35,317 bases of DNA. Source: Candidatus Sumerlaeota bacterium. GTDB lineage: Bacteria; Bacillota; SLNR01. Within the stretch, counting starts at the first letter, position 1. Every line of letters begins with the position of its first letter. The notes below the pieces were generated by a model. It made no database searches, was not told the DNA's origin, and worked only from the letters and a program-made list of their open reading frames with translations. A program made the position numbers and the translations under genes. This document shows positions 1 to 35,317 of the stretch, piece after piece. The stretch spans positions 1 through 35,317 of the forward strand of contig SLNR01000005.1 of the NCBI GenBank assembly GCA_007132905.1, given 5' to 3'.

Positions 1-588
1 GGGTTCATGTTTGGTTGTGTTATCGATGCCTCCAAAGATGGGCAGTCCGTCTGCTTTCACAATCCAATGTGAAGGAACTCTTATTTCACTGCCTCCGAAG
101 ATCGCGGTGATGTCCATAAAAGCTTCTTCTCCGGCGAGTTTTGCTTCTCTAAGATCGATTTCAGAACCTCCAAAAACACTGGTTATACTGCCTCCTTTAA
201 ATGCCGAAGAAGTCACCTTTGTTTCGTATCCGGAGAAGATATTGAAATTATTGATGTAGCTGTCCTCAATGCCGGGGATAGGCCTGTTGGCCGTGTTCAT
301 TACAATCCGGATGCCAATGAAAATAAGGAGCAAAGGCCAGATGAGTCGAAAAACACTGACTTGTACATAGCCTAGTGTCCTCATTTGGAATACAGCGCCA
401 AGGCCTATTAGAATAATGGCGGGAGTGTAAGCGGGTGGTTTGGCAAACAACTGGGTTGCGCCCAATAGGATCAGGATCATAGGCCACCAAGTGGCAAAAA
501 CATTGCCAAATTGAAAAACTTCGAACTGCTGTAAAAGAAAACCGGCGCCGAGCAAGATTAATAGGGCGCCTAACAAAGATCGTCCCAT
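1..588 (-). CDS. LiaF-like / DUF5668-type membrane protein (C-terminus truncated by window edge)
   Basis: Minus-strand reading from CAT at 586-588 gives MGRSLLGALLILLGAGFLLQQFEVFQFGNVFATWWPMILILLGATQLF...IFSGYETKVTSSAFKGGSITSVFGGSEIDLREAKLAGEEAFMDITAIFGGSEIRVPSHW...; hydrophobic N-terminal helices plus repeated IFGGSEI strands typical of LiaF-type domains. RBS AGGAG upstream. No stop inside the window, so absent from the ORF track. Confidence 0.8.
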   Translation of the reverse strand, partial: MGRSLLGALLILLGAGFLLQQFEVFQFGNVFATWWPMILILLGATQLFAKPPAYTPAIILIGLGAVFQMRTLGYVQVSVFRLIWPLLLIFIGIRIVMNTANRPIPGIEDSYINNFNIFSGYETKVTSSAFKGGSITSVFGGSEIDLREAKLAGEEAFMDITAIFGGSEIRVPSHWIVKADGLPIFGGIDNTTKHEP

Positions 589-787
589 AAAAATTCTCCT
601 TCCATAAAAAATGAAGTAGGTAAAAAAAGTAAGCAAAGACATCATAACATATCAGTAAGTGATTGGCTATATGAGATAGGAAAAACTTGCAGGCAGCCAG
701 CATGCCAAAGAGATTAACCAAGAAGGGAAACGGATATGTGTCGCGAAAAATGTTATATATCTGTATAAGGATAAAAGGGGGATCAGC

Positions 788-2371
788 ATGGATGAACAGG
801 AGAAAGAAGCCATTGATATCGGTAAGAAGATTGACTTGGACGAAATAGCTAGGTTTTACCACAAGAGGATGAATCCAGAAAATCGAAATATACTTAAGCA
901 AAGAGGGATCAACGATGCTTCCATCGACAAGTTTTTGCTAGGTTACGATGATGGTACTCGTATCGGTTTTAGTAGTTCGGATATGAGTAAATTAGGTGAT
1001 TTTTTCAAGGACCGGTTCATATTTCCGATCATGAACGAAGAGGGCGAAGTGGTAAATATGGTGGGTCGCTCAAAAATGAATGTCCAACCGCTGTATAAAG
1101 ACCTCCCCTCCCAATATGTAAAAGACCCGGATATTTTATTTAACGAGGCTGTAATCAAAGAGAGCGACACGGTTTTTTTATGTGAAGGAATCATTGATGC
1201 TATATCGTTGATCCAGGCAAATTTTCCGGCTGTTGCTATATTAGGAGTCAATAGTTTTAAAGCTGAATGGTCCGAAAAATTTAAGGATAAACATCTGTTT
1301 CTTTGTTTTGACAATGATGAAATTGGCAGAATGGGCAAAGAGGCTATCGCCCGACAGATCAGTGACAGTGCGGAAGAAGTGTATTTTATCAATCTGCCTG
1401 AGGGCATCAAAGATATCAATGAGTATTTTGTCAAAGTAAAAGATGCGGCTAAAAGCTTTGTGATGTTGGTGCAACAGGCAGCACAAAGCGGTAAATTCAG
1501 GCAGTTTCCGGCAGATACGCGCAATTTAAACACATTTCAACAAGAATATACCAGAAGAAACGAAGGCAAAATGGTAGGCATACCTACCGGGTTCAGCGAG
1601 TTGGACAAAATTCTTTTTGGTGGCTTCAGAGATGGTTTATACATTGTCACAGGAGAGCCGGGGGCGGGAAAAACCACTTATCTGCGCAATCTTGCCGACA
1701 GAATAGCAGGCAGAAGGATTCCTGTCATTATGGTGTCTATGGAAACATCTGCTTTTGAACTCTGGGCAAAAAGCATGGCACGCATTACGGATTCTAGTAT
1801 TGGGGATGTGTTATGCGGTCGCGTCGACCAAGGGATTATTGCAGAGGCAAATAAAGAATATGCTCCTATTGCTTCCCTGACGTGGACCGTGGAAGGAGTG
1901 GGACCGGTTCCGGTCACCGCCATTGATTCGTATGTTTATCAGACATTCAACGAACTTGGGACGGCTCCGGTTGTGATTGTGGACTATTTGCAGAGGATTC
2001 CGGTTGATATTCAGATTCAGGCTCCTTCACAAGAAGTTTTTGACAGTTATAATGCTTACTCGTTAAAAAAACTTTCCCAAAAGTATTCCTGTCCGGTGGT
2101 GGCGGCTTCGTCTATTGAAAAGCCTCCGACAGAAAAGCGAGATACCAATGAAAGGGTCACAGCGGTCCTTTACACTGCCGATGTTGTTATGAATTTGTCA
2201 GGGCGTGGAAGAGAAGGCGTCGAAACAGAAGAAGATCCCCAATCTGTAGTTCTTGAGATATTGAAAAACCGAAACGGAGTATTAGGCAAAATTCCTTTAG
2301 AGTTTCACAAAAGCAGAAGCTATTTCTCTCCAATAGAAAAAGAAGAAGCCGGTGAAGGAGAATCAAAATGA
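788..2371 (+). CDS. Toprim-domain primase fused to DnaB/Twinkle-like helicase, lacking the DnaG zinc-binding domain
   Basis: DnaG-like core (ILKQRGINDASIDKFLLGY), Toprim motifs (FLCEGIIDAISL, FDNDEIGRMG), Walker A GEPGAGKTTYL, Walker B-like VVIVDYLQ; no Cys/His zinc ribbon at the N-terminus. Confidence 0.85.
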   Translation: MDEQEKEAIDIGKKIDLDEIARFYHKRMNPENRNILKQRGINDASIDKFLLGYDDGTRIGFSSSDMSKLGDFFKDRFIFPIMNEEGEVVNMVGRSKMNVQPLYKDLPSQYVKDPDILFNEAVIKESDTVFLCEGIIDAISLIQANFPAVAILGVNSFKAEWSEKFKDKHLFLCFDNDEIGRMGKEAIARQISDSAEEVYFINLPEGIKDINEYFVKVKDAAKSFVMLVQQAAQSGKFRQFPADTRNLNTFQQEYTRRNEGKMVGIPTGFSELDKILFGGFRDGLYIVTGEPGAGKTTYLRNLADRIAGRRIPVIMVSMETSAFELWAKSMARITDSSIGDVLCGRVDQGIIAEANKEYAPIASLTWTVEGVGPVPVTAIDSYVYQTFNELGTAPVVIVDYLQRIPVDIQIQAPSQEVFDSYNAYSLKKLSQKYSCPVVAASSIEKPPTEKRDTNERVTAVLYTADVVMNLSGRGREGVETEEDPQSVVLEILKNRNGVLGKIPLEFHKSRSYFSPIEKEEAGEGESK

Positions 2372-3589
2372 ATTTTTGGTTCCATTTATCTCTTTTGACA
2401 ACAAAAGCCGGGTAAATTTGGTGATTGTTTCTTCCCTCATGTGCCAGGGCAAAAGATCCGATTTCTTAAAAAGCCGTACGCCCTTACGTTCTTTTTTTAA
2501 TTCTTTAACCGGGGCAGAGGCCACCTTGTTTTTGAAATCATGGTAAGAATGAACTTGAAACCGCTCTATGTTTTGTCTTTCGGCGGTATGCTCAAGCAGG
2601 GCAAGAACAATATCCCGGTAGGAGGCTTTTTTGTCAAGTTTCAAGGCCTTGGCAATGTAAGGGATTAATTTTTCAAAGATGGATTTGCGGAAGGCATCTC
2701 CTGCGGGCAGTTTGAGTTTTTCTAAGAGAGGTGATATTTCCGTCTCATCGATACGGCAGATTTTCTGGAAATAATAATCTTCGCTTTCAACTTCGTCGAT
2801 GTAATACTTATTTCCTAAATAGTGATTGAAGGCCCGGAGTGTGTCATAAAAGCCAAGTTTGATGTTAGTTTTTGATCGGGCAGGAGAAAATTCGAGAATG
2901 GCTCCGAGGCTTTCTCTAGGCTGTATCAAAGTTATGTTGGCTTCTTTGTTTTTTACTTTTCTGCGAATGCCCATTCCTTTGATACTTATGGCGATGATAT
3001 CTTTATACCCTTTGTCAATGAGCATATTGATAGGGAGAAGGTCATAAAACCCTCCGTCGATAAAACGTTTTCCTTCGATTTCCTGGTCTTTGAAAAACGG
3101 CAGAGAGCTGCTGGCGATAATGTATTCAATCAGTTTATCCTTTGGGATATCTTCAATAAACATTTCCATCGGCGTCCGCTCTGTCAGCGAGACGGTGACT
3201 AAGCCGTAATCCTTTTTTGATTGGCGGATCTTTTTTTCGTCAATGTGTTTTTCTAACAGTTTTCTCATCGGAGTAATGTCGAGTCCTTTTTCCCGGACTG
3301 CATATTGCATATACCGAAAAAGACCGCTTAGATGGCCTGGCAATTTTTCGAGTTTTTTAATTCTGTCTTGCAGTGAATGGTCAATGTCAAAAAGCATTGA
3401 AGGAGCAATATCCGACCAAATTTCAATTGCTTCTTCCAAATCGTCTTGAATCATAAAGGCCCCATTGATAGCACCGACTGAAGTACCCGTGACACCACCG
3501 TAATCGATATTCAGTTCTTTTAGAGCCTTCCAAGCCCCGACTTGATAGGCTCCTTTGCCTCCTCCACCTTCTAAAGAAATGCCGTACAT
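2363..3589 (-). CDS. Patatin-like phospholipase family protein
   Basis: EGGGGKGAYQVGAWKAL oxyanion motif, GTSVGAING nucleophile elbow, DGGFYDLLP Asp motif. Confidence 0.9.
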   Translation of the reverse strand: MYGISLEGGGGKGAYQVGAWKALKELNIDYGGVTGTSVGAINGAFMIQDDLEEAIEIWSDIAPSMLFDIDHSLQDRIKKLEKLPGHLSGLFRYMQYAVREKGLDITPMRKLLEKHIDEKKIRQSKKDYGLVTVSLTERTPMEMFIEDIPKDKLIEYIIASSSLPFFKDQEIEGKRFIDGGFYDLLPINMLIDKGYKDIIAISIKGMGIRRKVKNKEANITLIQPRESLGAILEFSPARSKTNIKLGFYDTLRAFNHYLGNKYYIDEVESEDYYFQKICRIDETEISPLLEKLKLPAGDAFRKSIFEKLIPYIAKALKLDKKASYRDIVLALLEHTAERQNIERFQVHSYHDFKNKVASAPVKELKKERKGVRLFKKSDLLPWHMREETITKFTRLLLSKEINGTKNSF

Positions 3590-3706
3590 AAAAACACCCC
3601 ATAAGTGAGCCAGGATTTACTATCTATAGTGAGTGGTTCCCTAGAATTCAACTTTTCCCTGCATGTTTGTGCGATCAACATAGGCAAGAAAGGAGGACGA
3701 TCTTTT

Positions 3707-4177
3707 TTGGAAACAATAGAAAAGAGAATACAAGGGCACATCCGTTATATAGATGAGATGGTACATGAAAAACACCACGAAGTAGCCAAAAAATATGATT
3801 TGACAGTGGAACAGTTTAATTTACTCATTGAGCTGGATGAATTGTGTATTGATGTAATGGAACCAATAAATGCACCCACCGTCGGTCAGGTCGCCGATGC
3901 CTTAGGAAATGCAAAGAATACCATGTCCGATAAAATAAGCCGCTTAGAAAAGAAAGGTTTGATTGCACGCAGTCGAGATGAAGCAGACAGAAGGGTGAGC
4001 CGAATATTGGTATCAGAAAAAGGAAGATCTATTTTAAAAAATATTCGAAAAGAAGCGGCGCAGTACTTTGTGGAAAGAGCTTTAAAGCGCATGGATCAGG
4101 ATAAGCTGACCCATTTAGAGAAAAGCTTGGCTGATTTATGTGAACAGCTTCAAAAAGAAGACGAAAATACCGGCTGA
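3707..4177 (+). CDS. MarR family transcriptional regulator
   Basis: Winged-helix MarR pattern (TVGQVADALGNAKNTMSDKISRLEKKGLIARSRDEADRRVSRILVSEKG). RBS AGGAGG at about 3691 supports TTG start at 3707 rather than the ORF-track start 3605. Confidence 0.85.
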   Translation: METIEKRIQGHIRYIDEMVHEKHHEVAKKYDLTVEQFNLLIELDELCIDVMEPINAPTVGQVADALGNAKNTMSDKISRLEKKGLIARSRDEADRRVSRILVSEKGRSILKNIRKEAAQYFVERALKRMDQDKLTHLEKSLADLCEQLQKEDENTG

Positions 4178-4191
4178 CTAGGGTTTTTGTC

Positions 4192-4251
4192 TTGACAAAA
4201 GATCTCTTTGTGTCTATTATAGTTCGTAATACGAAATAATCGTACTACGAA
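4192..4251 (+). promoter_or_regulatory. Sigma-A promoter overlapped by MarR-type operator palindromes
   Basis: TTGACA (4192-4197), 17 bp, TATTAT (4215-4220), followed by TTCGTAATACGAA (4223-4235) and TCGTACTACGA (4240-4250). Confidence 0.75.
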
Positions 4252-4285
4252 TATATCGCACAACGTAAGAAAGGGGTCTTTTGTT

Positions 4286-5506
4286 ATGGTTTCGCTGTGG
4301 CTTAAAAATCGCCAGGCTAGGACAGTTTCCTACCCGATCATACTGCTTTTGATGAATATTGGAGCTGGATTGTTGGCGCCGGTCCTTGCCGTTTATTTTA
4401 GGGAGTCATCACTTGGTTTCCACGAAATTGGACTGATTATGTCAGTTTTTGAATTGAGCATGTTCATCTTTGAAATACCAACGGGCGTGATTGCGGATCA
4501 ATGGGGACGACGTATTTCTGTTTTGTTTTGTTTTGGCAGTTTTGCAGTCGCCGGATTGGTTTTTTATGTTAGTACCGATACGGCTGGTTTCTTACTTGGT
4601 TCTGTGCTTCAGGGTTTTGGGTACACGTGTATTTCGGGTGCTCTCCAAGCGTGGGTGGTAGATCTTTTACATGAGACAAAGAAAAAAGATTTGATCCCCT
4701 CCACTATATTAGATGGGCAGCAAGCCAAAAGAGGCGGATTCATTGTTGGCAGTATCATCGGTGGGTATCTTGGAATGGCTTATATTCGCTATAATATTCT
4801 AATGTATACGGCCATCAATGTGGCTATCTTTTTCTATGCTTCAATTAGTATAAAAGAAAAACCTAAAGATGTTCATGAAGAGCGAGAAGAACGAAAGGAG
4901 TACAAAAGAAGAGGAGTATTTTTCATGAGTCGGATTCCTCGTTCTATAGGGAGATCGGCGCTGATATTGTTTATGATTGCTTTCTTTTTCGAATCATCAG
5001 CCGCGCCGGTTGAAGAATTTTGGACTGTCTATTTTGCAGAAGTAAGGGGAACATCGGTTGTTTATTTAGGGTGGATGCTCGCCATCAGCAATGCTTTGAT
5101 CGTGCTTTTCTTAAAACCCGCTACTCATTTTTTAAAAGACAGGGTGTCTGATAAGTGGTTTATCCCTTCTGTCAGTGTGCTAACTGCTTTGAGTGTGCTT
5201 GGGATCGCGGTAAGTGCAGGTTGGGGGATGGCCGCGATTTCCTTTTTAACATTTCGCTTTTTAATCGGAATATACGAACCGGCTTTTGAAACAAGAATTA
5301 ACGACATGATTGGCAGTCGTCATCGAGCGACGGTATTGTCGTTATATAATATGGCCGGTTCCGGCGGCGAAGTAATAAGTGTAGTGGGATTGGGAGTGGC
5401 AGCTGAATGGTGGGGGATGAACAGTCTGTTTTTCATATGTGCAACCGGAATGATTTTTACAGCTTTTCTTTATAAAGGAATGATCTTTTTAAAAGAGAAT
5501 GGATAA
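4286..5506 (+). CDS. MFS transporter (probable efflux)
   Basis: Twelve-helix-like hydrophobic pattern and MFS loop GVIADQWGRRISV; adjacent to MarR gene. Confidence 0.85.
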   Translation: MVSLWLKNRQARTVSYPIILLLMNIGAGLLAPVLAVYFRESSLGFHEIGLIMSVFELSMFIFEIPTGVIADQWGRRISVLFCFGSFAVAGLVFYVSTDTAGFLLGSVLQGFGYTCISGALQAWVVDLLHETKKKDLIPSTILDGQQAKRGGFIVGSIIGGYLGMAYIRYNILMYTAINVAIFFYASISIKEKPKDVHEEREERKEYKRRGVFFMSRIPRSIGRSALILFMIAFFFESSAAPVEEFWTVYFAEVRGTSVVYLGWMLAISNALIVLFLKPATHFLKDRVSDKWFIPSVSVLTALSVLGIAVSAGWGMAAISFLTFRFLIGIYEPAFETRINDMIGSRHRATVLSLYNMAGSGGEVISVVGLGVAAEWWGMNSLFFICATGMIFTAFLYKGMIFLKENG

Positions 5507-5566
5507 CTTGTAAAACAGAAGTAAGGAAATGATGTGAAAAACATTTGTTTGGAAAGGAGAGCAACG

Positions 5567-6331
5567 GTGAGGATACTATCTTGGAACGTAAATGGAATCC
5601 GTGCTGTCATGAAAAAAGGCTTTAAAGAATGGGTGGTTGATGAAAATCCGGATGTACTGTGCCTGCAAGAGACAAAAATTCACACATCACAGCTTGAAAA
5701 AGCGGGTCTTAAGCTAGAAGGTTATAACGATTTTTGGTCGTGTGCGGAAAAAAAAGGCTACAGCGGGGTTGGCTTGTATACGAAGCAAGAGTTGATTGGA
5801 GTAACTGATGATCTTGGGCGAAACTTTGATGACAAGGAAGGAAGGATCTTAAAAGCAAAGCATCCTGAATTTACTCTTTATAATATTTATTTCCCCAATG
5901 GGCAGTCGGGAGATGAAAGGCTTAAGTATAAATTAGATTTCTACGACCGGGTTATTGAGATTGTAAAAAAAGAAGCCGAAAGAGGAGAAAAGATTATTAT
6001 CTGTGGAGACTATAATACAGCTCATCACCCTATCGATCTGAAAAACCCAAAAGCGAATGAAGATTATTCTGGATTCATGCCTATTGAAAGGGAGCGGCTT
6101 GATCATTTAACTGAATCAGGGTTTGTGGATGTCTACCGGTACTTTTATCCAGATAAAGTTCAATACACCTGGTGGACTTATCGCTTTAAAGCAAGACAAA
6201 GAAATATCGGCTGGCGCATTGATTATTTTTTTGTTTCAGAAAATATGATACCTCTTGTAAAGGAAGTTCGTATATTGGAAGACATCTTGGGTTCAGACCA
6301 CTGCCCCATAGAATTAAAACTAAACCTTTAG
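5567..6331 (+). CDS. xth: Exodeoxyribonuclease III
   Basis: RILSWNVNGIRAVMKKGF, CLQETKIH, GDYNTAHHPIDL, WTYRFKARQRNIGWRIDYFF, LGSDHCPIEL. RBS favours GTG start at 5567 (ORF track 5534). Confidence 0.92.
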   Translation: MRILSWNVNGIRAVMKKGFKEWVVDENPDVLCLQETKIHTSQLEKAGLKLEGYNDFWSCAEKKGYSGVGLYTKQELIGVTDDLGRNFDDKEGRILKAKHPEFTLYNIYFPNGQSGDERLKYKLDFYDRVIEIVKKEAERGEKIIICGDYNTAHHPIDLKNPKANEDYSGFMPIERERLDHLTESGFVDVYRYFYPDKVQYTWWTYRFKARQRNIGWRIDYFFVSENMIPLVKEVRILEDILGSDHCPIELKLNL

Positions 6332-6341
6332 TATAAAGACT

Positions 6342-6986
6342 TTACGGGGAATGAATCTGCAAAACGCCGGAAACAGCTTTGCCCAAAAAGAAAGTGCTTT
6401 GCTTTGAGAGAACGAGGGGAGGATTGACGGGATTTTCGCTGATATAAAAATAGCGATTGTTTTGTTCATGAAATCGTCCAACTAATATGAATTTTTCTGA
6501 TGATTCGGCAATCATAAGTCCCCCAGGGATTATTTGATTTTGGCGTTTAAAAAGAATTAAATCTCCTGCGGAAAAAGGAGACAGGCCCGGATCATCTTCT
6601 GATAAAGCAAGATAGAAGAAGTCTTCTGAGCTGGAAATTGGATGGGGAGAAACGATTGGCAGTGAGTCGATATGGTTATCTTTACTGTAAAAAGGCTTGG
6701 TGAGGTCGGTGATTTGGTAGACAGGGACTAGTATCTCTTCTTGAATGGTGTTTTGTTTAGAGACACCCTGTTGATTTTTTTTGGCAGAGGGTTTGTAACC
6801 CAACAGATAATCAGTTGTGGTTTCGAACACGCTGGCAAAACGGCGGAGCATGTCAAAGTCCGGCTGACGAGCGTCTCGTTCATAGTTGGAAAGGGCCGCA
6901 TTGGAGATTCCTAGGATTTTTGCGGCCTGCAGTTGTGTCCATCCTCTTTTTTCTCTTTCAAAACGAATTTTTTCCCCTGTCGTCAT
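6342..6986 (-). CDS. XRE-type HTH regulator with degenerate LexA/S24-like C-terminal domain
   Basis: HTH_3: GEKIRFEREKRGWTQLQAAKILGISNAALSNYERDARQPDFDMLRRFASVF; C-terminal S24-like fold (DLILFKRQNQIIPGGLMIAES...ILVGRFHEQNNRYFYISENPVNPPL). Start at MTTGEK with GAGGTGGG RBS. Confidence 0.8.
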   Translation of the reverse strand: MTTGEKIRFEREKRGWTQLQAAKILGISNAALSNYERDARQPDFDMLRRFASVFETTTDYLLGYKPSAKKNQQGVSKQNTIQEEILVPVYQITDLTKPFYSKDNHIDSLPIVSPHPISSSEDFFYLALSEDDPGLSPFSAGDLILFKRQNQIIPGGLMIAESSEKFILVGRFHEQNNRYFYISENPVNPPLVLSKQSTFFLGKAVSGVLQIHSP

Positions 6987-7201
6987 GCAAGCCCACCTCA
7001 TCATTTGTTATTAATGAAAAAAAAGCCATAAAATACGGTCAATAAAGGAAAACCAATACAACCAACCGCACAACGATAAAAGTGATAAAAGCTTACGGAA
7101 AAGATGATAGCTATCTTTTTTATGATAAAATAAAGCAGCAAGACGCTTTTTTTTCGGGTCCTGTTTCTAGGACCAACTTTAAAGCCAAGAGGTGCGGATA
7201 T

Positions 7202-8617
7202 ATGCTGAAAAAAGTAAAGAAGACCATTGAAAAATATCAAATGCTGTCAAATGGTGACAGAGTCGTTGTTGGCGTGTCAGGAGGCCCTGACTCTGTGGCC
7301 TTGTTTCATTTATTATGGACACTTCGGGATGAATATTCGCTTTCCCTTCTCATAGCTCACCTAAATCATCAATTTAGGGGGCAGTCTGCTAAAAAGGACG
7401 CAGATTTTGTAAAGAACATGGCTGAAAATTTTGGCGTTAGCTGTACCGTAAAAACAATGGATGTAAGGGCTATGAGCCGATCTCTTAAAATGACAGAAGA
7501 GGAAGCAGGCAGAAAAGCCAGATATGATATGTATGAGGAGGTGGCTTATCAAGAAAGAGCCGATCGCATTGCTGTGGGCCATCACAAAGACGATCAGGCC
7601 GAAACGGTGCTGTTGAATTTAATAAGAGGGGCGGGGATGGAAGGTCTTGGGGGAATGGATCCTGTTCGAAACAACAAAATTATCCGGCCTCTATTATTGG
7701 TAAGCAAGAAAGAGATTGTAGATTATTGTGAAATACATGGTCTCGAAAGTCGTATAGACGAGACAAACTTACAAACAGATTATCACCGAAATAAAATCCG
7801 CTTAGAGTTAATCCCGCTTTTGGAAAAAGAATACAATCCAAAAATCTGTGATGCAATGAGCCGTACGGCCAAGATCATGCAAGAAGAGAACAACTTCTTG
7901 CATGAATTGACCAAGCAAAAGTGTGAAGACATGATCGAATGGGAAGAGGGTGCTCAATTAATCTGCTTGAACTTGTTAACAAAAGAAGGAAAAGCTCTGC
8001 AGAGAAGAATTTTAAGAGAGGCGGTACGTCTTTATAAGGGTGATGTATATCATGTACGCTTTCAGCATATAGAAGAAACTCTCCAAATTGCGCTGGAAGG
8101 GAAACCAGGGCAGCAAAAAACTTTGCCCGGGGGGATTGTCGCTGTCAAAGAATATGATAAGCTGAGGCTGCATAGGAAAGAAGCTATCGTAAAAGAAGAG
8201 GTTTGTCCAGTAAAACTTAATGTACCCGGAAAAACAAGTGTGCCTTGGTGTGAATGGCTTTTCTTGACGAAAGCGGGAAAAGATATGGATACGGCTCCAA
8301 AAAACGAGGGAGAGAAAAATGTTCTTTTGGCTGCCGATAAAGTTGAATTTCCCTTATGGGTTAGGACTCAGCAAGAAGGGGATCGGATTGCTCTTCCCCA
8401 AGGAAAAGGAAGAAAAAAAGTAAAAGATGTATTCATTGACAGGAAAGTTCCTAAGCGAATGAGAAGAAAGATACCTTTGGTTGTCGATTCTGCAGGAAGA
8501 GTGGTTTGGATCCCCGAATACAGAAGCTGCGGGGACTGCCGACCGGATGAAGAAACAACTGGGTGGCTGTGGGTCAAAATGGAAAAAAGAGAAACCGGGA
8601 GGAATCATGATGCTTGA
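7202..8617 (+). CDS. tilS: tRNA(Ile)-lysidine synthase
   Basis: PP-loop VVGVSGGPDSVAL, HLNHQFRG, GHHKDDQAETVLLNLIRGAGMEGLGGM. Start at 7202 favoured (RBS AAGAGGTGC). Confidence 0.93.
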   Translation: MLKKVKKTIEKYQMLSNGDRVVVGVSGGPDSVALFHLLWTLRDEYSLSLLIAHLNHQFRGQSAKKDADFVKNMAENFGVSCTVKTMDVRAMSRSLKMTEEEAGRKARYDMYEEVAYQERADRIAVGHHKDDQAETVLLNLIRGAGMEGLGGMDPVRNNKIIRPLLLVSKKEIVDYCEIHGLESRIDETNLQTDYHRNKIRLELIPLLEKEYNPKICDAMSRTAKIMQEENNFLHELTKQKCEDMIEWEEGAQLICLNLLTKEGKALQRRILREAVRLYKGDVYHVRFQHIEETLQIALEGKPGQQKTLPGGIVAVKEYDKLRLHRKEAIVKEEVCPVKLNVPGKTSVPWCEWLFLTKAGKDMDTAPKNEGEKNVLLAADKVEFPLWVRTQQEGDRIALPQGKGRKKVKDVFIDRKVPKRMRRKIPLVVDSAGRVVWIPEYRSCGDCRPDEETTGWLWVKMEKRETGRNHDA

Positions 8618-9152
8618 AGATATTGAAGAAATTTTGATTGATGGAAAAGCCATTCAGACAAGAGTAAAAGAATTAGGAGAGGAAATCTCCCGTCGTTATG
8701 AAAACAAGGACCTGCTGCTTGTGTGCATTTTAAAAGGCGGGATTATGTTTATGGCTGATTTATCTCGTTGCATCACAATTCCGTGTGAGTTTGATTTCAT
8801 GGCCGTGACCAGCTACGGAGAGGCAACGGAATCATCAGGAGTTGTGCGGATATTGAAAGATCTTGATAAAAGCATTCAAAACAGGCACGTGTTGATCATC
8901 GAAGATGTGGTTGATACCGGATTGACTTTAAAGTATTTAGTTAAAAACCTTGAAAATAGAAGACCGGCAAGTTTAAAAGTTTGTTCGTTATTAAATAAGA
9001 AAGCACATAGAAAAGCGGATGTGAAGATTGACTTCGTCGGATTTGACATACCTGATAAATTCGTCATTGGATATGGGCTCGATTACGCAGGAAAGTATAG
9101 GAATTTACCTTTTATTTCTGTGCTTAAACCAAAAATCTATACTACGTGCTAA
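8607..9152 (+). CDS. hpt: Hypoxanthine phosphoribosyltransferase
   Basis: LLLVCILKGGIMFMADL, PRPP motif VLIIEDVVDTGLTL, VGFDIPDKFVIGYGLDYAGKYRNLPFI; overlaps tilS end; RBS GGGAGGAATC ahead of ATG 8607. Confidence 0.93.
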   Translation: MMLEDIEEILIDGKAIQTRVKELGEEISRRYENKDLLLVCILKGGIMFMADLSRCITIPCEFDFMAVTSYGEATESSGVVRILKDLDKSIQNRHVLIIEDVVDTGLTLKYLVKNLENRRPASLKVCSLLNKKAHRKADVKIDFVGFDIPDKFVIGYGLDYAGKYRNLPFISVLKPKIYTTC

Positions 9153-9224
9153 TTGTATAATCTTGTGATGTATGATAAAATACTTATCTGTTGGAGGTTT
9201 TTCTAGGTTTTACTGGGAGGAGGG

Positions 9225-11177
9225 TTGTTTTTGAATAGAAGCATCCGTAATTTGATGTTTTATGCGCTGCTGTTTCTGATACCGATTATGATCAGCAGTT
9301 ATTTCCATGGGCAGCGGCCGGAAATTTTACAAATAAATTACTCTGAGTTCGTGAGCTATGTGGAAGAAGGAGAAATTGAAAGGGTGACCATTGTTGGCGG
9401 CGAGGCAGGAACTAGTACGGTCACCGGCACACTCCGAGATGAAAGAGAATTCGAGACGGTGGTCTTGACAGATCCGGATTTACTGCAAACATTAAGAGAC
9501 CAGAATATTACCGTTGCGGTTGAAGAACCGCCGGCGCCATCTATTTGGATTTCCATGTTGACAACAATACTCCCGATTTTATTGATAGTCGGTGTGCTGT
9601 TCTTTTTTATGCAGCAGCAACAGGGAGGCGGGAATAAGGTGATGCAATTTGGCAAAAGCAAGGCCAAACTGCACACTGAATATAAAAAGAAAGTGACTTT
9701 TGCCGATGTGGCTGGCGTAGAAGAAGCAAAGGAAGAAGTAAAAGAGATAGTGGATTTTTTAAAGACCCCCAAGAAATATGGTGAAATCGGAGCTTTGATT
9801 CCCAAAGGAGTGCTTCTCTTCGGAGCCCCGGGAACAGGGAAAACCCTACTGGGGAGGGCCATTGCCGGAGAAGCGGGTGTACCCTTTTATAGCATAAGCG
9901 GCTCGGATTTTGTAGAAATGTTCGTCGGTGTGGGCGCTTCAAGGGTAAGGGATCTTTTCGATCAAGCAAAGAAGAACTCTCCCTGCATTGTGTTTATCGA
10001 CGAGATTGATGCCGTCGGTCGGCAGCGAGGAGCCGGTTATGGTGGCGGTCACGATGAAAGAGAGCAAACTTTAAACCAGCTTCTTGTGGAAATGGACGGC
10101 TTTGGTATAAATGAAGGAATCATTGTGATGGCGGCAACAAACCGTCCCGATGTATTGGATCCGGCTTTACTGAGGCCGGGGCGGTTTGACAGGCAAATCG
10201 TCTTGGATCGACCGGATGTCAACGGCAGACATGATATATTAAAAGTACATATAAAAGACAAACCCGTGGAGGAAGACGTTGATTTAGAGGTCATCGCAAG
10301 GAGAACCCCCGGCTTTACCGGTGCGGATCTTGCCAATTTAATCAATGAAGGTGCGCTTTTATCTGCTCGTCTGAATAAAAAGCAAATTGGCATGGCCGAA
10401 CTTGAAGAGGCGGTCGACCGGGTAATGGCCGGTCCAGAGCGCAAGACCAGAGTCATAAGCGATAACGAAAAGAAGATTATTGCTTACCATGAAGCGGCGC
10501 ACGCTTTGGTGGCAAGAATGGTGGATAAGTCAGATCCTGTGCACAAAGTATCCATCATTCCCAGGGGATCTGCCTTAGGTTATGTTCTTCAGTTACCCAC
10601 AGAAGACCGCTATTTAGTCAGTAAAAGTGAACTGCTTGATAAAATTTCCGTTTTGCTTGCCGGACGTGCTTCCGAGCAGAAGTTTTTCAATGATGTAAGT
10701 ACGGGAGCTCAAAATGATTTAGAACAGGCAACAAAACTTGTCAGGCGAATGATTACCGAATATGGTATGAGTGACAAATTGGGTCCGGTTACTCTTGGAA
10801 ATAAGCAAGATCAAGTATTTCTCGGGCGAGATATCGGGAGAGAAAGAAATTACAGCGAAGATATTGCCTCTGCCATTGACACCGAGATGCGAGCAATCAT
10901 TGATCAATGCTATGAGCTTGCCCAATCAGTGATTGAAGAGAATGAAGATAAACTTCATAAGATCGTAGAAATGTTGCTAGATAAAGAAACAATTCAAGGG
11001 AAAGAGCTTGAAGATCTTTTGAATTCGGCTGACCACGAAGAAGATGAGGATATAGAGGCCTCTCATTCACATGGTGATCACACACAAGAAGCTTATGAGA
11101 AAGAAGAAATCGAGGAACCAGAAGAAGAAGAAAATGCAGAAGAAAAAAGGCAAAAGGATGATGAAGCTGGTGTATAG
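9225..11177 (+). CDS. ftsH: ATP-dependent zinc metalloprotease FtsH
   Basis: Two N-terminal TM segments, Walker [27 protein letters not shown] region [22 protein letters not shown], zinc motif YHEAAHALV (HEXXH). TTG start at 9225 or 9231. Confidence 0.96.
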
Positions 11178-11245
11178 ACATGCACCGGCTTTTTCCCTGT
11201 TGAGCATCTTTTTTTGGGATAAATTATCGGAAAAGGATGGTGAGG

Positions 11246-11647
11246 ATGATGTCTCATTCGATTCGAATTGGCTTAACCGGAACATTGGAAAAGACCGTAA
11301 GAAAAGATGATACCGCAGCGAGTGTCAAAAGCGGGGTCTTGGAGGTTTTGGGAACCCCTGTTTTAGCCGCTTTCATGGAGGAAGCTTCCTGCCTGGCTGT
11401 CCAAGAAGTACTGCCAAGCAAAACGACTACGGTGGGGACATATCTTCAATTGGAGCATAAAGCGCCCACGCCGGTGGGTATGGAGGTACAGATAGAAGCT
11501 AAACTTGTTGAGACCAAAGATAGACTCCTAATATTTGAATTAACGGGAAAGGATGAGAAGGAGGCCATCGGAAAAGGTGTTCATCACCGTGTTATAGTCG
11601 ATGAAAAGAAGTTTATGGAGAGAGTGAATGGAAAAAGCAAACGATGA
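11246..11647 (+). CDS. FlK-like hotdog thioesterase
   Basis: GTPVLAAFMEEASCLAVQEVL...TVGTYLQLEHKAPTPVGMEVQIEAKLVE, pattern of fluoroacetyl-CoA-thioesterase-like hotdog proteins. Exact start uncertain (several in-frame ATG/GTG). Confidence 0.75.
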   Translation: MMSHSIRIGLTGTLEKTVRKDDTAASVKSGVLEVLGTPVLAAFMEEASCLAVQEVLPSKTTTVGTYLQLEHKAPTPVGMEVQIEAKLVETKDRLLIFELTGKDEKEAIGKGVHHRVIVDEKKFMERVNGKSKR

Positions 11648-11684
11648 TGAAGGTTAAAACACTGGTTGGGAAGGAAGTGAAAAC

Positions 11685-12245
11685 ATGCCTGATGTAGAGA
11701 AAATTGAGGAAGCGGTCAGGATGATTTTAGAAGCAATCGGTGAAGATATTCACAGAGAAGGCCTAAGAGATACTCCTCAGCGTGTTGCCCGTTTTTATGC
11801 TGAGGCGTTTTCCGGGATGGGAAAAGACCCGCGAAAAGACCTAACATTGTTGTTTCAAGAAAAATATGATGAGATGATTTTGGTAAAAGATATTCCACTT
11901 TATTCTATGTGTGAGCACCATTTGCTTCCTTTTTTCGGGAAAGCGCATGTGGCTTATATCCCCAAAGACGGGAAAATTACGGGATTGAGTAAAGTCGCAA
12001 GGGTTGTGGAGACCGTGGCAAAAAGGCCTCAGGTTCAAGAACGTTTGACGAGCACTGTCGCAGACTTGTTAATGGAAAAGCTAAACCCCTATGGAGCGGC
12101 GGTAGTCGTGGAAGCAGAGCATATGTGCATGACCATGAGAGGAGTAAATAAACCGGGGTCGATGACAGTAACATCGGCTTTGAGAGGTTTATATCGTCAA
12201 GATGAAGCAGCCAGAGCCGAATTATTTTCATTAATCGGTAAATAG
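11685..12245 (+). CDS. folE: GTP cyclohydrolase I
   Basis: [46 protein letters not shown]. Confidence 0.95.
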
Positions 12246-12256
12246 GGGTGAATGGA

Positions 12257-13450
12257 ATGATAACCAATGCAAGGATTGTCCACTGCGACAGTTATGAAGA
12301 TGCTTATAAAGAGATAAAAAAAGTGGGTTCTTGTGAACACGGGGCAAAAGCTATGGCTGACAAGGCGGTTCATGTGCTGCTTCGCCTTGATATGGTTCCT
12401 ACTGTAGCGGCCAATATTATCAAACAAGAGATGCTTTCAAAAGGCGGCGAAGCTGCTGTGAGCAAAGGTACGGTGGATTTAGCGGATTCACATACTTCGA
12501 TCTTGTTAATGGGAACCATAAAACAGTACAAGCTCCTTACGGGTAAATTGAAGCTTCAGCAGTTTAAACTCCCGACCATCGCAAAAGAGATCGAGGAAAC
12601 TCTTGCTCAAAGAGAGAGAACATTGCCCGCTTTAAAGATGAATGATCAGGATTTTCACTGGGACAGACAAACATATATAATGGGAATACTAAATGTAACT
12701 CCTGATTCTTTTTCTGACGGCGGATTGTTTATCGACCCGGATAAAGCCATCATTCGGGCCAGGGAAATGGTCCATGACGGAGCCGATATCATTGATATCG
12801 GTGCAGAATCAAGTCGTCCCGGGCATAATAAGTTAAGTCTTCAGGAAGAAGAGAAGAGATTATTCCCTGCTTTAGAAAAAGTGCTGCAGGAAGTGAAAGT
12901 GCCCGTCTCGATAGATACTACCAAAGCATACATCGCGAAAAGGGCTCTAAAAATGGGTGCGTCTATGATCAATGATATCTCTTTTTTGAAAGACGATCCT
13001 GCCCTAATCCGGGCGGTAGCTCAAAAAAAGGCAGCTTTGGTTATTATGCATAATCGAGAAAAGGCAGAATATATTGATTTGATGGGAGAGATCATGGGGG
13101 ATATTAGAGACGGAATTGATAGAGCCCTTGATGCCGGAGTGAATAAAGATAAAATCATTGTGGATCCCGGCATTGGATTTGGCAAAACGGCTGTTCACAA
13201 CTTGATTGTTCTTCAGCATTTGAAAGAAATCAAATCTTTAGGTTTTCCTTTACTCGTGGGTCCTTCCAGAAAATCATTCATTGGGAAAACGCTGGATTTG
13301 CCTGTGCAAGAAAGGGTTGAAGGCACAGCAGCCGCAGTTTCCTTGAGTATTGCAGGAGGAGCTGATTTTGTCAGGGTGCATGATGTAAAAGCTATGCGTC
13401 GTGTGGCAGATATGAGTGATGCCATTGTTCGCCACCAGGAGGAACTGTAA
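12257..13450 (+). CDS. folP: Dihydropteroate synthase with about 130-aa N-terminal extension
   Basis: Catalytic domain IMGILNVTPDSFSDGG, DIIDIGAESSRPG, SIDTTKA, VDPGIGFGK, GPSRKSFIG; preceded by a non-DHPS N-terminal segment. Confidence 0.93.
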   Translation: MITNARIVHCDSYEDAYKEIKKVGSCEHGAKAMADKAVHVLLRLDMVPTVAANIIKQEMLSKGGEAAVSKGTVDLADSHTSILLMGTIKQYKLLTGKLKLQQFKLPTIAKEIEETLAQRERTLPALKMNDQDFHWDRQTYIMGILNVTPDSFSDGGLFIDPDKAIIRAREMVHDGADIIDIGAESSRPGHNKLSLQEEEKRLFPALEKVLQEVKVPVSIDTTKAYIAKRALKMGASMINDISFLKDDPALIRAVAQKKAALVIMHNREKAEYIDLMGEIMGDIRDGIDRALDAGVNKDKIIVDPGIGFGKTAVHNLIVLQHLKEIKSLGFPLLVGPSRKSFIGKTLDLPVQERVEGTAAAVSLSIAGGADFVRVHDVKAMRRVADMSDAIVRHQEEL

Positions 13451-13451
13451 T

Positions 13452-13823
13452 ATGAAGGATAAAATCAAGCTTCATAATATGGTGTTTTATGCTTTTCACG
13501 GCGTGTCCAGCGAGGAGAAATCGTCAGGGCAGCGCTTTATGGTGGACTTAGAAATGAGTTTGGATCTTCGCCAAGCAGGGATATCGGACAATCTTTCCAA
13601 AACAGTCCACTACGGGCATGTTTACAGAATGGTAAAAACCATTGTAGAGGACCAAAATTTTGATTTGATTGAAGCTTTGGCTGAGAAAATAGCAGACCGT
13701 GTGCTGAAAAGCTACGGTCTTGTTGAGACGGTCCTTGTATGCGTGAAAAAACCTCAAGTTCCGATTCAAGGGATGCTTGATTATGCCGCCGTTGAAATTG
13801 TGAGGAATCGAAGCGATGGATAA
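13452..13823 (+). CDS. folB: Dihydroneopterin aldolase
   Basis: DKIKLHNMVFYAFHGVSSEEKSSGQRFMVDLEM; VNYG-like VHYGHVY; VKKPQVPIQGMLDYAAVEI. Confidence 0.93.
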   Translation: MKDKIKLHNMVFYAFHGVSSEEKSSGQRFMVDLEMSLDLRQAGISDNLSKTVHYGHVYRMVKTIVEDQNFDLIEALAEKIADRVLKSYGLVETVLVCVKKPQVPIQGMLDYAAVEIVRNRSDG

Positions 13824-14322
13824 TGTCTATTTGGGGGTAGGAACGAACCAGGGAGATAGAGAAAAAAACTTGAAGACAGCACTGAGAATTTTACAAGAGG
13901 ACGACAATATTTATATCAGCAAGGTTTCTTCAGTATATGAGTCTGAGCCGGTTGGCTATGAAAAACAGCCGGATTTCCTGAATTGTGTGATTTGTGTTAG
14001 AACAGATTTGTCTCCTCAAAATGTACTTTTGAAAGCAAAAGAGGTAGAAAAAAGAATGGGCAGAGAAAAGAGTTTTCGATGGGGACCAAGAAAAATTGAT
14101 ATTGATATTCTACTGTATGGACAGGAATTAGTAGATAAGGAGGATCTGAAAATTCCCCATCCTGAGATGAAAAAGAGGGGCTTTGTTTTGATCCCGCTTC
14201 ATGAAATTGAGCCAAAACTTACCTTGCCGGGCGGAGAGAAAATTGAGGATTTGATGTGTAATTTGCCACCAAAACACGGAATTGCAAAGCGAAGCGACAT
14301 AATCTTGACAGTAGATGACTAA
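13816..14322 (+). CDS. folK: 2-amino-4-hydroxy-6-hydroxymethyldihydropteridine pyrophosphokinase
   Basis: LGVGTNQGDREKNLKTAL, RWGPRKIDIDILLYG, IPHPEMKKRGFVLIPLHEI. Confidence 0.94.
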   Translation: MDNVYLGVGTNQGDREKNLKTALRILQEDDNIYISKVSSVYESEPVGYEKQPDFLNCVICVRTDLSPQNVLLKAKEVEKRMGREKSFRWGPRKIDIDILLYGQELVDKEDLKIPHPEMKKRGFVLIPLHEIEPKLTLPGGEKIEDLMCNLPPKHGIAKRSDIILTVDD

Positions 14323-14375
14323 GCCTATAGAATGAAGTTAACTTTACATTTTTGGCAAGAAGGAGAGAATTAGAG

Positions 14376-15278
14376 ATGAGATTGAGTCCTTATCAAATCG
14401 AAGAAGTAGTTCGCCGCGCCCTCGATGAGGATGTCGGCAGTGGTGATATAACCACCGATTCTGTGGTTCCCGAAAGTGCTTTCGCTTCTGCTACAATTTT
14501 TGCGAAAGAAGAGGGAATCATAGCAGGTGAAGATGTGGCAAAAATTGCCTTTCGCATGATTGATCGGCGGATTATTTTCAGTCCGGTAGTGAATGATGGA
14601 GAGCTAGTAGAGAAAGGACAGACAGTCGCTACAGTAGAAGGTCCTGCTCAGGCGATTTTGACCGGGGAAAGAGTAGCTCTGAATTTCCTCGAACACCTTT
14701 CAGGCATTGCGACCAAGACGCATCATTTTACGGAAATGATCAAATATTACAATGCAAAATTAACTGATACTAGGAAGACGACACCTGGTCTTCGTTTTCT
14801 TGAGAAATATGCTGTAAGGGTGGGTGGGGGATATAACCACCGCAGGGGCTTGTATGACGCCGTTTTGATCAAGGAAAACCATATAAGATTAGCTGGAGGG
14901 CTAAAAAAAGCGGTTGTCCTTGCCAGAGAGAACATCCCGCACACTATGAGAATTGAAGTGGAAATTAATGATATGGAGCAGGTAGAGGAAGCGCTGGCGG
15001 CTAAAGTAGATATTTTAATGCTGGAAAACATGCCGCCGGATTTGATAAAAAAAGTTGTTCAGGTCGTAGACGGAAGAGCGATCATTGAAGCATCGGGCCA
15101 TGTCTGCGGTGAAAAAATCATTGAGGTGGCCAAAACAGGAATCGACTACATTTCACTGGGATGTTTGACGGATTCGACCGAGCCTTTGGGAATGAGTTTG
15201 AAAATTGGCGAGATTAAACCTGGTCAGAAAGAGGAAAATGTGGCAGATGCGTCGAGAGAAAAAGAGAATGATGAATAA
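14376..15278 (+). CDS. nadC: Nicotinate-nucleotide pyrophosphorylase (carboxylating)
   Basis: ALDEDVGSGDITTD, LNFLEHLSGIAT, TRKTTPGLRFLEKYAVRVGGGYNHRRGLYDAVLIKENH, EVEI. Start at 14376 from RBS AAGGAGAG. Confidence 0.94.
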   Translation: MRLSPYQIEEVVRRALDEDVGSGDITTDSVVPESAFASATIFAKEEGIIAGEDVAKIAFRMIDRRIIFSPVVNDGELVEKGQTVATVEGPAQAILTGERVALNFLEHLSGIATKTHHFTEMIKYYNAKLTDTRKTTPGLRFLEKYAVRVGGGYNHRRGLYDAVLIKENHIRLAGGLKKAVVLARENIPHTMRIEVEINDMEQVEEALAAKVDILMLENMPPDLIKKVVQVVDGRAIIEASGHVCGEKIIEVAKTGIDYISLGCLTDSTEPLGMSLKIGEIKPGQKEENVADASREKENDE

Positions 15279-16215
15279 TGAACACAGCGATTGTAAGAAA
15301 GAGAAAACCGGCAGCAGAAAATATGAATTAATACTTGCGAATCTGCATAAGGAAGGGTTTTATTGGCAAGATGACCCTCCGTGCGGATTTTCTATGTCTG
15401 ATGGGAAGAAGCTTCTATGCCGTCAGACCCTCCTTGGTTACTTGAAAACCAAATGGTTAGGTAAAGATATTTGCTATTTTCCTCAGATGCATTCCACCAA
15501 CGAACTGGCTTCCAGACTGGCTGTTCACGGTGCCTCACACGGCACAGTCGTCATGGCGGATCATCAAACAAAAGGCAGGGGCCGGGAAGGCAGAGATTGG
15601 CTCTCCCAGCCAGGCTCAGGAATTCTTTTGTCTTTTGTCTATAAGGAAAAGATAAGGCTGCAGGATCTTTTTATGTTGACTATGGCTTCTTCTGTAGGGC
15701 TTGTTCAGGCCTTAGAAAAAAACAACGGCCTAACAGCAAAGATAAAATGGCCAAACGATTTAATGATAAAGGGGAAAAAGGTTTGTGGGATATTGGCCGA
15801 AGCGAGATTATGTGGACAAAATGTAGATCACGTTGTTGTAGGTATTGGCATGAATGTAAACACAAAGATGGATGAATGGCCAGAGGAAATAAAAAAAACA
15901 GCCACTTCGCTCAACGAAGTGCAGGGAAAATGGCTAAACAGGGAAGAACTGGCAGCCAGCATTATGCATGAATGCGAAATAGTTCTTGATAGGATGCAGA
16001 AGAAAGGCAAAGAAGAAATTCTGCAGAGATGGAGAAATAAGTCTGACACGATTGGCAAGAAGGTTTATGTGTTCCAAGACGGAAAGAGATTCTTGGAAGG
16101 ATTAGCACTTGATGTGAATCAAGAAGGGGCGCTGTTGATAGAAAAGGAATCCAATGGTTCTGTAATCGAGATCTACATGGGAGATATTTCAATCCGCGCC
16201 AATGAGGAGGGGTGA
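15267..16215 (+). CDS. birA: Biotin-[acetyl-CoA-carboxylase] ligase; N-terminal HTH apparently absent or eroded
   Basis: STNELA, GRGREGRDW, KIKWPNDLMIKGKKVCGIL, GIGMNVN. Start approximate (reading frame runs in from 15205, overlapping nadC). Confidence 0.88.
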
Positions 16216-16219
16216 GAAG

Positions 16220-17176
16220 ATGGGCCGGGGAATTACCGATGTTCCGGGAATTAAAGTGGGGCATCAAACAGATGAAAAAGGCTTAACGGGCTGCACCGTT
16301 ATTTTAACAGAACAAGGGGCGGTTGCCGGTGTGGATGTAAGAGGGTCTGCGCCTGGTACCCGGGAAACGGACTTACTAAGACCCGGAAATCTGGTAAAAG
16401 AAGTTCATGGAATTTTGCTCTCCGGCGGCAGTGCTTTTGGTCTCGATGCTGCATCAGGGGTGATGAGTTATTTAGAGAAAATGGGAGTAGGCTTTGATAC
16501 CGCGATGGCGAAAGTCCCCATTGTCCCGGGAGCCATTCTTTTTGATTTGGCCATCGGGCATAAAGAGGCAAGGCCGAACAAACAGATGGGATATGATGCC
16601 TGTGTGAAGGCAGATGAAGGACCTGTTGATGAGGGAAATTGCGGGGCAGGAACTGGAGCGACAGTAGGAAAGGTGCTGGGAATGGATTGGGCCATGAAAG
16701 GAGGCCTTGGAACGGCTGCTGTGTCTTTAGGAGATGGGGTCGTAATCGGTGCTTTGGCGATAGTGAATGCTTGGGGAGATGTGCTCGATTGGCGAACCGG
16801 AGAAATGATAGCAGGAGTAAGAGATCCAGAGAAAAAAGGAAGGAATACGGTTCAGCTGTTAAAGGAAGGCAGCTCTTACCTTGGACGCTCATTTAGCAAC
16901 ACTACGCTAGCCGTTGTTGCTTCAAACGCCCGTTTGTCGAAGGAAGAGGTTAACAAAGCAGCTCAAATGGCACAAAATGGTTTGGCTCGCTCGTTAAGCC
17001 CTGCACATTCGATGTATGATGGCGACGTGGTATTTGCTCTTTCCACAGGAGACAAAGAAAAAGAAGTAAGCATCATCGGCGCGGTTGGAAGCGAGATGGT
17101 GGCAGAATCAATAAAAAGAGCTGTCATGGCGGCCGAAACGGCTGGAGGCATACCCGCGGCGGATGTTTTGATATAA
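16220..17176 (+). CDS. P1 family peptidase (DmpA/NylC-type Ntn hydrolase)
   Basis: GITDVPGIKVGHQTD, LLSGGSAFGLDAASGV, GNCGAGTGATVGK, predicted self-cleavage NTTLAVVASNA. Confidence 0.9.
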   Translation: MGRGITDVPGIKVGHQTDEKGLTGCTVILTEQGAVAGVDVRGSAPGTRETDLLRPGNLVKEVHGILLSGGSAFGLDAASGVMSYLEKMGVGFDTAMAKVPIVPGAILFDLAIGHKEARPNKQMGYDACVKADEGPVDEGNCGAGTGATVGKVLGMDWAMKGGLGTAAVSLGDGVVIGALAIVNAWGDVLDWRTGEMIAGVRDPEKKGRNTVQLLKEGSSYLGRSFSNTTLAVVASNARLSKEEVNKAAQMAQNGLARSLSPAHSMYDGDVVFALSTGDKEKEVSIIGAVGSEMVAESIKRAVMAAETAGGIPAADVLI

Positions 17177-17324
17177 TATAATATTAATATACAAAGGCTA
17201 GATAACGATTTTAGAAAAGGGGCTTAGGTTTGTTTGACAAATTCTTTTTCATCTGCGTAATTGAAGAAGGGAAATATTTTTTTATTTCCAGGTTTTTTGT
17301 AAAAACATGAAAAGAGGTGGCAGG

Positions 17325-18110
17325 ATGGTTTTTGTGATGGATGTCGGTAATACCAATATCGTATTAGGAGTATACAAAGAAGACGAACTCATAGCACATT
17401 GGAGATTGTCAACAAATCGCCAGGCGACGGCGGATGAGTACGGCATGATCATTCGAAATCTATTTTCATACCATGAACTAGATGCCAATACAATCCATGC
17501 CGTGATTATTTCTTCCGTGGTTCCGCCATTGATTGAAAGTTTGGAAAAAATGACGCATCAATATTTTGGTTTAAAGCCTTTGATTGTGGGCCCGGGAATC
17601 GAAACTGGAATGAGGATTCTCTATGATAATCCCAATGAAGTTGGAGCAGACAGGATTGTCAACGCGGTGGCAGGCCATGAGAAATATGGGGGTCCTCTGG
17701 TAGTCGTTGATTTTGGAACAGCCACCACTTTCTGCGCAATTAATGATGAGGGCGATTATTTGGGCGGCGCCATTGTCCCGGGCATAGGGATTTCCATGGA
17801 AGCTTTGTTTCAAAAAGCGGCCAAACTTCCGAGAATTGAATTAACAAAGCCCAAAACGGTCATTGGAAGAAATACTGTATCGAGCATGCAGTCAGGGATT
17901 ATCTTTGGGTATGCCGGCCTAGTGGATAAGATGGTGAAACGAATGAAAAACGAGATGGGGAGCGGCGCGTGTGTGGTGGCAACAGGAGGACAGTCAGAAT
18001 TGATTGCCTCTGAGTCAGAAACCATCGAAAAAGTAGATACCTATCTAACTTTAGAAGGTCTTTTGCTCTTATACAAGAAAAATACGGAAAAAAGCGAAGG
18101 CAGAAATTAA
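17325..18110 (+). CDS. coaX: Type III pantothenate kinase
   Basis: [64 protein letters not shown]. Confidence 0.95.
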
Positions 18111-18142
18111 GGTTTTTTATGTTGAAAATGGAGGCAGCTGTG

Positions 18143-19357
18143 GTGAGAATAAACGAAGAGAGACTAAAAGAAAATATTCTTGCATTGGGTGAGATAGGAA
18201 AGGTGCCCGAAGGAGGCGTCACCCGTAAAGCCTTCACGCAAGAAGATATTGTGGGGAGGGAATACACTGCTAGTCTTATGGAAGAAGCCGGCTGCAGGGT
18301 AAAAGTGGACGCTGCTGGCAATCTCATCGGCTATCTTCCAGGAAAAGACCGGACCCTTCCTTCCATAATGATCGGTTCTCATATTGATACTGTACCCCAA
18401 GGGGGATTGTTTGACGGAGCAATTGGCGTTTTGGGAGGGATCGAATGTTTAAAAGTGTTTAAGGAAGAGAAATATAAACCGGATCATCCCATTGAAGTGG
18501 TTGCTTTTTCTGCTGAAGAGGGAAGTGCTCTAGGAGGCACATTTGGTAGTCGAGCCATGGCCGGTCAAATAGACCCTGCCGATCTAACCTCTCCACAAAA
18601 AAGAATTATGGACGCTAATCTTAAGGTGTTTGGCCTTTCATTCGAAAAAATTAAGGAAGCGAAAAGGGACCCAGAGACTATCAAATCTTTCCTTGAAATG
18701 CACATCGAGCAAGGGTCGATTTTAGAAGAACTTAAAGTTCCTATTGGCATTGTGTTTGGGATTGTGGGTATCTTCCGATATGAAGTAACAGTAAAAGGCG
18801 AAGCAAATCATTCCGGATCAACACCCATGGCCAAAAGAGACGATGCCCTGATTAAAGCCTCAAGGATGGTCCTTGCAGTGGAAGAGTTTGTAAACGAGGA
18901 AAGCTCTAGTATGGTGGGGACGGTCGGTTCCATGCAGGTTACGCCGAATGCGATTAATGTGATTCCGGGAGAAGTAAAAATGACAGTTGAATTCAGGGAC
19001 ATTAATGCCTGGGATCCCATTTTAGTGTATGAAAGGCTTAGACAATTCGGAAGTGAACTGGGCGGGGTTACTTTCAAAAAAATAGTTGAAAAAGAGCCGG
19101 TCAGACTGCACCCGGGGATTCAGGAAAAGATAAGTCAAGCCTGTGATGACACAGAGATTTGCTACCATAAAATGGCGAGTGCGGCCGGGCATGATGCGGT
19201 AGCCATGTCCTATCTGGCTCCCACGTCAATGATCTTTGTTCCCAGCCGAAGAGGCATTAGCCATGCACCTGAGGAGTGGACAGAGTGGGAAGATGTTTTT
19301 GCCGGAACGAATGTTTTGATGAGAACTGTCTTGGCCATTGATAAGAATAACGAATAA
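18143..19357 (+). CDS. M20-family Zn-dependent amidase (hydantoinase/N-carbamoylase / allantoate amidohydrolase type)
   Basis: MIGSHIDTVPQGGLFDGAIGVLGGIE, FSAEEGSALGGTFGSRA, EMHIEQGSILE, NHSGSTPM, SAAGHDAVAMS. RBS GGAGG at 18130 suggests GTG start at 18140 or 18143; ORF track begins 18119. Confidence 0.9.
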   Translation: MRINEERLKENILALGEIGKVPEGGVTRKAFTQEDIVGREYTASLMEEAGCRVKVDAAGNLIGYLPGKDRTLPSIMIGSHIDTVPQGGLFDGAIGVLGGIECLKVFKEEKYKPDHPIEVVAFSAEEGSALGGTFGSRAMAGQIDPADLTSPQKRIMDANLKVFGLSFEKIKEAKRDPETIKSFLEMHIEQGSILEELKVPIGIVFGIVGIFRYEVTVKGEANHSGSTPMAKRDDALIKASRMVLAVEEFVNEESSSMVGTVGSMQVTPNAINVIPGEVKMTVEFRDINAWDPILVYERLRQFGSELGGVTFKKIVEKEPVRLHPGIQEKISQACDDTEICYHKMASAAGHDAVAMSYLAPTSMIFVPSRRGISHAPEEWTEWEDVFAGTNVLMRTVLAIDKNNE

Positions 19358-19360
19358 TAA

Positions 19361-19385
19361 AACGCTCTTTTGGGAGCGTTTTTGT
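19361..19385 (+). terminator. Rho-independent terminator after the M20 amidase
   Basis: AACGCTC - TTTTGG - GAGCGTT followed by a short T-run. Confidence 0.75.
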
Positions 19386-19475
19386 AATTGGTTGGAAGTG
19401 GGAAGGAAAAGGGAAAAAGTTGCCGAAAGAGGGTCATTAAAATGATTTGATTAAGAGTTTTTGAAAGGGGGAAGA

Positions 19476-20912
19476 ATGGTGGGGCAGGGAATGCTGATCA
19501 AGAATGGGACTGTTATTACGGCTCACAGAACTTATGAAGCAGATATAAAGATTGAGCGGGGAAAGATTGCCGGCATAGGGAAAGATCTTGATGCCCAAAA
19601 CTTAGAGAAAACGATAGATGCAGCGGGCTTGTGGATCATTCCCGGTCTCATCGATATGCATGTACATTTTCTTTCTCCGTTTATGGGTCAGATGGGAGCA
19701 GCTGATTTTTATTCGGGAACCAAAGCGGCTGCTTTTGGCGGAGTAACCACGATACTTGACTTTACGAATACTGATATCGGCCAGACCATGCTTGAATCAG
19801 TCAAGATAAAGGAAGAACAAGCAGAAGGCAAGGCATTGATCGACTATTCTTTTCATCCTCGTATAGTGGAAGCTCCTCAAAGGATCATTGATGAAATAAA
19901 AGAATTGGTTGACTATGGCGTACCCACTTTCAAAATGTTTATGACTTACCGTCGTCAAGGGATTCAAGCACACGACGGCATACTAATGAAAGTCATGGAG
20001 GAAGCAGCGAAGCATAACGCCCTTCCCGGGGTCCATGCCGAAAATAACGACATTGTTGAATCATTGACTGAAGAAGCGGTAGAAGCCGGGGAAACAGACT
20101 GGCATGCACATGCAAGAACGAGACCTCCCATTGCCGAAGAAGAAGCAATACAGCGCGCCGTCTATTTTGCACAGCGAATCGGATCTCCCCTTTTTATTTA
20201 TCATGTTTCCACCAAGGGCGGAGCGGAAGCCATTGCAAAAGCCCAAAAACAAGGACATCCCATATACGCAGAAACATGTCCGCATTATCTAAGTTTGACC
20301 GACGAGATACTCAAAAGAGAAGATGGATACAAATATATCTGCAGCCCGCCTATGAGGCCGAAGGAGCACATAGAGGCGATGTGGGAAGGGCTGCAGAAGG
20401 GATATTTGTCGGTCACAGGTTCTGATGATTGTAATTATTCTTCCGAAGCAAAGAGAGCACCCATGGATGTGGACAAAGATGGAGAGCTTATCCCCGAATT
20501 TCAAAAAGTTGTAAATGGGTTGACAGGAATGGAAAGTAGATTTCATGTGCTGATGGCAAAAGGCGTTCAGTCCGGAAAAATCAATATGAATGAATTTGTG
20601 CGCATAACAAGTTATAACGCGGCCAAGATATTTGGGCTATCTGCTAAAAAAGGAGACATTAGCATCGGGTACGATGCCGACCTTGTTTTAATTGATCCCC
20701 ATAAAGAGATGAAGTTGACATACGACAAACTTCACCTTGATACCCAATACAACCCTTGGGAAGGACTGAAAGTAAAGGGTATCCCGGTGATGACCATGGT
20801 GCGGGGAAACCCCATCATTGAACAGGGGCAAGTAGTCGTTGAGCCGGGATATGGTCGTTTTGTCAGAAGAAAACTTGATCCTTCATTACTGCGGCAATTC
20901 GGCAATTTCTAA
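19476..20912 (+). CDS. Dihydropyrimidinase / D-hydantoinase-like cyclic amidohydrolase
   Basis: GLIDMHVHF metal motif, FKMFMTYR (carbamylated Lys), GVHAENND, IYHVSTKGG, TGSDDCNY, NAAKIFGLSAKKGDISIGYDADLVL. Start at 19476 (RBS AAAGGGGGA). Confidence 0.9.
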   Translation: MVGQGMLIKNGTVITAHRTYEADIKIERGKIAGIGKDLDAQNLEKTIDAAGLWIIPGLIDMHVHFLSPFMGQMGAADFYSGTKAAAFGGVTTILDFTNTDIGQTMLESVKIKEEQAEGKALIDYSFHPRIVEAPQRIIDEIKELVDYGVPTFKMFMTYRRQGIQAHDGILMKVMEEAAKHNALPGVHAENNDIVESLTEEAVEAGETDWHAHARTRPPIAEEEAIQRAVYFAQRIGSPLFIYHVSTKGGAEAIAKAQKQGHPIYAETCPHYLSLTDEILKREDGYKYICSPPMRPKEHIEAMWEGLQKGYLSVTGSDDCNYSSEAKRAPMDVDKDGELIPEFQKVVNGLTGMESRFHVLMAKGVQSGKINMNEFVRITSYNAAKIFGLSAKKGDISIGYDADLVLIDPHKEMKLTYDKLHLDTQYNPWEGLKVKGIPVMTMVRGNPIIEQGQVVVEPGYGRFVRRKLDPSLLRQFGNF

Positions 20913-20924
20913 GGAGGTTTTGAA

Positions 20925-21671
20925 ATGAAAATCAAAGTAATAAATCCGAATACAACGTGGGGAATGACTCAGGCTATTGAACTTTCTGCTGAGAAGGCCG
21001 CCCGAAAAGGTACAGAAATTTCGGCAGTGAGCCCCGAAAAAGGGCCGGTTTCCATTGAGAGCTATTATGATGAGCAGTTGGCGATCGTGGGCATGCTGGA
21101 GGAAGTTTTAAAAGGGGAAAAAAAGAAGTTTGATGCGTATATTATTGCCTGCTTTGGTGACCCGGGTTTATATGCTGCGCGGGAAATAGTGAATGTACCG
21201 GTCATCGGGATTGCCGAAGCAGCTATGTTTACTGCCTGTATGCTGGCACCGAAATTCTCTGTGTTAACCGTGTTGGCCCGCTCCCAGCAGGTTACCGAGG
21301 AACTGATTCGTAAATATGGGCTTTGGGAGCGCTGTGCTTCATTGAGAACGACAGGATTAACAGTGCTTGATTTTGAAGAGGATCCGAAAGTGGGAGAGGC
21401 TGCTTTAAAAGAAGCGGCTCGGTACGCGGTTACAGAAGATGGCGCAGAAGCACTTCTTTTAGGATGTGCTGGAATGGCAGGATTAGAAAAAGCGATCGAA
21501 GAAGAGGTCTTTGTTCCTGTCGTCGATGGGGTGGCGGCCGGTGTGAAAATGGCGGAGTCATTGCATGATATGGGGCTTAAAACCAGCAAGAAGAAGACTT
21601 TTGCGAAGCCAGAAAAAAAGGAAATAGTGGGTTTTCCCGAACTTTTTCAAATAGACAGAAATGAGGATTGA
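20925..21671 (+). CDS. Asp/Glu/hydantoin racemase family protein (HyuA/allantoin racemase-like)
   Basis: KVINPNTTWGMTQAI, paired catalytic cysteines ACFGDPGL and LLLGCAGMAGL. Confidence 0.9.
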   Translation: MKIKVINPNTTWGMTQAIELSAEKAARKGTEISAVSPEKGPVSIESYYDEQLAIVGMLEEVLKGEKKKFDAYIIACFGDPGLYAAREIVNVPVIGIAEAAMFTACMLAPKFSVLTVLARSQQVTEELIRKYGLWERCASLRTTGLTVLDFEEDPKVGEAALKEAARYAVTEDGAEALLLGCAGMAGLEKAIEEEVFVPVVDGVAAGVKMAESLHDMGLKTSKKKTFAKPEKKEIVGFPELFQIDRNED

Positions 21672-21673
21672 GC

Positions 21674-22060
21674 ATGAAACTAGAATTGCTTTCAGGAAAC
21701 TATGCGATTTGCCAGGTGAAAAAAGAAGAACCTTACTCCGAATGGATCAGTAAAGATGCTTTTTCGTCGGTAACAGAGACAGATCAGGAGAAATCGATTG
21801 TCTGTCTTGATGATAGTATTCCGGATCATATAACTAAAGAGCAGGGCTGGAGATTGATGCGGGTGATGGGAGTTCTTGATTTCTCTTTGATCGGCATTCT
21901 CTCTTCCATACTTGAGCCGCTTGCTGAATATAAAATCAGTGTATTTGCGATCTCCACTTACAACACTGATTATATCATGGTGAAGGAAGAGACCTTAAAT
22001 AAGGCGGCTGAAGCCTTAAAGAAGAAGGGTCATCACATCATAGGGGAGGAATTGTTTTGA
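21674..22060 (+). CDS. ACT domain-containing protein (CASTOR-like double ACT)
   Basis: MRVMGVLDFSLIGILSSILEPLAEYKISVFAISTYNTDYIMVKEETLNKAAEALKKKGH is the characteristic C-terminal ACT pattern. Confidence 0.8.
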   Translation: MKLELLSGNYAICQVKKEEPYSEWISKDAFSSVTETDQEKSIVCLDDSIPDHITKEQGWRLMRVMGVLDFSLIGILSSILEPLAEYKISVFAISTYNTDYIMVKEETLNKAAEALKKKGHHIIGEELF

Positions 22061-22686
22061 TTCGAAAAAAAAGATTGACGGAATCAATTACCGAAATAGA
22101 AACTCCCTACAAAGAGCAGATTTTCCGGGCCTTCCTTGTTCGAACCCCTACGGGAAATATCCTGGTGGACAGCTGCCTTGAAGATGATGATAAGTCATTT
22201 GCTTCTTTGGCGAGTGGATTAGGATTGAAAATGATCGTGCTTACTAACCACCATCGTGATCATGTGGGTGCTTTGGAAGCGGTAGTGCAAGAATCGCCAC
22301 ATATTGAGGTAGCTGCTCACCGTGAAGACGCGGACAAGATGCCGGTAACAGTCTCTGTTCTATTAGACGACGGGGATTTGATCGAGGATACTCTAAGAGT
22401 CATTCATGTGCCCGGACACACTGCCGGCAGTATCTCTTTGTATCATGAAGACGAAAAGGTATTGCTGACGGGAGATGCCGTCTTTGGTGTAGGGGGGTAT
22501 GAAAAAACATTATCTTTTCCTCCCGGGATATATTCAGAAGACCCGCAGCGTGCCAGGGAAAGTGTGTGTAATTTGCTTAAATACCCTTTTGAAAAAGCAT
22601 TTCTAAGCCATGGAGATCATCTTGAAAAGGATGCTTATGACAGGATAAAAAATCTATTGAATAAAGAAGAAAGGCCCCGAAAGTGA
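22057..22686 (+). CDS. MBL-fold metallo-hydrolase with NxHxDH in place of HxHxDH
   Basis: TNHHRDHVGALEA, VPGHTAGSISLY, LLTGDAVFG, FLSHGDHLEKDA. Confidence 0.85.
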   Translation: MIRKKRLTESITEIETPYKEQIFRAFLVRTPTGNILVDSCLEDDDKSFASLASGLGLKMIVLTNHHRDHVGALEAVVQESPHIEVAAHREDADKMPVTVSVLLDDGDLIEDTLRVIHVPGHTAGSISLYHEDEKVLLTGDAVFGVGGYEKTLSFPPGIYSEDPQRARESVCNLLKYPFEKAFLSHGDHLEKDAYDRIKNLLNKEERPRK

Positions 22687-22705
22687 TCGAGGTCTTTCTT
22701 CTTTG
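22666..22705 (+). terminator. Imperfect terminator hairpin overlapping the MBL gene 3' end
   Basis: GAAGAAAGGCCCCG ... CGAGGTCTTTCTTC, followed by TTTG. Confidence 0.6.
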
Positions 22706-22744
22706 TTCAAGCAAATTCAGACCAGGCTGTGGTGCCTGATATAA

Positions 22745-23008
22745 TTAATGATCAAAAGTTACCATGGTTGTAGAAACTCCGTCGATGCGATCAAGTTCGG
22801 ATTTTAAGGTTTGTGCTGCCTCTGATCCGCCGCCTTCGGCGCACATGTGGAGAATAATAATGCCATCGTCGCCGGAAAAATCTTTATTGGCTTCATGAAA
22901 GCCTACTCTAGTTTTGATGTAAGATCCATAATCTGTAAGGAGTTTTTGTACATCGACGGCATATTCGCAGCGGTTATCAACTCTAAGTGCCAAAATCTTG
23001 CAGTCCAT
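22745..23008 (-). CDS. Small TM1266-like (iron-only hydrogenase system regulator-like, ACT/NikR-C fold) protein
   Basis: MDCKILALRVDNRCEYAVDVQKLLTDYGSYIKTRVGFHEANKDFSGDDGIIILHMCAEGGGSEAAQTLKSELDRIDGVSTTMVTFDH; length and pattern match TM1266-type proteins. RBS AAGGAGGG before ATG; the longer ORF-track version (to 23302) overlaps the divergent gene and is unlikely. Confidence 0.6.
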   Translation of the reverse strand: MDCKILALRVDNRCEYAVDVQKLLTDYGSYIKTRVGFHEANKDFSGDDGIIILHMCAEGGGSEAAQTLKSELDRIDGVSTTMVTFDH

Positions 23009-23120
23009 AAAAAGCCCTCCTTGTGAAATGATGTTCATATATAAGTTCGCTCTATAAAGGCTATATCCTTTTCCAGAAATGAAAGCCAGAAAAAGGAACT
23101 GAAGGTGAGGAGGAATACGA

Positions 23121-23978
23121 TTGGCATCTCTTAATGAAAAAGATTTGCGCAAAGAAATTGGCCGTTTTTTGTCAGACCGCGGGATTGATCTGTTCGGTTT
23201 TGCTCCAGTGTCAAGGTGGGAAAAATACGATGAGGTGCATCCGGATTTTCGCCCGCAAGAACTTTTTCCTACCAAGACGGTGATCGTGGCCGGCATGGGC
23301 ATGCCTCTTCCGATAGTGGAGACAACCCCCTCGGCGATTCATATGGAGCTTTACCGCACAGTAAATCGAGAGTTGGACAGCACCGGTTATTATCTTGCCC
23401 GGTTTCTAAATCAAAAAGGTATCCCTTCGATCTCCTTTCCCAGGGATGGATACGGAAGCATTCAAATCATCAAGGAAAAACCAGGGGCCGCTTTTGCCCA
23501 TGTAAATGCTGCCAAATATGCCGGACTGGGAACAATCGGAGTAAACAATGTACTGCTTACGCCCCAGTTTGGACCTAGGGTACGATGGGTGTCTGTTTTA
23601 ACTGAGATGGAATTTGAAGGAAGCCCCATGATCGAAAATGAATTGTGTATTCGCTGCCTTGCCTGTGCCCGCTGCTGCCCCGTAGATGCAATTATTCCTC
23701 GCGATGACCGTTTTAAACCGGACTTTAAGTCTCTTCCCTGTGCCAATAGAGCGGAAGAATTAACAAAAAGACGATGCTATCCCTGTGGAATATGCATCAA
23801 GGTTTGCCCGGTAGGGGAAGATAGAAAGCTCTTTGCCTCAGAGGAATCCATGTCTTTGTATTTGAATGAGCAAGGCGAAGGAAAAGATCCTTTGGATGTG
23901 AAACTATATAAAAGATGGAAGCATTTTCGTAAATGGGGAAGCTGGACAGAGGAGGAGATGAAAGATGGAAAAAAATGA
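23121..23978 (+). CDS. Epoxyqueuosine reductase-like (QueG family) 4Fe-4S protein
   Basis: AAKYAGLGTIGVNNVLLTPQFGPRVRWVSVLT and ferredoxin motifs CIRCLACARCCPVDAI / CYPCGICIKVCPVG. Confidence 0.82.
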   Translation: MASLNEKDLRKEIGRFLSDRGIDLFGFAPVSRWEKYDEVHPDFRPQELFPTKTVIVAGMGMPLPIVETTPSAIHMELYRTVNRELDSTGYYLARFLNQKGIPSISFPRDGYGSIQIIKEKPGAAFAHVNAAKYAGLGTIGVNNVLLTPQFGPRVRWVSVLTEMEFEGSPMIENELCIRCLACARCCPVDAIIPRDDRFKPDFKSLPCANRAEELTKRRCYPCGICIKVCPVGEDRKLFASEESMSLYLNEQGEGKDPLDVKLYKRWKHFRKWGSWTEEEMKDGKK

Positions 23979-24681
23979 AAAGCTGTTTAGCCACTTTAGA
24001 GAAGCAGCTTCGTCAGATCTTCAAAGGGATGATAAGATCCAAGAATGCAAAAACATTATGGAAGAACTACTAAAAAAGAGAGAGGTTCTCCATGACCTGT
24101 TGACTCAAAAAGCAACCCAAGAGGAGCCGGAGTCTTTTCTTCCGCCGGATATTAATGGTTTTAGCCTTTACAGGGACCCGGAAAAACAATTTTCCATGCA
24201 TCTTTTTATTTGGGCACCCTATGTGCCTTATCCTATCCATGATCATGGATCTTGGGGCGTGGTCGGGTGTTACCAAGGGAGAATTGAAGAAACGAAATGG
24301 TCATGGCAGGGAAAAATTGATGATAGGACAGTCGATTTAAAGCCATTAGAACCCCAGGTGCTTGAGCAAGGGGAAACAACCTATGTATATCCTCTTTCAG
24401 AAGGGCCCCACAGCATGCGGCCTTTGGATGAGAAGATGGCTATGAGCATCCACGTGTACGGGAAGCCTGAACGCAAGGGTATGCTCCGTTATTTTCACCG
24501 TTCATTTGATCGGACCGAAGGATACACTTTTCATTATGCTAAGCCCCTTTATGTTACCCGAAGACTTTTGGCTTTGGAAGCATTGTCAGAAGTGGATTCA
24601 TCTGCGGGCAAAGAAGTGAAGGAGCAAGTTTTGAAAACTTCTTCAAACAAAGTGCTGGTAAAAATGCTCGAAAGTTTTTAG
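23965..24681 (+). CDS. Cysteine dioxygenase type I-family thiol dioxygenase-like cupin
   Basis: PIHDHGSWGVVGCYQGRIEET (His-x-His), GPHSM third His, SIHVYG corresponding to the CDO Ser-His-Tyr triad. Confidence 0.82.
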   Translation: MEKNEKLFSHFREAASSDLQRDDKIQECKNIMEELLKKREVLHDLLTQKATQEEPESFLPPDINGFSLYRDPEKQFSMHLFIWAPYVPYPIHDHGSWGVVGCYQGRIEETKWSWQGKIDDRTVDLKPLEPQVLEQGETTYVYPLSEGPHSMRPLDEKMAMSIHVYGKPERKGMLRYFHRSFDRTEGYTFHYAKPLYVTRRLLALEALSEVDSSAGKEVKEQVLKTSSNKVLVKMLESF

Positions 24682-24731
24682 TAAATCAGGAATAGATGAA
24701 GGCATTACAAAGCACTCGGGAGGAATAAATT

Positions 24732-27602
24732 ATGCCAACACCGATCTATGATCCGTTGAAAGGGAAAATGCGTGTGTTCGGATTTGCTTCGGGGTCAGGA
24801 AATACTTTGTGGAAAGTGCTGGAGCTGCAAAAAGAATTAGAAAAGGGAATGGAAGGCTGTCCATTTGAAGTCGTCGGTGTTTTTTCGGACAACCCGGATT
24901 CAAAAGCAATCGAGACTGCAGAAAAATATGGATTTCCTCATGTAAGCTTAAATTTACGAAAATACCATAAAGAAAAGGACGCTCCATTAAAAGATAGAAA
25001 GGTAAGAGCTGAATTTGACTCTGAAGTATTGGAGCTTGTGAAATCTTTTAAACCGGATCTTATCCTTCTGGCAGGATATGTCTGGGCTACTACAGATGTG
25101 ATTGTGGATCGTTACCGGGTTATTAACATCCACCCTGCCGACCTTTCTGTGCAAAAGGAGGGGGAACGTCTTTATGCAGGGGCGCACGGGATTAGGGACG
25201 CACTAGATGCCGGAGAAGACTATCTGCATTCATCCTCCCACATAGCCACAAAGGAACTGGACGGAGGCCCTTTGCTGATGATTTCTCCGGGTGTTCCTGT
25301 AGACAGAGATCTTGATCTAAAAGGAAACGAAAGAGAACGCTACTATTTAAAACCCGTTAATAAACAATCAAGACAGTTAGCGGCGAGGACTGTTTGGGAG
25401 ATAGCTAGAGGAGCTTTTTCACAAGACAGTGAAGGGAAAGTTTACTATGAAGGAAACAAAGTGCCCAAGGGATTTTGTCTGCCCAGTTGGGATAAGTATA
25501 AGCCTCTTTATCAAAGACCAGTCGAGCCGTTGATTAAACCGAAGTCAGTTGCGGTGGTCGGTGCCTCAGCCAAAGGAGGGATTGGCCAGGCGATTATTCG
25601 AAACCTAAAAGACGGCGGATTTGAGGGAGGCATGTATGCGGTCAATCGAAAAGCAGAGGATGTGCTGGGGGTTTCGGGCTATGCCTCTATCCTTGATATT
25701 CCGGAAGATATTGATATGGCTGTGTTGGCAATTCCTTCATCTTCTGTTGTTGAAATCGCCCAAGAATGCGGCAAAAAGCAAACCAAGGTGGTAGTCTGTA
25801 TTTCGGCGGGATTTAAGGAAACAGGAGAAGAAGGGAAAGAACAAGAGAAAAAACTTTTGGACACTGTTCATTATTATAATATGAGACTTATAGGGCCAAA
25901 CTGCATGGGGATTGCCAATACAGATCGAGCTGTATCATTAAATGCCAATATACTTCAATCGGCTCCGCCAAAAGGCAACATAGGTTTTATCACTCAAAGC
26001 GGAGCATTAGGGGCTGCCATGGTTGATTTTGCAGAAGAACTTGGACTTGGATTTTCCATAATTGCCTCTCTTGGAAACCAGGCAGATTTAAATTGTAATG
26101 ACCTGTTAATGCTTATGGAAGAGGATGTTCAAACAGAAGTCGTATTGCTTTATATGGAATCGATTCCGGAGCCGGGAAGATTCAAAAAGTGGGTGAAGCG
26201 GTTAGCAAAGAGAAAACCGGTGATTATGATCAAAGCCGGACGAACAGAAGCCGGAGCTTTGGCAGCCAGTTCCCATACAGGCAGTCTTGCGGGCAAAGAC
26301 CAAGTAGTGGCTGCTTTGCTTAAGCAAAGCGGCGCTGTCCGCGTAAGATCTTTATCTGAAGCTTTTGCTGCCGCCTCGGCATTGGCAAAGATGCCCAAAG
26401 TGAAAGGTAAAAAAGTAGGTGTCATCACTAATGCGGGAGGACCGGGTATTTTGGTTTCTGATGCTCTCCATGACAATGGGTTTGAGCTGCCTTTGCTTGC
26501 AAAACAAGCCCAGGAGAAGCTAGCTGAAAAGCTGCTTCCGGAAGCTGCTGTGAGGAATCCGATCGACTTAGTGGCACCGGCTCCTCCGAAACACTATGCA
26601 CAAGCTGTCAAAGTGATGATGAAAGAAGGGGACTATGATGCGCTTTTGATTGTATGTGTTCCACCCGCCACGATTGATACAGGCGAAGTAGCAAGAACAG
26701 TAGTAGGGGAATTACAAGAAACAGACATGCCGGTTCTAACTTGTTTCTTTGGCCCCAATCTAGGTGCAGCGGGAAGAGAAGTGATGCTGAAAGCCGGGAT
26801 TCCAACCTTCTCGTATCCTGAAGAGTTGGCGAATATTCTTTGCATTATGAGAGAAGCTTCTTTCTCAGCAAAGAGTGCGACAAGAGAAATATCAAGCAAA
26901 CAAAAACCTGAAGAGCTTCCTCCACATCTTAAAGAGAGAATAATCCAAAGCCCGCCGGGGAAATATCTGCCTTCACCGTTGTGCAGAGAGATTCTTCAAG
27001 CCTATGGTTTTAACATGGTACAAAGCTATGAGGTGGCGAGTGCAAAACAGATTCAAACCAACGAATTTCCGGTGGTGGCTAAAATTCATCATCCTGAGCT
27101 TATCCACAAAACCGATGAAGGTGGTTTGGTGATGAATTTACAGGATGAGAGAGAGTTAGAAGAGGCCGTGGATTATTTATTGAGGAGGTTTCCCGGGGCA
27201 AAAGGAGTGGAGATTCAAAGGCAAATTCCTCCGGGGAAAGAAGTGATCTTAGGGGCTGTCAAAGACTCGTTGAATGGGCATGGTGTAATGGTTGGTATAG
27301 GAGGAACACAGGTTGAGCTGTATAAAGATATTGCTTTTGGACATGCGCCTTTGCATAAACAAGAGGCTGAAGAGATCATAAGGAGTTTAAAGGGGTATCC
27401 ACTTTTGAGCGGATACCGAGGTCAAGCAGGTGTGAATGTTGGATTGCTGTCAGATCTAATGGTTCGGTTAAGTTGGCTTTTAATGGAAGTTCCGCAAATA
27501 GCCGAAATGGATTTGAACCCATTGATTTATGATGCAAAACAAGATGATTTTGTGATAGTTGATTACCGTATACGTCTAGCAGGTTCAGAAGACGTTTTTT
27601 GA
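24732..27602 (+). CDS. PurN-like formyltransferase domain fused to NDP-forming acyl-CoA synthetase (alpha + beta/ATP-grasp)
   Basis: N-terminus: GFASGSGNTLWKVL, VGVFSDNPDSKAIETAEKYGFPH, DLILLAGYVW...YRVINIHPADL, KELDGGPLL. C-terminus: CoA-binding SVAVVGASAKGGIGQAIIRNL, IGPNCMGIAN, GNIGFITQSGALG, SSHTGSLAGKDQ, ATP-grasp IHHPELIHKTDEGGLVMNL. Confidence 0.88.
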   Translation: MPTPIYDPLKGKMRVFGFASGSGNTLWKVLELQKELEKGMEGCPFEVVGVFSDNPDSKAIETAEKYGFPHVSLNLRKYHKEKDAPLKDRKVRAEFDSEVLELVKSFKPDLILLAGYVWATTDVIVDRYRVINIHPADLSVQKEGERLYAGAHGIRDALDAGEDYLHSSSHIATKELDGGPLLMISPGVPVDRDLDLKGNERERYYLKPVNKQSRQLAARTVWEIARGAFSQDSEGKVYYEGNKVPKGFCLPSWDKYKPLYQRPVEPLIKPKSVAVVGASAKGGIGQAIIRNLKDGGFEGGMYAVNRKAEDVLGVSGYASILDIPEDIDMAVLAIPSSSVVEIAQECGKKQTKVVVCISAGFKETGEEGKEQEKKLLDTVHYYNMRLIGPNCMGIANTDRAVSLNANILQSAPPKGNIGFITQSGALGAAMVDFAEELGLGFSIIASLGNQADLNCNDLLMLMEEDVQTEVVLLYMESIPEPGRFKKWVKRLAKRKPVIMIKAGRTEAGALAASSHTGSLAGKDQVVAALLKQSGAVRVRSLSEAFAAASALAKMPKVKGKKVGVITNAGGPGILVSDALHDNGFELPLLAKQAQEKLAEKLLPEAAVRNPIDLVAPAPPKHYAQAVKVMMKEGDYDALLIVCVPPATIDTGEVARTVVGELQETDMPVLTCFFGPNLGAAGREVMLKAGIPTFSYPEELANILCIMREASFSAKSATREISSKQKPEELPPHLKERIIQSPPGKYLPSPLCREILQAYGFNMVQSYEVASAKQIQTNEFPVVAKIHHPELIHKTDEGGLVMNLQDERELEEAVDYLLRRFPGAKGVEIQRQIPPGKEVILGAVKDSLNGHGVMVGIGGTQVELYKDIAFGHAPLHKQEAEEIIRSLKGYPLLSGYRGQAGVNVGLLSDLMVRLSWLLMEVPQIAEMDLNPLIYDAKQDDFVIVDYRIRLAGSEDVF

Positions 27603-27656
27603 AGGGATTTATTACAAGAAGGAGAATAGCATCCATGATAACTTTTGAAAGGGGAG

Positions 27657-29111
27657 ATGAATTTGGAACAGAATGGCAAGAAGATTTTAATCAAAGGCGG
27701 ATGGATTATCGCTTATAATGGAGAAGAACATGCGCTGCTCAAAGACGGGGTTATAGTAATTGAAGGAAATTCGGTTGTCTATGTCGGCAAGAATTATGAA
27801 GAGCCTGTAGATGAAGTGATCGATGCTTCCTCCCATGTTATTTCTCCTGGATTTATCAGTGTACACGCTCATATGATGAACAGTCCGCTCAATAAGAGTT
27901 TCTTCGAAGATACCGGAAGTCGACAGTTTGGCATGAGTGCCCTCTACGATTTTGGAGCGGTAGACAAAGCAGCTTCAGAAGAAGATTACTATCTCAGCGG
28001 GGAGTATTCGGCGGCTGAGATGCTTAAAACGGGAATCACCACGGCCGTCGAGTTGAACAGGCAAAACGCGGACATGGCCATGGAGATCATCGGCAAGAGC
28101 GGTATGAGAGGTTATGTTGTTCCCGCGTTCAAATCGGCTGTATGGTATACTCCTGACGGCAAAAAGGTGCATTACAAGTGGGATGAAGAGGGCGGTATGA
28201 AAGAATTGGAATTCGCGATCGATTTCATTGAAAAGGTGAAAGGGAAATACGATGGGCGAATTGATTCCATGCTTAGTCCTTATCAGATTGATACCTGTAC
28301 TCCGGAATTGTTTGCTGCAGCCAAAGAGGCATCAGAGCGGCTGGGAGTTCGCCTGCAGGTACACGCGGCACAATCTTTGGTTGAATTTCGAGAAATAATG
28401 GAAAGACACGGCATGACACCCATTCAGTGGCTTGATCATTTAGGGATTTTAAATGATAACCTGATCATAGGGCATTGCATTTTTATCAGCGGGCACAGCA
28501 TGGTCGGCTATCCCGGTGATGAAGACCTAGAGCTTTTAGCTTCCTCCAAAGCCTATGTGGCTCACTGTCCCTGGGTTTTTGCAAGACGCTCCATTATTTT
28601 AGAATCCTTCTCAAGATATCTTAAGGCGGGGATACCCATTGCCATGGGCAATGACACTTTTCCCCAAGATATGATCAATGAAATGAAAATGGCAGCAGTC
28701 GCCTCAAAAATTTATGATCAAGATGCAGTAACGGCAACGGCTCGAGAAGTTTTTGATGCTGCCACCTTAGTAGGCTCAAAAGCATTGGACCGGGAAGATT
28801 TGGGGCGGATTGCACCTGGTTCAAAAGCAGACCTGGTTTTCTTTAAAACAAATACACTTAGGATGTCTCCATTGAGAGATCCAATCAAAAATATTGTTTA
28901 TAATGCGGCCGGAGAAGATATTGAAAAGGTGATGGTTGACGGGAAGATGGTTGTCGAAAACGGCACCCCTGTTCATCTAAATGAAGAGAAATTAGCAGAT
29001 TCTTTCCAAAAGACATTAGAAAGACTGTGGGAAAAAGCGCCTGACAATGACAGAGAAAAAAGAGATATGGACGCTTTGTCTCCGCCATCCATACCTGAAT
29101 GGAAGGAATAA
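27657..29111 (+). CDS. TRZ/ATZ-family amidohydrolase (chlorohydrolase/deaminase type)
   Basis: VISPGFISVHAHMM, MLKTGITTAVE, LQVHAAQS, LIIGHCIFI, AMGNDTFPQDM, GSKADLVFF. Start ATG 27657 (RBS AAAGGGGAG). Confidence 0.85.
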   Translation: MNLEQNGKKILIKGGWIIAYNGEEHALLKDGVIVIEGNSVVYVGKNYEEPVDEVIDASSHVISPGFISVHAHMMNSPLNKSFFEDTGSRQFGMSALYDFGAVDKAASEEDYYLSGEYSAAEMLKTGITTAVELNRQNADMAMEIIGKSGMRGYVVPAFKSAVWYTPDGKKVHYKWDEEGGMKELEFAIDFIEKVKGKYDGRIDSMLSPYQIDTCTPELFAAAKEASERLGVRLQVHAAQSLVEFREIMERHGMTPIQWLDHLGILNDNLIIGHCIFISGHSMVGYPGDEDLELLASSKAYVAHCPWVFARRSIILESFSRYLKAGIPIAMGNDTFPQDMINEMKMAAVASKIYDQDAVTATAREVFDAATLVGSKALDREDLGRIAPGSKADLVFFKTNTLRMSPLRDPIKNIVYNAAGEDIEKVMVDGKMVVENGTPVHLNEEKLADSFQKTLERLWEKAPDNDREKRDMDALSPPSIPEWKE

Positions 29112-29128
29112 AATAAGACGGGCGGCAG

Positions 29129-29154
29129 GGCGGCATAAACTGCCGCCTTTTTTT
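29129..29154 (+). terminator. Strong rho-independent terminator
   Basis: Perfect stem GGCGGCA - TAAAC - TGCCGCC then TTTTTTT; a second GGCGGCA copy at 29121-29127 could pair alternatively. Confidence 0.9.
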
Positions 29155-29277
29155 ATTAGATTTCATCGTAAGATAGTTGAAAGTTGCTTACTATAACCCC
29201 AGATGGCTCATGATGGTAAAGCTTATTGACAATAATAGCTAAAAGAGGGTACAGCTGGTTATTAACGGAGGGTTAAT

Positions 29278-30255
29278 ATGAAAAAGGCATCTAAAAATGT
29301 GACAGGAGCCATTGGAAATACTCCGGTGGTTTGTCTGGATCGATTTACCGATTACTTTAAAGTGTCGGGAAAAATTTTCGCGAAGCTTGAATATCTAAAT
29401 CCCGGCTTTAGTAAAAAAGACCGGATTGCCAAACAGATCATTGAGGAGGCCGAAAAAAAAGGGGCCCTTGATAAAAAGAAACCAGTGTTAGAGATGACAA
29501 GCGGAAACACGGGAATAGGACTGGCGGTTGTTTGTGCGGCTAAAGGGTATGATTTTATTGCGGTGATGTCGAAAGGAAATTCACCCGAAAGAGCAGAAAT
29601 GATAGTTTCATTAGGAGCGGAAGTAGTTTTGGTAGATCAGGCTCCCGGCGGGATTCCCGGACAAGTCACGGGAGAGGATTTAGCTTTGGTGGAAAAAGAG
29701 GTAGAGAATATTGTTCAAAAAAGAGATGTATTTTTTTGCGGGCAGTTTGATCACGAAGGAAATACCCGAGCTCACGAGATTTACACGGGAGAAGAGCTGT
29801 GGGAACAGACAAGTGGAGAGATTGATGTCTTCGTTGATTTTGCAGGAACGGCTGGATCATTTACGGGCTGTGCCCGGGCTCTGCAAAAACATGATAAAAA
29901 GATTCGGTGTTATCTAGTTGAACCCAAAGGAGCTGCTTATTTATCCGGCCAAACGGTTACTAGAGATGGCCACAAAATTCAAGGAGGAGGATACGCCAAA
30001 GAACTACCGCTTTTGGAAAAAGAAAGAGTGTGCGATTACCTTCAGGTAGATGATGATGATGTTATTACCATGACACGTATGGCGGCCCGTCTTGAAGGAA
30101 TTTTCTCAGGTTATTCTTCGGGTGCTAATTTAGCAGCCGCTTTACAGCTTCTCCAAGGTAAAGAAGAAGGCAAGAGCATTGCACTATTGATGAACGATAC
30201 AGGGTTAAAATACTTAAGCACGGACCTTTTTAAGCATCCGCCCGATCAACGATAA
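29278..30255 (+). CDS. PLP-dependent cysteine synthase-family protein
   Basis: IGNTPVVCLDRF, GFSKKDRIAKQI (PLP Lys), MTSGNTGIGLAVVCAAKGY, FAGTAGSFTGCARAL, FSGYSSGANLAAAL. Confidence 0.87.
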   Translation: MKKASKNVTGAIGNTPVVCLDRFTDYFKVSGKIFAKLEYLNPGFSKKDRIAKQIIEEAEKKGALDKKKPVLEMTSGNTGIGLAVVCAAKGYDFIAVMSKGNSPERAEMIVSLGAEVVLVDQAPGGIPGQVTGEDLALVEKEVENIVQKRDVFFCGQFDHEGNTRAHEIYTGEELWEQTSGEIDVFVDFAGTAGSFTGCARALQKHDKKIRCYLVEPKGAAYLSGQTVTRDGHKIQGGGYAKELPLLEKERVCDYLQVDDDDVITMTRMAARLEGIFSGYSSGANLAAALQLLQGKEEGKSIALLMNDTGLKYLSTDLFKHPPDQR

Positions 30256-30336
30256 AAAATTTTACTGCATGATGGTTGGTTTTGTTTCATAATGATAGAA
30301 AATGAGTGTACAAAGGGAAAAAGGGGGCAGTGCAAA

Positions 30337-30525
30337 ATGAAAGTATTGGTGGATCAAGAAGCATGCATTGGCTGCGGAGCTTGTGCCGGAACTTGTCCAG
30401 AAGTATTTCAGCTTGGTGATAATGGGAAAAGTGAAGTGTATGTCTCTGAAATCAAGCCAGAATGGGAAGAAAAAGTAAAATCAGCTGTGTACGGATGTCC
30501 TATGGAAGCAATTTCTATTGAATGA
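30337..30525 (+). CDS. Single [4Fe-4S] ferredoxin
   Basis: MKVLVDQEACIGCGACAGTCPEVFQL...AVYGCPMEAISIE. Confidence 0.9.
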   Translation: MKVLVDQEACIGCGACAGTCPEVFQLGDNGKSEVYVSEIKPEWEEKVKSAVYGCPMEAISIE

Positions 30526-30535
30526 AGATTCTTTT

Positions 30536-30571
30536 TAGGTACCCTGGGGAAATCCCGAGGGTATCTTTTTT
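30536..30571 (+). terminator. Rho-independent terminator after ferredoxin
   Basis: GGTACCCTGGGG AAAT CCCGAGGGTATC followed by TTTTTTTT. Confidence 0.8.
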
Positions 30572-30625
30572 TTGGAGGGAGTCTACTGTGCAAAATAGAA
30601 ACCTCAATTGGAAGGGGGCTTTGTT

Positions 30626-31624
30626 GTGAGAATTGGTGAAATTTCATTGGATAATCCTTTTGTGCTGGCTCCTATGGCGGGGGTTACCGATCTTCCTTTC
30701 CGGCTTCTTGCCAAAAAACACAAAGCCGCCTTAGTTTATACGGAAATGGTAAGTGCTCAAGGGCTGGTATATGGTAATCAAAAAACCCACAGGATACTTG
30801 ATTCTGATCCATTCGAAAAGCCTTTATCTGTTCAGCTGTTTGGATCGGATCCATCCGTGCTCGCTGAGGCTGCTTTGATGGTGCAGGATAACGGAGCTGA
30901 TCTGATCGATATTAATTTGGGCTGTCCTGTCCCCAAAATTGTTAAAAATGGAGAAGGAAGTTATCTCATGAAAGAACCTTCTTTGGTGGCAAAAATTGTT
31001 CGCAGGGTTTCTGACAGCATCAATGTCCCGCTTACGGTCAAAATTCGCAAAGGATGGGATCGGCAGTCTGTCAATGCCGTAGAAATTGCACAAATCGCAG
31101 AGGATTCGGGGGCGCAGGCAGTTGCCGTTCACGGCAGGACCAGAGATCAGTATTACAGTGGGAAGGCAGATTGGAGAATCATAACAAAGGTAAAAGAGAA
31201 ATGTAAAATACCGATTATCGGCAATGGAGATGTGACGAATCCAAAAGAATGTTTAGTTATGTTAGGTGAGGTTGGTTGTGATGGGGTTATGATTGGAAGG
31301 GGAGCTATGGGAAATCCCTGGATATTTTCGCGAAGCTTGAGTTATTTGGAAAGGAAAAGGATGCCAAGCGAACCTTCTGTTCCGGAAAAAATAATGACGG
31401 CGATCTCTCATCTGCATAAAATGACGGCATACAAAGGAGAAACAAGGGGCGTAAAAGAGATGAGAAAACATGCAGCTTGGTATATAAAGAACATGAGAGG
31501 GGCTGCAAAGATAAGAAACAAACTGAATCAAGCAGTCACAGCTGATCAGATGGAAAAAATATTGCTTGATTATGGGGAGTCTTTGACCGGGGTCTTAAAG
31601 GAAGGATGGATGGCTGAAAATTAA
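30626..31624 (+). CDS. dusB: tRNA-dihydrouridine synthase
   Basis: APMAGVTDLPFRLLAKKHKAALVYTEMVSAQGL, DINLGCPVPKIVKNGEGS, TVKIRKGWD, AVAVHGRTRDQYYSGKADW, IGNGDV, GVMIGRGAMGNPWIF. Confidence 0.95.
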   Translation: MRIGEISLDNPFVLAPMAGVTDLPFRLLAKKHKAALVYTEMVSAQGLVYGNQKTHRILDSDPFEKPLSVQLFGSDPSVLAEAALMVQDNGADLIDINLGCPVPKIVKNGEGSYLMKEPSLVAKIVRRVSDSINVPLTVKIRKGWDRQSVNAVEIAQIAEDSGAQAVAVHGRTRDQYYSGKADWRIITKVKEKCKIPIIGNGDVTNPKECLVMLGEVGCDGVMIGRGAMGNPWIFSRSLSYLERKRMPSEPSVPEKIMTAISHLHKMTAYKGETRGVKEMRKHAAWYIKNMRGAAKIRNKLNQAVTADQMEKILLDYGESLTGVLKEGWMAEN

Positions 31625-31640
31625 AAAAAGGCGAGAGTTG

Positions 31641-31674
31641 AAAAAAAGACGTGATCAAACAGGTCTTTTTTTGT
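31641..31674 (+). terminator. Terminator after dusB
   Basis: AAAAAAAGAC - GTGATCAAACAG - GTCTTTTTTT. Confidence 0.7.
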
Positions 31675-31704
31675 TGCTTTTATGCAGTGACAAAGATATA
31701 CTAT

Positions 31705-31728
31705 GTGTGAACACAAAAGTGTGCACAC
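31705..31728. promoter_or_regulatory. Tandem palindromic operator-like element
   Basis: GTGTGAACAC-AAAA-GTGTGCACAC: two GTGTnnACAC palindromes 14 bp apart, 20 bp ahead of the regulator start. Confidence 0.65.
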
Positions 31729-31747
31729 CCTAGAAAGGGGAATAAGC

Positions 31748-32272
31748 ATGGATTTTGTTCGAATAGGGGACAAGGTTATCAGCCGGAGCAAAGTATTAAA
31801 AATTGTTGACAAAATTTTTTCACTTAGAAGCCGCGGTTGGTCCCAGCAGGAAATTGCCGATGAAATTTCGACAGACAGAAGCTTTATTTCAAGATTGGAA
31901 AATCTAGCAGAAGTACGCCGGGGCAGGCGAATTGCCATGGTAGGATTTCCTATTGAAAACAAAGAAGAGATTGAAGACATTGCTTACAAAGAAGGCGTTG
32001 AATTTACTTTGCTTCTGACAGAAAAGGAAAGGTGGAGTTTTGTCCAAGATCGAAGCGGTTTGGAAGTTTTTGACGGAATCATGAACATTCTCAGCGAAAT
32101 CAGGAGTTTTGATGTGGTAATCATCATGGCGTCCAACAAGAGAGTTGCTTTAGTGGAGAGTTTGCTTGATAAAGAAGTCATCAGCGTGGAGATCGGACAT
32201 TCCCCATTAGGAAAAGATGCTTATGTAGATCCAGAGAAGATCGCTAACATTATTCGAGATATGAAAAGATAA
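31748..32272 (+). CDS. HTH transcriptional regulator of unknown specificity
   Basis: IFSLRSRGWSQQEIADEISTDRSFISRLENLAEVRRGRRIAMVGFPIENKEEIEDIAYKEGVEFTLLLTE...; HTH N-terminus and an unfamiliar C-terminal ligand-type domain. Confidence 0.75.
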   Translation: MDFVRIGDKVISRSKVLKIVDKIFSLRSRGWSQQEIADEISTDRSFISRLENLAEVRRGRRIAMVGFPIENKEEIEDIAYKEGVEFTLLLTEKERWSFVQDRSGLEVFDGIMNILSEIRSFDVVIIMASNKRVALVESLLDKEVISVEIGHSPLGKDAYVDPEKIANIIRDMKR

Positions 32273-32317
32273 TTTTCTGCGATTGCTGGGTGTAATCCGA
32301 ATGAAGGAGGGGTGAGG

Positions 32318-33223
32318 TTGAAAAAAGTTGTCAGTGTCAGCCTAGGATCATCAAAAAGAAACAGCTCGGCTGAGATCGAAATTCTGAATCAAAAAATTCA
32401 CATTGAAAGAATAGGAACTGATGGCGATATTAAAAAGGCGATAGAGTTAATTAAAAAAATGGATGGAGAAGTAGACGCTTTTGGCATGGGAGGGATCGAT
32501 TTATATGTTTGGGCAGGAAAGCGACGTTATATTCTCAAAGACGCCGTTCCTATAGCTAAAGCCGCCGTAAAAACCCCCATCGTAGACGGAAGCGGATTAA
32601 AAAACACCCTTGAAAGAAGAGTCATAAGATACCTTCAAGATAGTTCAAAGATGGATTTGAAAGGAAAAAGAGTTCTGATGGTTTGCGGCGTGGATCGTTT
32701 CGGCATGGCCGAAGCATTAAACGAAGCAGGGTGTCATCTTGTTTTTGGGGACCTTATCTTTGTCATAGGACTTCCGGTTTTGCTTAGGTCTTTGAGATCT
32801 CTTCACATGGTGGCTTCGATTCTAGGCCCTATGTTAAGCAGACTGCCCTTTCATATGCTCTACCCTACCGGAAAAAAGCAAGAAGATGTTCATCCTAAAT
32901 ATGAAAAATACTATCAAAATGCAGAAATTATTGCGGGAGATTTCCATTTTATCAGGCGGTATATGCCAAAGAATCTTGAAGGGAAAACGATTATCACCAA
33001 TACGGTAACCAAAGAAGATGCCGCTGAATTAAAGCAGAGGGGAATAGTGAGGTTAATTACAACAACACCGGAAATAGACGGAAGGTCTTTTGGGACAAAT
33101 GTCATGGAAGGAGTGTTGGTCGCTTTAGCAGAAAAACCAGACCATGATTTGAGCGCAGAGGATTATGATCGTCTTTTAGATAAGATTGAGTTTGTTCCTA
33201 GAATCACAGAAATGGCAGATTAA
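32318..33223 (+). CDS. Conserved protein of unknown function (members are sometimes labelled quinate 5-dehydrogenase)
   Basis: Long ORF with good RBS (GGAGGGGTGAGG); motifs DAFGMGGIDLYVWAGKRRYILKDA, VLMVCGVDRFGMAEAL, GDLIFVIGLPVLLRSL. Start TTG 32318 or GTG 32312. Confidence 0.6.
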   Translation: MKKVVSVSLGSSKRNSSAEIEILNQKIHIERIGTDGDIKKAIELIKKMDGEVDAFGMGGIDLYVWAGKRRYILKDAVPIAKAAVKTPIVDGSGLKNTLERRVIRYLQDSSKMDLKGKRVLMVCGVDRFGMAEALNEAGCHLVFGDLIFVIGLPVLLRSLRSLHMVASILGPMLSRLPFHMLYPTGKKQEDVHPKYEKYYQNAEIIAGDFHFIRRYMPKNLEGKTIITNTVTKEDAAELKQRGIVRLITTTPEIDGRSFGTNVMEGVLVALAEKPDHDLSAEDYDRLLDKIEFVPRITEMAD

Positions 33224-33246
33224 AACAATGGCGAAAGGAGATTTTT

Positions 33247-34326
33247 ATGGAAAAGTTTGCGTTTGTACTTCATCCGATTAGTGTTCGAGATATCGCCAGG
33301 AAATTTGGATTTGCAAAATATTTGCCCGACGGTGTTTTGGAAAGCATGTTTAAGATGGTTCCCCCTTTAAAAGTTTCTCATATTACGGGAGTTGAATCTC
33401 CTCACAGTCAAGCAGAAGGATGGTTTGTTGCTGTTCCTCTTACCCCGAAACAGATGACGAACCTGCCCCTGGATTTTGTGCTGGATAGAATCATAAAGGC
33501 AGGAAAAATTGCCGAGCAACAAGGAGCCAAAATACTGGGACTAGGCGCTTTTACTTCTGTTGTTGGAGATGCGGGAATTACAGTCGCAAAAAATTTAGAC
33601 ATTCCCGTGACAACCGGCAACAGTTATACCGTAGCAACAGCGCTTCAAGGCACGGAAAAAGCAGCTGAGCTGATGGATATTGATTTAAGAGAGGCAGAGG
33701 TGGTCGTACTTGGAGCGACAGGGTCTATTGGAAGTGTTTGTTCGGAAATATTGGCCCGCGATAAGAGAAAACTGACTTTGGTTGCAAGAGACAGAACAAA
33801 ACTCGATAACTTGTTGCATAAACTAAGTAATGAATACGACTCAAGGGCGAGCGCTTCAACAGATGTAAAAGAAGCAGTCCAGAATGCAGATGTAATCATT
33901 GCCGTCAGCAGTGCCGTAGAGGCCCTCATCGATGCCGAAGATCTAAAACCCGGTGCCATTGTTTGCGATGTAGCAAGGCCGAGAAGTGTATCAAAAGCGG
34001 TGGCTGAAGCCCGCGACGACGTTTTGGTGATTGAAGGGGGAGTGGTAGAACCGCCCGGAGATGTTGAGTTTAATTTTAATTTTGGATTTCCTCCAAAAAA
34101 CGCATACGCCTGTATGTCTGAGACGATGATTTTAGCTTTAGAGAAAAAATACGAAAGCTTTACTTTGGGAAGAGAACTTTCTTTGGAGAAAGTCGAAGAG
34201 ATTTCGGTTCTTGCTGAAAAGCATGGGTTTAAGCTGGCTGGATTTAGGAGCTTTGAAAGAGCTTTGATGCCTGAGCATATTGAGGCAATAAGAAAGAATG
34301 CTCAAGGGAAGAAACAAACAGGATAA
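33247..34326 (+). CDS. Acyl-ACP reductase (AAR)/shikimate-dehydrogenase-like NAD(P)-binding protein
   Basis: GAKILGLGAFTSVVGDAG, TTGNSYTVATAL, VVVLGATGSIGSVCSEIL (Rossmann), LTLVARDRTKL, VIEGGVVEPPGDVEFNFNFG, AYACMSETMILALE; closely resembles the cyanobacterial acyl-ACP reductase pattern. Confidence 0.75.
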   Translation: MEKFAFVLHPISVRDIARKFGFAKYLPDGVLESMFKMVPPLKVSHITGVESPHSQAEGWFVAVPLTPKQMTNLPLDFVLDRIIKAGKIAEQQGAKILGLGAFTSVVGDAGITVAKNLDIPVTTGNSYTVATALQGTEKAAELMDIDLREAEVVVLGATGSIGSVCSEILARDKRKLTLVARDRTKLDNLLHKLSNEYDSRASASTDVKEAVQNADVIIAVSSAVEALIDAEDLKPGAIVCDVARPRSVSKAVAEARDDVLVIEGGVVEPPGDVEFNFNFGFPPKNAYACMSETMILALEKKYESFTLGRELSLEKVEEISVLAEKHGFKLAGFRSFERALMPEHIEAIRKNAQGKKQTG

Positions 34327-34577
34327 TGCAAACACAGCGGTAATTACGACAAGCTTGCACGTGTTTTTCTGCATCCTGCTAAAGGTAAGCCAGATAGAAA
34401 CATAGTTATCAAAGCTTTTTACAAACAGCGCGGCAGTGATGAACAACTGAACTTAAAGGTACAAAGAGCATGGCCGATGAGGCCATTATGATCATTAAAA
34501 AAGATCTAGCGCATAGGTTTTATTAAAAATCTTAAAATGGGAAAAAGAGGAAGGCAAATTTCAATAGAGTATCGCCC

Positions 34578-34612
34578 AAAGGAGGCAGCTGATTAAATGG
34601 CTGTCTCCTTTT
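34578..34612 (+). terminator. Hairpin with T-rich tail in the intergenic region
   Basis: AAAGGAGGCAGC - TGATTAAATG - GCTGTCTCCTTTT (one G:T pair). Confidence 0.6.
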
Positions 34613-34872
34613 GCGGTTTTTCTTCTTGAAGACATAAATAAGCAAAGAAGTAGATGATAATTGCGGCGAGAAGGAGGATATTTGTTGTTTTGCAAGTATC
34701 TATTTAGAATGGAAGCGACATCCTAATTTATGGTAAGAAGCGCAAAATGGCACCACTTTCTCGCGAATGGGTAAGTTGTAAAATTAAATGCCGTAGGGCA
34801 AAAAATATAGACTCATGGTAAATCCGATGTATAATGTTAAGTGACAAAACAAAACATTACAAAGGAGATACC

Positions 34873-35317
34873 ATGAGCCAATTTAATCATACCTTAGAAT
34901 TGAGAAAAAATAAACACCTTACTGTGAGAGAGAGGTATAAAATTGAAGTTTTACTAAAGGAAGGCTATCGGGCCTACGAAATAGCAAATAGACTAAATAG
35001 AAACAAACGAACCATCGAAAGGGAAATAATAAAAGGCACGGTAAGACTACAAAACACCGATTTAACCTATAGGAAAGAGTATTGTGCTGATGTTGGTCAG
35101 CGGGTGTATGATAAAAATGGGCAAAACAAAGGTCCTGGGCTCAAAATAGGCAATGACCATAAGCTAGTAGAGCACATTGAAGGAAAAATCATTAAAGACA
35201 AATACTCACCGGATGCTGTCATTGGTGAAATTAAAGCAAAGGGAATGAAGTTTAAAACAACCATATGCACAAAGACTTTATACAACTACATAGACCAGGG
35301 ACTCTTTTTAAACGTCA
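34873..35317 (+). mobile_element. IS30-family transposase, N-terminal part (truncated by window edge)
   Basis: MSQFNHTLELRKNKHLTVRERYKIEVLLKEGYRAYEIANRLNRNKRTIEREIIKGTV...YSPDAVIGEIKAKGMKFKTTICTKTLYNYIDQGLF; RBS AAAGGAGAT before ATG 34873; open to the window end. Confidence 0.85.

Follow-up and report, generated by a model that had tools for sequence, protein, structure and literature searches.

The window analysed here, a 35,317-nucleotide stretch of contig SLNR01000005.1 from Candidatus Sumerlaeota bacterium, carries a gene that joins a formyltransferase domain with the PurN fold to a complete NDP-forming acyl-CoA synthetase (residues 263-949) within one open reading frame (Table 1). The frame begins at an ATG, has no internal stop, and encodes five domains that all exceed the curated Pfam cut-offs. 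The N-terminal domain matches the Formyl_trans_N superfamily in both profile and fold (residues 13-184, E 5e-15; PF00551 score 56 bits against a cut-off of 26) and, when modelled alone with AlphaFold2 (pTM 0.90), has E. coli GAR transformylase (1cde) as its top PDB structure in a Foldseek search. Matches to the PurN model TIGR00639 (E 6e-23; 81.3 versus 150.1 bits) and to the ADP-forming ligase models TIGR02717 and NF045493 (E ~1e-144) in NCBIfam fall under the equivalog cut-offs. A model of the entire fusion, with 23 homologues as input, reached a pLDDT of 85, and its synthetase part matched 8wzu (TM 0.83; 30% identity in the structural alignment). The closest PDB sequence neighbours are PurN for the first part and 4-hydroxybutyrate-CoA ligase for the second. 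An earlier note on this DNA had read the locus from its letters as one 956-residue frame with a PurN/Fmt-like start followed by a full acyl-CoA synthetase; this layout is confirmed, and the domain search and AlphaFold model that it had proposed place the N-terminal part in the formyltransferase fold.

Table 1. The fusion gene, its domains and its conserved motifs, in window positions
Feature	Position	Strand	Basis
Fusion gene, 956 aa	24732..27602	+	Single ORF; same layout in 24 other genomes, 23 of these aligned
Formyltransferase (PurN-fold) domain, residues 1-262	24732..25517	+	PF00551, TIGR00639, AlphaFold2 of the domain alone (pLDDT 92), Foldseek 1cde (TM 0.88 by target)
CoA_binding_2, residues 271-396	25542..25919	+	Pfam, E 1e-21
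Succ_CoA_lig, residues 414-551	25971..26384	+	Pfam, E 2e-48
Ligase_CoA_2, residues 563-699	26418..26828	+	Pfam, E 4e-10
ATP-grasp_5, residues 745-949	26964..27578	+	Pfam, E 4e-51
Glycine-rich loop SGSGxTLW, residues 20-27, invariant	24789..24812	+	Homologue alignment; PurN phosphate-loop counterpart by PurN alignment
NIHPADL, residues 132-138	25125..25145	+	N132 variable; H134 and D137 invariant; Ala136 replaces Ser of HPSLLP
D177, invariant, counterpart of catalytic Asp (E. coli PurN D144)	25260..25262	+	Homologue and PurN alignments
H515 of SSHTGS, swinging-loop phosphohistidine, invariant (H256 in Nmar_0206)	26274..26276	+	Alignment; mechanism PMC11494057
H792 of HKTDEGG, ATP-grasp histidine, invariant	27105..27107	+	Alignment; counterpart of Nmar_0206 H535 by motif, PMC11494057

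When 84,980 species genomes were scanned with the N-terminal domain, 27 further loci emerged, of which 24 hold the complete fusion (942-951 aa); of the remainder, L043 and L047 are cut by contig ends and L046 is a natural split described below. The 23 full-length fusions that were aligned end to end share 47-52% identity with the window protein. Records bearing the fusion belong to the Oscillospiraceae and other Clostridia, Treponema, Spirochaetaceae, Synergistaceae, Ca. Adiutrix, Soehngenia and Cuneatibacter, and one of the 24 genomes is not labelled as a MAG. Among 399 genomes drawn from the phylum of the window genome, the domain occurs in the window genome only, and the distribution of the fusion is therefore patchy. 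Three loci from the same phylum (L003, L005 and L006) carry, by eye, an acyl-CoA synthetase with a GNAT-like region joined to its N-terminus, a Pat-type arrangement. A frameshift or assembly error, which the earlier note had kept in view as an origin of the fusion, is excluded by the 24 other full-length copies. The earlier note had also allowed for homologues with a defined reaction; none was found in the PDB, NCBIfam or the open-access literature, where nothing on point was located for a PurN-like or formyl-THF/acyl-CoA synthetase fusion or for a formyl-CoA synthetase. A search of plasmids with the N-terminal domain found distant formyltransferases only, all below 60% identity and at ~25-33% among the matches listed.

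The N-terminal domain shares with PurN (GAR transformylase, TIGR00639/PF00551) its fold, the active-site His and Asp and the glycine-rich loop, while several other PurN features are replaced. Across the alignment of 24 full-length sequences H134 and D177 never vary, whereas N132, the counterpart of a catalytic PurN residue, is Gly in several Synergistaceae, such that only two members of the catalytic trio read from the single sequence are retained throughout. The HPSLLP motif of PurN reads HPADL in the fusion, and the QEH motif, which in PurN serves GAR binding, reads NxQxR. The pterin-loop region is likewise rewritten (LAGYVWATTD in the fusion versus LAGFMRILS in PurN, with loss of RILS), so folate binding by the domain is not assured. 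The window genome encodes separate PurN-like, Fmt-like and Fhs proteins, and this, together with the loss of GAR-binding features, argues against the fusion being an enzyme of purine synthesis or of tRNA; a housekeeping PurN or Fmt identity was accordingly dropped. A plain replacement of Fhs is also unlikely, as 23 of 27 genomes, the window genome among them, have an Fhs match. The PurN fold and the partly conserved phosphate loop would suit a domain that adds formyl to, or removes it from, a small molecule with an amine, in the manner of PurN, ArnA and the sugar N-formyltransferases, with the synthetase taking the acid portion of that compound, but the neighbouring genes point to no amine-bearing substrate and the GAR features (QEH) are lost, which makes this a distinctly unlikely role.

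The synthetase part has the make-up of an NDP-forming acyl-CoA synthetase (ACD): a single chain carries the CoA-binding, ligase and ATP-grasp domains together with both histidines, H515 and H792, which are unchanged in the 24 aligned full-length sequences. Two such histidines carry phosphate in NDP-forming acyl-CoA synthetases (PMC11494057). The domain order and both catalytic histidines are those of ACDs such as Nmar_0206, the 4-hydroxybutyrate-CoA ligase of 8wzu, while the fusion differs in its additional N-terminal formyltransferase domain and in scoring under the equivalog cut-offs. The Pat-type acetyltransferases (PatZ, GNAT plus ACD) also join an ACD-type synthetase to a transferase domain, though theirs is a GNAT domain where the fusion has a PurN fold. 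Pfam found no match to a GNAT domain in the fusion, both ACD histidines are retained and a role as a protein acetylase is not indicated.

Within the window, the fusion is flanked by CDO-like and TRZ/ATZ-type genes and belongs to a row, with hydantoinase, M20, racemase and amidohydrolase genes among its members, that keeps to one strand and has mostly short intergenic gaps. From this setting the earlier note had tied the fusion to a hydantoin-degrading island, with carbamoyl or formyl transfer linked to ATP synthesis. The survey of hydantoinase co-occurrence that it suggested tells against that tie, as BLAST found no homologue of the hydantoinase, M20, racemase, CDO-like or TRZ genes near the fusion in the 27 other loci (flanks up to 10 kb), and a place in hydantoin or carbamoyl metabolism is highly improbable. 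Two genes upstream of the fusion in the window, one for a QueG/reductive-dehalogenase-like 4Fe-4S protein (23121-23978) and the other, directly adjacent, for a weakly cysteine-dioxygenase-like cupin (23965-24681), are not found near it elsewhere. The same window holds a folate synthesis row (folE, folP, folB-like and folK; 11685-14322) and, towards its end, a 303-aa ORF with no Pfam or NCBIfam match (32312-33223) followed by a 359-aa ORF (33247-34326).

What recurs around the fusion in its relatives is a different set of genes. One set of loci has an NSS-type Na+ symporter and a 2-aminoadipate-type aminotransferase, another has TRAP transporter genes and a D-2-hydroxyacid dehydrogenase, and regulator genes recur as well. 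In two Synergistaceae (L042 and L048, ~2277-3600) a kynureninase-like gene lies, by eye, several kb upstream of the fusion. The most constant neighbour is a ~405-aa HMGL-like protein of the DRE-TIM type, divergent and isopropylmalate-synthase-like, which is encoded within 4.5 kb of the fusion in 24 of the 27 loci (two of the three exceptions sit on ~3 kb contigs). A whole-genome search recovered this partner from 25 of 26 fusion genomes and, in addition, from the window genome, where it is on another contig (C95) and adjoins a MerR/cupin regulator of the type seen at other loci. As with the fusion, an orthologue-level partner was found among the 399 genomes of the phylum in the window genome only (2.6e-215; next 6e-151). 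Partner distances co-vary with fusion distances (r = 0.77, with none of 2000 permutations as high), a correlation to which shared host ancestry contributes. In three relatives (L023, L024 and L026) Fhs lies downstream and shares the strand of the partner, and the presence of Fhs in the gene group of the fusion fits a folate C1 step.

The partner resembles the isopropylmalate/homocitrate synthase family in its metal site, retaining the RDGEQ and HxHxD motifs, and departs from it elsewhere. The aligned synthases have both the SxED Glu and the HxxGxH motif, whereas in all 16 partner orthologues checked the Glu is Ala or Ser and HxxGxH is WxTGxP. If these residues are needed for Claisen condensation in the family, the partner falls outside the ordinary isopropylmalate and homocitrate synthases. 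Its distant paralogues apparently form a wider, uncharacterised family, with varied neighbourhoods that indicate no one substrate; at loci L109-L128 they often adjoin a 2-hydroxyacid dehydrogenase, and some have SucCD-like, fumarase-like, creatininase-like or M24-like neighbours (both by eye). A route through malyl-CoA could be drawn from these genes, in which the partner would join a 2-oxo acid such as glyoxylate to acetyl-CoA, the synthetase would take ATP from the malyl-CoA-like product and the formyl domain would handle the C1 units of glycine. A glyoxylate-reductase-like dehydrogenase, alanine-glyoxylate-type aminotransferase relatives, the SucCD-like and fumarase-like genes beside the more distant paralogues, and the precedent of the pattern proposed for Syntrophobotulus glycolicus (PMC8092247) favour such a route, but it asks for a condensation from a partner that lacks the Glu and HxxGxH of the aligned synthases, and we consider it improbable.

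One locus separates the two halves of the fusion. In L046 (Ruminococcaceae MAG RUG14376) the N-terminal domain is a 258-aa ORF (10001-10777) whose stop codon falls at the domain boundary. Between this stop and the regulator gene downstream there is no synthetase ORF, and a search of the genome at E 1e-20 found no synthetase either. The symporter, partner, aminotransferase and regulator are all still present. The two activities thus look separable and, provided that this one MAG is correct, the formyltransferase acts alongside the partner with no need of the synthetase. The split weighs against the conversion of formyl-CoA to formate and ATP as the sole role of the fusion. It also bears on the possibility that the N-terminal domain serves to sense folate or to regulate and that the synthetase alone is catalytic, for which the variable N132 and the existence of ACD proteins joined to another transferase domain (Pat-type) could be cited; H134 and D177 are invariant in records from several phyla and L046 retains the domain though the synthetase is gone, and a purely regulatory domain is very unlikely.

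A two-domain protein with a comparable plan is HypX, in which a formyl-THF hydrolase-like domain precedes an enoyl-CoA hydratase-like domain and for which formyl-CoA synthesis from formyl-THF and CoA has been proposed (PMC6802093). Both proteins have an N-terminal formyltransferase followed by a CoA-using domain and both lack the Ser of the His/Ser/Asp triad, HypX using an Asp instead (PMC6802093) and the fusion having an Asp nearby (D137). By this analogy HypX would seem a closer precedent for the fusion than FdrA, although the C-terminal part is a crotonase in HypX and an ADP-forming synthetase in the fusion, and the partner gene differs. Were CoA the substrate shared by the two halves, this would account for their fusion, in keeping with the Pfam assignment of CoA binding to the domain that follows the formyltransferase. 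Yet the net reaction would be that of Fhs, for which 23 of these 27 genomes already have a match, the partner would be left unexplained and L046 has the N-terminal domain with no synthetase found. A HypX-like role is therefore unlikely, if less so than the other alternatives.

The reading that we tentatively favour, with a little less than even confidence, is that the fusion is a catabolic enzyme with two functions in an anaerobic pathway yet to be characterised, coupling folate C1 transfer to ATP formation from an acyl-CoA and acting with the partner. Both domains, their invariant catalytic residues, the near-universal partner and the placement of Fhs in the gene group of three relatives support a bifunctional enzyme. 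Against it count the Gly at N132 in several Synergistaceae, the rewritten pterin loop, a partner without the typical condensing residues and the single MAG behind the stand-alone N-terminal domain. Entry into the pathway would be from an amino acid via the aminotransferase, or from a D-2-hydroxy acid via the 2-hydroxyacid dehydrogenase, and since some loci have the one enzyme and some the other, a 2-oxo acid is the probable common intermediate. The DRE-TIM partner and the fusion would then process the 2-oxo acid. The N-terminal domain, through H134 and D177, may transfer formyl to or from tetrahydrofolate, with a thiol of the pathway, CoA or a metabolite at the other end of the exchange, while the C-terminal part, presumably running in the direction acyl-CoA + ADP + Pi -> acid + CoA + ATP, would act via its two phospho-histidines. 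The general idea of the earlier note, C1 transfer linked to acyl-CoA/ATP chemistry, thus stands on the profile, structure, conservation and Fhs evidence, while its hydantoin setting does not hold across the 27 loci. A more specific version, to which we attach less confidence, is possible, namely a dedicated anaerobic fermentation pathway spread over several phyla of anaerobes, those of the gut included, in which the partner is a DRE-TIM lyase that, with the fusion, splits the 2-oxo acid, passes the C1 unit to or from folate and leaves an acyl-CoA for ATP formation.

Each part of the fusion comes from a known family, and the joined architecture with its partner has no characterised example in the PDB or the open-access sources searched. 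The fusion unites two well-known enzyme families with a near-obligate partner and a short list of candidate substrates, making a specific gap in the metabolism of gut and rumen anaerobes testable. If the proposed role is true, the enzyme would connect folate one-carbon units with substrate-level ATP formation in a new way.

Follow-up and report, generated by a model that had tools for sequence, protein, structure and literature searches.

A putative autoregulated operon for acyl-derived amine formation, built around an enzyme resembling acyl-ACP reductase

We identified a conserved operon of a helix-turn-helix (HTH) regulator, a protein referred to here as the middle protein, and a reductase of the acyl-ACP reductase (AAR) type in a contig of an anaerobic Candidatus Sumerlaeota bacterium, whose 35,317 nucleotides are called the window. 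The operon is best explained, with a probability of roughly 0.6, as an autoregulated module, with interchangeable enzyme cassettes, that would form an amine from an acyl thioester, either acyl-ACP or acyl-CoA. From homology, the positions of catalytic residues, an operator, co-occurrence and gene replacement, all read from sequence, we infer repression, the reductive direction, the substrate, the amine product and the role of the middle protein.

The operon and its conservation in the phylum

The three genes lie on the forward strand between 31748 and 34326, with short gaps between them (Table 1); the cluster that the earlier note had described is therefore real, and the motifs quoted there are present. 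The source assembly, in which the window is contig C44, comprises 2.07 Mb in 173 contigs (94.5% complete, 6.3% contamination). As the GTDB class of the window is a single genome in the sampled set of 398 genomes of the phylum, the comparisons are with more distant relatives.

Table 1. Features of the operon and its operator in the window
Feature	Position	Strand	Remarks
Tandem operator	31706..31727	+	TGTGAACACAAAAGTGTGCACA; upstream of regulator gene; the window's only match
Regulator ORF	31748-32272	+	ORF call; start ATG
Middle (unknown-protein) ORF	32312-33223	+	ORF call
AAR-like reductase ORF	33247-34326	+	ORF call

The reductase is no oddity in this phylum but common, with matches in 255/398 genomes. 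The middle protein was matched in 291/398 and both proteins in 240 (two match tables compared by hand), and in the sampled genomes a strong reductase match was almost never found without the middle protein. Across the phylum the three genes sit between dusB and greA-lysS, adjoining a conserved house-keeping block, with the usual order coaX-dusB-HTH-middle gene-AAR-greA-lysS. As the reductase is matched in so many genomes and the gene order is conserved, the three-gene module is not a chance arrangement.

In the window, greA-lysS give way to an IS-like transposase gene (HTH_38), whose 5′ part (34834-35317) runs up to the contig end. At three loci of relatives (L099:9875-10762, L100:10438-11346 and L088:9903-10772), other proteins of about 290-300 aa fill the AAR slot behind the middle gene, that of L099 having no NCBIfam match. 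Elsewhere in the window, downstream of dihydropyrimidinase-like and racemase-like genes, an ORF of 956 aa (24732-27602) combines, by eye, an N-terminal formyltransferase-like part with an ADP-forming acyl-CoA synthetase-like part.

The reductase

The reductase has 359 aa; a second domain is absent, so it carries no fused aminotransferase domain. In a phmmer search of the PDB its best match was PigE (4ppm, E 2.7e-38), with cyanobacterial AAR at E 5e-29 (6jzq), and among the NCBIfam models PigE scored 228.6 bits and the AAR model TIGR04058 141.7 bits (E 3e-41), the reductase being below the equivalog cut-offs of both (449.7 bits for TIGR04058). By these scores it is nearer to the PigE reductase domain than to cyanobacterial AAR. 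The "cyanobacterial AAR" pattern of the earlier note thus holds for the AAR type, with its Cys and NADPH-type residues, but not for AAR proper.

In SeAAR, which makes free fatty aldehyde, C294 is the acyl-enzyme Cys and R189, R193 and R314 bind the NADPH phosphate (PMC7089970). By phmmer, Cys289 of the reductase (codon 34111-34113) aligns with C294, as had been supposed from the letters, and in the alignment the three arginines correspond to R181, K185 and R309. Both Cys289 and the Gly-rich loop G156-A-T-G-S-I-G162 (GxxGxxG) are invariant in all 53 main relatives. The AlphaFold model (pLDDT 87.9), a check that the earlier note had also suggested, superposes on AAR 6jzq with an rmsd of 2.9 across 327 residues (Z 34.6); an AAR-like carmabin domain reached Z 32.6, and the next family was far lower at 14.7. 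The likeness to SeAAR therefore extends over fold, catalytic Cys, loop and phosphate-binding Arg/Lys residues, but the identity is 28%, the score is far under the equivalog cut-off, and R73 and R79, which contact aldehyde-deformylating oxygenase (ADO), are not kept and align with P74 and D80. The apparent lack of an ADO gene extends to the whole genome of the window, in which PF11266 had no match; the Synechococcus control was detected. Altogether, the third product is predicted from sequence and model to have the AAR fold and to reduce acyl thioesters by means of its Cys.

Six relatives (L114, L115, L117, L122, L123 and L124) have a reductase beside the middle protein that has lost the Cys, and these copies are possible pseudoenzymes. 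Only the genome of L114 among them encodes the aminotransferase-reductase fusion described below. A non-catalytic role may thus exist somewhere, and the middle protein and the reductase slot may bind or sense. Annotated aminotransferase genes matching the reductase were also seen in the plasmid records H1-H6, H9, H11-H13, H15 and H16, from Methylocystis, Thioclava, Haematobacter, Rhodovulum and Leisingera.

The regulator and its operator

The regulator (174 aa) is XRE-like, with weak matches to HTH_3 and HTH_19, and its C-terminal domain, to which no match assigned a function, is conserved in an alignment of 41 sequences. The operator family has the consensus TGTGCACA-N4-TGTGCACA; sites were accepted when a pair of TGTGCACA-like half-sites, in most cases with a 4-bp spacer, gave at least 13 of 16 matches. 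Such a site precedes the regulator gene in 54 of 56 loci (0 in shuffles), in agreement with the dedicated regulator of the earlier note. A promoter and terminator scan ahead of the regulator gene found none. The HTH protein is predicted to be an autoregulator that represses through the tandem operator, its candidate binding site.

A scan of the window's genome allowing at most 2 mismatches returned just two sites, that of the operon and one at C19:4240 (none with a control pattern), the latter upstream of a class III aminotransferase gene (G000:C19:4379-5674), about 120 bp from its predicted start. By chance, about 0.5 operator site is expected per genome, and about 4e-5 in the 150 bp before one given gene. 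Additional operator-like sites in G011, G111, G137:C101, G149, G177:C1/C7/C12 and G340 fall within or close to unrelated genes; we regarded them as chance matches.

The aminotransferase partner

In 54/398 genomes, from about 22 families, the reductase is found as a fusion protein of about 870-1030 aa with a class III aminotransferase N-terminal to the AAR domain, and the Cys is kept in all fusion copies read. The fusion can occupy the slot of the operon, behind the regulator and the middle gene (L109 and L112) or directly behind the regulator (L108), and 5/13 fusion loci have an operator of their own. Fusion and standalone AAR are anticorrelated, as both occur in only 2 genomes (each 7% contaminated) where 23 are expected (p 4e-12), and with the fusion genomes left out a separate aminotransferase is present in 142/170 standalone-AAR genomes vs 12/174 genomes without (p 5e-52); these p-values treat related genomes as independent and overstate the evidence. 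The separate aminotransferases mostly showed 43-50% identity.

Fusion, co-occurrence and shared operator, all sequence evidence, mark the class III aminotransferase as the strongest functional partner of the reductase, and the end product is therefore likely an amine and not a fatty aldehyde or alcohol. The fatty-aldehyde or acyl-thioester reduction system of the earlier note thus survives as an AAR-type enzyme, but probably not as regards its end product.

An unlikely, though the least unlikely, alternative is that the standalone enzyme makes fatty aldehyde or alcohol for ether lipids, plasmalogens or wax-like compounds, and that only the fusion lineages have a link to the aminotransferase. 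Free fatty aldehyde is indeed what AAR proper yields (PMC7089970), in most loci no aminotransferase adjoins the standalone AAR (in L136 one does), and 28 AAR genomes have no aminotransferase match at E 1e-75. It is at odds with the operator common to the operon and the aminotransferase gene in the window's own genome, with the fusion in the same operon slot, and with the co-occurrence in 142 genomes.

Several systems resemble the proposed amine route. PigE reduces a thioester and transaminates the resulting aldehyde (PMC8341465), TamH likewise reduces and transaminates fatty acyl groups, with NADH (PMC9594044), and KecF is predicted to carry out the PigE-type reactions (PMC6498172). PP_2782 and Firmicutes fusions are a precedent for an aminotransferase with an AAR-type thioester reductase, and the fusions of Thermaerobacter and Thermincola, which have been linked to secondary metabolism, actively transaminate aliphatic aldehydes (PMC10829540). 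All share with the present system the reductase fold and Cys and the class III aminotransferase partner, and fused homologues occur in this phylum. Here, in contrast to the PigE/TamH type, the reductase is separate, in an operon with a regulator and a putative AAR-fold partner, no pyrrole or polyketide cluster adjoins, and its residues suggest NADPH, whereas the fusions read GNP at the position of AAR R189.

The replacement cassette

In genomes that lack AAR and keep the middle protein, an operon for an alpha-oxoamine synthase and a zinc dehydrogenase has the operator upstream in 18/18 loci for which upstream DNA is available. The dehydrogenase is present in 21/39 of these AAR-less genomes vs 0/26 standalone-AAR genomes (p 1e-6, likewise overstated since related genomes count as independent). 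Three fusion genomes also carry relatives of the dehydrogenase (35-41% identity), without a synthase or an operator; these were not counted as this cassette. Serine palmitoyltransferase is the closest match of the L186 synthase (E 2e-88), and the L185 synthase is nearer to the BioF/Kbl family. Although such a pair of a serine palmitoyltransferase- or Kbl-type synthase and a zinc dehydrogenase is unrelated to AAR, it has the same operator. The strongest pointer to the product class is that with either cassette nitrogen would be joined to an acyl thioester.

The opposite direction would make the regulon catabolic, the aminotransferase turning an amine (e.g. a polyamine) into an aldehyde, which the AAR-like enzyme would oxidise to an acyl thioester, with the synthase and dehydrogenase working in the breakdown direction of Kbl/Tdh. 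The aminotransferase of the window's genome does score best as a putrescine aminotransferase (493 bits, PigE lower at 405), the replacement pair is distantly Kbl/Tdh-like, and every step is reversible in principle. We consider this direction somewhat less probable still than an aldehyde or alcohol product, as the AAR-fold partners studied so far work reductively (PMC7089970, PMC9594044, PMC8341465), NADPH-type residues are kept in the reductase, the L186 synthase is closest to a biosynthetic enzyme, and we saw no transporter next to the sites regarded as regulatory. In the one relative tested (L133), the aminotransferase was best matched by the PigE aminotransferase domain.

The middle protein

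The middle protein has 301-303 aa, as its start is probably TTG at 32318 (MKKVVSVSLG, with MKRVVSVSLG as the N-terminus of relatives). It had been listed earlier as an unknown protein of 302 aa, and indeed neither Pfam, nor PDB sequences, nor a PDB profile search gave a credible match, and the plasmid search found no relative on plasmids; its model, on the other hand, points to an AAR-like fold without the Cys. The AF2 model (pLDDT 89.6) had AAR 6jzq as its top match (Z 13.8, rmsd 4.5 over 248), with the AAR-like carmabin domain at Z 13.0 and glutamate dehydrogenase, the next unrelated structure, at 10.4. There is no invariant Cys and no Gly-rich loop; by eye, GRSFGTNVME stands at the place of ACMSETM, with DRFG also at a matching place. 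The middle protein is thus predicted to have an AAR-like fold minus the catalytic Cys and the Gly-rich loop, a kinship drawn from the model, since a profile comparison with the reductase and AAR detected none (low diversity). A diverged second copy lies at L106:9360-10190 (G047), beside a gene that by eye is a relative of methionine synthase or uroporphyrinogen decarboxylase.

Proteins like the middle protein presumably bear the label "quinate 5-dehydrogenase". The model does have two domains with a Rossmann-like half, but it is nearer to AAR than to shikimate dehydrogenase, the Gly-rich loop is missing, and Shikimate_DH of Pfam gave no match at E 1. The label is given to a family conserved in Deinococcus-Thermus (PMC9425974), to which the middle protein may belong.

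The AAR-like and middle proteins might instead serve mainly to sense acyl thioesters and signal to the HTH regulator, their catalytic role being secondary or lost. This would suit the Cys-less fold modelled for the middle protein and the Cys-less AAR kept in place in six relatives, but is improbable given the invariant Cys and cofactor motifs of the 53 main relatives and the enzyme genes regulated elsewhere.

Proposed mechanism and significance

In the amine-forming module that we favour, the acyl group would be taken onto Cys289 and reduced with NADPH to an aldehyde, as homology and residues suggest, and the class III aminotransferase encoded elsewhere would aminate it. The HTH protein would repress both transcription units through the common tandem TGTGCACA operator. 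The weakest part concerns the middle protein, a putative AAR-fold partner without catalytic residues: since it accompanies the regulator no matter which cassette would form the amine, its probable role is to bind a substrate or product common to the cassettes, or to act as a scaffold for the enzyme. Relatives would exchange the cassette between standalone reductase and aminotransferase, the fusion, and alpha-oxoamine synthase with zinc dehydrogenase. Counting against this explanation are the operator found before the standalone aminotransferase in 3/21 loci tested (one being the window's genome), the putrescine-aminotransferase score, the Cys-less copies, the AAR genomes without an aminotransferase match, and the non-independence of the genomes.

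More tentatively, at slightly under even odds, the operon may represent an ancient dedicated regulon of Clostridia-type bacteria for an acyl-derived amine (an amino-lipid or lipid-like signal), controlled by this family of HTH proteins, with interchangeable cassettes around a constant AAR-fold pseudoenzyme. The cassettes of this regulon would be AAR with aminotransferase, their fusion, or a serine-palmitoyltransferase-like synthase with a dehydrogenase. Earlier work covers AAR chemistry and aminotransferase-AAR fusions, among them fusions of Firmicutes; the standalone operon, the operator, the fold of the middle family and the cassette exchange were not found in the literature searched, most subscription journals lying outside it.

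If the amine-forming reading is true, about half of the genomes sampled from the phylum would produce an acyl-derived amine not yet described, by a core pathway that regulates itself and whose genes now carry poor or wrong names. The operator offers a direct way into this regulon, and the exchange between reductase-aminotransferase and a sphingolipid-type synthase would be a case, open to testing, in which two chemistries arrive at one product class.
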